Positions 1 to 53,217 of a stretch of 53,217 nucleotides of DNA are shown here, piece after piece (within the stretch, counting starts at the first letter, position 1; each line of letters opens with the position of its first letter). The notes under the pieces are model-generated. The model made no database searches, was not told the origin of the DNA, and saw nothing but the letters and a program-made list of their open reading frames with translations. The stretch comes from Alistipes sp. Its GTDB lineage: Bacteria; Bacteroidota; Bacteroidia; Bacteroidales; Rikenellaceae. The stretch is taken from contig JAFZFR010000032.1 in the NCBI GenBank assembly GCA_017555805.1, forward strand, positions 1-53,217. Direction: 5' to 3'. Made by a program: the position numbers and the translations under genes.

Positions 1-575
1 CTATCGTGTCAAACCGTATGGATCAGATTCCATCTAAGGATTCTATGCCAGGTTCACTCTACTCAGATTTGGCTAAGATCTACGAGAAGGCTGTGCAGTT
101 GCCAAACGGTGGTTCTATCACTATCATCGCCGTTACAACACTTTCGGGTGGTGATATTACTCACGCTATTCCTGATAACACAGGTTACATCACCGAGGGT
201 CAGCTCTTCCTTCGTAACGACTCTGATACTGGTAAGGTTATCGTCGATCCATTCCGTTCATTGTCTCGTTTGAAGCAGCTCGTAATCGGTAAGAAGACAC
301 GCGAGGATCACCCACAGGTGATGAACGCCTGCGTGCGTCTGTATGCCGATGCAGCAAATGCAAAGACCAAGCTCGAGAACGGTTTTGACTTGTCGGACTA
401 CGATGAGCGTGCATTGAAGTTTGCTCACGACTATTCAGAGCGTCTGTTGGCTATCGATGTAAACATCGAGAGTGAGCAGATGCTTGATATCGCGTGGACC
501 CTCTTTGCAGAGAACTTCTCGAAGGAGGAGGTTGCTATCAAGGCAGAGCTTATCGCAAAGTATTGGAAAGAGTAA
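1..575 (+). CDS. ntpB: V-type ATPase subunit B, 3' part (truncated by window edge)
   Basis: This is the C-terminal ~190 residues of the non-catalytic B subunit of an A/V-type rotary ATPase. The reading frame is open from the window edge, so the true start lies upstream; the GTG at 6 is an internal valine codon. The segment SNRMDQIPSKDSMPGSLYSD followed by TTLSGGDITHAIPDNTGYIT is the strongly conserved nucleotide-interface and catch-loop region of B subunits. B alternates with A in the cytoplasmic A3B3 head. Subunit D starts 6 bases after the stop, so B, D, I and K form one operon. The call is secure by family signature; only the missing 5' end is uncertain. Confidence 0.95.
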   Translation, partial: IVSNRMDQIPSKDSMPGSLYSDLAKIYEKAVQLPNGGSITIIAVTTLSGGDITHAIPDNTGYITEGQLFLRNDSDTGKVIVDPFRSLSRLKQLVIGKKTREDHPQVMNACVRLYADAANAKTKLENGFDLSDYDERALKFAHDYSERLLAIDVNIESEQMLDIAWTLFAENFSKEEVAIKAELIAKYWKE

Positions 576-581
576 CAAATT

Positions 582-1190
582 ATGGCAATTAAGTTTCAAT
601 ATAACAAAACTTCGCTCGGTGAACTCGGCAAGCAGCTGAAGATGCGCCGCACGGCGCTCCCTACTATTAAAAGTAAGGAGTCGGCTCTGCGTTCCGAGGT
701 AAAGCGAGCAAAGGATACCGCACGCGAGTACCGTAGTCGTCTGGATGCTCTGGCAGCCGAGTACGACTATATGGTCGCTCTGTGGGGTGAGTTCGATCCT
801 ACGCTCCTCAGAGTGAAGGATGTTGAGCTCGCCGAGCAGAAGATTGCGGGTGTGAGAATACCTGTGCTGGCGGGTGTGAGCTTCGAGCAGAAGCCTTACG
901 ACCTGTTCTCGTCACCGGTATGGTATGCCGATGGAGTGGAACTTTTGAAGCGTTTGGCAAAGTTGGGTGTTGAGTATGAGGTTTACAATCGCAAGATGGA
1001 ACTTTTGGACTACGCGCGCCGCAAGACAACGCAGAAGGTGAACCTCTATGAGAAGGTGCAGATTCCTGGCTATGAGGACGCTATTCGTAAGATTAAGCGC
1101 TTTATGGAGGATGAGGAGAACCTCTCGAAGTCGGCACAGAAGATTGTTAAAACAAGACAACAGCAGGCTGCGGAGGGGTCTAAGTTATGA
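582..1190 (+). CDS. ntpD: V-type ATPase subunit D (central shaft)
   Basis: This is the 202-residue central-stalk subunit that turns inside the A3B3 head and couples ATP hydrolysis to ion transport. It is built almost wholly of long charged helices: an N-terminal helix rich in Lys/Arg (about 1-70) and a C-terminal helix (about 135-200), as expected for the antiparallel coiled coil of the D/gamma shaft. Length fits the family. The ATG at 582 follows the B stop by 6 bases. The stop overlaps the start of subunit I (ATGA), which suggests translational coupling. Confidence 0.92.
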   Translation: MAIKFQYNKTSLGELGKQLKMRRTALPTIKSKESALRSEVKRAKDTAREYRSRLDALAAEYDYMVALWGEFDPTLLRVKDVELAEQKIAGVRIPVLAGVSFEQKPYDLFSSPVWYADGVELLKRLAKLGVEYEVYNRKMELLDYARRKTTQKVNLYEKVQIPGYEDAIRKIKRFMEDEENLSKSAQKIVKTRQQQAAEGSKL

Positions 1191-3088
1191 TAGTTAAGAT
1201 GTCGCGTTATGACTTTGTGTTGCTTGCGACACAGAGTGAGGATTTTATCGCTCGTCTGCGCGAGTTGGGCTTGGTGGATATCACCACAACAGGTTGGGAG
1301 CCACAGGAGAAGGATCGCCAGTTGGTTATGGATATCGACCAGTATCGCAAGGCTATCGAGACCCTCGAGGAGTTCTCGAAGGGCGAGGAGTACGGCTTCG
1401 CGAAGAAGGGCGCTGATGGTTCGGTCGTGATGGTTGAGCCACAGCCTTACACTTCGGGCAAGGAGGCGTTTGAGAAGTACACCGAGCTTCGTCAGCAGAA
1501 GTCTGCATTGCAGGCCGAGGAGGCACGCCTTGAGAAGATGGTCGAGGAGTTGAAGCCTTGGGGCGAGTTCGAGGGCGAGGCACGCGAGAAATTGTTGCAG
1601 CAGGGTATCGTGCTGCGTTACTTCGTGGCGCAGGCTTCGACTTTCGAGAAGTGCGCCGAGGAGTGGGCCGCTGCCTACACAATCGTGGAGATTAACCGCG
1701 ATGCTTCGACCGTTTACTTCGTTGTTGTCGCTGCTCCAGGTGAGGATATTGTAATTGATGCACAGGAGGTTAAGGCTCCAGCGATGGATAGCCGTGCAGC
1801 AGATGCCGAGGCGGAGAAGTGCCGCCTGGAGTTGCAGAACCTCAATGTGGAGTTCTCTATTTGCGCTGCAAGTCTCGATGCAATCAAGCAGCAGTATGAT
1901 GCGTTGGTTCGTCAGTTGCAGGATGTAAAGATTAAGGGTACAGCCACCGAGGCTGCCGACGGAGCGTTGGTAGTGATGGAGGGCTGGGCAGAGGAGGATA
2001 AGTCACAGCAGGTGGACGCCTTGCTTGACGAGTATCCCGATGTCATCTACCTCAAGCGCAACCCAGTGCCAGAGGATGATACCCCAGTTAAGTTGAAGAA
2101 TAATTGGTTTGCTCGCCTTTTCGAGATGATTGGTGCGATGTACGCCTTGCCAAAGTATGGCACTATGGACCTTACTCCATTCTTCGCTCCGTTCTATATG
2201 TTGTTCTTCGCAATATGTTTGAACGATGCGGGTTACGGTGCTATCCTGACATTGGTCGGCGCAATTCTCCTGGCGAAGGGCGGCAAGGGCTTGAAGCAGG
2301 CTGCGTGGCTCACCATCTTCTGTGGTGGCGCTACTACGCTGTTCGGTCTCTATACAGGTTCGTTGTTTGGTATGAGCATTCCCGATATGCTGGGTTATGA
2401 AAGCATCGCCAACTCTCCGTTCCTCGATTTCCAGAATCAGTTCTTCTCGTTGGCGTTGGCGTTGGGTGTTGTGCAGATTTTGTTCGGTATGTTCCTTAAC
2501 ATCTGCCTCCAGACCAAACTCTTCGGCTTTACATCTACATTCGGCCTCTTGGGATGGTTTATCATCCTCTTGTCGGGCTGCTTGGCGGTAGGTCTGCCAA
2601 TGATGAACGAGAACCTCACAATCTCGTGGTTTACCGCTTCGTCGCCAGCATTCTACGCTGCGATGGGCGTGGGTGCGGTGTTGATGCTTCTGTTGAACAA
2701 CATCAAGCGTAATCCACTCATCAACTTCGGCTCGGGTTTGTGGGATGCCTACAATAACATCACAGGCTTGTTGAGCGATGTGCTCTCTTACATCCGTTTG
2801 TTCGCAATCGGTTTGTCGGGCGGTGTGTTGGCGCAGGTTTTCAACTCGCTGGCTATGGGTCTTACTGGCTTGGATGCAGGTATCGAGAGTTTCGGTGTGG
2901 GCACAGTGTTCCAGATTATCGGTGCATCGGCTATCCTGCTCATCGGTCACGGTATCAACCTCTTTATGTCAGCAATCTCATCGTTTGTTCACCCTATGCG
3001 TTTGACATTCGTTGAGTTCTATAAGAATGCAGGTTTCGAGATGACTACTCGTCAGTTCGAGCCTTTAACAAATGAGAATAATAAATAA
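1187..3088 (+). CDS. ntpI: V-type ATPase subunit I (membrane stator, a-subunit)
   Basis: This 633-residue stator subunit forms the ion half-channels next to the rotor ring. Residues 1 to about 310 are a cytoplasmic, partly coiled-coil arm that contacts the peripheral stalk. The rest holds about seven or eight hydrophobic membrane segments. The motif LSYIRLFAIGLSGG supplies the essential stator arginine (R537), and FVHPMRLTFVEFY near the C terminus carries a second arginine (R605), both usual for the family. The ATG at 1187 overlaps the end of subunit D by 4 bases; a second ATG at 1199 is an alternative start. Subunit K follows 32 bases downstream. Confidence 0.93.
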   Translation: MIVKMSRYDFVLLATQSEDFIARLRELGLVDITTTGWEPQEKDRQLVMDIDQYRKAIETLEEFSKGEEYGFAKKGADGSVVMVEPQPYTSGKEAFEKYTELRQQKSALQAEEARLEKMVEELKPWGEFEGEAREKLLQQGIVLRYFVAQASTFEKCAEEWAAAYTIVEINRDASTVYFVVVAAPGEDIVIDAQEVKAPAMDSRAADAEAEKCRLELQNLNVEFSICAASLDAIKQQYDALVRQLQDVKIKGTATEAADGALVVMEGWAEEDKSQQVDALLDEYPDVIYLKRNPVPEDDTPVKLKNNWFARLFEMIGAMYALPKYGTMDLTPFFAPFYMLFFAICLNDAGYGAILTLVGAILLAKGGKGLKQAAWLTIFCGGATTLFGLYTGSLFGMSIPDMLGYESIANSPFLDFQNQFFSLALALGVVQILFGMFLNICLQTKLFGFTSTFGLLGWFIILLSGCLAVGLPMMNENLTISWFTASSPAFYAAMGVGAVLMLLLNNIKRNPLINFGSGLWDAYNNITGLLSDVLSYIRLFAIGLSGGVLAQVFNSLAMGLTGLDAGIESFGVGTVFQIIGASAILLIGHGINLFMSAISSFVHPMRLTFVEFYKNAGFEMTTRQFEPLTNENNK

Positions 3089-3120
3089 TCAAATTTAAAA
3101 TTTAATAAAACAAAAAAATT

Positions 3121-3576
3121 ATGAATTCAGCAGCATTGATTTTGGCCTACATTGGCGTAGTATTTATGGTAGGCTTGGCAGGTATCGCATCTGCAATTGG
3201 TACTTCTATCTGCGGTCAGACAGCAGTAGGCGCTATGAAGAAGAACAGCGGCGCGTTCGGTAGCTACATGATCCTCTCGGCTTTGCCAGGTTCACAGGGT
3301 CTCTACGGTTTCGTATGTTTCTTTATGGTTCAGGGTCTCTTGACAGCAGACATCACTATGTTCCAGGCAGCTGCCGTATTTGGTGCAGGTTTGTTGGTAG
3401 GTTTGGTAAACCTTTTGGCTGCTTACTACCAGGCAAAGGTTTGTGCTAACGGTATCAACGCTATCGGTAACGGTCACGATGTAATGGGTAAGACTCTTAT
3501 CCTCGCAGCGTTCCCTGAGTTGTACGCTATCTTGACAGTTGCTGCTACATTCCTTATCTCAAATGCAGTTGCATAA
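3121..3576 (+). CDS. ntpK: V-type ATPase subunit K (rotor ring proteolipid)
   Basis: This is a 151-residue, four-helix (double hairpin) rotor-ring proteolipid. The first hairpin has LPGSQGLYGF and no carboxylate; the second has FPELYAIL, whose Glu133 is the ion-carrying residue. L55, S58, Q59, Q104 and E133 sit exactly six positions before L61, T64, Q65, Q110 and E139, the Na+ ligands of Enterococcus hirae NtpK. The only change is Thr to Ser, and it keeps the hydroxyl. This suggests sodium rather than proton coupling. The gene is last in the operon and is followed by a strong terminator. Confidence 0.95.
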   Translation: MNSAALILAYIGVVFMVGLAGIASAIGTSICGQTAVGAMKKNSGAFGSYMILSALPGSQGLYGFVCFFMVQGLLTADITMFQAAAVFGAGLLVGLVNLLAAYYQAKVCANGINAIGNGHDVMGKTLILAAFPELYAILTVAATFLISNAVA

Positions 3577-3605
3577 TCGGTAGGGTAGCAGATTTTATCG
3601 AATGT

Positions 3606-3640
3606 AGGGTCATCCAAAAGCGGATGACCCTATTTTTTAT
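3606..3640 (+). terminator. Rho-independent terminator of the V-ATPase operon
   Basis: A perfect 10-bp stem (agggtcatcc at 3606-3615 with ggatgaccct at 3622-3631) closes a 6-base loop and is followed by a T-rich tract. It lies 30 bases after the subunit K stop. Confidence 0.9.
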
Positions 3641-3660
3641 ATTTAGACCTCTCTGCTCTA

Positions 3661-3691
3661 TTGCAAAATTTGTGTAAAAATATTAACTTTG
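3661..3691 (+). promoter_or_regulatory. Bacteroidota-type promoter for the alcohol dehydrogenase
   Basis: TAACTTTG at 3684-3691 matches the -7 consensus TAnnTTTG exactly. TTG at 3661-3663 lies 20 bases upstream, in the place of the -33 element. The start codon chosen for the downstream gene is 30 bases past the -7 box. Confidence 0.65.
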
Positions 3692-3721
3692 AAGTTAGAA
3701 AACCTTAAAACAAAAATAACT

Positions 3722-4891
3722 ATGAATAAGTTTGTGTATGATATCCCTACCAAAGTCTATTTCGGTAAGGAGCAACTGTCGCACTTGGGAGAGGAGTTGA
3801 AGCAGTTCGGTAACCGCGTATTGCTTACCTATGGTGGCGGCTCAATCAAGAAGATTGGTCTTTATGATGCAGTTTTGAATGAGATTGAGAAGGCGGGCTT
3901 GGAGTTGTTCGAGTTGTCGGGCATCGAGCCTAACCCTCGCATCGAGTCTGTTCGTACGGGTGCGGAGATGTGTAAGGAGCATAATATTGATGTTGTGCTG
4001 GCTGTTGGTGGCGGCTCTACTATTGACGCTGCGAAGTTTATTGCTGCAGGTGCTTGCGTTGACCACGACCCATGGGATTTCCTGAGCAAGACCTGGGCAC
4101 CAATCAATAAGGCTCTGCCTATCGTTTCTATTTTGACCCTCTCGGCTACTGGCTCGGAGATGGACACTGCGGCGGTGATTACCAACTTCGCTACGCAGGA
4201 GAAGATAGGCCGTCTCGACCGTAACCTCTTGCCACGCGTGTCGTTCCTCGACCCAACAAACACATTCACCGTAAGCCCATACCAGACCGCTTGCGGCTCG
4301 GCAGATATTATCTCTCACATCCTTGAGGTATATTTCGCACCAGAGCAGGATTTGTATATGCTCGACTGCTTTATGGAGGGCATGCTCAAGACCGTCATCA
4401 AGTACGCCCCAGTGGCAATGAAGGAGCCCGATAACTATGAGGCACGCGCTAACCTTATGTGGACCTCATCGTGGGCAATCAACGGCTTTATTACCGCTGG
4501 CAAGCGCCACGCGTGGAGTTGCCACCCAATCGAGCACGAGTTGTCGGCATTCTACGACATCACCCACGGCTTGGGCTTGGCTATCGTGACACCTCGCTGG
4601 ATGGAGTATTGCCTGGAGGAGGGCAATGTGGATAAGTATGTGCAGTTCGCCGTTAATGTCTTTGGCGTAGAGCCATCGAAGGATAAGATGGCGGTTGCAA
4701 AGAAGGGTATCGAGTTGCTCGCCGACTTCTTCTTCAACACTCTGGGTCTTGACGATAACTTCACCAAGATTGGCATCAAGTCAGAGGACTTCCCAGCAAT
4801 GGCACGCAAGGCTTGTTGCGACGGGGTTATTCCAGGATTTAAGCCGCTGGCACAGGCGGATATTGAAAAGATTTACACAATGTGTATTTAA
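3722..4891 (+). CDS. Iron-containing alcohol dehydrogenase (YqhD/BDH type)
   Basis: This is a group III, metal-dependent NAD(P)H alcohol dehydrogenase, probably reducing an aldehyde to an alcohol in the cytoplasm during fermentation. The dinucleotide-binding GGGS motifs (near residues 39 and 95 of the chosen start), LSATGSEMD and the metal-binding region with HAWSCHPIEHELS and DITHGLGLA are those of the BDH/YqhD branch. The ATG at 3722 is preferred: the longer frame from TTG 3689 would start inside the -7 promoter box and add 11 non-conserved residues. Length (389 aa) is normal. The gene stands alone between two terminators. The natural substrate cannot be read from the sequence. Confidence 0.9.
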   Translation: MNKFVYDIPTKVYFGKEQLSHLGEELKQFGNRVLLTYGGGSIKKIGLYDAVLNEIEKAGLELFELSGIEPNPRIESVRTGAEMCKEHNIDVVLAVGGGSTIDAAKFIAAGACVDHDPWDFLSKTWAPINKALPIVSILTLSATGSEMDTAAVITNFATQEKIGRLDRNLLPRVSFLDPTNTFTVSPYQTACGSADIISHILEVYFAPEQDLYMLDCFMEGMLKTVIKYAPVAMKEPDNYEARANLMWTSSWAINGFITAGKRHAWSCHPIEHELSAFYDITHGLGLAIVTPRWMEYCLEEGNVDKYVQFAVNVFGVEPSKDKMAVAKKGIELLADFFFNTLGLDDNFTKIGIKSEDFPAMARKACCDGVIPGFKPLAQADIEKIYTMCI

Positions 4892-4900
4892 TGAAGGTAG

Positions 4901-4927
4901 GGTTGCTCTTCGGGGCAACCTTTTTTG
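4901..4927 (+). terminator. Terminator of the alcohol dehydrogenase gene
   Basis: The stem ggttgc (4901-4906) pairs with gcaacc (4915-4920) around a short loop containing ttcg, followed by six T's. Confidence 0.85.
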
Positions 4928-4942
4928 ATGCGCTATAAAACA

Positions 4943-4970
4943 AAAAACCGAAGCGATTGCTTCGGTTTTT
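4943..4970 (-). terminator. Terminator of tRNA-Gln, possibly bidirectional
   Basis: A 12-bp perfect stem (4943-4954 with 4959-4970) encloses the loop gatt and is flanked by A- and T-runs on the two sides. It lies just past the 3' end of the tRNA on the minus strand and could also act on the plus strand. Confidence 0.8.
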
Positions 4971-4973
4971 CAG

Positions 4974-5044
4974 TTGGGCTACCAAGATTCGAACTTGGAA
5001 TGACAGGACCAGAATCTGTAGTGTTACCATTACACCATAGCCCA
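4974..5044 (-). tRNA. tRNA-Gln (anticodon CUG)
   Basis: Read on the minus strand, the 7-bp acceptor stem TGGGCTA/TAGCCCA, a 3-bp D stem with the TAATGGTAA loop, the anticodon loop TTCTGGT (anticodon CTG, reads CAG) and the T arm CCAAG/TTCGAAT/CTTGG fold as a normal cloverleaf. CCA is not encoded. Two details stand out: the anticodon stem closes with an A-C mismatch (positions 31-39) and the discriminator base is A rather than the G found in Escherichia coli tRNA-Gln. The gene has its own promoter and terminator. Confidence 0.93.
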
Positions 5045-5070
5045 ATTTTGTGTTGTCATTTTTGACACTG

Positions 5071-5101
5071 CAAAAGTAGAATATTATTTCTAATCTGCAA
5101 A
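5071..5101 (-). promoter_or_regulatory. Promoter of tRNA-Gln
   Basis: On the minus strand TTTG (5098-5101), a 19-base spacer and TACTTTTG (5071-5078) form an exact match to the Bacteroidota housekeeping promoter (TTTG, about 19 bases, TAnnTTTG). The mature tRNA begins 27 bases downstream. Confidence 0.85.
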
Positions 5102-5150
5102 GAAAAATCGAGATTTTTTTCGGTTAAATGTAAAAAATCTTAATATTTCA

Positions 5151-7427
5151 CTAATAATCTACCCTGATGAGCCACTCGCCCGACCCCAAAGTGCCACAAT
5201 CAATGCGCCCGTTGGGCAAAATCTGCACTTTTCGGTTGCGACCATTGATGCTCAATCGTGCTGCGACAACATCTCCCGTCGCGGGCAACGACACCTCGGC
5301 GGTGGTGTTGGCTGGAATCTTCAGCGCGAGAGTGTAACTCTGCTCGGTGTTGTTTATTGTGGCAGCCACGCCTCCGCGGATGGTCGGTACAACGGCCTCC
5401 ATCTGCTTGAGCGTGGATGTCTGTGGCGCAATCGCAATCTTGCCAAATCCCGCCTCAAGCGGTCTTATGCCCACCACATAGCGCGGAATGATGTTGGCGG
5501 GAGCAGCGCCCCACGCGTGGTTCCAATCCTGGTTTGGTTTGAACTTATCGTCCCACGCCTCGTATGTTATTGTGGCGTTGTGGCGCACCATATTATACCA
5601 GCCTCGCTCATCCTGCTTGGTCAGCATCGCGAGGGCGTAATCATCGTCATAGTGCTCATATAGCGCCTCCATCAGGAACTGCGCCGCATATACGCTGCAC
5701 GCCATTCCCTTCGAGTGGATGTGCTCCAGCACTCTTTGGCGGTGCTCCTCGGGCACAAGACCCAACGCAAGGGCGAAGTGGTTGGCGTGGAGCGAGTGGT
5801 GGTCAGCGCCGATGCCGTCACGATATAACCCCTTCTCCAGGTCGAAAAAGTGGGCGTTGAAGTCTGCGAAAAGTTTGTCGCACTCCGCCTTTAGTTGCTC
5901 CGCCTCGTCGGTGCGGTCGGCCAGTTGCGCCATCTGTTGCAGGATAACCAGAGCGCGGTAGTGGAACGCATTGACTACGGTGTTATAGTCCGCGAGGCGG
6001 TAGTTATCATCCTCGCCGTGCTCCCAGTCGCCGCAACGAGGCCAGTCCACGATGTCGCGGATATTGCCGCCAAAGCGTATCGACGAGCGGAACGCATCAC
6101 TCTTGACCTTATCATCAGTCGTGGAAATCAATCCATTCTCGCGGCGCAATGATGAGAGGGTGCGAGCCTTCAGGATGTCATAGTTCGCCTCGATTGAGCG
6201 CTTGTCGCCCGTATAGAGATAGTCGTTCCACACGATTATGAGCGCCTGCAATATCCACTCGGTAGGCCAAGTGGGGTGGTTGAGCAGATACTCCGATGTA
6301 CGGCGCGCCATCGCGAACTCGCGGTCGGTGGTGTAGTGGCTCAACTGGTTGATGAGCGCGTCCGCCTCGTAGGGGATGCGCTCGCGGTCGCCATCTACAT
6401 AAATGCCGAGCGCGGATGTCGCCTTGATTGAGTATTTGCAGAGTTCCCAGACGGCGTTCAGGATATCGTTGTCGCTGTGGAACTGCGCCGCCGCATAGTC
6501 AAACGGGTATATTGCCGTATGGCGCACAATATCCTCGCGCGAGATGTTGCCAGCATAACCCTCCACCTCGCAGTAGCGCATCGGCGCGACCTCACCGATG
6601 TAGTTGGGCATCAGTATTGCCTGCGGACCTGTGTTGCGCCTATCGTGGGCGGGGATGATGGGGTAGGTGTGGCGACCCTTGCGTAGAGGCAGGGCGTAGC
6701 GGTAGTAGCGCACAGTGCCGTGTGGACGGCTGTTTACGCGACCATCCTTGCTATCCTCGCCAATGGCAATGTAAATCGTGTCGTTGTCGCGCTGTGAGTC
6801 TAAAGTGACCTCCAACGAGCAGAACGATGCGCGACCGAAGTCTATAAATGTCGTTGTGGGGTCAATCTTGCGGATGGTGGTAGGGTGCTCCCTCTCGCGC
6901 ACCTGCGGACGGAACGAACAGGCGTAGGGCTGTAACTCCTCGGCGGTGCGGAACGCCACGCACTCCGACCACTCGCCTCTTTCGGCGGAGGTTGCCACCT
7001 GAACACTCCAGTAATATGTTTTGCTGGCGGCAAGGTCTGCGCCTCCGTAGGGCACTGCAACCGATTCTGCGCTGCGTACGCGACCGCTATCCCACACCTT
7101 TCCCGCGTGGTCGGCGGCGTCGGCTGGGTTATCATCCACCACGATGCGATACCACCTCTGCACGATATTGTTTCGCCCAGCGCTCTGGGGCACTATCCAC
7201 GAAAATGTGGGTCGCGACGAGCGGATGGCAGCATATTGATACTCCGCGAACTCGCCCTCCGCGAGGTCTGTCATCTGCCTCTCGGCGCGGTAGCCATTCT
7301 GGTAGAGCGCCGAAGCCTCGCCGACAAGGTCGGTGAGCAGTCCCGTAGCGCGGTTTTGCGCCATAAGGTTGAGCGATAGGGCAGCAAGCAGTGCGGCAAG
7401 CGCAGTGCGTAATATTGATTTTCCCAT
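5151..7427 (-). CDS. Secreted alpha-L-rhamnosidase-like GH78 enzyme
   Basis: The 758-residue protein starts with a signal peptide (1-23, ending LMAQ). It probably cleaves terminal L-rhamnose from plant or host glycans in the periplasm or at the surface. An N-terminal beta-sandwich part (about 60-290) includes the WSVQVATS strand typical of the rhamnosidase N domain. The (alpha/alpha)6 catalytic part carries YVDGDRERIPYEAD, the GH78 acidic motif, and TEWILQALIIVWNDY. The C-terminal DWNHAWGAAPANI and GFGKIAIAP are also standard for the family. No SusC/D pair adjoins it, so it is not in a visible polysaccharide utilization locus. Substrate specificity is inferred from family only. Confidence 0.85.
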   Translation of the reverse strand: MGKSILRTALAALLAALSLNLMAQNRATGLLTDLVGEASALYQNGYRAERQMTDLAEGEFAEYQYAAIRSSRPTFSWIVPQSAGRNNIVQRWYRIVVDDNPADAADHAGKVWDSGRVRSAESVAVPYGGADLAASKTYYWSVQVATSAERGEWSECVAFRTAEELQPYACSFRPQVREREHPTTIRKIDPTTTFIDFGRASFCSLEVTLDSQRDNDTIYIAIGEDSKDGRVNSRPHGTVRYYRYALPLRKGRHTYPIIPAHDRRNTGPQAILMPNYIGEVAPMRYCEVEGYAGNISREDIVRHTAIYPFDYAAAQFHSDNDILNAVWELCKYSIKATSALGIYVDGDRERIPYEADALINQLSHYTTDREFAMARRTSEYLLNHPTWPTEWILQALIIVWNDYLYTGDKRSIEANYDILKARTLSSLRRENGLISTTDDKVKSDAFRSSIRFGGNIRDIVDWPRCGDWEHGEDDNYRLADYNTVVNAFHYRALVILQQMAQLADRTDEAEQLKAECDKLFADFNAHFFDLEKGLYRDGIGADHHSLHANHFALALGLVPEEHRQRVLEHIHSKGMACSVYAAQFLMEALYEHYDDDYALAMLTKQDERGWYNMVRHNATITYEAWDDKFKPNQDWNHAWGAAPANIIPRYVVGIRPLEAGFGKIAIAPQTSTLKQMEAVVPTIRGGVAATINNTEQSYTLALKIPANTTAEVSLPATGDVVAARLSINGRNRKVQILPNGRIDCGTLGSGEWLIRVDY

Positions 7428-7501
7428 AGGATGCGGTCTTTAGGTTTTAGGTAGTGTAAAATTAACACTTTTACGCCGCAAATCAAAGTTTTACCCCGAA
7501 T

Positions 7502-7541
7502 AAAAAAAAGTTGCCACCGACCGCGTGGGTCAATGGCAACC
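7502..7541 (-). terminator. Terminator of the outer-membrane barrel gene
   Basis: Read on the minus strand, ggttgcca pairs with tggcaac around a GC-rich inner stem and is followed by eight T's (7502-7509). Confidence 0.85.
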
Positions 7542-7564
7542 TATTTTCAAAAGTCTTGAGCCTA

Positions 7565-10450
7565 CTAACGAGGACCGCCCATAGGACCACCCATTGGAGG
7601 ACCCATTCTCATACCCTGCTGACCCTTGCCGTCAGAGATGCCGTAGTCAGAGAGTGACTGCGAGCCCTTCTTGCCGAAGAAACGCAGGTTGTAGTTGAAC
7701 TGAACGGTGTAGTAGCGACCGATTACGCTGCTCCAAGAGTTCTGTGTGAAACCAGAGCCAGTAGAGCGTGAGAACGCCTTGTTCTGGTTGAAGATGTCGT
7801 TCACACCGAACATAATCTCACCCAACTGATTCTTGAACAACTTGTGGCCGATGAAGGCATTGCAGAGTGTGTAAGAGTCGTTGTAGTTGTTGGTGTAACC
7901 GATGTACTGGATGTACTGGGCATTAGCCGAGAATGTAAAGCCCTTCAGGAACACAGCCTTGAGCGTAGCCTCTGCGTTGTGGTTGAAGTACTCGTTCTTG
8001 CCCTGTGTGCCGAGTGAGTTGTTTGCCTGGTTGAAACCACCACCCCACGAGAGTGTGAAGTCGATATTCTCCGAGATATTGCTACCCAACACGATGTTTG
8101 CGTTGTAACCGATGTTGCTTGCGATGTTCTTCTCTCCGTTGATGAGCGAAGGAGTCTCGTTGTAACTTACGCCACCCATCAAGTTCAGGTTACACTTCAT
8201 AAAGTTCAATGGCAAACCATAGTTCAAGTGAGTACGCAGGTCGAGGAAGCCATCCACATTCTCGGTTGTAGAGTACTGGATTGGTGTCGAGCCCACCTCG
8301 TTGATAATATCCTGTGGGATGTTGCCACCAGTGTAGAGGCTCTGTGCGAGGTAGTTCTGCGTAGTCTGGAACGAGAACATCCACATCAGGGTCTGCGCCT
8401 TCTCCAGGTTGGTGAAGTTGTAGTGGAAGTTAAAGCGGTGAGAGTAGGCGGGGTTCAGGTTCTCGTTACCGCGTGATACATACTGCGTATTAGAGATGTC
8501 GAGGATGTTCTGCAACTGTTGGATGCGTGGGTTGTCGGTGCTTGACATCAAGAACACACGCAATGAGTTCTGCTTGTTGAACTGGAAGTTACCCATCGCA
8601 AAGTATGTGAAGTCGTTGTAAGAGCGCTTCACTGGCTGCGACTGGAGCGCCTGCACCTGACCGTCGAGAGTAGAGTACTGGTAGGCGAGGTTCACAACGA
8701 TGTTGTTCTTCTCCTTTGCCCAACTGAAACCGGGACCTACGCGGTGAGTTGTATAGTCGCTTGTGTAGATGTTCGAGAGGGCTGGGTCGAGAACGCCATT
8801 TGTATATGTGCCGTCGTTGCCGAAGTTAAATGTGCTCTTGTTGCTCTCCTGACCGGTGAAGTTGAAGTCGTAGCGGAGTGTCACCTGTGCGTACTTCGAT
8901 ACTGGCTCTGCGTAGTTGATTGCAGCGCCGATGCCGAGGTTGTCAGATGTAGATGTGCCAGCGAGGTAGCGCAAGTACTCTGTGCCGTCGGTTGCGGTGT
9001 TAGAGTAACTGCGTGACTCGTTGTCGTTGTCGCGGTAGTTCACACGACCATCCACAGTGATGAAACGACCAGTCTTACCCAACTTCAAACGATACTGGAT
9101 GAACTCCGAGATGTTGTAACCGCCGTTGTCACCTTTGCTACCATTCTTGATGAGGTTGTTGATAGCGTCGCCCACCTGCGTACCGTTGGTCTCGCTGAAT
9201 GGGTCGTATGACTGGAGACTGAAGTTTGTACGCGACATAAACGACTGATTTTCCGAGATGCGCCAATCAACACGCGCACCCAAACGGTGGTTGTAGTTGT
9301 GGTTGTTGCTTTCGCTCTCCTGCTCCAAAGTACCGAGGTCAGCCAAAGGAGCCTCATACCACTTGATAGTCTGCGAGAGGTTGCGAGTCTTTGAGTCGTT
9401 GTAGAAGTAGTTTGCTTGCAACTTAACCTTATCCTTCTCGCCCCAAGAGTTCGAGTAGTTAAGACCTACGGCGCTCACCTTCGCAACACCGCTCTGTGGG
9501 CGTACCATATACTGACCTACGCCGCCGCGACCCATACCGCCGCCGTGACCGCCAGTAGAGCCGGTTGCGCCAACGATATCCTCGAATGAGAAGTTCTGCT
9601 TGTTAAGGTTGTTGAAAAGACCGAGCAATGTCAAGCGGCTTGCACCGTTGAAGTGGCTCACGCTACCGCCTGCCAAATACTTGTGGTGGTCGGTCACCTC
9701 GTCAGTCTCTGGCTGGTAGCCGTAGCCTGCGAAGAGTTTACCGAATACGCCCTGACGCATACCTGGCTGTGTAACGATGTTCAAAGCCTTGAAACTGTCG
9801 CCATCGTCCATACCCGAGAACTCGGCGTTGTCGCTCAACTTATTATATACCTCGATATTCTTTACTGCCTGTGCTGGGAGTGAGTTCAAGGCTGTCGATA
9901 CATCCTCGCCGAAGAACTCCTTACCATCGACATAAATCTTCTTTACGGTCTCACCCTGCGCCTCTACCGAGCCGTTCTTTACGGTGATACCTGGCATCTT
10001 CTTCAACAGACCCTCCACATCGGCGTCGCTTGCCACCTTGAATGCGTCGGCGTTGTAACTTACGGTGTCACCCTTCTGCGATGCGCGGATAGCCTGCACC
10101 TCCTTGACAACCATATCAATCTTTGTCGATGCCTCCTTGAGTTCTACCTTGCCCAAGTCCTTGTTTGCAGAGTTAATCTTCACATCCATCTCCAGATCGT
10201 CATAACCCAGGAATGCCACTGTGAGTTTGTAGTCACCATACTTCTGCGCTGGGATAGTCACCTTACCCTTGTCGCCCGAAGTGAAGTGCTTTGCATCGTC
10301 AAGGTTAGCGGTTGGGGCGATGCTTACTACGGCACCAACTACCGCCTGCTTGTTCTGTGCATCAATGATTGTCATTGATAGTTTACCGCTCTGCGCGTAA
10401 GATGCTGCGAAGAGGCAGGTAAACAGAATAGTCATTAATAACTTTCTCAT
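7565..10450 (-). CDS. Outer-membrane beta-barrel protein (TonB-receptor-like, with CarboxypepD-like domain)
   Basis: The 961-residue protein has a signal peptide (1-19, SYAQ), a carboxypeptidase-regulatory-like beta-sandwich (about 24-110), a plug-like domain with MPGITV and KKIYVDGKEFFGED (about 125-230), and a long barrel region rich in alternating Tyr/Asn/Phe strands, ending in FNYNLRFF. After the barrel comes a short tail rich in Met, Gly and Pro (RMGPPMGGPMGGPR), and a Gly/His/Met-rich insert (about 300-320) lies near the start of the barrel. No SusD partner is present, so the cargo is unknown. It belongs to the Omp_b-brl_3 group rather than true SusC. It lies downstream of the Spy-like gene and the two-component pair and has its own promoter. 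Confidence 0.85.
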   Translation of the reverse strand: MRKLLMTILFTCLFAASYAQSGKLSMTIIDAQNKQAVVGAVVSIAPTANLDDAKHFTSGDKGKVTIPAQKYGDYKLTVAFLGYDDLEMDVKINSANKDLGKVELKEASTKIDMVVKEVQAIRASQKGDTVSYNADAFKVASDADVEGLLKKMPGITVKNGSVEAQGETVKKIYVDGKEFFGEDVSTALNSLPAQAVKNIEVYNKLSDNAEFSGMDDGDSFKALNIVTQPGMRQGVFGKLFAGYGYQPETDEVTDHHKYLAGGSVSHFNGASRLTLLGLFNNLNKQNFSFEDIVGATGSTGGHGGGMGRGGVGQYMVRPQSGVAKVSAVGLNYSNSWGEKDKVKLQANYFYNDSKTRNLSQTIKWYEAPLADLGTLEQESESNNHNYNHRLGARVDWRISENQSFMSRTNFSLQSYDPFSETNGTQVGDAINNLIKNGSKGDNGGYNISEFIQYRLKLGKTGRFITVDGRVNYRDNDNESRSYSNTATDGTEYLRYLAGTSTSDNLGIGAAINYAEPVSKYAQVTLRYDFNFTGQESNKSTFNFGNDGTYTNGVLDPALSNIYTSDYTTHRVGPGFSWAKEKNNIVVNLAYQYSTLDGQVQALQSQPVKRSYNDFTYFAMGNFQFNKQNSLRVFLMSSTDNPRIQQLQNILDISNTQYVSRGNENLNPAYSHRFNFHYNFTNLEKAQTLMWMFSFQTTQNYLAQSLYTGGNIPQDIINEVGSTPIQYSTTENVDGFLDLRTHLNYGLPLNFMKCNLNLMGGVSYNETPSLINGEKNIASNIGYNANIVLGSNISENIDFTLSWGGGFNQANNSLGTQGKNEYFNHNAEATLKAVFLKGFTFSANAQYIQYIGYTNNYNDSYTLCNAFIGHKLFKNQLGEIMFGVNDIFNQNKAFSRSTGSGFTQNSWSSVIGRYYTVQFNYNLRFFGKKGSQSLSDYGISDGKGQQGMRMGPPMGGPMGGPR

Positions 10451-10522
10451 GTTTATCTTTGTTTTTATGTTTTTGCTCTTGAAAAGAATGACCGATTGCC
10501 GTTAATTATTTCCTTGCGGGCA

Positions 10523-10551
10523 CAAAGATATAAATATATCTTTGATATCAA
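10523..10551 (-). promoter_or_regulatory. Promoter of the outer-membrane barrel gene
   Basis: On the minus strand TTG (10549-10551), an 18-base spacer and TATCTTTG (10523-10530) match the Bacteroidota promoter. The start codon lies about 70 bases downstream. The surrounding gatatatc-like dyad could be an operator. Confidence 0.65.
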
Positions 10552-10579
10552 TACACTTTTAGGGTGAAATGACAAAATC

Positions 10580-10605
10580 GGGGTGCCAACTGAAGCTGAC
10601 ACCCC
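10580..10605 (-). terminator. Possible terminator of the Spy-like gene
   Basis: On the minus strand ggggtgtcagc can fold against ttggcacccc with wobble pairs. The T-run that follows is weak (gattttgtcattt), so termination is only probable. The rest of the gap (10606-10702) holds a short direct repeat of gataggtt and nothing else I recognise. Confidence 0.45.
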
Positions 10606-10702
10606 CTCCGAAAAACAACCTAATTTCCATTACTGCCCTTAATGGATACCTTTGGATAGGTTGAGATAGGTTTGCTCCCAACCCCCATTTCTTAAGTGAC
10701 TA

Positions 10703-11281
10703 TTAGAAGTCGCCGCCACCGAAGCCGCCGCCGAAGCCACCAGGACCACCCTGACCAGGACCGCCGAAGCCACCCTGACCGCCCTGCTGACGCTGCTGCA
10801 TCTGCTCACGCATACGCTGCTCCTGGGCCTTCTTCTGCATCTGCCACTTCTTGTACTGCTTCTCTGTGAGAATCTTCTTCATAGCAGTCTCCTCGGCAGT
10901 CACCTGTGCCTGACGCTGCTCCTGCATCTGCTTCATCCACGCTGCACGGTCCTCCTCGCTCATGTTACGGAAGTCCTGGCGCTGACCCTGCTCACCCTTC
11001 TCGCGAGCCTCCTGCATAGCCTTCATACGCTCTGCGCGCTCTGCCTCCTGCTTCTTGAAGTTAGCGAGGTGGTACTCGTAGATCTTCTTGTTCTGCTCTG
11101 CGCTCAAATCGAGGCTCTTTGTCATACGATCTGCCTGCATCTGTGCGCGCTGCTCAACTGTCATACGCTGGCGCTGTGGACGCTGACCATTCTGTCCCTG
11201 AGGACCCTGTGGGCCCTGTGCTGAAGCGCAAGTGGCGATCATAGCCATTGCTGCTACCAAAAATACTTTAAGAGTTTTCAT
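10703..11281 (-). CDS. Spy/CpxP-like periplasmic protein with Gly/Phe-rich tail
   Basis: The 192-residue protein has a signal peptide (1-21, SAQ) and a highly charged helical core with two LTxxQ-like motifs (SLDLSAEQNKKIYEY near 55 and ILTEKQYKKW near 138), as in the Spy/CpxP periplasmic chaperone family. It is dominated by Gln, Arg, Met and Glu. The last 30 residues are low-complexity GGFGGPGQGG repeats. It sits between the LytTR regulator gene and the outer-membrane barrel gene, which itself has a GPM-rich tail, so the three may form a stress-response or surface-assembly unit (inference). It could be a barrel chaperone or a metal-responsive protein. Confidence 0.7.
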   Translation of the reverse strand: MKTLKVFLVAAMAMIATCASAQGPQGPQGQNGQRPQRQRMTVEQRAQMQADRMTKSLDLSAEQNKKIYEYHLANFKKQEAERAERMKAMQEAREKGEQGQRQDFRNMSEEDRAAWMKQMQEQRQAQVTAEETAMKKILTEKQYKKWQMQKKAQEQRMREQMQQRQQGGQGGFGGPGQGGPGGFGGGFGGGDF

Positions 11282-11315
11282 ATTTTCAAACTAAATATTA
11301 ATCATTTGCTCGTTA

Positions 11316-11323
11316 CAAAAGTA
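11316..11323 (-). promoter_or_regulatory. -7 element upstream of the Spy-like gene
   Basis: TACTTTTG on the minus strand matches TAnnTTTG and lies 35 bases before the start codon. No clear -33 element is seen at the right spacing, which could mean an activator is needed. Confidence 0.5.
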
Positions 11324-11387
11324 GTGACAATATTTCAATGTTGGCGCTTCACCCGCGGTTAGTCGGCTGATTGTGGGGGTGAAACGA

Positions 11388-12164
11388 CTAATTCGAGGGT
11401 TGAATCGCCATCAGCCACTGCTTAAATTCGGGCACGCGAGCCTTCGAGATGATAATCTTCTCGGGCGCTTCAATCACAAGGTTGAGCGAAAGGCGGCTGC
11501 CGAACCATACGGCGATGTCCTTCACAGACTTGCGCGACACGATAAACTGGCGGTTGGCGCGGAAGAACTCATCGGCGGGCAACAACGACTGCAAGGTCTC
11601 CAGCGTGCGGTCCACGATATACTTCTCGCCCGAATGGGTGAATGCCGACACCTTCTCGTTTGAGGTGTAGAAGAATGCGATGTCGTCAATCGACAGAGGG
11701 ATAATCTTATCCTTGTAGTGAACGAGGAATACGCGCTGGTTCTCCTGCTTGCTCGCCGAGGCCATACTCTCCACGCGCGACTTGTACTCGGTGCGCTCGA
11801 TGCCGCTCAACTGCGCCAACTTGTCGATGGCGTGACGCAGGTCCTCCTCCTTGATGGGCTTGAGGATGTAGTCGATGCTGTTCACCTTGAATGCGCGCAG
11901 GGCGTACTCGTCGTAGGCGGTGGTGAAGATGATGGGGGCGGTGATTGTCACCTTGTCGAAGATGCGGAACGACTCGCCGTCGGCCAGGTGAATATCCATA
12001 AACACCAGGTCGGGCGTGGTCTGGGTGCTATCCTCGAAATACTCCACACTCTCCTCGATGCTCTCCAGTACGGTGAGCACATTGTACGAGGGTGCTACCT
12101 TGCGAAGGATTGCTTGCAGGTTGTTGGCAGCAGCCGTCTCGTCTTCTATAATCAGTACATTCAT
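11388..12164 (-). CDS. LytTR-family response regulator
   Basis: The 258-residue regulator has an N-terminal receiver domain (1-120) with the acidic pocket IEDE, the phospho-acceptor Asp in LVFMDIHLADG (residue 57 region), the conserved Thr in IFTTAYDEYA and Lys in YILKPIKEEDL. Its C-terminal LytTR DNA-binding domain (about 150-250) contains DDIAFFYTSNEKVSAFTH, FFRANRQFIVS and related strands. The upstream gene encodes its histidine kinase, ending 18 bases before this start, so the pair is co-transcribed. LytTR regulators of this type in Bacteroidota usually control a few nearby genes; the Spy-like and barrel genes downstream are the obvious candidates (inference). Confidence 0.92.
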   Translation of the reverse strand: MNVLIIEDETAAANNLQAILRKVAPSYNVLTVLESIEESVEYFEDSTQTTPDLVFMDIHLADGESFRIFDKVTITAPIIFTTAYDEYALRAFKVNSIDYILKPIKEEDLRHAIDKLAQLSGIERTEYKSRVESMASASKQENQRVFLVHYKDKIIPLSIDDIAFFYTSNEKVSAFTHSGEKYIVDRTLETLQSLLPADEFFRANRQFIVSRKSVKDIAVWFGSRLSLNLVIEAPEKIIISKARVPEFKQWLMAIQPSN

Positions 12165-12182
12165 CTTTTCTGCGTTTAGGGT

Positions 12183-13535
12183 TTAATTTTCAGGTCTCTG
12201 CAATGGCAGGCGCACCGCGAACTCTGTCTCGGTGTCGATAATCTCGATGTCGGTGCCAGTGATTAACTGCCAGCGGCTGCTCAAGTTTTTCAGTCCGATG
12301 CCCGTAGATGGCTCTGGCTCAAGTTTTGGCGCCTTGTGGTTGCTCACCACAAGCGTCGAGCCCTCGGTGCGGATTGAGATGTGGAACGGATGCTTGCGCG
12401 TGATGGTGTTGTGCTTCACTGCGTTGCCGATGAGCGGCTGAAGTGTCAGCGCGGGCAGAGTCCAGGAGTTGTATTTCTCGTCAATCTCGATGTCGAAGAA
12501 TAGTTTGTCGGCGTAGCGTACCTTGAAGAGTTCGCCGTAGGCCTTCGCAAACTCCATCTCCTCCTGAAGGGTCGATTTGGTGTTCTGACCATTCTGCAAG
12601 ATGTAGCGGAAGGTGTACGAGAGTTGGTCGATGTACTCCAGCGCCTTCTCGTCGTTCTTGTCGCGCACCAGCATCGAGAGCGAGTTGAGCGAGTTGAAGA
12701 AGAAGTGGGGGTTAATCTGTCCCACCAGCATATTATAGCGGCTCTGGATGTTCTCCGTACGCAGGTGCTCGTTCTCCAAGAGGATTTTTTGCTGCTGATA
12801 CAGAAGCAGATAGATGCGACCATAGAGGATGGCAACCACCAGCACCACCATACATTTCAAAACTCCCATCCAGTCAATCATCGAAGGCGTCTGATTCTGC
12901 GAAATCATCACCAGGCGGCCTGTCTGCCAGTTCACAACGGGGGTGAGGAAGTAGCAGGCGATGGTCAGTAGGATGACAATGGCGCAGCGTTGCAGATACT
13001 TGCCGCGATTGATTGAGTCGATACGCATAGTCATCACCATCAGCAACAGGAACGAGAGGCTGAAGTAGAAGAGCATCTGCACCAGAGTGTCCTGATTGCG
13101 CTTTGGGCGGTCATAGATTGCTGGCGCGGGAATCTCGTTGCCGTTTTGTGTGCGTACCACATCGAGGCTTGGGTTGCTGTTGCCGCGTGGCGGGAAGAGT
13201 GTGCAGACAATCTCGTCGCCGTTTTGCAGGTTGTACCAACGCACCTTGCGGTTGCTCACGAATATGCTATCGACCTCAAAAGCGCGTATGGGGTGCTCCA
13301 CCACCACCTTCTCGGCGGGGATGACATAGCCGTAACCATCGGGCGAGAGGTGGAAGATACCCTTGCACTCGGGACGCTCCGTCATCTCCTGCTCGATGCG
13401 CTGACGCTGGTCGTTGCTCTCGCGCTCTGCGACAATCATCGAGAGTAGATACGAGAAGTTTATCGTCAGCGAAATCACGCTGGCGATGAGTATGTTGATG
13501 ACCAGGTTGGAACGCTTGAATTTCAATACATTCAT
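12183..13535 (-). CDS. LytS-type sensor histidine kinase with a Rho-like OB domain outside the membrane
   Basis: The 450-residue kinase has four predicted membrane segments (about 11-34, 151-171, 183-201, 222-246). The His_kinase domain has QINPHFFFNSLNSLSML (phospho-acceptor His277), an N-box LIGNAVKHN and a G-box GIGLKNLSS. Between segments 1 and 2 lies a domain (about 57-132) that reads like the RNA-binding OB fold of termination factor Rho: GIFHLSPDGYGY (59-70), then DSIFVSNRKVRWYNLQNGD (89-107) and FPPR (114-117), against Rho PDGYGFLR, DDIYVSQSQI and RPPKEGE. The ligand aromatics are kept (Y68, Y70, F92). With the kinase in the cytoplasm, four segments place this domain in the periplasm. 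What it binds is unknown. It is paired with the LytTR regulator downstream. Confidence 0.88.
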   Translation of the reverse strand: MNVLKFKRSNLVINILIASVISLTINFSYLLSMIVAERESNDQRQRIEQEMTERPECKGIFHLSPDGYGYVIPAEKVVVEHPIRAFEVDSIFVSNRKVRWYNLQNGDEIVCTLFPPRGNSNPSLDVVRTQNGNEIPAPAIYDRPKRNQDTLVQMLFYFSLSFLLLMVMTMRIDSINRGKYLQRCAIVILLTIACYFLTPVVNWQTGRLVMISQNQTPSMIDWMGVLKCMVVLVVAILYGRIYLLLYQQQKILLENEHLRTENIQSRYNMLVGQINPHFFFNSLNSLSMLVRDKNDEKALEYIDQLSYTFRYILQNGQNTKSTLQEEMEFAKAYGELFKVRYADKLFFDIEIDEKYNSWTLPALTLQPLIGNAVKHNTITRKHPFHISIRTEGSTLVVSNHKAPKLEPEPSTGIGLKNLSSRWQLITGTDIEIIDTETEFAVRLPLQRPEN

Positions 13536-13607
13536 AGTGTTGTAGTTTTGTGGTTTCTCTTTTGGTCGGGCAGCGGTAGGGTGATTGTGTTAGGGTTGTT
13601 CGCGGGG

Positions 13608-14144
13608 TTACTCCTCCTCCTCCTTATACCACGAGGCGTAGAGTTGGTAGTCGCGTGCCGTACGCTTTACGATATGCTCGCGCTGCTCGGGTGTAATCTC
13701 CTTCACCTTCTTGGCTGGCACACCGGCATAGACAGAGTTTGGCTCCAACTGCGCTCCCGACAATACGAGTGCGTTAGCCGCGATGATACAGCCCTCGGGC
13801 ACTACGGCATTGTCCAGCACGGTTGCGCCCATACCGATGAGCACGCTGTCGCCGATGATTGCGCCGTGGATGGTTGCGTTGTGACCCACCGACACATCGT
13901 TGCCGATATGTGTCTGCGATGGCTTTGGTGACTTGTCGTAGAGGGTGTGGATAACCGCTCCGTCCTGGATGTTTGTGCGGTCGCCGATGGTGATTTTGTT
14001 CACATCGCCACGCAACACCGCGCCATACCAGATAGAACAATCCTTACCGATTGTCACATCGCCGATAATTGTAGCCGTCTCGGCCAAAAAAGTATTCTCT
14101 CCAATCGAGGGTGTGCATCCCCTCACTTTTCTAATCAATGCCAT
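13608..14144 (-). CDS. Gamma-carbonic anhydrase family protein (left-handed beta-helix)
   Basis: The 178-residue protein is made of hexapeptide repeats (IGDVTI, IGDRTN, IGNDVS, IGDSVL and similar) that build a left-handed beta-helix, with a C-terminal helix EQREHIVKRTARDYQLYASWY. The three zinc-binding histidines of the gamma class are present as H66 (GAVIHT), H88 and H93 (VGHNATIHG). It may interconvert CO2 and bicarbonate, though many members of this YrdA/PaaY-like branch have no shown activity. It lies between MazG (37-base gap) and the histidine kinase (72-base gap) on the same strand. Confidence 0.88.
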   Translation of the reverse strand: MALIRKVRGCTPSIGENTFLAETATIIGDVTIGKDCSIWYGAVLRGDVNKITIGDRTNIQDGAVIHTLYDKSPKPSQTHIGNDVSVGHNATIHGAIIGDSVLIGMGATVLDNAVVPEGCIIAANALVLSGAQLEPNSVYAGVPAKKVKEITPEQREHIVKRTARDYQLYASWYKEEEE

Positions 14145-14151
14145 AAGTTTT

Positions 14152-14182
14152 AATTCAAAATTTAGAATTCAAAATTCAAAAT
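14152..14182. repeat. Short AT-rich direct repeat (attcaaaat)
   Basis: Three tandem-like copies of attcaaaatt occupy the gap between mazG and the carbonic anhydrase gene, reaching the mazG stop. It looks like slippage-prone spacer DNA; no function is visible. Confidence 0.6.
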
Positions 14183-14949
14183 TACTCATCCTTCTTTGCA
14201 TTTCGCCAGAGCACATCCAACTCCTCGGCGGTCATCTCCGAGAAGAGGCGGTCGCCCGCCTCTGCCTCCATATGCTGGAAGCGTGAGATAAACTTCTTGT
14301 TGGTCTTTTCGAGTGCCAACTCGGGATCGATGCCGTACAGACGGCACATATTAATCAGTGCAAAGAACAGGTCGCCAATCTCCGACTCGGTGCGCTCGTG
14401 GTTGCCCGTAGCCATCTCCACCTCAATCTCGGCAATCTCCTCCTTGACCTTTGCCCATACATCCTCCTTCTGCTCCCAGTCGAAGCCCGACGATGCAGCC
14501 TTCTCGCCCACGCGGAACGCCTTGACCATCGCTGGCAATGAGCGAGGTACACCGCCCAGGATGCCGCCCTGACGCTTCTTCTTGCGTAGTTTCAACTCCT
14601 CCCAGTTCTTCATCACCTCCGCAGGGGTGTCGGCGTGGATGTCGCTATATACATGTGGGTGGCGGTAGATGAGTTTGTCGCACTCGGCATCTGCCACATC
14701 GGCAAAGTCGAACTTGCCCTCCTCCTCGCCAAGTTTCGAGTAGAAGATAACATGCAGGAGCAGGTCGCCCAACTCCTCCTTGATACCCTCCATATTACCC
14801 TCGGCGATGGCATCCACCAACTCGTAGGTCTCCTCTATTGTGTTGTTGCGCAACGACTCGAATGTCTGCTCTCTATCCCAGGGGCACTTCTCGCGCAGGG
14901 TGTCCATCACCTCCAGAAGTCGCGCTGCTGCTTTAAGTTTGTTCTCCAT
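14182..14949 (-). CDS. mazG: MazG nucleoside triphosphate pyrophosphohydrolase
   Basis: This all-alpha NTP-PPase hydrolyses (d)NTPs to NMP and pyrophosphate and helps clear abnormal nucleotides. It has the two tandem MazG folds of the long form: CPWDREQTFESLRNNTIEET with the metal-binding EELGDLLLHVIFYSK in the first, and EIGDLFFALINMCRLYG in the second. Both Glu/Asp clusters look intact. The ATG at 14949 (MENKLKAAARLLEV) is preferred over 14967 because it matches the usual N terminus of the family. It is the first gene of a minus-strand run that continues into the carbonic anhydrase and the two-component system. Confidence 0.9.
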   Translation of the reverse strand: MENKLKAAARLLEVMDTLREKCPWDREQTFESLRNNTIEETYELVDAIAEGNMEGIKEELGDLLLHVIFYSKLGEEEGKFDFADVADAECDKLIYRHPHVYSDIHADTPAEVMKNWEELKLRKKKRQGGILGGVPRSLPAMVKAFRVGEKAASSGFDWEQKEDVWAKVKEEIAEIEVEMATGNHERTESEIGDLFFALINMCRLYGIDPELALEKTNKKFISRFQHMEAEAGDRLFSEMTAEELDVLWRNAKKDE

Positions 14950-14978
14950 AAAATGTGTTATTTCCAATAAATCATCTA

Positions 14979-14986
14979 CAAAGTTA
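14979..14986 (-). promoter_or_regulatory. -7 element of mazG
   Basis: TAACTTTG on the minus strand matches TAnnTTTG exactly, 30 bases before the chosen mazG start. It is divergent from the hexosaminidase promoter, only 21 bases away. No good -33 element is seen. Confidence 0.55.
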
Positions 14987-15007
14987 TGATTTTCCGCGCG
15001 AAAATAG

Positions 15008-15015
15008 TATATTTG
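15008..15015 (+). promoter_or_regulatory. -7 element of the hexosaminidase gene
   Basis: TATATTTG matches TAnnTTTG exactly and lies 20 bases before the start at 15036. This supports that start over upstream in-frame codons, which would overlap the promoter. Confidence 0.6.
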
Positions 15016-15035
15016 TATGTAATATTTTTACCGCT

Positions 15036-17204
15036 ATGAGAAGATTTTGGCTAATTGCAATGCTCTGCACGGTGATTTTTCACCTCTCGGCGTCGGCGCA
15101 GAATGTGGTGCCCGAACCGAAAAAGATTGAAAAAAGGAACGGAGCGTATCATATACAGACAACGACTAAAATTACACACTCATTGGGACTCCGTTCCTTG
15201 GCTGAACGCCTGGCGGAGTACCTGCCGCTCGACATTCGCGAGTATAACGCTGCCGAGAGGGGTAATATTGTGTTGCTGGAGCGAGAAAATCTTGCCGCCG
15301 AGGCGTATCGCCTTGAGGTCAGCGAGGAGGGCATCACGATTGAGGGTGGCTCGTCCGCGGGCGTGCATAACGGCATCGAGACGCTGCTGCAACTTTTGCC
15401 CTCGATGGTCTATTCCAAAGAGTTGTCGTTCCCCGTGGCGGTGGGCTGCTGCGAGGTGGAGGATGAGCCGAGGTTTGCCTATCGTGGTTTTATGCTTGAT
15501 GTCTGCCGCACCTGGATGTCGGTCGAGGAGGTGAAAACCTTTATCGAGCGACTGGCGCACCATAAAATCAATAAGTTACATATCCACCTTTCGGACGATG
15601 AGGGCTGGCGCATAGAGATTAAATCGCACCCCGACCTTACCGAGGTGGGTGGCTTCCGTGGCGTGGGCTCGCCCGTTGCGGCGCGCTATGGCAAGTGGAA
15701 TGAGCGCTACGGCGGATACTATACGCAGGAGCAGATGCGCGACATCGTGGAGTATGCCGCGGTGCGTAATATCGAGATTATCCCCGAGATTGACCTGCCT
15801 GGTCACAGCCACAATCTGGCGCGCGTGCGTCCCGAGATACTCTGCAACTACACCCCTGGACTGAAGGCGTCGGATGGCTATGATACGCGCAGCGTGATGT
15901 GTGTGGCGAAGCAGAGCAACTACGATCTGCTGGATGATGTATTCCGCGAGTTGGCGGAGGTCTTTCCATCGAAGTGGGTGCATATTGGTGGCGACGAGGT
16001 GAACACCTCGCAGTGGAGCCGTTGTCCCGACTGCAAGGCACTGATGGCGAGCGAGGGCATAGGCATCGAGAAGTTGCAGGAGCACTTTATGAACCGCGTG
16101 GCGAAGATTGTCGGCAACTACGGCAAGAGCCCTTGCGTGTGGAACGAGGCGATGAAGGCGGGCACGCTCACCAAGTCGGCGCAGGTCTATGGCTGGGAGA
16201 GTGTCGCGGCGTGTCGCAAGGCTACGGCGGAGGGGTATAAGACGGTGGTGATGCCTGGCGCATACTTCTACTTCGATATGCGACAGACCCAGCGCGAGCC
16301 TGGTCACGATTGGGCGGCAATATTCGATGCGAAGAAGCCTCTGTCGTTCGACTTCGCCGAGCAGGGCTTTACCGAGGCGGAGATGGCAAATGTCGTGGGT
16401 GTGCAGGCGTCGTTCTTTAGCGAGTTGTATATCTCTCACCGCGACGACGAGCGCGACTATATCTACTACCAGACCTATCCCCGCATCTGCGCCTTGAGCG
16501 AGTTGGCGTGGCGTGGCGAGGGCGGCGAGTGGAAGACCTTTTATGCCAAGATGGTGGAGAGCCATTATAGCCGTATGGTGGCGATGGGCATTGATTTTCG
16601 CCTGTTTCCGCCCGTGGTGAGTTATGCCGATGGCGTGTTGAAGGCCTCGACCGACGACAGCGCACACATATATTATAATATAGTGGGCGAGGCAGAGCCC
16701 AAACGCTACGAGCGTCCAATCACAACCGATAAACCGCAACTCTACTCATTCTTTACGCGTATGGGCGGAGCGCAGAGCCCCGAGGCGGCGGTGAAGTCGC
16801 ACTGGCGAATGTTGCAGCCCGTGGTGAAGATTACCTCGTCGATGGAGCCCAGCGAGCGCTTCCCATTCTCGAATGCCGAGGGCTATGGTCGCATCTCCCG
16901 TACGGCGAGGGTATGCCGCGAGGGCGACTGGTTGCTCTACACCTTCGAGAAACCCGTTTCGTGCCGTCGTATGGAGATTTCGACGGGCAACCTCCAACTG
17001 CCGCGCTACATTTTCAATGCGGGATATATGGAGGTGAGCGAGGATGGCGTGAACTTCAAGCGTGTGGGCGACCTGAAGAATGGTGGCTGCGCGATAGAAA
17101 ACCCCTCGCGCCCAATCAAGGCGGTGCGTGTGGTCTGCACCGAGAACGGCAACGGCGCAGATTTCGTTACGGTGCAAGCACCTAAAGTCTATCCTAAACT
17201 CTAA
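15036..17204 (+). CDS. Secreted beta-N-acetylhexosaminidase (GH20)
   Basis: The enzyme (722 aa from the ATG at 15036) starts with a signal peptide (MRRFWLIAMLCTVIFHLSA, ending SASAQ). It removes terminal GlcNAc or GalNAc from glycans. A GH20b-type N domain covers about 20-140. The TIM barrel starts at RFAYRGFMLDVCRTWMS and contains KLHIHLSDDEGWRIEI and the catalytic HIGGDEV (Asp-Glu pair, substrate-assisted mechanism), then WNEAMKAG and ALSELAW. The C-terminal ~110 residues look like an F5/8-type carbohydrate-binding domain. The frame is also open upstream to 14955, but that extension has no signal peptide. The LOG-family gene follows after 5 bases. Confidence 0.93.
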   Translation: MRRFWLIAMLCTVIFHLSASAQNVVPEPKKIEKRNGAYHIQTTTKITHSLGLRSLAERLAEYLPLDIREYNAAERGNIVLLERENLAAEAYRLEVSEEGITIEGGSSAGVHNGIETLLQLLPSMVYSKELSFPVAVGCCEVEDEPRFAYRGFMLDVCRTWMSVEEVKTFIERLAHHKINKLHIHLSDDEGWRIEIKSHPDLTEVGGFRGVGSPVAARYGKWNERYGGYYTQEQMRDIVEYAAVRNIEIIPEIDLPGHSHNLARVRPEILCNYTPGLKASDGYDTRSVMCVAKQSNYDLLDDVFRELAEVFPSKWVHIGGDEVNTSQWSRCPDCKALMASEGIGIEKLQEHFMNRVAKIVGNYGKSPCVWNEAMKAGTLTKSAQVYGWESVAACRKATAEGYKTVVMPGAYFYFDMRQTQREPGHDWAAIFDAKKPLSFDFAEQGFTEAEMANVVGVQASFFSELYISHRDDERDYIYYQTYPRICALSELAWRGEGGEWKTFYAKMVESHYSRMVAMGIDFRLFPPVVSYADGVLKASTDDSAHIYYNIVGEAEPKRYERPITTDKPQLYSFFTRMGGAQSPEAAVKSHWRMLQPVVKITSSMEPSERFPFSNAEGYGRISRTARVCREGDWLLYTFEKPVSCRRMEISTGNLQLPRYIFNAGYMEVSEDGVNFKRVGDLKNGGCAIENPSRPIKAVRVVCTENGNGADFVTVQAPKVYPKL

Positions 17205-17209
17205 ATACT

Positions 17210-18328
17210 ATGCAGAACTACCTTGAGATTGATTCGCTGGAAGCGCTGGAGCGTCTGCTCGATAGTGAGGGCGTAATCGCTCGTTGTGCTTTTCAGTGTA
17301 TAGATTTCTACGATGTGCCGCGTGCCATTGAACGCATATATAGCGACTGTATCTTTATGGGGTGTCGCATCCCCGAGTCTATGATGCGCGGAGTGGATAA
17401 CCGCTGTTACCTCTTCCCATCGTTGCGTAAGCCCTTCAATACATTCCCACCGCGTCTGTATGATGCGCAGACCTTGTATGCTGGTTACGACCCTCGTTGC
17501 GAGGCGAGTTTTCGTGAGTGCTACGACACACGCGTCTATCGTCACTATGTGGGCAAGGGTAAAATATCGTCGGATATAAGCGAGATGCTGGCGCGAGCGC
17601 TTCACGACCACTCCATAAGCGACGCTCTGCACGAGATGCTGGCGCGCTACGATGAGCGTAAGGTGGTGGCGGTTATGGGCGGTCACGCAGTGTTGCGAAC
17701 AGATGAGAATTATGTGAAGATTGCCCTTATAAGCAAACTCCTCACCGAGCAGGGCTACCTGATGTTGAGCGGTGGCGGACCTGGCGCTATGGAGGCGACG
17801 CACCTCGGCGCGTGGATGGCGGGCAGAGAGGTGTGGGAACTCTATGAGGCGGTCGAGATGCTCATCGAAGCGCCCTGCTACAAGGATGCGGACTGGCTCT
17901 CTTCGGCATTTGAGGTCATCGAGCGCTACCCACGCCGTAAGGATTTTTGCAGCATCGGCATCCCCACATGGTTCTATGGTCACGAGCCTGCAACGCCATT
18001 TGCGAGCCACATAGCCAAGTATTTCGACAACAGCGTGCGCGAGGATGGTCTGCTGGCGGTGGCGAAGGGTGGCGTGATTTACACTCCAGGCAGCGCAGGC
18101 ACGATGCAGGAGATTTTTCAGGATGCAGCGCAGAACCACTACGAGACATTCGGCTTCGCCTCGCCGATGGTATTCTTTGGCGAGGAGTATTGGACCAAGC
18201 AGGTGCCCGTCTATGAGTTGCTCGAAAAGTTGCAGCAGCAGGGTAAGTACCGCAACTTGTTGCTCTCCATCACCGATGACATCGAGAGCGTGGTGGAGCA
18301 CATCCTCTCATTCGGCAGTGCAGCGTAA
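17210..18328 (+). CDS. LOG-family Rossmann protein (possible nucleotide nucleosidase)
   Basis: The 372-residue protein has a C-terminal Rossmann domain (about 150-370) with the LOG/lysine-decarboxylase-like signatures GGGPGAMEATHLGAW and TPGSAGTMQEIFQDAA. These bind nucleotides and carry the catalytic Arg/Glu in the cytokinin-activating LOG and PpnN families, which cleave nucleoside 5'-monophosphates. The second motif has Ser where the canonical PGGxGT has Gly. An extra ~140-residue N-terminal region (with GYDPRCEASF) has no motif I recognise. The product is cytoplasmic. The gene is co-oriented with and 5 bases from the hexosaminidase gene. The biochemical role is an inference from the fold. 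Confidence 0.7.
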   Translation: MQNYLEIDSLEALERLLDSEGVIARCAFQCIDFYDVPRAIERIYSDCIFMGCRIPESMMRGVDNRCYLFPSLRKPFNTFPPRLYDAQTLYAGYDPRCEASFRECYDTRVYRHYVGKGKISSDISEMLARALHDHSISDALHEMLARYDERKVVAVMGGHAVLRTDENYVKIALISKLLTEQGYLMLSGGGPGAMEATHLGAWMAGREVWELYEAVEMLIEAPCYKDADWLSSAFEVIERYPRRKDFCSIGIPTWFYGHEPATPFASHIAKYFDNSVREDGLLAVAKGGVIYTPGSAGTMQEIFQDAAQNHYETFGFASPMVFFGEEYWTKQVPVYELLEKLQQQGKYRNLLLSITDDIESVVEHILSFGSAA

Positions 18329-18363
18329 TGTTTAGTTTGTAATATTTTAATTGCGAGAAAGTG

Positions 18364-20397
18364 ATGAAAAGATTGTTTTATATTGTTGCGATGTTCTGTT
18401 TGGCTGCTTGCGGCGGCGGAAACACCAGCGACGAGGTGGTTGTGGAGTTGCGTAGTCGAAAATTTGATTTTTCAACCACACAAGCACCTTTAGATATAGA
18501 CTTTGGCACTCAGTTTTCAAGTTTGGAAGATGTAACCAAAGGCTTTACCATTAAGTTTCAACTCGATTTGCCAAGATTGGATAAATCTTTAGCACATCAG
18601 ACTCTGTTTGAGGTGAGTGATGTTGTCAAATTTTCATATTCTCTTCGCAGCCCAGATGAATGGAGTCACCAGAACTACCCCGCTTGTTGGAGAGAGGGGG
18701 ATGAATGGGTGCCAGTGATTGAGGCTGAATTGATGTTGCAGTCGGAGGATGGTAAGCAAAATGAGAAATTGACGGTTGGTGTTCCTTTGGCGGCGCTGGA
18801 GAATGTTAATAGCGTGAGTGAGGTGGTGTTGCACTTTACGGGCGTGGAGTTTTCTATCTATGTTGATGGCAGATTGTATGATAGCGACTTTGCAATCGGT
18901 TATCCCTCGTTGAGTGAGTGGCATACAGTGAGCAGCGCAGAGCAGGTTTATAACCCCGTATTTTACGCCCCAGCGCTCCTGCCCGCAGTGGTTGAGGAGT
19001 ATCCGACCGACAATAATATCCAATACTGGACACCGCCGTTCCATAATGCGTGGGTGGGCGATGTGGCGACAATCTACCACAAGGGTCGCTACCACATCTT
19101 CTACCTCTTTGACCGACGCGGTCACGCCAGCAAGTTGGGTCGTGGTGGTCACTACTTCGAGCACCTCTCGACCGAGGATTTCAAGACCTGGGTGGAGCAC
19201 GAGCCCGCGGTGGCGATTGAGCACCAGTGGGAGACTCTGGGTACGGGAACACCTTTTATATATAACGATAAGTTGCATTTGGCGTATGGTCTGCACACCA
19301 CGCGCATCTATCCTCGCGAGCAGACTACGCTGCCGATGATGTGGGGCTATTTTGACGAGCATAAAAAGACGCAGGTGGTGGACTACACCTCAATAAAGGA
19401 TGTTGTGGCGGCAGGCTCGACCTATTCGGTGAGTGCCGATGGCGTTGCCGATTTCAGCAAGAGTCACACGCTTATCCACCCTTGCGAGAACCCAAGTATC
19501 TTCACCGATAGAGAGGGTAGGCTGCGTATGCTTGCCAACTACGGCGCACGCGGCGAGTGGAGCGCAGAGTCGCTCGACGAGGGGTGGCAGTGTGTTAATG
19601 ATACATTCCCTCCGGGTGGCGACTGCACATTCTTCTTCGAGTGGGGCGGCTACGAATATATTATAGGTGGCTTCCGCCAACTCTTCAGCCGTCGCTCGGG
19701 AGAGGGCGATGACCGCTGGTGGGATATGGTTGCCGAGGGTCGCGATATGTACAATGGCTTGTCGGTGCCTGCTGTAAGCGAAATAGCAGATGGTCGCCGA
19801 CTTCTGGCGGGCTGGGTCAAGACCCGCAACTGGGGCGGTGTGCTCGTTCTGCACGAGATGGTGCAGTTCCCCGACGGAGCACTCGGTAGCAAGTGGATGG
19901 AGGAGGTTGTCCCCGCAACCGAAAAGGCGGAGGTGTGCTCTGCGGAGGATGTTATCTCGGCTGAAGAGCCATCGTTTATGCTCACCTTCGATGTTGAGCC
20001 CGAAGAGGCTTATCGTGGTCGCATCGGCGTGACCTTGAGTGGCGAGGGTGGCGAAAAGAGCGCTTGCGAGTGGCAGATGATGTTTGACCGCTGTCGCGCG
20101 CAGTTCTCGACGGCGGTTGAGTGTGGCTTTGCCCAGAATGAGCGCACATTGAGCGAGGGTGGCGATGCTGCTGCGGCACACAACTATGCCATCACGGGCG
20201 GAATGCCTCAAAAGGGCAAGGTGCGCGTGCGAATGTGCGTCTATAACCATAGCAAGTTGCGTGGCTCGATTGTCGATGTTGAGATTGCGGGTCAGCGCAC
20301 GATGTTGAGTTACCGTCCCGATTTGAAGGTTGAGGGCGTGGCGTTCCATTCCGACGGCGTGAAGGTGGCTAACATCAGGAAGGCGAATTTGAAATAA
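18364..20397 (+). CDS. Lipoprotein with GH32/GH43-type five-bladed propeller
   Basis: The 677-residue lipoprotein has lipobox LAAC (C16). The ATG at 18364 is chosen over the adjacent GTG. An N-terminal concanavalin-like sandwich (about 30-210) is followed by a beta-propeller with AWVGDVATIYHKGRYHIFYLF, STEDFKTWVEHEPAV, GTGTPFIYNDKLHLAY and NPSIFTDREGRLRML. This order resembles GH32, in which the first motif is WxNDPNG; here it reads VGDVA, keeping one Asp but not the Asn-Asp-Pro-Asn-Gly set. The C-terminal ~140 residues form another sandwich, as in GH32. It could act on a fructan-like or other furanoside, or be a non-canonical enzyme. The substrate is not known. Confidence 0.65.
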   Translation: MKRLFYIVAMFCLAACGGGNTSDEVVVELRSRKFDFSTTQAPLDIDFGTQFSSLEDVTKGFTIKFQLDLPRLDKSLAHQTLFEVSDVVKFSYSLRSPDEWSHQNYPACWREGDEWVPVIEAELMLQSEDGKQNEKLTVGVPLAALENVNSVSEVVLHFTGVEFSIYVDGRLYDSDFAIGYPSLSEWHTVSSAEQVYNPVFYAPALLPAVVEEYPTDNNIQYWTPPFHNAWVGDVATIYHKGRYHIFYLFDRRGHASKLGRGGHYFEHLSTEDFKTWVEHEPAVAIEHQWETLGTGTPFIYNDKLHLAYGLHTTRIYPREQTTLPMMWGYFDEHKKTQVVDYTSIKDVVAAGSTYSVSADGVADFSKSHTLIHPCENPSIFTDREGRLRMLANYGARGEWSAESLDEGWQCVNDTFPPGGDCTFFFEWGGYEYIIGGFRQLFSRRSGEGDDRWWDMVAEGRDMYNGLSVPAVSEIADGRRLLAGWVKTRNWGGVLVLHEMVQFPDGALGSKWMEEVVPATEKAEVCSAEDVISAEEPSFMLTFDVEPEEAYRGRIGVTLSGEGGEKSACEWQMMFDRCRAQFSTAVECGFAQNERTLSEGGDAAAAHNYAITGGMPQKGKVRVRMCVYNHSKLRGSIVDVEIAGQRTMLSYRPDLKVEGVAFHSDGVKVANIRKANLK

Positions 20398-20418
20398 CGA
20401 TATAATCGCTTCGTTTTG

Positions 20419-20474
20419 AGCGGTATTTCCCAGTCGTGAGGAGGTTTTCTGTGGCTGGGAGTACCGCTTTTGTT
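20419..20474 (+). terminator. Terminator after the propeller lipoprotein gene
   Basis: agcggtatttcccag (20419-20433) pairs with ctgggagtaccgct (20455-20468), with one small bulge and a long loop, followed by tttgttt. Confidence 0.75.
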
Positions 20475-20753
20475 TGCATATTGCATAAAAATGCAAAAAT
20501 CAGCAATTCTACTTGTGTGACACCTCAAACGCCCCGCTTGCCTAAAGTTATTAACAAAAACCACCCATTGAAATAACGAAATGTAAGGTTCACAGCCACT
20601 TCGGGGCGAGTTTTGGTCAAAAATTACACCCGCCAAAACGCAATTTGTTAATAATTTTTTAACATTGGCGGTACAACCTATGAATTTTATTACTACCTTC
20701 GCATCGTTTTCACAAAAATAAATATCTTTTTATAAACTTAATAACTAGTAATT
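20475..20753. other. Intergenic region with two inverted repeats before the abundant lipoprotein gene
   Basis: No gene is visible. cgccccg (near 20530) and cggggcg (near 20602) form one inverted repeat, and ccgcca (20630-20635) with tggcgg (20666-20671) form a second, 36-nt hairpin with an AT-rich loop. TACCTTCG (20694-20701) resembles a -7 box with one mismatch, 53 bases before the start codon. The region is probably promoter plus operator or leader. Confidence 0.4.
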
Positions 20754-23528
20754 ATGCGTACAATTTTGCGTAACACATTGATCTTTTGCTCATTGGTATT
20801 GATGGGCATGGGATTCTCTGCTTGCTCGAAGGATGAGACGCCAGATCCAGTTGTTCCAGAAATGGCAGCTGTTGCAGAGGCGACCTCGTGGGATACTGCT
20901 AAGGTAACAGTTTCTACAAAGTCTATTTCAGAGTGGGCTTGGATGGTATTGCCAGCAAACGAGCAGGTTCCATCAGAGACAGTAATTTTCAAGGATGGTA
21001 CAGCCGTAGAGGGTGCTGATGGTGAGATCACAATCAACATCAACGGTCTTGACCGCTTGACTGAGTATTCATTCTACGCTGCTGCGAAGTATGTAGATGA
21101 GTATCAGCAGGAGAAGTTCTTCGAGGATGTAGTTGTTGCAGAGTTCACAACTACTGACTACACCGACGAGATCACTATCGTTAAGACAACTATCGAGGGT
21201 GCTGAGGTACATGTTAAGATTCCTGAGGATGTAAAGGCTCGCGGTAACGCTATCCGTTGGGGTCTTGCAAACAAGGCAATGTACAACAACAACAAGGTAC
21301 AGTGGGGTCAGACTGACGCATCTATGTTGGATTTGAACCTCGATGTTTACACTCACGCTGCATTCCTTAACGATACTACTCTTCTCATCGACGAGTACCA
21401 CCGTTTCGAGCGTGATGAGAACGGCGAGTTGGTTCTCGATGAGTGGATGTTCGAGCCTATCTACTACTGGGATTTCGTAGCACCAGGTGAGCCATTGGTA
21501 TTGATTATGGCTGAGGCTGCTTGGGGTGAGAGCGACTTCGGTTGGGGCGAAGGCTGGTACCGTATCCCATTCGACTTCTGGGGTTATGATGAGGCTATGT
21601 GGTTTGGTGATATGCCAAACGAGGAGGATTACTGGGAGGAGGGTGCTTACCACAAGGTGGTTGAGTTCTCTTCTGCAGCTCCAGAGGCTTTCGAGGGCAG
21701 CGTTGAGGTTGGTACAGTAGGTCTTGCTCCTAATGGTGGCGCTATCACATTGAACCCATCTGAGGAGGTATTCTGCTACAGCGTTGGCGTATTTGACAAT
21801 GCAAGCTACATTGACTACACTGATATGTTCCTCGGAGGTGACGAGAGCTTGATGCAGTGGTTCTCTACTTCATACATCGGTATGTACTCTATCGGCTTCC
21901 AGACTTACTACGCTTCTGAGGGTCCACTTGAGTTGGGTCTCTTGGATTACTTCTTGTACGAGCTCGTTCCAGGTGCTGACTACCATGTTGTTGTAACAGC
22001 TATGCCTGGCGTAGATAGCGAGGATGGTATGGTTGCTGACCCATCTCGTCAGAACTTCCAGCACATCACATTCCAGATTCCAGACTTCACATTGCCAGCA
22101 CCACAGATGCAGGTAACAGGTCTTGAGCCTACTTCAGCATACAAGGTTCGTTTCAATGTTAAGTGTCTCAACTGGCAGGAGGCTCCTGTTGCAGAGGCTT
22201 CTTACGCAATGAACTACGTTCGTGAGTTCAACGAGACTTTGGAGTACGACACTTACGAGTCACTTTGTGAGTCTAACCGCGACTACGGTTATGTATTCAC
22301 TGAGGACGAGGTTGCACAGATGAACTCTGACGGTGGTGTTATCGTTGAGTTCGATTCACGCGAGAACGCACAGTCTCGTTTGGCTGTAATGGGCTGGAAC
22401 GAGGAGGGTCGTCCAAGCACATTTGAGGGCGAGAACCCATCAGCAGTTGCTGAGGCTCGTTCAGCTGTGTTGCCAGACGCTGATCCTATCGCATCTACAC
22501 TCTATGAGGATTTGGTAGGTGACTGGACTGCAACTGCAACAGTTCGCGTACAGAAGTACGGTGAGTTGGAGAATGGTGATTACGGTTACTACTATGTAAC
22601 AGAGGAGTTGACACGCAAGATCACTATCGGTGACCTCTACTGCCCAGAGTCAATGACTGAGGAGGCTTACGAGATTTACGAGTCACAGGGCGTATCACGC
22701 GAGAAGGCTGACGCTTACTTCGCAGAGCTCAAGTCTGGTATCGAGACTTACAACGCTGCAGTTCGTGGTCAGAACCGCTTGCTCTGTACAGGTTGGGACT
22801 TCAACTTGAACGCAACTGCAACTTACAACCCACTTGGCTTGGCTACTCCTTGGGATTTGTTCCTCAACACAGACGGTTACAACGCTTCATCAGTTGAGCC
22901 TTTGATGTACGAGTTCGGTCCAAAGTGGTTCTTGCAGGTAGCAGAGGGTGGCCAGACAGCATTCGTACCAGTTAACCCTAACCGCATCGCTCCTTTGACA
23001 AGCTGGACAAGCGGTACAGAGTACTACCTGGTAGGTTGCGATTTGGAGAACGAGTATGCTAATGCAACTCCAGCAGACGAGGCTGATATGGATGACGCAA
23101 GCAAGTGGCCAAACATCCCAGTTGAGATCTCTGAGGACAAGCAGACTGTAACTATCAAGTCTTACACTGACGAGGACGGTAATGTATACTATCCAAATGT
23201 TGTATCAAGCGGCTACTGGGGCCCAACAATCTTCGCTTCACAGGTTGTATCTGATGTTGTGATGACAAAGGGTTGGTCAGAGCCAGAGGCAACTGCAAAG
23301 GTTAACATCAATGCTACTCGCAAGGCTGCTGCTTCAGTAGACCACAGCAAGGATGCAAAGATTGCTATCAGCGAGACATTTGCTCCAATGCAGGCTCCAA
23401 AGGTACGCACACCATTCTTCAACGAGGAGAAGGTTTCATACAAGAAGATTGAGGGTGTGAAGGCCGTTTCTATGGAGGAGTGCAAGGCGCGTATGCAGAA
23501 GCTTAACGCTACAAAGGTTCGCAAGTAA
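20754..23528 (+). CDS. Large surface lipoprotein, abundant, of unknown function
   Basis: The 924-residue lipoprotein has lipobox FSAC (C24) followed by SKDETPDP, a typical Bacteroidota surface-lipoprotein start. Several beta-sandwich repeats of Fn3-like character follow (ITININGLDRLTEYSFYAAA near 90; EPTSAYKVRF near 460), with acidic, Tyr/Trp-rich stretches. The C-terminal ~50 residues are basic. I do not recognise the family. Codon use is clearly different from the flanking GH genes: gct, gta, aac, cca and tct dominate, as in hupB-like and ribosomal genes, so the protein is probably made in large amount. A terminator separates it from the thioredoxin gene downstream, but the shared orientation and envelope theme suggest a functional cluster. 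Confidence 0.75.
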   Translation: MRTILRNTLIFCSLVLMGMGFSACSKDETPDPVVPEMAAVAEATSWDTAKVTVSTKSISEWAWMVLPANEQVPSETVIFKDGTAVEGADGEITININGLDRLTEYSFYAAAKYVDEYQQEKFFEDVVVAEFTTTDYTDEITIVKTTIEGAEVHVKIPEDVKARGNAIRWGLANKAMYNNNKVQWGQTDASMLDLNLDVYTHAAFLNDTTLLIDEYHRFERDENGELVLDEWMFEPIYYWDFVAPGEPLVLIMAEAAWGESDFGWGEGWYRIPFDFWGYDEAMWFGDMPNEEDYWEEGAYHKVVEFSSAAPEAFEGSVEVGTVGLAPNGGAITLNPSEEVFCYSVGVFDNASYIDYTDMFLGGDESLMQWFSTSYIGMYSIGFQTYYASEGPLELGLLDYFLYELVPGADYHVVVTAMPGVDSEDGMVADPSRQNFQHITFQIPDFTLPAPQMQVTGLEPTSAYKVRFNVKCLNWQEAPVAEASYAMNYVREFNETLEYDTYESLCESNRDYGYVFTEDEVAQMNSDGGVIVEFDSRENAQSRLAVMGWNEEGRPSTFEGENPSAVAEARSAVLPDADPIASTLYEDLVGDWTATATVRVQKYGELENGDYGYYYVTEELTRKITIGDLYCPESMTEEAYEIYESQGVSREKADAYFAELKSGIETYNAAVRGQNRLLCTGWDFNLNATATYNPLGLATPWDLFLNTDGYNASSVEPLMYEFGPKWFLQVAEGGQTAFVPVNPNRIAPLTSWTSGTEYYLVGCDLENEYANATPADEADMDDASKWPNIPVEISEDKQTVTIKSYTDEDGNVYYPNVVSSGYWGPTIFASQVVSDVVMTKGWSEPEATAKVNINATRKAAASVDHSKDAKIAISETFAPMQAPKVRTPFFNEEKVSYKKIEGVKAVSMEECKARMQKLNATKVRK

Positions 23529-23543
23529 TACGACTCTAATATT

Positions 23544-23591
23544 CGCAATGGGGAGTTCCTCTACAAGGGGACTCCTCATTTGCGGTTTTTT
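23544..23591 (+). terminator. Terminator of the surface lipoprotein gene
   Basis: cgcaatggggagttcc (from 23544) pairs with ggggactcctcatttgcg, allowing G-T pairs and one bulge, followed by gtttttt. It may be leaky, since the next gene starts 29 bases later without a visible promoter. Confidence 0.8.
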
Positions 23592-23619
23592 AATAAAAAG
23601 GATCAAAATCAAGAAAATT

Positions 23620-24102
23620 ATGAAGAAGCTGTTTTGTTTGTTCGGGTTGCTTATGGTCGCTATGGTGGCTTCAGCCCAGCAGCTCCCAGATGTAAAGGTT
23701 GAGAATGCCCAGGGAAAGATTGTTCCCGTGAAGAGCATCGCCAAGGGCAAGCCAATGATCATCTCTTATTGGTCAATCGCCTGCAAGCCCTGTATTCAGG
23801 AGCTCAATGCTATCAACGACGCCCTCGAGGAGTGGCGCGAGGAGGCAGATTTCGAGGTTGTGGCTGTGTCGGTTGACGATGCACGCCTGAAGGCATCTGC
23901 CAAGGCAATCGCAACATCACGCGGTTGGGAGTTTGTGTGCTTGTACGATGACAAGCAGACACTAAAGCGAGCTATGAATGTATCACTCACACCACAGTCG
24001 TTTGTGGTGGATGCAAACGGTAAGATTGTCTTCTCTCACTCGGGTTACACCCCAGGCAGCGAGCAACTTTTGTTTGATCAGATTTTGAAACTCAAGAAAT
24101 AG
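23620..24102 (+). CDS. TlpA-like periplasmic thioredoxin
   Basis: The 160-residue protein has a signal peptide (1-19, ending ASAQ) and one thioredoxin fold of the TlpA/ResA type: MIISYWSIACKPCIQEL carries the CKPC pair (C55, C58), VVAVSVDD follows, and the cis-proline loop is SLTPQSFVVD. It should reduce or isomerise disulfides of exported proteins. The longer frame from 23548 starts inside the terminator hairpin and lacks a signal peptide, so the ATG at 23620 is chosen. DUF6029 follows after 9 bases, and the Omp28 gene downstream also has a CxxC motif; DsbD at 35921 could supply electrons. Confidence 0.9.
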   Translation: MKKLFCLFGLLMVAMVASAQQLPDVKVENAQGKIVPVKSIAKGKPMIISYWSIACKPCIQELNAINDALEEWREEADFEVVAVSVDDARLKASAKAIATSRGWEFVCLYDDKQTLKRAMNVSLTPQSFVVDANGKIVFSHSGYTPGSEQLLFDQILKLKK

Positions 24103-24111
24103 TAATCCTCG

Positions 24112-25689
24112 ATGAAACATTTAGCATTATTTATTGCAGGATTGTTCGTTGTGGGCGTAGCCTCTGCACAGACGCAGTTTGGCGGCGGTCAGATTTCGGG
24201 TAGTTTGGAGACAAACTCAATCTACTATGTGAACGATAGCAAGATTGGCGAGAGCCCCGAGGACCGCTTCGGCTCAAACAACTATCTCAAACTTGACTAC
24301 TCGAATGGTCGCTTCTCGGCAGGTGTGCAGACAAATGCCTTCTTGCCGGTGTTGCAGGGCTATGAGGATTTGGCGTCGGGTCACAAGTTCTACCTCTCAT
24401 CGAAGTATGTGCAGTGGCAGGACGAGAACTTCGAGCTCTATGTGGGTGACATCTTCGACCAGTTGGGTAATGGTCTTGTCTTTCGCTCGTTTGAGGACCG
24501 CCAGTTGGGTCTGAATAACTCGTTGGAGGGTATCCGTGGCGTCTATAACTTCGGCAACTATGTGTCGTTGAAGGGTATGTATGGCCGTCCACGCCTCTAC
24601 ACCGATTACGCCGACAGTTGGGTGCGTGCAGCCGACTTGAGTGTATCGCTGGCTGACATCATCGGTATGGAGTCGGCGCTGCTCTCGTTGGAGGGTAGTT
24701 ATGTAAACCGCTACCAGAGCCTCTCGCTCGACCCGATGATGGACTTCTCGCAGGTTGGCCTCACATCTCCAAATATGGATATGTACTCTGGTCGCGTGAA
24801 CTTCGGCTGGAACGGCTTGTCTTTGCGCGGAGAGTATGTCTCAAAGGGTAAGGATTTGGCTGCGGCAGCGCAGCAGGCAGAGCGTGGCTCGGCAATTCTG
24901 GGAGAGGTAGGCTACAACTACGGCAACTTCACATTTATGGGTACTTACCGCCAGCTGGACAATATGGCGACTCGCCTTTCGCTGTACGATGCGGGCGTGG
25001 GTAACACTCTTAACTACTTGCCGGCATTGACTCGCCAGTACACCTATATGCTCGCCAATCTGAACCCTTATCAGGTGAATACCGAGGGCGAGATGGGTGG
25101 TCAGGTGGACCTCTGCTACTCGTTGCGTAACGAGGATGACCGCTATCGCTACTGGAACTTCCATGTGAACTACTCGTTGTTCTACACCCTGCGCAAGTCG
25201 CAGTCAGTTACGGGCAACCACGAGCGTCTGTGGCAGGACTTCAACTTCGATATCGAGCGTCAGTGGGCCAAGAAGCTCAAGACTATCTTCCTCTACTCGT
25301 TCCAGGAGTGGAATCCAACCCACGGTTACAAGCACCGCACCTATGTGTCAAATGTCTTTGTGGGCGATGTGACATATAAGTTCGACCGCAAGAAGTCGTT
25401 GCGTGTTGAGGCGCAGTACCTCTGGTCACACGAGTATGAGCGCGACTGGGTTGCAGGTCTGGCTGAGTTCAGCTTTGCACCTCACTGGAGTGTATTCTTT
25501 AGCGATATGTACAACAACGGTACAACAAAGAAGAACTACTACAGCGGTGGTTTCAGCTACACCCAGAACCGCACACGCGTGCAGTTGAGCTATGGTCGTA
25601 ACCGCGCAGGTTACATCTGCTCGGGCGGTGTATGCCGATTCTCGCCAGCATATACAGGTCTGAACCTTGTTCTCACATCATCGTTCTAA
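24112..25689 (+). CDS. DUF6029 family outer-membrane barrel protein
   Basis: The 525-residue protein has a signal peptide (1-19, SAQ) and then alternating beta strands throughout, with the recurrent Tyr/Trp/Phe pattern of a barrel. Segments such as GSLETNSIYYVNDSK, DNYLK-like strands, LYVGDIFDQLGNGLVFRS and EDRQLGLNNSLEGIRG match what I recall of DUF6029. The C terminus LNLVLTSSF ends in Phe, as BAM substrates do. The gene is coupled to the TlpA gene (9-base gap) and the Omp28 gene (19 bases downstream). Its function is not known; transport or anchoring of the partner lipoproteins is possible. Confidence 0.8.
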   Translation: MKHLALFIAGLFVVGVASAQTQFGGGQISGSLETNSIYYVNDSKIGESPEDRFGSNNYLKLDYSNGRFSAGVQTNAFLPVLQGYEDLASGHKFYLSSKYVQWQDENFELYVGDIFDQLGNGLVFRSFEDRQLGLNNSLEGIRGVYNFGNYVSLKGMYGRPRLYTDYADSWVRAADLSVSLADIIGMESALLSLEGSYVNRYQSLSLDPMMDFSQVGLTSPNMDMYSGRVNFGWNGLSLRGEYVSKGKDLAAAAQQAERGSAILGEVGYNYGNFTFMGTYRQLDNMATRLSLYDAGVGNTLNYLPALTRQYTYMLANLNPYQVNTEGEMGGQVDLCYSLRNEDDRYRYWNFHVNYSLFYTLRKSQSVTGNHERLWQDFNFDIERQWAKKLKTIFLYSFQEWNPTHGYKHRTYVSNVFVGDVTYKFDRKKSLRVEAQYLWSHEYERDWVAGLAEFSFAPHWSVFFSDMYNNGTTKKNYYSGGFSYTQNRTRVQLSYGRNRAGYICSGGVCRFSPAYTGLNLVLTSSF

Positions 25690-25708
25690 CCCATAATACC
25701 TGAAAAAT

Positions 25709-26869
25709 ATGAAGACAATTAAGTTATTTGCTATGTTTTGTGCAGCCTTGGTGTTGTGCAATTCGTGTTTGACAGGTGTGGGTACCGATGAGGATATGAA
25801 CGCACCGGTAAAGCCTCAGATTCCCGCTGATGGCGAGTTGGTATTGACCGCAACACCTTCGACTATCGTAGCCGATGGCGAGCAGTTCTCGAAGCTCACG
25901 CTGACAAAGGGCGGTGTGGAGATTACCGAGGATTTCAAGCTCTATGATGGTAAGAATCAGGAGGTGACTCTGCCCGATATGAAGTTCACAACTACCCAGA
26001 AGGGTAAGTATGAGTTCTGGGCAGCCTACGGCACCGACTACACCGAGACAATCACCATCACCGCTACTGAGAAGCAGCCAGATGCGCCAGAGGCTCCGGG
26101 TGATGACAACCCTGACAAGTTAAACTTCAAGCGCCGTGTGCTTCTCATTCAGTTCACTGGTACTGGTTGTGGTTATTGCCCAGCTATGACTGCTACACTC
26201 CGTCAGGTTATGGCAGAGGAGTATTATGCTGAGAATGCTGTGTTGGTTGCAGCTCACCGCTACAATAACTCTGACCCGGCATACCTCTATGGTGCGGCTC
26301 TGGATCAGGCTATGGGCGTTTCAAGCTACCCTCAGCTGGCTGTTGATATGCATACTCGTACAGGTTACACTAACTACCCATCGGTAACAAATCTGATTAT
26401 CAACGCAATCAATCGAGTTGAGGCTCGCGCTGGTATCGCTGCTGTGGCGGAGTATGATGAGACTACACGCACCGTATCTATCAGCGCTACCGTTAAGGCT
26501 GGCGTAAAGAGCGAGTTCCGTATCGGTGCTTGGCTTATCGAGGATGGTGTGTATGGCGTTCAGCAGAACTATGGTGTTGCCGAGGGTGATTTCAACATCC
26601 ACGACCACTGTATCCGCGTGGCGGACAGCAAGGTTACTGGCTCTGACTTCTCTGGTCACACATTGGGCGAGATTGAGGCTGGTTCTACTGCCGATTACTC
26701 ATTCTCAATCAAGCTTGAAAGCGATTGGGTGGCAGACCATTGCCGCTTGGTATTGTTCGTCACTTCACCAGAGACAAACAACTACGGCAAGAGCTATTTC
26801 TATGTGAACAACGCAGTTGAGATGCCAATCGATGGCTCAATCGACTTCGAATATCTCGACGAGGAGTAA
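25709..26869 (+). CDS. Omp28-related lipoprotein with thioredoxin-like domain
   Basis: The 386-residue lipoprotein has lipobox CNSC (C20). An N-terminal Ig-like domain (about 40-122) is followed by a Pro/Asp linker and the Omp28 domain, which starts KRRVLLIQFTGTGCGYCPAM with CGYC (C154, C157) and then VLVAAHRYNNSDP. Omp28 was named from Porphyromonas gingivalis; its role is unclear, but the CxxC suggests surface redox or adhesion functions. It is last in the TlpA-DUF6029-Omp28 set. A diverged copy of its last 57 codons occurs at 28137-28309. Confidence 0.88.
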   Translation: MKTIKLFAMFCAALVLCNSCLTGVGTDEDMNAPVKPQIPADGELVLTATPSTIVADGEQFSKLTLTKGGVEITEDFKLYDGKNQEVTLPDMKFTTTQKGKYEFWAAYGTDYTETITITATEKQPDAPEAPGDDNPDKLNFKRRVLLIQFTGTGCGYCPAMTATLRQVMAEEYYAENAVLVAAHRYNNSDPAYLYGAALDQAMGVSSYPQLAVDMHTRTGYTNYPSVTNLIINAINRVEARAGIAAVAEYDETTRTVSISATVKAGVKSEFRIGAWLIEDGVYGVQQNYGVAEGDFNIHDHCIRVADSKVTGSDFSGHTLGEIEAGSTADYSFSIKLESDWVADHCRLVLFVTSPETNNYGKSYFYVNNAVEMPIDGSIDFEYLDEE

Positions 26870-26889
26870 TCCTCCGACAACTAAATAAG

Positions 26890-26928
26890 AGAGGCTGTCC
26901 AGATTTTTCTGCGACAGCCTCTTTTTTG
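26890..26928 (+). terminator. Terminator of the TlpA-DUF6029-Omp28 set
   Basis: agaggctgtc (26890-26899) pairs perfectly with gacagcctct (26913-26922) and is followed by a T-run. The same terminator is copied, with changes, at 28333-28365. Confidence 0.9.
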
Positions 26929-26929
26929 T

Positions 26930-27907
26930 TTATTGCTTCAAGTATGGTTTCTTGCCCTTCCACAACACCTCGATGTTCGAGAGGAACCAGTTGCGACCTC
27001 GCGTCTTGTTGCCCTGGAAGAAGAGGTAGGTGCGTCCGTCCTCGTCGGTGAAGATGTGGGGATGACCCGACTCCGACTCGTTCCACTCGCCTGGCTTGCC
27101 GTTCTTAAGGAATGGTTCCTGGCTGATGCGCTCCCAGTGGATGCCGTCCTTGCTTGTGGCTACGCCCACCTGCTGTGGCTCGTTGTTGTATGCGCCCGCA
27201 TAGAACATAAAGAGTCGGTTGCCCTTACGGCAGATTGAAGCACCCTCGATGCACTGCCTCTCCCAGTCGAGTTCGGGCTTGAGGATTGACTCGTCACACG
27301 CCTGTGTCCAGTCCTCGCGGCTGAAGTCGGTGTCGGCTGGAGCGGTTGCTACGCCCTGCATCTGCACCTTGAAATCCTTGTCGCGTGTAGCGAAGTAGAG
27401 GAAAAACTTATTCTTGAAGAAGAACACCTCAGCGTCGATGGCGCGACCGCAGTTCCACTCGCCCGTAGGGCTGAAGATTGGGTTCGTCGGGTTGCGCTCA
27501 AAGTTGATGCCGTCAGCGGATGATGCGTGGCAGATGGCGTCCTTTGCGCCGTTGCCGTAGGTCTGGTAGAAGAGATGTACCTTGCCGTCGCGCACCAGAG
27601 CACCTGGCGCACAAAGACCCTTGCGCTCGTAGTCGCACCCTGGGGCAGGGGTAATCTCACCAACCTTTGTCCAGTTCACAAGGTCGTGGCTCTCGGCGAT
27701 ACCGATGTTCCAGCCCGAGCCAGGCTTATCCTTGTATGGCGGGATGGAGAAATACATAAGGTAACGATCTCCAAACTTCACAACATGGGGGTCCTTGCTG
27801 AATGGCACACCTGTGCGCGAGGTGTCGCCAAACATCATCTGTGGCGTCTGCGCCCAGCCAATAGCCACCGCAAGAGTCAAAACGAAAGAGATAAAATACT
27901 TTTTCAT
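26930..27907 (-). CDS. Secreted GH43-like glycosidase (five-bladed propeller)
   Basis: The 325-residue protein starts MKKYFISFVLTLAVAIGWA with a cleavable signal peptide. It is a five-bladed beta-propeller with SKDPHVVKFGDRYLMYFS (general-base Asp position), GRAIDAEVFFFKNKFFLYF and QCIEGASICRKGNRLFMFYAG (Glu position), as in GH43-type arabinosidases and xylosidases. A longer frame runs to 28018, but the extension crosses the S9 terminator and lacks a signal, so the ATG at 27907 is chosen. It ends only 2 bases after the Omp28 terminator region on the other strand. The substrate cannot be read from sequence. Confidence 0.78.
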   Translation of the reverse strand: MKKYFISFVLTLAVAIGWAQTPQMMFGDTSRTGVPFSKDPHVVKFGDRYLMYFSIPPYKDKPGSGWNIGIAESHDLVNWTKVGEITPAPGCDYERKGLCAPGALVRDGKVHLFYQTYGNGAKDAICHASSADGINFERNPTNPIFSPTGEWNCGRAIDAEVFFFKNKFFLYFATRDKDFKVQMQGVATAPADTDFSREDWTQACDESILKPELDWERQCIEGASICRKGNRLFMFYAGAYNNEPQQVGVATSKDGIHWERISQEPFLKNGKPGEWNESESGHPHIFTDEDGRTYLFFQGNKTRGRNWFLSNIEVLWKGKKPYLKQ

Positions 27908-27983
27908 ATTTAATTGTTTTAGGTTTTCAAAAAAGTTACTGCAACGAAGATAGTAAATATTTTCCAGAGTCTTGCAAGCGCAT

Positions 27984-28020
27984 AAAAAAAAGATTGCCCA
28001 ACCTCGGCGGTCGGGCAACC
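27984..28020 (-). terminator. Original terminator of the S9 peptidase gene
   Basis: On the minus strand ggttgccc (28020-28013) pairs with gggcaatc (27999-27992) and seven T's follow. It lies 23 bases past the stop of the S9 remnant at 28044, so it was the native terminator before the insertion. Confidence 0.82.
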
Positions 28021-28043
28021 TCTATGTGAACTTAAATAGATGT

Positions 28044-28126
28044 TTACTTCTTTAAATATTTATCCAGCCAGCCGAAGAACTCGCGGTTCCAGACGATTGA
28101 GTTCTGTGGCTTGAATACCTGGTGAG
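28044..28126 (-). pseudogene. Left-behind 3' end of the S9 peptidase gene
   Basis: This 83-base segment repeats the last 83 bases of the intact S9 gene (30935-31017), almost without change after the first 20 bases, and ends DKYLKK-stop where the intact gene ends DKYLKE-stop. It keeps the native terminator at 27984-28020. It has no start codon and is not a gene now. It shows that the S9 gene once ended here, next to the GH43-like gene. Confidence 0.9.
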
Positions 28127-28136
28127 ACAGTTTCTC

Positions 28137-28309
28137 ACTCATTCTCAATCAAACTCAAGAGTAACTGGGTGGCGGATAACTGCCGTTTGGTATTGTTCGT
28201 GACCTCACCAGAGAAGAATAGTTACGGCAAGAGTTATTTCTATGTGAACAACGCAGTTGAGATGCCAATCGATGGCTCAATCGACTACGAATATCTCGAC
28301 GAGGAGTAA
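28137..28309 (+). pseudogene. Diverged copy of the Omp28 3' end
   Basis: This segment aligns without gaps to 26697-26869, the last 57 codons of the Omp28 gene, in frame and with the same stop codon. About 50 of 56 residues agree (changes E-K, D-N, H-N, T-K, N-S, F-Y), with further silent changes. The divergence means it is not a recent local duplication but comes from another allele or paralog. Ten bases (28127-28136) of unclear origin join it to the S9 remnant. Confidence 0.9.
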
Positions 28310-28332
28310 TCCTTCGCAAGACTATATAAGAG

Positions 28333-28365
28333 AGGCTGTCCAGATTTCTGCGACAGCCTATTTTG
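28333..28365 (+). terminator. Copied Omp28 terminator
   Basis: aggctgtc (28333-28340) pairs with gacagcct (28352-28359), followed by attttgtgttttg. It corresponds to the terminator at 26890-26928 and ends just before the stop of the convergent LRR gene, which it may also terminate. Confidence 0.7.
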
Positions 28366-28372
28366 TGTTTTG

Positions 28373-30616
28373 TTATTCAAAGTCGTAGCCTACAATATCA
28401 TTGGCGTATTCTTTCCATTTTGTAGTTTGATATAACCACACAGACTCTGTTGGAACATAAAATGTGTGTTCATCAGAAATATTATGGAATGTATCCCAGT
28501 TTTCAAGTTTTGGAGGTGTTATTGCTTTACAATAAATTTGAGATAAAGATTTACAATTTCCAAAGGCGTTTTCTCCAAGAGATGTTATACCTGAACCTAT
28601 TGTTACATCTTTAAGGCTTGTACAACTTCCGAAAGCAGAGTTGCCAATTGTTGTAACACCATCCCCAATTATAACGCTTATAAGTTTATTACATCCTGCA
28701 AAAGCCAATATCTCAATGGTTGTTACACTATTAGGAATTATTAATTTTTCGAGACCTTCGCAATCTCTAAAAGCACAAGGACCTATATAAATTACATTAT
28801 TGGGAATGGTAACACTTTTGAGATTTTTACATAAATAAAATGCAGAGTCACCAATAGTCGTAATATTATTGGCGAGAACTATATTTGTTAAGTTTGAGCA
28901 GTACCCAAAACAATACCTCCCTAAACTTGTGACACTATTTGGTATAATAAAACTTGAAAGGTTTGTACAGTTTGCGAATGTGTAATCTTTAAGTTGTGTA
29001 ACTCCATTAGGAATAGCTATACTAACCAAATTAGTACATCCGTAAAATGCTTCTGCTTCAATTGAAATAAGATTTGAAAAATACTGTAACTCATCAAAAG
29101 ATGTTATAGCTGCCGCATAATCTCCAAAAAAGCGTTTTTCAATACTAAAAACTTTTGATGCCTCTTTGAAAGATATTTCACCATCGTTGTTGGTGTCAAA
29201 TTTCTCAACGCATACGGCTTTTGCGTATTTGTCAGCAAAATTGATATATCCATCTGATGGTTGGAGTTGCTGCTCAATTTCAAAACTTTGCAAAATATCA
29301 CCACACACTCCGATAAGTTCGATAACAGCCGAGCGTGGCATCTCCTCGGAGTTCTCCGCAATGTTAAAAGTGAGTGTTTCAGAACGAAGAGTCGCGCGTG
29401 TTTCTTCAAGTGTAATCCAACTTTTTGCAGTAGCGGGAATATTTACATAATAATTAAGGTTAGTTTGGAGTTTGATTTGCAGTGAGCAAGCCTCCCAATC
29501 TACTCCGTATGTGTCGTTAATATTGGTTAAAACACCTTCAGTAAAGAGTAGAGTTTTCATTTTTACGCCACCAGCTCCTGATGTTGCCAATACCACAACC
29601 TTGCCACTTGTGGCATCGGCAGGTGCTGTGATTTTGATTGAACCAGAAGTTGAGTTACTGCGAATAACGGTAGCACTCCAACCTCCATCACCCCAAGCTT
29701 CAATGGCTGTCTCGTCATCTCCGCCTGTAATAGTATAGCTTACCAATACACTTGCGCCTGGCATACAAGCAATCTCCTCTGTTGTGTCGAAAGTTATGTC
29801 AAGAGCTTTGATTTTATTAATAGCCTCCTCGACTGCTGAAAGGCGAGACTCTATGTCATCAAGACGCTTCTCCAAGCCTGCAATAGTCTCATTTACGGCT
29901 TCTATTTCATTTGCTATTTTAGTGTCAATGACTCCATTATTGTTGTTGATAGCCTCAGCAATTGCATCTTGATAACCTTTAGTTAGCTCACTTTTTGCAG
30001 TTGCGAGTTCTTCTTGGAGTGTGGCGACATCTTCTTTTATTTCTTTGTCACTTTCAATATACGCTTTATTCAGAGCCTCTATTTTTGCATCAATTTCAGC
30101 AATGGTGTAGTATCCAGTAAGTTGTTCATTTACCCAATCTTTCATAGATGCTTCAACATTGTCAATTGCTTTCGATAGAGAGTTATTCATACCCTCCACA
30201 TAAGTTTTAAGAGAGCTAATCTCGTCTGCGAGTTTATTATATTGTACCAAAGTCGCAAAGGTCGCAGTTACCCAATCTTCAGTGGCTCCCAACTCTTTGT
30301 CTATATATTCGTTAAGTTCAGCGATTAGGTTTTCAATTGTTTTGTCCTTGGCTTTAAGTTGTTCAATAGTTGCCTTAATGTCATTCAACTGCTCTGTCTC
30401 TTTCTCAAGAGCAGTGATATAATTCTTTAACTCATTGTCGGTTTTGATGAGTGAGTTAATAGAATTGGTAATGCTGGAAATCTGGCTATTGATAGATGCG
30501 ATTTGATTATTTTCAATAGCATCCAATCTGTTGTTGATTTCCTCAATGTCCCCATCATAGCAAGAAGTGAGGATAGCTCCCAAAAGTATTGGGATGATGT
30601 AAAGAAATTTTTTCAT
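28373..30616 (-). CDS. Surface lipoprotein: coiled coil, BACON, EF-hand and BspA-type leucine-rich repeats
   Basis: The 747-residue lipoprotein has lipobox LTSC (C19). Residues 22-272 form a long heptad-rich coiled coil, 375-452 a BACON-like beta-sandwich (WITLEETRATLRSETLTFNI), 474-485 a canonical EF-hand/dockerin-type calcium loop (DTNNDGEISFKE), and about 515-705 eight or nine LRR_5 units of the Treponema/BspA kind (IPNSVTSLGRYCFGYCSNL and similar). This order suggests a stalked, calcium-using adhesin or ligand-binding surface protein (inference). The DNA is clearly richer in A and T than its neighbours (frequent aat, tta, ata codons), and it is bounded by duplicated gene ends, so it came by transfer. 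A ~270-base leader precedes it. Confidence 0.85.
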   Translation of the reverse strand: MKKFLYIIPILLGAILTSCYDGDIEEINNRLDAIENNQIASINSQISSITNSINSLIKTDNELKNYITALEKETEQLNDIKATIEQLKAKDKTIENLIAELNEYIDKELGATEDWVTATFATLVQYNKLADEISSLKTYVEGMNNSLSKAIDNVEASMKDWVNEQLTGYYTIAEIDAKIEALNKAYIESDKEIKEDVATLQEELATAKSELTKGYQDAIAEAINNNNGVIDTKIANEIEAVNETIAGLEKRLDDIESRLSAVEEAINKIKALDITFDTTEEIACMPGASVLVSYTITGGDDETAIEAWGDGGWSATVIRSNSTSGSIKITAPADATSGKVVVLATSGAGGVKMKTLLFTEGVLTNINDTYGVDWEACSLQIKLQTNLNYYVNIPATAKSWITLEETRATLRSETLTFNIAENSEEMPRSAVIELIGVCGDILQSFEIEQQLQPSDGYINFADKYAKAVCVEKFDTNNDGEISFKEASKVFSIEKRFFGDYAAAITSFDELQYFSNLISIEAEAFYGCTNLVSIAIPNGVTQLKDYTFANCTNLSSFIIPNSVTSLGRYCFGYCSNLTNIVLANNITTIGDSAFYLCKNLKSVTIPNNVIYIGPCAFRDCEGLEKLIIPNSVTTIEILAFAGCNKLISVIIGDGVTTIGNSAFGSCTSLKDVTIGSGITSLGENAFGNCKSLSQIYCKAITPPKLENWDTFHNISDEHTFYVPTESVWLYQTTKWKEYANDIVGYDFE

Positions 30617-30653
30617 TGCTCTATTGGTTTAAGTTTGTTTCTTTTGTGTTATC

Positions 30654-30821
30654 CCAACGAACAATAAAAAGGGCGTGATACCGTTCGTTGGTCGCTTATC
30701 TGATTCTGTCGGCTCGGCAAAGCCTTGTACACAAATAAGCACGAACGGTTCACACCCAAAGGATGCGAACCTTCGCTACTTACTCTCGTGTACTACATAA
30801 ATTTTGCCGATTTACAGAATC
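30654..30821 (-). ncRNA. Structured leader RNA with competing helices upstream of the LRR gene
   Basis: Read in either sense, nested complementary segments build one long rod: 30702-30708 with 30815-30821, 30714-30721 with 30803-30810, 30727-30732 with 30788-30793, and 30738-30751 with 30767-30777, around a 15-base apical loop. The arm at 30672-30699 can instead pair with 30735-30756 (about 22 bp with two bulges), which opens the rod, or 30683-30691 can pair with 30654-30662 to form a hairpin 38 bases before the LRR start codon. Such exclusive choices are typical of a cis-regulatory switch. A palindromic mobile element is the main alternative. I know of no named family that fits. Confidence 0.55.
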
Positions 30822-30892
30822 GAGAATAAGAGCTATAAGCTCAATTTATTTATAAAAGTTTATGTCTGTTTCGTAATTGTAGTTTTGTTTAT

Positions 30893-30900
30893 CAAATATA
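30893..30900 (-). promoter_or_regulatory. -7 element upstream of the leader RNA
   Basis: TATATTTG on the minus strand matches TAnnTTTG. Transcription from here would give a leader of about 270 bases that includes the whole rod structure. No -33 element is evident. Confidence 0.5.
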
Positions 30901-30934
30901 CGAAAAATTTCTCTAATACTTTAATAATATATTC

Positions 30935-33058
30935 CTACTCCTTCAAATACTTATCCAGCCAGCCGAAGAACTCGCGGTTCCAGACGATTGAGTTCTGTGG
31001 CTTGAATACCTGGTGAGCCTCGTTCTCGAACTCCACAAGGCGGGCATCAACACCCATCAGGCGTGCTGCGGTGAATGCCTGCAATGACTGTGTGTAAGGG
31101 ATGCGGAAGTCATACTCGCCAGTGATGATGAGGATTGGAGTGTTCCAATTCTGCACGAACTTGTGTGGTGAGTGAGCGTATGAGCGCTGTGCAATGGCGT
31201 TTGACTTGTCCCAGTAGTTGCCGCCGTAGTCGTGTGTCACGAAGAACAACTCCTCGGTCTCGCCATACATTGACTCAAAGTTGAAGATACCGCAGTGAGA
31301 GATGAATGCCTTGAAACGACCCTCGTGATTACCAGCCAGGTAGTAAACCGAGTAACCGCCATAAGATGCGCCGATGCAACCGAGGTTATCCTTGTCACAC
31401 CAAGGCTCCTTCGCCACCTCGTCGATAGCCGCCAGGTAGTCCTGGATGTTCTGACCAGAGTAGTCGCCCGAAATCTGCTCGCGCCACTCGCTGCCGAATG
31501 ATGGGCAGCCGCGGCGGTTAGGAGCAACAACCACATAACCCTGTGCCGCCATCAACTGGAAGTTCCAGCGGTAACTCCAGCCCTGTGAAACCACGCTCTG
31601 TGGACCACCCTCGCAGTAGAGCAGTGTAGGGTACTTCTTCGCTGGGTCGAAGTCTGGTGGGAGGATTACCCAAGTGAGCATCTCCTTGCCGTCGGTAGTC
31701 TTGACCATTCGCTTCTGCACCTCGCCCATCTTGATGTTGTCGTAGATGTGTGAGTTGATATCAGAAATCTTGTTGAGTGCGCCGTCAGCGAGGTTTACTT
31801 CATAGAGTTCCTTGTCGGTGTTGATTGTCATCAGCGTAGTGAGGCACTTGCCCTCGGCGATGCTCATCGAAGCGATGTCGTGGTCGCCCGAGGTGATTAC
31901 CTCCACCTTCTTGCCCTCGGTATCCACCTTGCAAACCTGCTGTGTACCGAACAATGGCGAGAGGAAGTAGAGAGTCTTGTTATCTGTCCAGATTACATTC
32001 TGTGCGCTGTGGTCGAAGTCAAGCGAGAGGTCCACCATCTCGTCAGTTGAGAGAGTGTAAACATACAAACGGTCCTTGTCAGACTCGTAGCCTGGGGTTG
32101 CCATCGAGCAGAAGGCAATCTGGCTGTCGTCTGGTGACCAAACGGGGTAGCGGTCGTAGCCCACAAACTCCATAATACGCATACCCTTGTTTGTCTTAAT
32201 CTTGTTGATGTTCTTTGTAGAGCCATCCTCGGTGTTGTAGATGAAGATGTCAGAGTCGGTTGAGAGGGCATACTCTGCGCCTGTGAGTGGCTTGCAGGTG
32301 TAGGCGAGTTTCTTTCCGTCGTTGCTCCACGCAATCTCGGCTGTGTCGAAGTATGGTGCGAGTGGTGCATCCCACGCAGCCTCCGCGCCGATGATGTCCT
32401 TGTCGTTAGCCAAGCCCGCAGGGGTGAGGTCTGCGATGAAGATGTGGCTGTAATCGCCCTCATCCCAGTAATCCCAGTGGCGTGACATAAGGTCGTCGTA
32501 GATGCGAGCCTTCGATTTGTCCATATCCTTGTAGATGTCCGATGACTTGGTGTCAGCGGCGTGTACCTTCTTTACATAGAAGATTTTGTCCTCGGCAGGA
32601 GCGACGCCATAACCCTCGATGCCACCCTCTACATCAGTCACCTGCTTGAGGTTGCTGCCATCGGGCGACATCTTCCAGAGTTGCACCGAGCCGCTGCGGT
32701 TTGATGTGAAGTAGATTGCCGAGCCATCAGCGTTCCACTGTGGGTCAGAGTTCGATGATGTGTTGTCGGTAAGTGTCGCCACCTCGCCTGACGCCATATC
32801 GCGCACATAAATCTGTGTCAAGCCCTTGTTCTCCGCCATATTGTAGCGTGTGACGGTGTAAACTGCCTTCGAAGCATCGGGTGAGAGTGATGCCGCGCCC
32901 AGGCGTCCCATCTTCCACATTACGGGTGGAGTCAAACGAGCCTCGTTAATCTCCTCTTGAGTGAGGGTGTTGTCAATGTCGAGCGTTGCGGGCTTCTCCA
33001 TAGTGCAGGAAGCCAACGCCATAGCTGCAATAGCCATAATTAAAGATAATTTTTTCAT
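30935..33058 (-). CDS. S9-family prolyl oligopeptidase/dipeptidyl peptidase lipoprotein
   Basis: The 707-residue lipoprotein has lipobox LASC (C18). Residues about 45-450 form a WD40/TolB-like beta-propeller (repeats such as WNADGSAIYFTSNRSGSVQLW), followed by an alpha/beta-hydrolase domain with the catalytic triad S565 (GASYGGYS), D650 (GEYDFRIP) and H682 (NEAHQVF). It resembles DPP5-like peptidases that trim short peptides in the periplasm, useful to amino-acid-fermenting Bacteroidota. The last 28 codons are present twice (see 28044-28126). The gene has lost its native terminator and now reads toward the LRR leader. Confidence 0.92.
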   Translation of the reverse strand: MKKLSLIMAIAAMALASCTMEKPATLDIDNTLTQEEINEARLTPPVMWKMGRLGAASLSPDASKAVYTVTRYNMAENKGLTQIYVRDMASGEVATLTDNTSSNSDPQWNADGSAIYFTSNRSGSVQLWKMSPDGSNLKQVTDVEGGIEGYGVAPAEDKIFYVKKVHAADTKSSDIYKDMDKSKARIYDDLMSRHWDYWDEGDYSHIFIADLTPAGLANDKDIIGAEAAWDAPLAPYFDTAEIAWSNDGKKLAYTCKPLTGAEYALSTDSDIFIYNTEDGSTKNINKIKTNKGMRIMEFVGYDRYPVWSPDDSQIAFCSMATPGYESDKDRLYVYTLSTDEMVDLSLDFDHSAQNVIWTDNKTLYFLSPLFGTQQVCKVDTEGKKVEVITSGDHDIASMSIAEGKCLTTLMTINTDKELYEVNLADGALNKISDINSHIYDNIKMGEVQKRMVKTTDGKEMLTWVILPPDFDPAKKYPTLLYCEGGPQSVVSQGWSYRWNFQLMAAQGYVVVAPNRRGCPSFGSEWREQISGDYSGQNIQDYLAAIDEVAKEPWCDKDNLGCIGASYGGYSVYYLAGNHEGRFKAFISHCGIFNFESMYGETEELFFVTHDYGGNYWDKSNAIAQRSYAHSPHKFVQNWNTPILIITGEYDFRIPYTQSLQAFTAARLMGVDARLVEFENEAHQVFKPQNSIVWNREFFGWLDKYLKE

Positions 33059-33088
33059 TTTATTCTTCTGTGTTTAACTTCATTTTCT

Positions 33089-33096
33089 TATTTTTG
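33089..33096 (+). promoter_or_regulatory. -7 element of the Nudix-porX-tsaE genes
   Basis: TATTTTTG matches TAnnTTTG and lies 19 bases before the ATG at 33116. The -33 region is weak. Confidence 0.5.
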
Positions 33097-33115
33097 CATA
33101 ATAAACTCAACGCCG

Positions 33116-33796
33116 ATGAAAACTATGATACCCAAATCAGCCTTGGAGGGCGATATCAAGCGCATTGCGGAACTTCGCGAAATGCTACCCATCGAGAGCG
33201 ACGGCTCGCTTGTAGTCTCGTTTGCTGACCGACTGCTGAAGTTCGCTTCTGCGGAGTCGGAGGGGTGGTATAGTGTGGTCCACACCGATAGTGAGTCAAT
33301 TTCACGAGCGAAGATAGTGCTTTTTCTTGACACTTACAAGCGCGTGGTGGTTTTGTCGCCGAATCCGTTGGATTCGTTCATCGAATTTGCCCGTCAGTTC
33401 GTGTGGGTTGAGGCTGCGGGAGGCATCGTTGAGAATGCCGCGGGCGAGGTGGTGATGATTCGCCGCAACGAGCGTTGGGATTTGCCAAAGGGGCATCGCG
33501 AGATGGGCGAGGAGTTCGACTGGTGCGCCCAGCGCGAGGCAGAGGAGGAGACTGGCGTGAAGGTTGAGTCGGTGGGTCGCCTGCTGGCAACGACGCTCCA
33601 CGGATATAGTTTCTATGGCAAGTGGGAACTTAAACTTACGGCGTGGTATCAGATGCAGGGCTCGTCGGCGGAACTCACTCCACAAAAGGAGGAGGGCATC
33701 ATTTGTGCTGAATGGATTGGGCGAGGCGAGATACGCGAGAAAATAAAAACATCGTTCCCCACAATTCGCGCCGTGTTCGATGCGTTCTTAAATTAG
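33116..33796 (+). CDS. Nudix hydrolase
   Basis: The 226-residue cytoplasmic protein has an unusual N-terminal ~90 residues and then a Nudix domain starting WVEAAGGIVENAAGEVVMIRR. The Nudix box is complete: G-x5-E-x7-REAEEETGV in GHREMGEEFDWCAQ followed by REAEEETGV, with all metal-binding glutamates. It hydrolyses a nucleoside-diphosphate-linked compound; the substrate is not evident. The family in Bacteroidota is often encoded next to porX, as here (13-base gap). Either ATG 33116 or ATG 33125 could be the start. Confidence 0.88.
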   Translation: MKTMIPKSALEGDIKRIAELREMLPIESDGSLVVSFADRLLKFASAESEGWYSVVHTDSESISRAKIVLFLDTYKRVVVLSPNPLDSFIEFARQFVWVEAAGGIVENAAGEVVMIRRNERWDLPKGHREMGEEFDWCAQREAEEETGVKVESVGRLLATTLHGYSFYGKWELKLTAWYQMQGSSAELTPQKEEGIICAEWIGRGEIREKIKTSFPTIRAVFDAFLN

Positions 33797-33809
33797 AAAA
33801 AATTACACT

Positions 33810-35369
33810 ATGGTAAAGATATTATGGGTTGATGATGAGGTGGAACTCTTGAAGCCTCACACACTATTCCTCAAGGGCAAGGGCTACGAGGTGGACACCT
33901 GCAACAATGGCTACGATGCCATTGATATGGTGCGCTCGACGGCCTACGATTTGATTATCCTCGATGAGATGATGCCTGGTATGACGGGGCTTGAGACGCT
34001 GCCGCTGATTAAGGATGTGCGTCCAACCACGCCCGTTATTATGGTGACCAAGAGCGAGGAGGAGAACATTATGGATAAGGCCATCGGCTCGAAGATTGCC
34101 GACTACATCATCAAGCCCGTGAACCCGAATCAGGTGCTCCTTTCGATAAAGAAGAATGTCCATTCGCAACAACTTGTTACAGAGCAGACTACGGCGGACT
34201 ATCGTGCCGAGTTCGGTCGCATCTCGTCGATGTGTCAGCAGGCATCGTCGTTCGCTGCGTGGAGTGTCCTCTATCGCAAGATTACGGGTTGGGAGATTGA
34301 ACTGTCGTCATCATCCGACCAGAGCATAAAGGAGATTTTGGCCTACCAGAAGACCGAGGCAAATCAGGAGTTCTGCAAGTTCGTGCGCCGCAACTACTAC
34401 AACTGGATAAACAAGCGCGTGGAGGATTTGGACGAGATTCCAGTGATGTCGCACACGCTGATGCGTAAGCGCATCTTCCCCGAGGTGGACAAGCACGAAA
34501 AGACCACGCTGCTGCTCATCGACAATTTCCGCTACGACCAGTGGCGCGTGATTAGTTCGCTTCTGCGCGGCTACTATGATGTGGATGTCGATGACCTCTA
34601 CTGCGCCATCCTGCCTACGGCGACGCAGTACGCCCGCAACGCTATTTTCGCAGGCTTGATGCCTCTGGCGATTGATAAACTGATGCCTAACAAGTGGCTC
34701 AACGATAACGAGGAGGGCGGCAAGAATCAGTATGAGGATGAGTTCCTGCGCCGACAGATGCAGTCGTGCGGCAAGGACTACAAGTGGACATTCGATAAGT
34801 TGGTGCGTCCCGAGGCGGGTAGAAAGTTGATTGACAACATCAACCGCTTGTATGATGCTGATTTCTCGGTGATTGTCTATAACTTCCTCGACATCCTCTC
34901 GCACGCCCGCACCGAGACCGACATCATCCGCGAACTTACAGAGGATGAGGCGTCGTTCCGCTCGCTCACGCGTTCGTGGTTTGAGTATTCAGACCTCTTC
35001 ACCATCCTGAAGTTGCTCTCGGAGCGCGGTCATACGGTGATTATCACCTCCGACCACGGCACAATCCGTGTGGACAACCCTGTGAAGGTTACGGGTGATA
35101 GGGATACCTCGCCAAACCTGCGCTACAAGACGGGTCGCAATCTGCAATACAACTCGCGTGAGGTCTATGAGGTGACTCGCCCCGAGGATATTCAGTTGCC
35201 ACGCATCAACCTCTCGTCAAGTTACATCTTTGCCTACAACTCCGACTTCTTGGTCTATAACAACGATGCCAATAAGTTTATTCGCTACTACCGCAACACC
35301 TTCCAGCACGGCGGTATTTCGATGGAGGAGATGCTGGTGCCATACATTGTGTTGAAACCTAAAAAGTAA
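33810..35369 (+). CDS. porX: PorX: response regulator with PglZ/alkaline-phosphatase-like domain
   Basis: The 519-residue regulator controls type IX secretion genes in Bacteroidota, with the kinase PorY and the sigma factor SigP. Residues 1-120 are a receiver domain (VDDE, phospho-acceptor D52 in LIILDEMMPG, VTKSEE, and IKPVNP with the conserved Lys). A helical bundle follows (about 125-200), then the PglZ phosphodiesterase domain with LLIDNFRYDQW, the nucleophile-bearing PTATQYARNAIF and metal ligands in ITSDHGTIRV. The architecture and length match PorX. No T9SS structural gene is visible in the window. The stop lies 6 bases before tsaE. Confidence 0.93.
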   Translation: MVKILWVDDEVELLKPHTLFLKGKGYEVDTCNNGYDAIDMVRSTAYDLIILDEMMPGMTGLETLPLIKDVRPTTPVIMVTKSEEENIMDKAIGSKIADYIIKPVNPNQVLLSIKKNVHSQQLVTEQTTADYRAEFGRISSMCQQASSFAAWSVLYRKITGWEIELSSSSDQSIKEILAYQKTEANQEFCKFVRRNYYNWINKRVEDLDEIPVMSHTLMRKRIFPEVDKHEKTTLLLIDNFRYDQWRVISSLLRGYYDVDVDDLYCAILPTATQYARNAIFAGLMPLAIDKLMPNKWLNDNEEGGKNQYEDEFLRRQMQSCGKDYKWTFDKLVRPEAGRKLIDNINRLYDADFSVIVYNFLDILSHARTETDIIRELTEDEASFRSLTRSWFEYSDLFTILKLLSERGHTVIITSDHGTIRVDNPVKVTGDRDTSPNLRYKTGRNLQYNSREVYEVTRPEDIQLPRINLSSSYIFAYNSDFLVYNNDANKFIRYYRNTFQHGGISMEEMLVPYIVLKPKK

Positions 35370-35375
35370 TTGAAA

Positions 35376-35789
35376 ATGAAGAATATAACAATAGATTCGC
35401 TCTCGCAGTTGGACTCTGTGGCGCAGACAATTATCGACTCTCTGGGTTCTCGCCGCGTGGTGCTCTTCCGTGGAGGTATGGGCGCGGGTAAGACTACGCT
35501 CATCAGCCGCATCGTGGCGCTTTTGGGTGCAGAGGATACCGTGACCTCGCCAACATTTGCGCTGGTGAATCAGTATGAGGGTAGCGAGCATCGCATCTAT
35601 CACTTTGATTTCTATCGCATTAACCGCATTGAGGAGGTCTTTGACTTTGGCTACGAGGAGTACTTCTACTCGGGCGATTTGTGCCTTGTGGAGTGGCCCG
35701 AGATGATTGAGGCACTCATTCCCGACGATGCTATGGTCGTGAAAATCGAGGTCGGCGACAACGACGAGCGCATCTTCGAGATAGAATAA
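35376..35789 (+). CDS. tsaE: TsaE, ATPase for tRNA threonylcarbamoyladenosine synthesis
   Basis: The 137-residue P-loop protein works with TsaB and TsaD to make t6A37 in tRNAs that read ANN codons. It has Walker A GGMGAGKTTL, switch-like SPTFALVNQYEG, HFDFYRI and the conserved CLVEWPEM. ATG 35376 is chosen; the in-frame TTG at 35370 directly follows the porX stop. It is probably co-transcribed with porX and followed by a terminator. Confidence 0.93.
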   Translation: MKNITIDSLSQLDSVAQTIIDSLGSRRVVLFRGGMGAGKTTLISRIVALLGAEDTVTSPTFALVNQYEGSEHRIYHFDFYRINRIEEVFDFGYEEYFYSGDLCLVEWPEMIEALIPDDAMVVKIEVGDNDERIFEIE

Positions 35790-35820
35790 GAGGTCAATTA
35801 TTGGCGAAAAATATTGAAAG

Positions 35821-35855
35821 GCAGGCTCTTGATTTGGTGGAGTCTGCTTTTTTTA
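35821..35855 (+). terminator. Terminator of the Nudix-porX-tsaE genes
   Basis: gcaggctc (35821-35828) pairs with gagtctgc (35840-35847) with one G-T pair, followed by seven T's. It overlaps the dsbD promoter that starts at 35833. Confidence 0.75.
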
Positions 35856-35864
35856 TTACATTTG
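35833..35864 (+). promoter_or_regulatory. Promoter of dsbD
   Basis: TTTG (35833-35836), a 20-base spacer and TACATTTG (35857-35864) fit the Bacteroidota consensus. The -33 box lies in the loop of the upstream terminator. Confidence 0.75.
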
Positions 35865-35920
35865 CACCCTTGTGAGGTTATCACATTTTACAGATTAGAA
35901 GATAATTAAAAGGTTTTGAT

Positions 35921-37864
35921 ATGAAATTTGTAAAGAATTTTTTGCTTTTGCTGGTTGCTGCCATCTCATCGGTGATGGCGTTTGCACAGCCTGTTGATCC
36001 TGTGGCGTGGAGTTCGTCAGTCGAGCAGGTCGCAGAGGGTGAGTATCGTATCGTCATCAAGGCGGATGTCGAGCAGGGCTGGCACATCTATGACCTCGGT
36101 CCATACGAGGGTGGTCCTATGGCTACGGCGTTTACATTCGAGCCTGCTGACTATGAGTTGGTTGGCGGCGTTGAGGCGCAGGGCGAGTTGGTGCGTCACT
36201 ACGACGACATCTACGAGATGGAGATTGGCTACTATGAGGGCGAGGTGGTATTCTCGCAGGTGGTAAAGTCTGCTGGCGCGAAGATTGTCGCATCGGTGGA
36301 GTATATGGCTTGCAATGACTCGAACTGCATCTCATCCGACAAGGATTTCTCTTTCACTGTGGGTGAGGTTAGCGAAATCAGCGAGGCTGCACCCGCAGAG
36401 AGCGGCAACGGCGGTTCAATCTGGGGCTATATCTTGAGCGCAGTGGGCTGGGCGTTGGTAGCATTGCTCACACCTTGCGTGTTCCCTATGATTCCTATGA
36501 CCGTGTCGTTCTTCCTGAAGGGCTCGGGCAGCGTGGCGCAGGGTCGTTTCCGCGCGTTGATGTATGGTCTGTTTATCGTGGTGCTCTACACATTGCCTAT
36601 CGGCATCATCATCTTCCTCACCTGGTTGATTGGTGGCGATGCGGTTACGGCAGACATCTTCAACTGGATTTCAACTCACTGGTTGCCAAACATCTTGTTC
36701 TTCATCGTCTTTATGGTCTTCGCGGCATCGTTCTTCGGTGCATTTGAGATTGTGTTGCCCGAGAAGTTGGTGAACAACAGCGATGCAAAGGCCGACAAGG
36801 GTGGCTTGGCTGGTATCTTCTTTATGGCGCTCACATTGGTGCTGGTGTCATTCTCTTGCACTGGTCCAATCATCGGCTCGGCTCTTATCCAGTCAACATC
36901 GGGCGAGGTGTGGACTCCAATCATCACGATGTTGGCATTCTCGGTAGTCTTTGCATTGCCATTCACACTCTTCGCCTTGTTCCCATCGTGGCTCAAGCAG
37001 TTGCCAAAGAGCGGTGGCTGGTTGAACTCTGTGAAGGTTGTGCTGGGTTTTGTTGAGTTGGCACTCGGTTTGAAGTTCTTGAGCGTGGCTGACCAGACCT
37101 ACCACTGGGGGCTGCTCGACAGAGAGGTTTACCTCGCTATCTGGATTGCAATCTTCTTCCTGTTGGGTCTCTACCTGTTGGGTAAGTTGAAGTTCAAGCA
37201 CGACAGCGATATGCCTTATCTGTCGGTTACACGATTGGTATTCGCGATTGCATCGTTCGCTTTCGTTGTATATATGTTGCCAGGTATGTGGGGCGCACCA
37301 TTGCGTGCATTGTCGGGCTATATGCCACCTATCCAGTCGCAGGACTTCGTGATGGGTGCGGGCTCTGCTGCGGCTGCTCCAGCGTCGGAGGCGAAGGCTT
37401 CGGGCGTTAAGTATGGCGATGTGTTGGAGTTGCCACACGGCTTGGATGGCTTCTTCGACCTGGATGAGGCGAAGGCTTATGCTGCGGAGGTTGGCAAGCC
37501 ATTGTTCCTCGACTTTACTGGTCACGGTTGTGTGAACTGCCGTGAGATGGAGGCGCGCGTGTGGTCTGACCCACGAGTGCTGGATATTCTTCGCAATGAG
37601 TATGTTATCGTGGCGTTGTATGCCGACGATAAGTTGAAGGTTGCCGAGGAGGATTGGGTGACAACCGAGTCGGGCAAGGTGCTCAAGACATTGGGTAAGA
37701 TTAACTCTCACTACGCTCTGACAACCTACGGCGTGAACGCCCAGCCATACTATGTTTTGGTGGATGACAACGGCGAGACACTTGCTGACCGCAGTTACGA
37801 TTTGGATGTCGAGGGCTTCATCGACTTCCTGAAGAAGGGCGTAGAGGATTACAAGGCAAACTAA
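35921..37864 (+). CDS. dsbD: DsbD-type thiol:disulfide interchange protein
   Basis: The 647-residue inner-membrane protein passes electrons from cytoplasmic thioredoxin to periplasmic proteins. A signal peptide (1-22) is followed by the DsbD alpha-type domain (about 25-155) with C131 and C136, a membrane domain of about eight segments with C186 (TPCVFPMIP) and C313 (SCTGPIIG), and a C-terminal thioredoxin domain with CVNC (C537, C540). All three cysteine pairs of the relay are intact. Likely clients are the TlpA and Omp28 proteins encoded at 23620-26869. The SRPBCC gene follows after 16 bases. Confidence 0.93.
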   Translation: MKFVKNFLLLLVAAISSVMAFAQPVDPVAWSSSVEQVAEGEYRIVIKADVEQGWHIYDLGPYEGGPMATAFTFEPADYELVGGVEAQGELVRHYDDIYEMEIGYYEGEVVFSQVVKSAGAKIVASVEYMACNDSNCISSDKDFSFTVGEVSEISEAAPAESGNGGSIWGYILSAVGWALVALLTPCVFPMIPMTVSFFLKGSGSVAQGRFRALMYGLFIVVLYTLPIGIIIFLTWLIGGDAVTADIFNWISTHWLPNILFFIVFMVFAASFFGAFEIVLPEKLVNNSDAKADKGGLAGIFFMALTLVLVSFSCTGPIIGSALIQSTSGEVWTPIITMLAFSVVFALPFTLFALFPSWLKQLPKSGGWLNSVKVVLGFVELALGLKFLSVADQTYHWGLLDREVYLAIWIAIFFLLGLYLLGKLKFKHDSDMPYLSVTRLVFAIASFAFVVYMLPGMWGAPLRALSGYMPPIQSQDFVMGAGSAAAAPASEAKASGVKYGDVLELPHGLDGFFDLDEAKAYAAEVGKPLFLDFTGHGCVNCREMEARVWSDPRVLDILRNEYVIVALYADDKLKVAEEDWVTTESGKVLKTLGKINSHYALTTYGVNAQPYYVLVDDNGETLADRSYDLDVEGFIDFLKKGVEDYKAN

Positions 37865-37880
37865 TAAAAGAGAAAGTATT

Positions 37881-38303
37881 ATGGGATTGGAGAAATATGA
37901 GTCAAAACAGCAGCAGATTCGCAAGTCTGCATCGCGCATCTTCCCATTCATCAGCCGCTTCGATATGCTCACACCTGCCCTCCAGGACAAGGTAGAGGAG
38001 TGGAACGCAACGGAGGATGCCTGCTCGTTCAAGGTCAAGGGCTTTACTGTGGCGTTGAAGATTGTCGAGCGCGTGGAGAACAAGCACATCAAGATTACGG
38101 GCGACGATTCAAACGGAGTGCCAGTGGATTTCTCGTTCTGGATTCAGTTGCACGAGGTGGCAGAGAACGACACACGCATCCGTATGGTGTTGCACGCCGA
38201 ACTCAATATGATGATGCGAATGATGATTGGCTCGAAGATTCAGGGCGGACTCGACAAGGCTGTCGAGGGTTTGGCAACAGCATTCAACCAGATGCCTTAC
38301 TAA
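37881..38303 (+). CDS. SRPBCC-fold (polyketide-cyclase-like) protein
   Basis: The 140-residue cytoplasmic protein has the START/SRPBCC helix-grip pattern: an initial helix, the turn FISRFDMLTPALQDKVEEW, strands such as FKVKGFTVALKIVER and HIKITGDDS, and a long C-terminal helix MMIGSKIQGGLDKAVEGLATAF. It probably binds a hydrophobic ligand; no catalytic motif is visible. Such genes commonly lie near dsbD or tsaE in Bacteroidota, and the function is unknown. Confidence 0.75.
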   Translation: MGLEKYESKQQQIRKSASRIFPFISRFDMLTPALQDKVEEWNATEDACSFKVKGFTVALKIVERVENKHIKITGDDSNGVPVDFSFWIQLHEVAENDTRIRMVLHAELNMMMRMMIGSKIQGGLDKAVEGLATAFNQMPY

Positions 38304-38370
38304 ATTAGAGAAGTTATTTTGGTTCAAAGGTTAATAATTAAGAATATTTAAGAAAAAAACTTGTTTTTAA

Positions 38371-38401
38371 TTTGCTAATCATCAAAAATGTAGTACATTT
38401 G
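38371..38401 (+). promoter_or_regulatory. Promoter of the HU gene
   Basis: TTTG (38371-38374), a 19-base spacer and TACATTTG (38394-38401) are a perfect Bacteroidota promoter, 45 bases before the start codon, fitting a strongly expressed gene. Confidence 0.85.
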
Positions 38402-38446
38402 CAGACCCAAAGTAACAAAATGTTTAACATCAAATAATGTATAACT

Positions 38447-38719
38447 ATGACAAAGGCTGATATCGTAAACGAAATCTCAAAGGATCTTGGCTTGGAGAAG
38501 CGTTTGGTTCTTGAGGTTGTAGAGGCTTTTATGGACAATGTTCGCAATTCTCTTATCGAGAACAATAATGTTTATCTCCGTGGTTTTGGTAGCTTCATCA
38601 TCAAGAAGCGTGCAACAAAGGTAGCTCGTAACATCTCAAAGAACACTACCATCACTATCCCAGAGCACAACATTCCTGCATTCAAGCCTGCAAAGAGCTT
38701 CGTATCAAAGGTGAAATAA
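38447..38719 (+). CDS. HU-family DNA-binding protein
   Basis: The 90-residue nucleoid protein bends and compacts DNA as a dimer. It has the family layout: helices MTKADIVNEISKDLGLEKRL and VLEVVEAFMDNVRNSLIENN, the saddle strands VYLRGFGSFIIKKRATKVARN, and a beta-arm followed by ITIPEHNIPAFKPAKSF. The arm reads RNISKNTTITIP, with the intercalating proline. Codon use is that of a highly expressed gene. The gene is probably co-transcribed with the 29-residue ORF downstream. Confidence 0.95.
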   Translation: MTKADIVNEISKDLGLEKRLVLEVVEAFMDNVRNSLIENNNVYLRGFGSFIIKKRATKVARNISKNTTITIPEHNIPAFKPAKSFVSKVK

Positions 38720-38743
38720 TAACTTCATTAAAATTATACAACT

Positions 38744-38833
38744 ATGCCAAACGGAAAAAAGCACAAGCGTCATAAGATGGCTACGCACAAGCGTAAGAAG
38801 CGTCTTCGCAAGAACCGTCATAAGAAGAAGTAA
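38744..38833 (+). CDS. 29-residue basic ribosomal-type peptide (AURKAIP1/COX24, bS22/mS38-like)
   Basis: A 29-codon ORF encodes MPNGKKHKRHKMATHKRKKR followed by LRKNRHKKK: two thirds of the residues are Lys, Arg or His. It fits the AURKAIP1/COX24 (DUF1713) peptides, whose mitochondrial form is mS38 and whose bacterial relative is a small-subunit ribosomal peptide. It lies 24 bases after the HU stop and ends just before a strong terminator, so it is expressed with HU. It is short enough to be missed by most gene finders. Confidence 0.85.
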   Translation: MPNGKKHKRHKMATHKRKKRLRKNRHKKK

Positions 38834-38869
38834 TGACGGAGCTAATTGATTAGCAAGTAGGTAAGAATG

Positions 38870-38910
38870 AAAGCTAAAGGGTCAGATGCCCTTTAGCTTT
38901 ACCTATTTTT
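38870..38910 (+). terminator. Terminator of the HU transcript
   Basis: aaagctaaaggg (38870-38881) pairs perfectly with ccctttagcttt (38889-38900), and aggtaa/ttacct extends the stem loosely; attttt follows. Confidence 0.88.
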
Positions 38911-38930
38911 AATAAAACAGAATTTCTGAA

Positions 38931-40481
38931 ATGAATCGAGAGTTAGTAATAAATGTTACCCCTAGCGAAATCTCTATCGCCTTGTGTGAAGATAAGGTGC
39001 TGGTGGAGTTGAGCAAGGAGCAGTGTCAGACGGGTTTTTCCGTTGGCGACATCTATCTTGGAAGGGTACGCAAGATTATGCCAGGACTGAATGCGGCATT
39101 CGTGAATATCGGTCACGAGAAGGACGCCTTCATCCACTATCTCGATTTGGGAAGTCAATTCTCGTCACTGCAACGAGTTGTCGATAGTCACCAGCCAGGA
39201 AAGCGTGGAGTAAAGGTCGAGACAATGAAACTCGAACCTGCAATTGAGAAACAGGGCAAGTTGGCATCCTATCTGCAAGTGGGGCAGACCATAATGGTAC
39301 AGATTGCCAAGGAGGCTATCTCGACCAAGGGTCCGCGATTGACATCAGACATCTCGCTTGCTGGTCGCAATGTGGTTCTCGTGCCATTCTCGACCAAGAT
39401 TTCAATCTCACAGAAGATTCGTTCAAACGAGACCAAGAAACGACTGCGCCGCATCGCAGCAGCCGTTCTTCCCAAGAATTTCGGCGTAATCATACGCACC
39501 GCAGCCGCCGAGGCACAGGACCACGACATCGAGCAGGATATCCTCTCGCTTGTTGAGCGCTGGAACAAGGCTGTGGGTAACATACGCAAAAATCAGGCTC
39601 CCGCTCTGTTGATGAGCGAGATGAGTAGAGCCAACACCATAATCCGCGATAGCCTAAATTCGACCTTCTCGCAAATCACGGTCAATGACGAGGCGATGTA
39701 TCGTGAGATTAAAAACTATATAAAAGTTATCGACCCCCAGTTGGAGAAGATTGTAAAACTCTACACAGGCTCGGTGCCTATCTTCGACAACTTTGATATA
39801 TCGAAACAGATTAAGTCGCTCTTTGCCAAGTATGTCTCGCTGAAGCGTGGTGCATATCTTATCATCGAGCACACCGAGGCGATGAATGTCATCGATGTAA
39901 ACTCGGGTAACCGCACCAAGGCGGAGGTAAATCAGGAGGAGACTGCTCTGGAGGTGAACCTCGCCGCCGCAAAGGAGATTGCGCGTCAGTTGCGTCTGCG
40001 CGACCTGGGAGGTATCGTCATCATCGACTTTATCGACCTTCACAAGGCGCAGAACCGACAACTTATGTACGAGGAGATGCGTAAGTTGATGGCATCCGAC
40101 AAGGCAAAGCACACCATCCTGCCGCTCACGAAGTTCGGTCTGATGCAGATTACGCGCCAGCGTGTTCGCCCTGTGGCTGTGGATGATGTGACGGATGTAT
40201 GTCCTACCTGCAACGGTACGGGTCGCATCGAGCCTACTGTGCTGCTCGACCGCAAGATTGAGAATCAGGTGCAGTTCCTCGCCGAGGATCGCAAGGTGAA
40301 GTATATCAGGTTGAGGGTCAGCCCTTATGTCGCATCCTATCTTAAGCAGGGCTTGTGGTCGCTGCGTATGAAGTGGATGTGGCGCTACGGAGTACGCATA
40401 GATATTGTTGCCGACCAGAGTTTGGGTATGGTCGATGTAAAGTATCTTGACCGTCAGGGCGCTGCCTTGATTGAGGATTAG
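38931..40481 (+). CDS. rng: Ribonuclease G (RNase E/G family)
   Basis: The 516-residue endoribonuclease trims 16S rRNA 5' ends and decays mRNA. It has an N-terminal S1-type domain (about 35-130) with GDIYLGRVRKIMPGLNAAFV, then the catalytic Asp motifs MNVIDVNSGNRT and IVIIDFIDLH, the Zn-link CPTCNGTGR and a C-terminal segment. The length is that of RNase G, without the E. coli RNase E degradosome tail. The order HU, COX24-type peptide, rng is a conserved Bacteroidota arrangement as far as I know. No separate promoter is evident in the 20 bases after the terminator. Confidence 0.94.
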   Translation: MNRELVINVTPSEISIALCEDKVLVELSKEQCQTGFSVGDIYLGRVRKIMPGLNAAFVNIGHEKDAFIHYLDLGSQFSSLQRVVDSHQPGKRGVKVETMKLEPAIEKQGKLASYLQVGQTIMVQIAKEAISTKGPRLTSDISLAGRNVVLVPFSTKISISQKIRSNETKKRLRRIAAAVLPKNFGVIIRTAAAEAQDHDIEQDILSLVERWNKAVGNIRKNQAPALLMSEMSRANTIIRDSLNSTFSQITVNDEAMYREIKNYIKVIDPQLEKIVKLYTGSVPIFDNFDISKQIKSLFAKYVSLKRGAYLIIEHTEAMNVIDVNSGNRTKAEVNQEETALEVNLAAAKEIARQLRLRDLGGIVIIDFIDLHKAQNRQLMYEEMRKLMASDKAKHTILPLTKFGLMQITRQRVRPVAVDDVTDVCPTCNGTGRIEPTVLLDRKIENQVQFLAEDRKVKYIRLRVSPYVASYLKQGLWSLRMKWMWRYGVRIDIVADQSLGMVDVKYLDRQGAALIED

Positions 40482-40514
40482 GGGTGATAACGCGAAGGAA
40501 AAATCTCTGCACAA

Positions 40515-43500
40515 TTGCAAGGTAAAGAAAATATTTTACAACTCGTCGAGGGGGCAAAGTCCTTCAACGGGTTGCTCAAGGAGTTGAAACGAAAGAGTGC
40601 TACCGTCCATCTCGAAAATTTGGTCGGCGGGGCTCTTTCGCTCTATTCTGCTGCCGCGGTGAGCAAGCGCGGTGGTGTGAATATCTTTGTGGCGGAGGAT
40701 AGAGATGCCGCCGCATACCTGCTCAATGACTTCTATGCGCTGCTCGATGAGGAGTGCGTTCACTTCTTCCCGACATCCTACAAACGCTCGATTATCTATG
40801 GCAAGGAGGATGCCCAGGGCGTTGTTCAGCGTACAAATACCTTGAACGCCATCCGCCATCGCAAGGGTGGTTATCTGGTGGTCTGCACCTATCCCGATGC
40901 CCTGGCAGAGAGGGTTGCCGATGAGCAATCGTTGAGTAACAACACCATTCGCCTGAAGGTGGGCGATGAGATTAAGATTGCCCAGTTGGAGAGTATGCTC
41001 GTTGATTTGGGCTTCCAGCAGGTCGATTTTGTCTATGAGCCTGGTCAGTACTCACTGCGTGGTGGTATTGTCGATGTCTTCTCTTACTCGGAGAGCCGTC
41101 CGTTCCGTTTCGATTTCTTTGGCGATGAGATTGACTCCATCCGCCGATTTAATATCTCAAGTCAGCTTTCGCACGAGAAGGCGCAGGAGGTGGAGATTAT
41201 CCCCAACCTCAACACCGCCTCGATTGAGAAGGTCTCGCTGGTGAAGTTTGCGGGCGAGGCGAACTACTGGTTTTTCGATGCTGACTATGTGTTGCGCAGG
41301 GTGAATGACCTCAGAAAGCGTGTGCTGGGCGAGTTGGAGGAGCCAACGAAGATTGATACGCTGATGACCAGCCGTCGCATCCTTCTGGATGATATGCAGG
41401 AGCAGAATATCTTTCTGTTGCGCGACAACCTCAAGGAGCGCGTGGCGGACAAGACCATCACCTTCTCAACCGTTCCACAACCCAAGTTTAACAAGCAGTT
41501 CGACATCCTTGCCGATGATTTGGAGGATGCCGAGTTGAAGGGCTACGAGCGTTATATCCTCTCGGAGAACAAGACGCAGATTGAGCGTCTGGAGAATATC
41601 CTGCACCAGATAAAGCGCGGAAATGTGACCTTCAAGCCGCTGGCGGTGACGCTGCACGAAGGCTTTGTTGATCACGCGCTGAAGATGTGCCTCTATACCG
41701 ACCATCAGATTTTCGACCGCTACCGTCGCTACCGCATCAATGGCGAGATTAAGCGCGACGAGCAGATGACCGTAGCCGAACTCAACGCCCTGAAGTTGGG
41801 CGACTATGTGGTGCATATTGACCACGGCGTGGGTCGCTTTGGCGGTCTGGTGAAGGTAAATCAGGGTGGCAAGATGTATGAGGCGATTAAGTTGGTCTAT
41901 AAGGACAACGATGTACTCTTCGTGAGTGTTCACTCGCTGCACCGCATCTCCCGTTTTAAGAGCGGTGACGCCGAGCCACCGAAGATTTATAAGTTGGGCA
42001 ATGGCGCTTGGCAGAAACTCAAGAACGCCACAAAGCGTGCCGTGAAGGACATCTCGCGCGAACTCATTGCTCTCTACGCCAAGCGAAAGGCGAGTCAGGG
42101 TTTTGCATTCTCGCCCGACAGTTACTTGCAGAACGAGATGGAAGCGTCGTTCCGTTGGGAGGAGACTGCCGACCAGCAGGCCGCAATCGAGGCGGTCAAG
42201 AAAGATATGGAGTCCTCACAGCCTATGGACCGTCTGGTGTGTGGCGATGTGGGCTTCGGTAAGACCGAGGTGGCTATCCGCGCGGCGTTCAAGGCGGCGG
42301 TGGATGGCAAGCAGGTGGCGGTGTTGGTGCCGACCACTATCCTTGCTCTGCAACACTACCGCTCGTTTATGGAGCGTCTGCGTGATTTCCCGGTGAGGGT
42401 GGAGTATATCAACCGTTCGAAGACGGCGAAGCAGACCCGCGAGATAGCCGAGGATTTGGCGGCGGGCAAGATTGATATCCTGATTGGTACACACAAGATG
42501 CTGGGCAAGCAGATTAAGTTCCGCGACCTGGGACTCCTAATCATCGACGAGGAGCAGAAGTTCGGCGTGGCGGCGAAGGAGAAACTCACGCAGATGAGCG
42601 TGAATGTCGATACCTTGACCCTCACGGCAACGCCTATCCCTCGCACATTGCAGTTCTCGCTGATGGGCTCACGCGACCTCTCGGTAATCTCTACCGCACC
42701 AGCCAACCGTCAGCCAATCATCAGCGAGTCGCACACCTTCTCCGAGGAGATTATCCGCGACGCCATCGAGGAGGAGTTGGCGCGTGGCGGACAGGTCTAT
42801 TTCGTGAATAACCGTGTGGAGGACCTTGTGACCCTGCAAGGCTTGATTACACGCATCTGCCCGAAGGCGCGCGTGGCGGTGGGTCACGGCAAGATGCCCG
42901 CCGAGCAGTTGGAGAGACTTATTATGGACTTTATCTACGGCGAGTTTGATGTGCTGGTGGCAACCACAATCATCGAGAGCGGCATAGATATTCCAAATGC
43001 AAATACAATCATCATCAACAACGCCCACTACTACGGCTTGAGCGACCTGCACCAGATGCGCGGTCGTGTGGGTAGGTCCGACAGAAAGGCCTATTGCTAC
43101 CTTGTGACGCCACCCGATGAGTTGCTCTCGGACGATGCACGACGCCGCTTGCGAGCCATCGAGGAGTTTTCTGACCTTGGCTCGGGCTTCAACATCGCGA
43201 TGCAGGATTTGGATATTCGCGGTGCGGGTAATCTGTTGGGTGCCGAGCAGAGCGGCTTTATTGCCGACATCGGTTATGAGACCTACCAGAAGATTATGCG
43301 ACAGGCCATTGCCGAGTTGCGTGCCGAGGGTCTGGATGTCGAGGGCTTGAGCGACAGCGAGGCGGCGACTCTGAAGCAGGAGGCATTTGTGGATGATGCT
43401 ACAATCGACATCGAGATGCTTGCCGAGTTGCCCGACAGTTATGTGCGTCAGCCAGCCGAGAAGATAAAACTCTATCGCGAGATTGATTCGTTCTCGAAGG

Positions 43501-43835
43501 AGGAGGAGTTGGTGGCATTCGAGGCTCGTCTGGTCGATCGCTTTGGTGCTCTGCCCGAGGCGGCGAGGGAACTTTTGAATGTGGTGCGACTGCGCTGGGA
43601 GGCGGTGCGACTGGGTATGGAGCGCGTGAAGGTGAAGAACGGATTGATGATTGTCCACTTCGTGGGCGAGCAGAATTCGCCATACTACAAGAGCGATGTC
43701 TTTATGGATATTTTGAAGAAGGTGACTGCCCAACCCGACAGATTTGTGCTTCGCCAACACAATAATCGTCTGGCGATGACCGTTAGAAGGGTAGAAAGTG
43801 TGGCGGAGGCGGTCGCTGTATTGAGAAACTTATAG
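40515..43835 (+). CDS. mfd: Transcription-repair coupling factor Mfd
   Basis: The 1106-residue DNA translocase removes stalled RNA polymerase and recruits UvrA. It has a UvrB-homology region (about 1-330), the RNA-polymerase-interacting CarD-like domain (LGDYVVHIDHGVGRFGGLVK, about 420-490), a RecG-like motor with Walker A GDVGFGKTE, DEEQKFG, TATPIPRTLQ and QMRGRVGRSDRKAY, and a C-terminal TRCF domain. No ATG or GTG is in frame near the start. The frame opens at 40491, and the only usual initiation codon near the conserved N terminus is TTG 40515, so a TTG start is proposed. Confidence 0.94.
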   Translation: MQGKENILQLVEGAKSFNGLLKELKRKSATVHLENLVGGALSLYSAAAVSKRGGVNIFVAEDRDAAAYLLNDFYALLDEECVHFFPTSYKRSIIYGKEDAQGVVQRTNTLNAIRHRKGGYLVVCTYPDALAERVADEQSLSNNTIRLKVGDEIKIAQLESMLVDLGFQQVDFVYEPGQYSLRGGIVDVFSYSESRPFRFDFFGDEIDSIRRFNISSQLSHEKAQEVEIIPNLNTASIEKVSLVKFAGEANYWFFDADYVLRRVNDLRKRVLGELEEPTKIDTLMTSRRILLDDMQEQNIFLLRDNLKERVADKTITFSTVPQPKFNKQFDILADDLEDAELKGYERYILSENKTQIERLENILHQIKRGNVTFKPLAVTLHEGFVDHALKMCLYTDHQIFDRYRRYRINGEIKRDEQMTVAELNALKLGDYVVHIDHGVGRFGGLVKVNQGGKMYEAIKLVYKDNDVLFVSVHSLHRISRFKSGDAEPPKIYKLGNGAWQKLKNATKRAVKDISRELIALYAKRKASQGFAFSPDSYLQNEMEASFRWEETADQQAAIEAVKKDMESSQPMDRLVCGDVGFGKTEVAIRAAFKAAVDGKQVAVLVPTTILALQHYRSFMERLRDFPVRVEYINRSKTAKQTREIAEDLAAGKIDILIGTHKMLGKQIKFRDLGLLIIDEEQKFGVAAKEKLTQMSVNVDTLTLTATPIPRTLQFSLMGSRDLSVISTAPANRQPIISESHTFSEEIIRDAIEEELARGGQVYFVNNRVEDLVTLQGLITRICPKARVAVGHGKMPAEQLERLIMDFIYGEFDVLVATTIIESGIDIPNANTIIINNAHYYGLSDLHQMRGRVGRSDRKAYCYLVTPPDELLSDDARRRLRAIEEFSDLGSGFNIAMQDLDIRGAGNLLGAEQSGFIADIGYETYQKIMRQAIAELRAEGLDVEGLSDSEAATLKQEAFVDDATIDIEMLAELPDSYVRQPAEKIKLYREIDSFSKEEELVAFEARLVDRFGALPEAARELLNVVRLRWEAVRLGMERVKVKNGLMIVHFVGEQNSPYYKSDVFMDILKKVTAQPDRFVLRQHNNRLAMTVRRVESVAEAVAVLRNL

Positions 43836-43844
43836 CCCAAAGTG

Positions 43845-44573
43845 ATGAATTTAATAGTTGATATAGGCAATTCATTTATCAAGGCGGCGGTGGTTGAGCA
43901 CGATGAGATGCTTGTGCTGCACCGTTTTTCGTCGGTTGAGGAGTTCGGGCAGAGCGCACTTGTCGGCGACTATCCTCGTTTGCGTCGCGCCATCGTAGCC
44001 TCTACGGGCGTAAGGACCGATGAGGTGGCAAGTTTGCTTACGGAGTGGGGCCTGGAGGTGCTGGAGATGACCCAGCAGACACCCGTCCCCATTGACAATG
44101 CCTACTTTACGCCCGAGACCCTTGGCGTGGATCGCCTGGCGGCGGCAGTGGCGGCGGTGGAACTCTACGGAGAGGATTGCCTGATAGTGGATTTTGGTTC
44201 GGCGATAACGATTGATATGGTGCAGGGGGGAACATTCCTCGGCGGAAATATCTCGCCTGGCGTGGAGATGCGTTTTCGTGCTTTGCACGACTACACCCAA
44301 AGACTTTCGAAATACACCCCGACGGATGAGATTTTGGAACTTGGTCGCACCACCCGCGAAGCCATCGAACAGGGTGTTATGCAAGGCATAACCAACGAAA
44401 TTGAGGGTTACATATTGCGTTTTTATGCAAAAAATGAAAAATTAGCGTTAATTTTTACGGGTGGAGATGCCAAATACTTTGTAAAACGAATTAAAAATGC
44501 GATATTTGCAAAATGTAATCTGGTTATTTTCGGATTGAACAGAATTTTAGAGTATAATGCAACGATTGAATAA
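43845..44573 (+). CDS. coaX: Type III pantothenate kinase
   Basis: The 242-residue enzyme phosphorylates pantothenate, the first step of coenzyme A synthesis. The signature is clear: MNLIVDIGNSFIKAAV (phosphate-binding loop), GVDRLAAAVAA, and IVDFGSAITIDMVQGGTFLGG with the conserved Asp/Gly. Monovalent cations activate this family, and feedback by CoA is absent. ATG 43845 is chosen over the adjacent GTG 43842. The end overlaps the next gene by 17 bases, suggesting coupling. Confidence 0.93.
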   Translation: MNLIVDIGNSFIKAAVVEHDEMLVLHRFSSVEEFGQSALVGDYPRLRRAIVASTGVRTDEVASLLTEWGLEVLEMTQQTPVPIDNAYFTPETLGVDRLAAAVAAVELYGEDCLIVDFGSAITIDMVQGGTFLGGNISPGVEMRFRALHDYTQRLSKYTPTDEILELGRTTREAIEQGVMQGITNEIEGYILRFYAKNEKLALIFTGGDAKYFVKRIKNAIFAKCNLVIFGLNRILEYNATIE

Positions 44574-45921
44574 GAAGATTTTTGGTGTAATTATAGCCCT
44601 CATCGCGCTGCTTCCAATGGGCGCGGTGGCGCAGACTTTAACGAGCAGTGTGAATACCTATTCGCCTTACTCGATGTATGGCTTGGGTGAGTTATCGACC
44701 CAGGGTACTGCCGTTCAGCGCTCGATGGGTGGCGTGGGTGTAGCGATGTTCTCGACCACAGCGGTCAATGTGATGAACCCAGCGGCCTACGGTTACACAC
44801 CACAGCAGAGTTTCCTCTTCAACTTCGGTGTTGAGGGTGGTCACTACCGCAACGCACAGCAGAAGTCGGGCTCGACAGTCAAGACGGCCTACAACTCGGT
44901 GAACATTCACGACATCGCATTCCAGATGCCTCTTGCCAAGGGCGTAGGTATGGGTTTCAGCCTCACTCCTTACAGCAATGTCGGCTACACGATGCACCGC
45001 GACGATATGTCGGTGGCAGGCAATATGGGTAGCGCCCGTTATGAGTACTACGGCGAGGGCGATGTGACAGAGGTTAAGTTCGGCGTGGGCTGGGCACCAG
45101 TCAAGAAGTTCTCATTCGGTGTTTCGATGCAATACTACTGGGGATGTATCAACCGCTCTTACAAGATGCTCCCATCGAACATCATCACAGGTAGCGGCGA
45201 GTATGCCTCGACAACGGGTATCGACACCTACGATGTTTCGCGAGTGAAGATGCAGGCGGGTGTTATGTGGAACCCAATCTTGAAGAGTGACGAGATTTTG
45301 ACCTTCGCGGCGACCTACGATATCGGTGGCAACCTTCACCCAGATGTAGTGAAGTATGTATATGTAGATAACTTGCTCCAGTCGGTAGTGCGTCAGGAGA
45401 ACGACGCGGCGCTTCCGCTGAAGTTGCCAAAGCAGGTGGCGGCAGGTTTCTTCTACCAGAACCTCAAGATTAAGTTCGGTGCAGACTATGTATATCAGGG
45501 CTGGGGTAACGACAACGCCTCAATCTTCGAGAATGCCGACAATGGCGTAGCGGTGGCTTACACCGACACCCACACAGTGAAGGTGGGCGTGCAATATACA
45601 CCTCGCCATACGGATGTGCGTAACTACCTTCGTCGAATGGCCTACCGCGTGGGTGCTCGCTACGGCGATTACTACCAGACCTACGGCGGCGCAAAGATTG
45701 ACCAGTTGGCATTGACGGCAGGTCTTGGTTTGCCGGTTAAGTTGTTCGGTCGCCAGGCGGTGGATATCGGTTTCGAGTGGGGTATGCGTGGTTTGAAGCA
45801 GCAGGAGATTATCGTTGATAAGAAGCCTGCGAGCCTTGTGAGACAGAACTATTTTAAGTTCTCAATCGGCTTGAGCCTCTTTGGTGAGGATGACTGGTTC
45901 GTACAGAGAAAGTACAGATAG
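44557..45921 (+). CDS. Outer-membrane beta-barrel protein of the coaX-lptC cluster
   Basis: The 454-residue protein has a signal peptide (1-25, ending AVAQ) and then a beta-rich sequence with alternating aromatic strands. It starts YSPYSMYGLGELSTQGTAVQRSMGGVGVAM and has NPAAYGYTPQQSFLFNFG, which recalls the FadL/OmpP1-like arrangement; the C terminus is FSIGLSLFGEDDWFVQRKYR. The role is not known. In Bacteroidota such a protein recurs between coaX and a TPR protein, so it is probably an envelope-biogenesis component. It overlaps coaX by 17 bases. Confidence 0.75.
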   Translation: MQRLNKKIFGVIIALIALLPMGAVAQTLTSSVNTYSPYSMYGLGELSTQGTAVQRSMGGVGVAMFSTTAVNVMNPAAYGYTPQQSFLFNFGVEGGHYRNAQQKSGSTVKTAYNSVNIHDIAFQMPLAKGVGMGFSLTPYSNVGYTMHRDDMSVAGNMGSARYEYYGEGDVTEVKFGVGWAPVKKFSFGVSMQYYWGCINRSYKMLPSNIITGSGEYASTTGIDTYDVSRVKMQAGVMWNPILKSDEILTFAATYDIGGNLHPDVVKYVYVDNLLQSVVRQENDAALPLKLPKQVAAGFFYQNLKIKFGADYVYQGWGNDNASIFENADNGVAVAYTDTHTVKVGVQYTPRHTDVRNYLRRMAYRVGARYGDYYQTYGGAKIDQLALTAGLGLPVKLFGRQAVDIGFEWGMRGLKQQEIIVDKKPASLVRQNYFKFSIGLSLFGEDDWFVQRKYR

Positions 45922-45965
45922 TGAAACGGAAAAAATAATTAATAAAAACATAAACCTTGAATAAA

Positions 45966-47315
45966 ATGAAAAGTTTGAAAGTAATTTTGGCAGTTGCTTT
46001 TGCTGTGGTAGGTATCTCGGCAATGGCACAGGAGATCAACTACGATGATCCAAAGTATGCTGTGTGGGGTGAGAATGCAAACGAGCGTCGTGACAACATG
46101 CTCAACAACCAGTTCCTCAAGGAGGCGGTTGATAACAAGAACTACTCTGCAGCATCAAAGTACTTGGGCATCCTTCTTACAAAGTGCCCTGCAGCATCGC
46201 AGAACATCTACACTAACGGTGCGAAACTCTACAAGGCGATGATTAACAAGGCAGAGGACGAGGATGGCAAGAAGGTTTACATCGACTCATTGATGTACCT
46301 CTACGATGTTCGTTTGAAGGCTTTTGAGACACACAAGAAGTACGGCAAGGATTACATCTTGAACCGTAAGGCTCGTGAGTTCTACTCATACTTCCCAGAT
46401 GACCGCGAGGGTATCCGCAACATCTTCCAGCAGGCCGTTGAGGCAAGCAACGAGATGAAGGGTAAGTACGACCTCGAGTTGGTATCTATCTACTTCGCAG
46501 AGTTGTGCGCTGACTACCAGAACGATATTCTCCCAGCAGAGGAGTTGATCGCGGCTTATGACAAGTACTCTCCAGCGTTCGACGGCGTTGAGGAGGAGGC
46601 TGACATCGACCTCAAGAATCAGTTTGACTCTGCTTTCGGTCAGAGTGGTGCTGCAAGTTGCGAGAACTTGGAGGCTCTCTTCTCAAAGATGTTGGGTGAT
46701 ATCCCAGACGACGAGGCATTGCTCTCACAGGCTGTTTCGTTGATGTCACGCGCTAACTGTAACAGCGATTTCTTCTTCGCTACTGCCGAGAAGTTCTACG
46801 AGGTTAAGCCATCATCAGAGACTGCTCTCTTCCTTGCACAGGGCTTCCAGGCTCGCGAGGAGTTTGACAAGGCGATGAAGTATTTGTCAGAGGCGTTGGC
46901 TGCAGAGCAGGATGCTGCCGAGAAGGAGAAGTTGTATGTTCGTATCGGTTTGATTAGCGTTCAGACAAAGAACTACGCAGAGGCTGTTAAGGCTGCTAAC
47001 GAGATTAAGGCTATCAACCCAGAGAATGGTTACGCTTACTTCCTCTTGGGTCAGTGCTACGCTGCTTCGGCAAACTGCTCTGAACTCAAGTGCCAGGCTT
47101 GCTACTGGGCTGCGTTCGATGTAATGAACAAGGCGGTAGATTTGCTCGCAGCAGAGCCTTCTATCCAGGAGAGCGCAAAGAAGTTGGCTGCAAGTTTCCG
47201 TTCTGCATTCCCAACAAAGGAGGAGTGCTTCTTCAACGAGTTGCAGGCAGGCGCTGCTTACACTGTTAAGCACGGTTACGCAAACGGCGTAAACACAACT
47301 GTTCGTTTCAGATAA
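45966..47315 (+). CDS. Periplasmic TPR-repeat protein
   Basis: The 449-residue protein has a signal peptide (MKSLKVILAVAFAVVGISA, then MAQ) and a helical TPR-type array, clearest at 285-400 (ETALFLAQGFQAREEFDKAM, KEKLYVRIGLISVQTKNYAE, NGYAYFLLGQCYAA). ATG 45966 is chosen over the upstream TTG. Codon use (gct, aac, cca) points to strong expression. It sits between the barrel gene and lptC and may act as a scaffold for outer-membrane assembly. No catalytic motif is visible. Confidence 0.8.
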   Translation: MKSLKVILAVAFAVVGISAMAQEINYDDPKYAVWGENANERRDNMLNNQFLKEAVDNKNYSAASKYLGILLTKCPAASQNIYTNGAKLYKAMINKAEDEDGKKVYIDSLMYLYDVRLKAFETHKKYGKDYILNRKAREFYSYFPDDREGIRNIFQQAVEASNEMKGKYDLELVSIYFAELCADYQNDILPAEELIAAYDKYSPAFDGVEEEADIDLKNQFDSAFGQSGAASCENLEALFSKMLGDIPDDEALLSQAVSLMSRANCNSDFFFATAEKFYEVKPSSETALFLAQGFQAREEFDKAMKYLSEALAAEQDAAEKEKLYVRIGLISVQTKNYAEAVKAANEIKAINPENGYAYFLLGQCYAASANCSELKCQACYWAAFDVMNKAVDLLAAEPSIQESAKKLAASFRSAFPTKEECFFNELQAGAAYTVKHGYANGVNTTVRFR

Positions 47316-47322
47316 TTGAGCG

Positions 47323-47991
47323 ATGAAAATCTATTCGCTTGGACGATATTTAGCGGTAGCACTCCCTTTCTTGGGGAGTGCTATCTTGCTATTCTCTTGC
47401 GAAAAGAAACAGACCGTAGTGGATGAGCCCAACTACGAAACACTGATGACCGAGTATAGCGAGAATATGTCGATTGAGATGTCGGAGAACGGCAACAAGT
47501 CGTACTACTTCGAGACACCTCTCATCGAGGGTTATGCTATGGCGCGTGACCCACACCGCGAATTCCGTAAGGGCATCAAAATCACGATGTTCGAGAAGGA
47601 CTCGGCGCAGACCACATCGGCTACGCTTGAGGCAAACTACGCCATCTTCTATGAGAATAGAAAACTCTGGGAGGCGAAGGGCGATGTGAGGGTTGTGCAG
47701 TCAAATGGTCGCAAACTAAATACTACCCAACTCTTCTGGAATCAGGCGACGCACATCATCTACTCGAATGTCGATTGCGTGATTACCGACCGCGACCAGA
47801 CCATCTTCTGCGAGGGCTTCGAGAGCGATGAGCAGATGAAGGATTGGAGTTATCGTAAGGTGAAGGGTGTCACCTACTTCGAGGAGTCGCAGATGAACCC
47901 CAAAACCGATGCCGATGCCGAAGGCGAGGGCGAGCAGACAATCGACCCAACCGACGCCGCCGTAAGGGCTGCTGCCCAGGGGCAGAAATAG
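47323..47991 (+). CDS. lptC: LptC-like LPS export lipoprotein
   Basis: The 222-residue lipoprotein has lipobox LFSC (C26) and a beta-jellyroll of the OstA/LptC type: SYYFETPLIEGYAMARDP, KGIKITMFEKDSAQTTSATLEANYAIFYENRKLWEAKGDV and KLNTTQLFWNQATHIIYS. This is the periplasmic bridge part that moves lipooligosaccharide from LptB2FG toward LptA. Most LptC proteins have a membrane anchor, whereas this one is lipidated, as is common in Bacteroidota. The C-terminal ~40 residues are acidic and probably disordered. It starts 7 bases after the TPR stop. Confidence 0.85.
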   Translation: MKIYSLGRYLAVALPFLGSAILLFSCEKKQTVVDEPNYETLMTEYSENMSIEMSENGNKSYYFETPLIEGYAMARDPHREFRKGIKITMFEKDSAQTTSATLEANYAIFYENRKLWEAKGDVRVVQSNGRKLNTTQLFWNQATHIIYSNVDCVITDRDQTIFCEGFESDEQMKDWSYRKVKGVTYFEESQMNPKTDADAEGEGEQTIDPTDAAVRAAAQGQK

Positions 47992-48064
47992 TCCGCCGAG
48001 GGCGAGGCTACAGGGTAGAAGTTGCTGCTGCCGAGCAGAGGTAGTGTAACCAAACAGAAAATAA

Positions 48065-48248
48065 CGGAATTATATACTTTAATGTTATAGTATTATAGTT
48101 ATGTCATTGCCCGACACCTAAAGGGTGGCGAAGGCAATCCTCTACTCAATAGATGTATTTCAGTGCAATTTACGGGAGGATCCCCATCGCCTTGCTTCGC
48201 AAGTCGGGGGATGACGATTTGATAACAACATAAAACAACATAATTCCG
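48065..48248. repeat. Palindromic intergenic element (MITE- or REP-like)
   Basis: The element is bounded by the inverted repeats cggaattat (48065-48073) and ataattccg (48240-48248). Inside, gtcattgcccgac (48103-48115) and gtcgggggatgac (48203-48215) are inverted with 11 of 13 matches, and gcgaaggcaa pairs with ttgcttcgc (48192-48200). It fills most of the gap between lptC and the CNNM gene. No ORF is inside. It may be a non-autonomous transposon remnant or a dispersed palindrome. No clear target duplication is visible. Confidence 0.5.
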
Positions 48249-48266
48249 AAAAATTAAAGAAGATAT

Positions 48267-49538
48267 ATGCCATCATCAGAATTGATTAACTCCCTGATAC
48301 TGATTTGTGTAATGCTGCTTCTGTCGGCATTCTTTTCGGGTATGGAGATTGCATTTTTGAGCCGAAACCGTCTGCGTGAGGAGATTGACCGTAAGCAAAA
48401 CGGTCTTTTTGACTTTATTGCACACATCTTCGAGAAGCACCCTGGGCAATATATCACAACCATCCTGGTGGGTAACAACATCTGTCTTGTTATCTACTCG
48501 CTCTATATGTCATTGATGCTACATCTTGTCTTTAAGATGATTGGCTGGGAGAGCCTTGCTACATCGGGCTCGGTGCTGCTTGAGACCGTCATCTCGACCA
48601 TCGTGATTCTCTTCACGGGCGAGTTCCTCCCAAAGTCGATAGTGAAGAACAACCCTAATTTTTACTACCGCTTCTTCTCTCCTGTCCTGTATGTTTTCTA
48701 TCTGCTGTTGTACCCAATAGCGCTGCTGACGACCTTCATCTCGTACGCTATTCTGCGTCTGTTCGGTCGCAAGCCCGAGAAGGCTGAGCTGGACTACACC
48801 TTCAACCGCGAGGATTTGATAGATCTGGTGGATAGTGACTCTGCACCACAACAGGATGAGGATGAGGAGATTAAGCTCTTCCAGAACGCTTTGGACTTTG
48901 CCGACCTGAGAGTGAGAGACTGTATGGTCTCAAGAGTGGATGTCGAGGCGGTGGATATCAACACCTCAATCGAGGAGCTGACGAAGCGTTTTGTCGATAG
49001 CAAGTTTTCGCGCATCTTCGTGTGGCGTGACAGCATTGACTCCATACTGGGTTATGTCAATTCAAAGAGCCTCTTTACAAACCCTACATCCATCGAGCAG
49101 GTGATGATGAAGGTTGAGTATGTCGCTGAGACACAGCCCCTTCAGACTCTGTTGCAGAACTTCATCAAGCAGAAGTCGAGCGTCGCGGTGGTCATCGACG
49201 AGTTCGGTGGTACGGCGGGCATCATCTCAATTGAGGATGTGCTGGAGCAGATTTTCGGCGAGATTGAGGATGAGCACGATGTGCAGGAGCAGGTCGAAAA
49301 GCAGGTGGGCGAGGGCGAGTATGTCCTCTCGTGCCGACTGGAGGTTGACTATCTGAACGAGCGCTATGGCTTTGGTATCGAGGAGAGCGATGAGTATGAC
49401 ACGCTGGCGGGTTACATTATATATAATTATGAGGGAATCCCTGCCGCGGGTACTGCTTTTTCCACCGACAAGCTCGATATTAAGGTGCTCCGCACAACCC
49501 GCACACGCGTAGATTTGGCGCGAGTGAAACTAAGATAA
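48267..49538 (+). CDS. GldE-like CNNM/CBS-domain membrane protein
   Basis: The 423-residue protein starts with a DUF21/CNNM membrane domain (segments about 9-29, 65-85, 90-112, 130-155; LLSAFFSGMEIAFLSRNRL near 15-35). A CBS pair (about 205-330; MVSRVDVEAVDINTSIEEL, VVIDEFGGTAGIISIEDVLE) and a C-terminal CorC_HlyC domain (about 345-423) follow. Proteins of this build include Mg2+/Co2+ exporters and the gliding-motility protein GldE, placed near lptC in many Bacteroidota. The role may be ion homeostasis or T9SS-linked envelope function. It is separated from lptC by the palindromic element. Confidence 0.88.
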   Translation: MPSSELINSLILICVMLLLSAFFSGMEIAFLSRNRLREEIDRKQNGLFDFIAHIFEKHPGQYITTILVGNNICLVIYSLYMSLMLHLVFKMIGWESLATSGSVLLETVISTIVILFTGEFLPKSIVKNNPNFYYRFFSPVLYVFYLLLYPIALLTTFISYAILRLFGRKPEKAELDYTFNREDLIDLVDSDSAPQQDEDEEIKLFQNALDFADLRVRDCMVSRVDVEAVDINTSIEELTKRFVDSKFSRIFVWRDSIDSILGYVNSKSLFTNPTSIEQVMMKVEYVAETQPLQTLLQNFIKQKSSVAVVIDEFGGTAGIISIEDVLEQIFGEIEDEHDVQEQVEKQVGEGEYVLSCRLEVDYLNERYGFGIEESDEYDTLAGYIIYNYEGIPAAGTAFSTDKLDIKVLRTTRTRVDLARVKLR

Positions 49539-49580
49539 CAAAATTATAGTCAATAATATGGCAATTTGGAATTATTTTAT

Positions 49581-49588
49581 TATCTTTG
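49581..49588 (+). promoter_or_regulatory. -7 element of the PpiD-like gene
   Basis: TATCTTTG matches TAnnTTTG, 62 bases before the start codon. A TTTG is present but only 12 bases upstream, so the -33 box is unclear. Confidence 0.5.
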
Positions 49589-49650
49589 GTGGCTCAAAAC
49601 AGAACTAATTTAGATTTTATTATAGATTTGATAAGTAAAACAAATAAGTT

Positions 49651-51687
49651 ATGGTAAGTTTACAAACATTAAGAACCAAGTACGGCGTCGTATTGTCGGT
49701 AATTATCGTATTGGCGCTTTTGGCATTTATTATCTCTTTGGGTCCAGAGATGGGTTTCCTCGGTAGCAAGGATCCAAAGGTAGGTGAAATCAATGGTGAG
49801 AAAGTAACCTATATGGAGTATTTGAACGAGTATGAGTCTGCAAAGGCTAATATGGCTGGCGACGAGTCTTCTGAGGAGGGCGTTGCAGCTATCTCATCAG
49901 CAGCTTGGCAGTCACTCGTTGCAAAGCACTTCTTGACACCTGGCTTCGAGAAGGTAGGTTTGGAGGTGAGCGAGGCAGAGCGTATGGCTATTCTCGCTGG
50001 CGAGATTCCTTCACAGACTATCTACCAGGCGTTCGCTAACCCACAGACTGGCGAGTATGATGTTGCTGCTGTTACATCATTCCTGGCTCAGATGAGCGCT
50101 AACCCACAGTACCAGTCAATGTGGTCATACCTTAACAACGCTGCTACACTCGAGCGCTTGAACACCAAGTACCTCGACTTGCTCAAGGCTGGTGTTTATG
50201 TGAACAAGTTGGAGGTTGCTCAGGGCGTGACTGCAGCTAACGAGGCTCGCAATGGTCGCTATGTTGCCGTTAACTACAACACAGTAGCTGACTCTTTGGC
50301 AACAGTGTCTGACGCTGAGATCGTAGCATACTACAACGCTAACAAGCACAAGGCAGAGTACAAGAAGCTCCCACACCGCGTTATCTCTTATGTAGTGTTC
50401 GATGTTGAGCCAACTGACGCTGATATGGCAGAGGTGGAGGCTAAGGCACTCAAGATGGGCGAGGAGTTCGCTGCTGCAGAGGATATCCGCGCATTTGTTC
50501 GCAAGAATATGGGTACAATCGGTCAGAGCTATGTATCGGCTGCAGACCTTTCGTCTGACGAGGCTGTTGTTTTGGATGGCGCACAGTATGGTCCAGTGTT
50601 GAAGGCTAACCAGTGGGTTATGTCTCGCGCTATCTCTACTGTTATGGGTCCAGATTCAATCGGCTTGAGCCACATCGTATTGGCTCCTACTGCAAAGGCA
50701 GAGGCTGATAGCCTTTACAACGCACTCGTTGCAGGTGCTGATTTCGCTGCCGCTGCTGCAAAGCACTCACAGTATGCACAGACTGCTGAGGTAGGTGGTG
50801 ACTTGGGCGTTATCCCATTCAACGCATTCGCAGCAGAGTTGGCTGATGAGTTCGTAGGCAAGAAGAAGGGTGACATCATCAAGGTTGAGAACGCTGGCGG
50901 TATCCAGATTTTCAAGGTTACTCGTATGGACAAGGCTCAGAAGTACGCTTTGGTTGCATCGGTAAATGTTGATGTAGAGGCATCTTCTGCAACTCGTCGC
51001 GATGTACACAATGTAGCAAGCGTATTCTCAGTAGACGGCAAGGGTTCAATCGACAACTTCAACACAGCTGCTACAGCTGCTGCTGTTACTCCACGCGTAG
51101 CTCGCGTTAAGCAGGGCGACCGCACAGTATCAGGCTTGCTCGACTCTCGCGAGATTGCTCGCTGGGCACACGGCGCTGAGGTAGGTGAGATTTCTGATAT
51201 CTTCACAGTAGGTAACTCTTATGTTATCGCTATGCTCACTGAGGAGGACAACACAACAGTTATCCCAGTTGCTGAGAAGCAGTATGAGATTTCACGCGTG
51301 TTGGCTCGTGACAAGAAGTTCGCTATCTTGAAGGAGCAGCTCGCAGGCGCATCTATCGAGGCTATCGCAGAGGCTTGCGGTGCAGAGGTTGTTGCTTTCG
51401 ACAATGTTAAGTACACTGACTACGGCGTAGGTACAAACGCTTACGAGCCAGCATTGGTTGGTGCTATCGCAAACACAAAGTCTACTGGCGAGTTGTCAGC
51501 TCCAGTTAAGGGTTCATCAGTTGCTGCGGTATTCGTAGTTGATGGCATCTCTACAAGCGAGGAGCAGACAGCCGATGCGGAGAAGGTTCGCAAGCAGGCT
51601 TACCTTGAGGGTATGTTCCCACAGTTGTCGATGATGGCATTGCAGAATATGGTTGAGATTGAGGACTTGCGCGGCAAGTACTTCTAA
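49651..51687 (+). CDS. PpiD-like membrane-anchored parvulin foldase
   Basis: The 678-residue protein has an N-terminal membrane anchor (about 12-31), a SurA/PpiD N-like helical domain (about 45-250; NGEKVTYMEYLNEYESAKAN), and a parvulin PPIase domain (about 340-430) with LSHIVLAP, ADFAAAAAKHSQ and GGDLGVIPFNAFAAELAD. It helps fold secreted and outer-membrane proteins as they leave the Sec translocon. Codon use is that of a highly expressed gene. It ends the envelope-biogenesis run and is followed by a strong terminator. Confidence 0.92.
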   Translation: MVSLQTLRTKYGVVLSVIIVLALLAFIISLGPEMGFLGSKDPKVGEINGEKVTYMEYLNEYESAKANMAGDESSEEGVAAISSAAWQSLVAKHFLTPGFEKVGLEVSEAERMAILAGEIPSQTIYQAFANPQTGEYDVAAVTSFLAQMSANPQYQSMWSYLNNAATLERLNTKYLDLLKAGVYVNKLEVAQGVTAANEARNGRYVAVNYNTVADSLATVSDAEIVAYYNANKHKAEYKKLPHRVISYVVFDVEPTDADMAEVEAKALKMGEEFAAAEDIRAFVRKNMGTIGQSYVSAADLSSDEAVVLDGAQYGPVLKANQWVMSRAISTVMGPDSIGLSHIVLAPTAKAEADSLYNALVAGADFAAAAAKHSQYAQTAEVGGDLGVIPFNAFAAELADEFVGKKKGDIIKVENAGGIQIFKVTRMDKAQKYALVASVNVDVEASSATRRDVHNVASVFSVDGKGSIDNFNTAATAAAVTPRVARVKQGDRTVSGLLDSREIARWAHGAEVGEISDIFTVGNSYVIAMLTEEDNTTVIPVAEKQYEISRVLARDKKFAILKEQLAGASIEAIAEACGAEVVAFDNVKYTDYGVGTNAYEPALVGAIANTKSTGELSAPVKGSSVAAVFVVDGISTSEEQTADAEKVRKQAYLEGMFPQLSMMALQNMVEIEDLRGKYF

Positions 51688-51707
51688 TCGACCCCGACGA
51701 TAAAGAG

Positions 51708-51741
51708 AATATCCGAGCCCAAAAGGCTCGGATATTTTTTT
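51708..51741 (+). terminator. Terminator of the PpiD-like gene
   Basis: aatatccgagcc (51708-51719) pairs perfectly with ggctcggatatt (51725-51736) and a T-run follows. Confidence 0.92.
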
Positions 51742-51751
51742 GTGGGAATGA

Positions 51752-51796
51752 GTTTAATGTGTTTAGGGAGTTTAGGGAGTTTAGGGGGTTTAGTGA
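51752..51796. repeat. Tandem array of five 9-bp units (gtttaggga type)
   Basis: Five consecutive 9-bp units occur in exact register: gtttaatgt, gtttaggga, gtttaggga, gtttagggg, gtttagtga. The array lies directly after the PpiD terminator and is outside any gene. It looks like a minisatellite. Confidence 0.85.
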
Positions 51797-51803
51797 GAGT
51801 AGT

Positions 51804-51864
51804 AATTACAAATTACAAGAATTACAGCAATTACACCAATTACAGAAATTACAAGAATTACACC
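51804..51864. repeat. Tandem array of seven aattaca units, mostly 9 bp
   Basis: aattaca is repeated seven times with a 9-bp period from 51811 (aattacaag, aattacagc, aattacacc, aattacaga, aattacaag, aattacacc; the first unit is 7 bp). The two variable bases change from unit to unit. The array is complementary to the one that follows. Confidence 0.85.
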
Positions 51865-51866
51865 CC

Positions 51867-51906
51867 TGTAATCGTGTAATTATGTAATTGTGTAATCGTG
51901 TAATCC
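51867..51906. repeat. Tandem array of five 8-bp units (tgtaat type)
   Basis: tgtaatcg, tgtaatta, tgtaattg, tgtaatcg and tgtaatcc follow one another with an 8-bp period. TGTAAT is the reverse complement of ATTACA in the array before it, so the two arrays together can form a hairpin of about 100 bases, ending 9 bases before the stop of the convergent ATPase gene. Confidence 0.85.
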
Positions 51907-51915
51907 CGTGCGCGA

Positions 51916-53097
51916 TTAGGGTTGTGGCGGCAGGGTGATTATATGGTCGCGGTCACGCAGCAGACCACTCGCTACAGCGCGGTGTATCTTCACTCGGGCA
52001 TTGTTTAGCGTGATGCCCAGTGAGTCCACCATCCTGTTTGCCAGCAACTGCTTCTCTGCCACTCCACCAAAGTGTTCGCGTAGCACACGCACGCAGTCAT
52101 CCTCCCTCTTCGTCTCCTCAATCTCCGAGGGGTCGCACTCTACGGGTACGCCCAGACCCACCACCGCTGGGTCAAGAAACTCGGCGTCCTCCGCCTCCTC
52201 GACCCTGAAGGCGAAACGCTCGAAGGGCATATTACGACAAAACTGCGGCTCTACGAACGACACCTCGCCCGCCTTATGCACATAAATGACGGTTTCAGCC
52301 TTACGCATAAGCGTCGAGCCGAGGTGACCACGCGCCTTGTCGGAGTTGGGGTTGGTGTGTAGTACGCTCATAATGTGACACTTATAGTCAGACGATAGTG
52401 TCAGTAGCGTAGATACCAACGCCTCACTCTCTTCGAGGTTGTTAGGGTTGTTCAGCAGGTCGCTAATGCCGTCTATCACTACGAGTTTAGGTTTGTAATA
52501 CTCAAGTGCATAGCGCATTATCGTCAGTCGCATCTGTGGGGTCTCCTCCCTCACAGCCAACAGCCTTACAAACGGATGGGGTGCGGTGTGGGGGATGTTA
52601 CCCATCACATTTATGCGGAACAACAGACGCTGAATGTGCTCACGCGACTGCTCGGTATCAACCCACAACACGCAATGTCTATTTGGCTCAATACCAAATT
52701 GTTTGCGTTCGTTGATGTCGAGCATCGAACCCACGATGGCGGTACAGAGAAAGGTTTTCTTGCTCTTCGCCTCGCCAACCACCGCCGAGATGTTACCCTC
52801 CGAGCAGATAAGCGAATCGTAACGCTTCACTACGGGTATCATAGGCGGTATCTTATCGTAGGCAGAGAGGAGGTATTGTTCAAATTTTTGACGCAACTCC
52901 TCGCGCTGCTGTTTGAAGTAGGCGTCCCATACGGCCTTCTGCTCCGCCTCATAGTCGGGACGGCATTCAGCCTCAAGGTCATCCAATGCCGCTAACTCTT
53001 CGGGCGAGAGATAGTCGGCGTAATTCTCTTGTGTGCAGTCATTTACTGCGTCAGCCTTGTCGCTTGGGCAGGGCTGGTAACGGTTGTCTTCTGTCAT
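51916..53097 (-). CDS. RepA/AAA_25-type ATPase of a mobile element
   Basis: The 393-residue cytoplasmic protein has a charged N-terminal region (about 1-90), then a RecA-like ATPase domain: VVGEAKSKKTFLC at the Walker A place (the Gly before Lys is replaced), WVDTEQS, a Walker B-type LVVIDGISDLL and an HTNPNSDKARG sensor region. A C-terminal winged-helix-like part follows (about 335-390, LREHFGG to HRAVASGLL). Such proteins are widespread on conjugative or mobilizable elements of Bacteroidota, next to primase and mobilization genes, and are related to the RepA helicase of RSF1010. No partner genes are in the window; they would lie past its right edge or be absent. Confidence 0.8.
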   Translation of the reverse strand: MTEDNRYQPCPSDKADAVNDCTQENYADYLSPEELAALDDLEAECRPDYEAEQKAVWDAYFKQQREELRQKFEQYLLSAYDKIPPMIPVVKRYDSLICSEGNISAVVGEAKSKKTFLCTAIVGSMLDINERKQFGIEPNRHCVLWVDTEQSREHIQRLLFRINVMGNIPHTAPHPFVRLLAVREETPQMRLTIMRYALEYYKPKLVVIDGISDLLNNPNNLEESEALVSTLLTLSSDYKCHIMSVLHTNPNSDKARGHLGSTLMRKAETVIYVHKAGEVSFVEPQFCRNMPFERFAFRVEEAEDAEFLDPAVVGLGVPVECDPSEIEETKREDDCVRVLREHFGGVAEKQLLANRMVDSLGITLNNARVKIHRAVASGLLRDRDHIITLPPQP

Positions 53098-53162
53098 GGA
53101 AATTATATTCTAGAGTAAATAAAAAGTCTTACCCCGTGGGGTTAGTCATCAGTTTTACGCTA

Positions 53163-53170
53163 CAAATATA
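53163..53170 (-). promoter_or_regulatory. -7 element of the ATPase gene
   Basis: TATATTTG on the minus strand matches TAnnTTTG and lies about 66 bases before the start codon. Between them ccccgtgggg (near 53133) is a short palindrome that could be an operator. Confidence 0.5.
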
Positions 53171-53217
53171 ATACAGAAATTGAACTTTGGTACTCGTTTA
53201 GGTGAATTTTTGTTAAA

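Follow-up and report, generated by a model that had tools for sequence, protein, structure and literature searches.

A sensor histidine kinase encoded in a 53,217-nucleotide stretch of Alistipes DNA (hereafter the window) carries, between its first two membrane segments, a domain that by its sequence is a divergent homologue of the OB domain of transcription terminator Rho. The domain (residues 56–135; 13131..13370; coordinates are those of the window and, unless marked otherwise, on its minus strand) is predicted to lie outside the cytoplasm, and orthologous kinases in which it is missing have a short loop at the same place. To our knowledge, no kinase of this build has been described, and we found no Rho-type OB domain in a kinase in a literature search of titles and abstract openings, a search that reached only a minority of subscription papers and preprints. 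Sensor kinases mostly take their input through PAS, Cache, helical or membrane domains; the arrangement suggests that a piece of gene-expression machinery has been reused as an outside sensor. On balance we lean towards a reading in which the inserted domain is a periplasmic input domain whose ligand is probably not pyrimidine-rich RNA, and in which the response regulator next door acts on two neighbouring genes.

A Rho-related domain in a histidine kinase

The kinase gene (12183..13535) encodes a 450-residue protein, and its PF06580 region (residues 266–345; 12501..12740) scored 79.7 bits (E = 2e-22) against a Pfam cut-off of 25.2 and contains H277, which was kept in 30 of 30 sequences compared; score and conserved histidine identify the protein as a PF06580 histidine kinase. 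The gene directly precedes that of a 258-residue response regulator (11388..12164; PF00072 and PF04397), and this combination of a receiver and a LytTR domain beside a kinase makes the two a LytTR two-component pair. The first-pass annotation had called the kinase LytS-type, a description that holds for the PF06580 core and the LytTR partner but not for the 5TM-5TMR_LYT domain, by which LytS kinases are defined in the available text of PMC5552118. A Pfam scan of the whole kinase at E up to 10, in which HMMER filters drop most very weak matches, reported PF06580, PF07497 and a weak DUF6057 match as its only hits, and neither 5TM-5TMR_LYT (PF07694) nor a GAF domain. Apart from its unusual input domain, the protein would work as sensor kinases ordinarily do.

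PF07497, the profile of the Rho OB domain, matched residues 58–132. Its score was 24.4 bits (E = 2.6e-5) on the whole kinase, under the curated cut-off of 27 bits, and 28.4 bits (E = 1.5e-6) on the excised domain, above it. Searched across the host genome, the profile gave 114.6 bits for Rho, 27.2 for the kinase and 14.9 for a weak place with an internal stop; the whole relative at locus L067 reached 39 bits. Two NCBIfam Rho models also matched the excised stretch (E = 2.5e-5 and 6.8e-5), and in a PDB search with this single sequence as the query Rho ranked first, though only at E = 0.027. Consistent with these matches, PF07497 was found in 28 of 28 orthologous domains (best E = 6.3e-10), and a profile built from the 28 had Rho as its only PDB match at E < 0.008; in hhalign the match extends through the last strand to an NG motif. 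The host genome encodes a separate Rho of its own (L031). The ATPase part of Rho is absent from the kinase, which has the PF06580 region in its place.

The resemblance had been proposed earlier from short motifs in the open reading frame, and it stands: PDGYGY (residues 65–70; 13326..13343), DSIFVSNRKVRWYNLQNGD (residues 89–107) and PPR (residues 115–117) are all present, residues 57–132 correspond to 13140–13367, within one base of the coordinates first given, and the PF07497 match tells against chance. The anticipated fold was also recovered. An AlphaFold model of the domain is an OB barrel for which both VIA-align and Foldseek gave Rho as the closest solved structure, followed by RNase II/R, CspA and a NigD-like protein. 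In the model of the full-length kinase (pTM 0.49), the arrangement of domain and membrane part is unreliable.

Membrane placement

Hydropathy predicts four membrane segments in the kinase, at residues 17–35 (13431..13487), 150–168 (13032..13088), 184–202 (12930..12986) and 219–237 (12825..12881); four were predicted in 87 of 93 kinase sequences and three in the remaining six. The N terminus and the second loop are basic, in agreement with the positive-inside rule. Because the catalytic part must be inside, the N terminus would be inside as well, which would put the OB domain, as part of the first loop, outside. The predicted topology bears out the earlier suggestion of an extracytoplasmic domain between segments 1 and 2.

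Distribution and origin

Kinase matches at E = 9.4e-99 or better were present in 54 of 61 same-genus genomes, with 43–78% identity, self apart. The matches span most of the query except in G001 and G010, where they start at residue 80–81 because of long loop inserts; the match in G009 is interrupted by a contig end. A full-length relative was not found in six of the 61 genomes, which are 77–85% complete. The best 80 of 88 kinase relatives come from Alistipes, Rikenellaceae or Bacteroidales.

We searched the wider family (268 genomes, 180 of them from the window's genus) with a domain profile, setting a line at E = 1e-14 against a best match of 2.1e-14 in genera where Rho alone is found. This line was reached by 158 of the 180 genomes; the other 22, some of them incomplete, gave Rho-like matches or none. 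Among the remaining 88 family genomes, G258 (genus g58) passed, as did 10 of the 11 genomes of g61, and the kinases of G258, G291 and G297, when read, contain the OB domain. A second kinase/regulator pair accompanies the OB kinase in one genome of the window's genus (L066, G060:C27); its kinase has about 359 residues and matches the query from residue 149 onward only.

Across 345 genomes of the phylum, the domain profile matched in 341, at one place in 322 and at two in 19, the window's genome included; the best E per genome, the window's apart, ranged from 2.3e-8 to 4.6e-13. All 29 matched places examined (L152–L180) were Rho by motif. Second matches occurred in 18 other genomes, 16 of which were re-searched alongside G258, with G519 and G569 left out. 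Twelve were read (L201–L212): in seven, the longest frame at the locus carries a motif of the RNase R type, and the five without it have open frames of 655–764 residues. The second matches of G834, G666 and G584 lie in open frames of 719–751 residues, and that of G525, from another family, is a second, short Rho-like protein of 383 residues with a divergent OB domain (L213, positions 361–1512 of that locus, minus strand). In this 345-genome sample, with eight of the 18 second matches assigned, we found no second kinase of this build outside the window's family. The survey of kinases suggested at first pass has thus placed the domain in orthologs of the window kinase, whereas no other kinase in the sample from the phylum showed it.

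Two kinases of the same family (L064 and L065, genus g60; 362 and 355 residues) lack the domain and have 19–20 residues between segments 1 and 2, where it sits elsewhere. Their gene order is that of the window: barrel gene, regulator, kinase, hexapeptide-repeat gene and MazG. Among 247 genomes of the order, full-length profile matches at E = 1e-60 or better, the window's own match apart, start at model position at least 126, close to segment 2, and two of those read outside the window's family (L069 and L070) have short loops at that place. The inserted domain is accompanied by a juxtamembrane YDRP motif (residues 141–144; 13104..13115), with P144 in 90 and R143 in 79 of 91 kinases; the motif was not seen in the OB-less L064 and L065.

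The simplest account of this pattern is that an ancestor of three genera gained the domain once, by insertion; loss of the domain in g60 is possible. We infer that the change was a gain and that the donor was a Rho gene: a Rho-related OB domain would have entered the short segment 1–2 loop of a LytTR-pair kinase that already had its four segments, in the ancestor of Alistipes and two near genera. Pairwise scores do not single out the host's own Rho as the source: on average they were 33.6 bits for the window genome's Rho, matched by 91 of 91 kinases, and 31.3 bits for the Rho of E. coli, matched by 89 of 91, and the best-scoring Rho varies among kinases.

Neighbouring genes and putative regulator sites

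We surveyed the neighbours of the kinase in 87 loci, comprising the 80 best relatives and seven more, OB-less ones included and some incomplete. A relative of the regulator was present in 87, a hexapeptide-repeat gene, whose product we take to be gamma-carbonic-anhydrase-like, in 81, and the barrel gene in 77; MazG occurred in 76 loci and a relative of the window's DUF4890-like gene in 23. At one locus (L085) about 2.4 kb separate kinase and regulator, the genes being otherwise close together, and at a g61 locus that has the OB domain (L067) no gene separates the regulator from the barrel gene. In the window, the probable targets of the regulator are the DUF4890-like protein (192 residues; 10703..11281; PF16231, E = 8.3e-6, 26.7 bits, below the cut-off of 29.7) and a 961-residue outer-membrane barrel protein with CarbopepD_reg_2 and OMP_b-brl_3 domains (7565..10450; Pfam). 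For the DUF4890-like protein, comparison with solved structures gave no convincing match (best E = 0.04) and NCBIfam none; a role like that of Spy or CpxP is no more than our guess from the sequence. We found nothing helpful in the literature on Alistipes LytTR systems and DUF4890. The region is flanked by an alpha-L-rhamnosidase gene (5151–7427) and a GH20 hexosaminidase gene (14955–17204, plus strand), which points to glycan use.

An element GTC[A/G]TTTCACCC, which is likely to be a LytTR operator, albeit a putative one, recurs in the spacer that precedes the DUF4890-like gene and in that preceding the barrel gene. The window copies are GTCGTTTCACCC (11377..11388), 95 bp before the DUF4890-like gene, and GTCATTTCACCC (10562..10573), 111 bp before the barrel gene. 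Relatives have the element at the same places, sometimes repeated every 21–22 bp; LytTR sites are described in the available text of PMC4847170 as repeats of 9–11 nt that are 11–13 nt apart. Among the 80 relative loci, 24 of 25 exact site copies fall between the regulator and the barrel gene, an interval that makes up 56,280 of 783,297 bases. Other counts tell against the site: with one mismatch allowed, the window has two copies against 0.72 expected, and at least two occurred in 15 of 100 shuffles. In 61 same-genus genomes we counted 76 exact copies, the reversed control being found 37 times, and in 26 of these genomes no exact copy occurred. The host genome itself contains three copies of GKCRTTTCACCC against two of the reversed control, two of the three being the window sites. 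The third (positions 2958–2969 of locus L184, minus strand) precedes by 124 bp another OMP_b-brl_3 gene (2–2833 of that locus, minus strand), a candidate for a distant member of the regulon.

Binding face and selection

To compare the binding face, we paired positions of 91 distinct kinase sequences with those of Rho by PDB profile search and hhalign. As first proposed, Y68, Y70 and F92 align with F62, F64 and Y80 of Rho, aromatics to which that proposal gave a part in holding RNA bases, PDGYGY being the counterpart of the Rho stretch ending F62-G-F64. The counterpart of F64 is tyrosine in all 91 kinases and that of Y80 tyrosine in 83 and phenylalanine in eight; at the F62 position tyrosine (46), histidine (43) and phenylalanine (two) occur, so that it is aromatic throughout only if histidine counts. 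F64, R66, D78 and Y80 are invariant in 31 of 31 Rhos (30 from the same phylum and that of E. coli), whereas R66 is replaced in 90 and D78 in 91 of the 91 kinases. The R66 counterpart is valine in 45, isoleucine in 35, leucine in eight, and arginine, methionine and one other residue once each. In DSIFV (residues 89–93; 13257..13271), the counterpart of Rho D77–V81, S90 stands in place of D78 and is serine in 90 kinases and lysine in one, with threonine in the kinase of G258; D89, the counterpart of D77, is aspartate in 90 and tyrosine in one. The E108-R109-Y110 patch, already reported at first pass as lost, is not kept as such: the hhalign counterpart of Y110, residue 121, is histidine in 67, asparagine in 23 and tyrosine in one.

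R66, D78 and Y80 are among the pyrimidine-recognizing residues of E. coli Rho, and Rho of T. thermophilus, which differs at all three, still prefers C-rich RNA, according to the available part of PMC9908020. Loss of R66 and D78 therefore does not by itself preclude RNA binding. In the accessible text of PMC12133298, the Rho substitution Y80C weakens DNA binding and F62S makes the protein defective in ssRNA binding. We do not label the kinase domain RNA-binding, since residues linked with that function in Rho were compared and are replaced. Kept aromatics, altered base reading and a new near-invariant serine suggest that the face is still used, for another ligand or for unspecific stacking. Net charge was discarded as an argument against nucleic acid, the mean being −2.8 for the kinase domains (n = 91) and −3.1 for the Rho domains (n = 30).

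Substitution rates point to purifying selection on the OB domain: dN/dS, computable in four of six close pairs, was 0.10, 0.12, 0.17 and 0.26, rough values with synonymous sites near saturation. In the six pairs, dN was 0.16–0.37 in the OB domain and 0.03–0.08 in the kinase core. The stretch from DGYGY to DS varies from six residues in L011 to as many as 65 in L009, and long inserts lie inside the OB domain in the kinases of L009 and L010. A CDCE stretch directly follows DxxGY in one group of orthologs (L022–L024, L026, L027, L029 and L030); cysteine occupies column 73 in 41 and column 75 in 32 of the 91 kinases, possibly in relation to metal or redox chemistry.

Proposed mechanism and alternatives

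In the reading that we favour, the OB domain would act as the periplasmic input domain of the kinase. Binding at Y68, Y70 and F92, together with S90 and D89, would shift the helices of segments 1 and 2, because the ends of the domain run straight into them, and so alter kinase activity. The kinase would then change the phosphorylation of the regulator, which would switch the DUF4890-like and barrel genes through the putative GKCRTTTCACCC sites, a step supported by conservation of these sites. Since base-reading residues are replaced, a pyrimidine-rich RNA recognized in the manner of E. coli Rho is probably not the ligand. Our first guess is a glycan or else a protein or peptide of the envelope, for which the DUF4890-like product itself is a possibility; we would place a nucleic acid or nucleotide after these, and the absence of any ligand last. 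Against this reading, the link to the DUF4890-like protein is one of gene position only, and at the OB-bearing locus L067 the regulator and barrel genes have no gene between them. Retention of the aromatic face would be just as good an argument for nucleic acid, and the histidine at the Y110 position could also stack.

It is possible, although we think it unlikely, that binding of nucleic acid or nucleotides has been retained and that the kinase is a periplasmic receptor for DNA, for RNA or for what they break down to. Bases would stack on Y68, Y70 and F92 with the pyrimidine edge left unread, unlike in E. coli Rho. The conserved aromatics described above and the C-rich preference of the T. 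thermophilus protein (PMC9908020, available part) are in keeping with this, but the near-complete replacement of R66 and D78 and the loss of the E108-R109-Y110 patch are not, and of eight neighbour proteins scanned, MazG, two genes upstream, alone handles nucleotides. A terminator domain would then have become an extracytoplasmic sensor of gut DNA, RNA or nucleotides and would control a barrel protein of the outer membrane, a prospect that we likewise think unlikely. Nucleic acid is also what the nearest relatives by fold bind, namely Rho, RNase II/R and cold-shock proteins, which favours such a receptor.

A structural role, in which the domain spaces or dimerizes the kinase or docks an accessory membrane protein and has no soluble ligand, seems to us improbable. 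Its faster evolution relative to the kinase core, the variable DGYGY–DS stretch and the OB-less orthologs in the same gene order would fit such a role, but the purifying selection on the domain argues against it, as does the near-invariance of Y70, S90 and D89, which lie on what in Rho is the RNA-binding side. That the domain is cytoplasmic and binds RNA as in Rho, like the cytoplasmic family it resembles, is very doubtful given the four segments in 87 of 93 sequences, the basic N terminus and second loop and the kinase part that must be inside, and because segments 1 and 2 are the same in the orthologs without the OB domain. We give hardly any credence to a chance resemblance or to another small barrel of the cold-shock, RNase II/R or NigD-like kind: OB_RNB also matches 15 of the 28 orthologous domains (best E = 1.6e-6), and these folds are related and come next in the fold comparison, but Rho leads by sequence and by fold and its match continues to the NG motif.

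Comparison with known systems

Recruitment of a domain from the core of gene expression to extracytoplasmic sensing seems to be seen here with unusual clarity, since the place of insertion, the OB-less orthologs and the probable target genes can all be made out. It raises the question of whether a Rho-type OB domain outside the cytoplasm keeps its nucleic-acid binding or lends the same face to another ligand, and it offers a first handle on a two-component system apparently kept in those 158 of 180 genomes of the genus.

The window's pair resembles LytS/LytTR systems such as BtsS/BtsR and YpdA/YpdB in having a PF06580 core, which we take YpdA and BtsS to share, and a LytTR regulator in tandem. 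Its putative sites resemble the YpdB motif GGCATTTCAT, which YpdB binds as a direct repeat according to the available text of PMC4847170. It differs from these systems in that neither 5TM-5TMR_LYT nor GAF was reported and the OB domain forms the extracytoplasmic part. Compared with the Rho OB domain (PF07497, PDB 1a62), the kinase domain has the same predicted fold, the DGYGY and DxIYV motifs, PPR where Rho has PPK, aromatics at the stacking positions and the NG motif past the last strand. Unlike Rho, it has R66, D78 and E108-R109-Y110 replaced and sits in a membrane kinase, predicted outside and without the ATPase part. An OB barrel in an exported protein, as in the kinase ectodomain, also occurs in the NigD-like protein 4pqx, which is presumably extracytoplasmic, and in the Klebsiella lipoprotein KPN03535, as described in the available part of PMC2954213. 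The OB-less kinases of L064 and L065 share the gene order and the four segments of the window kinase and are 47–49% identical to it in the best aligned piece.
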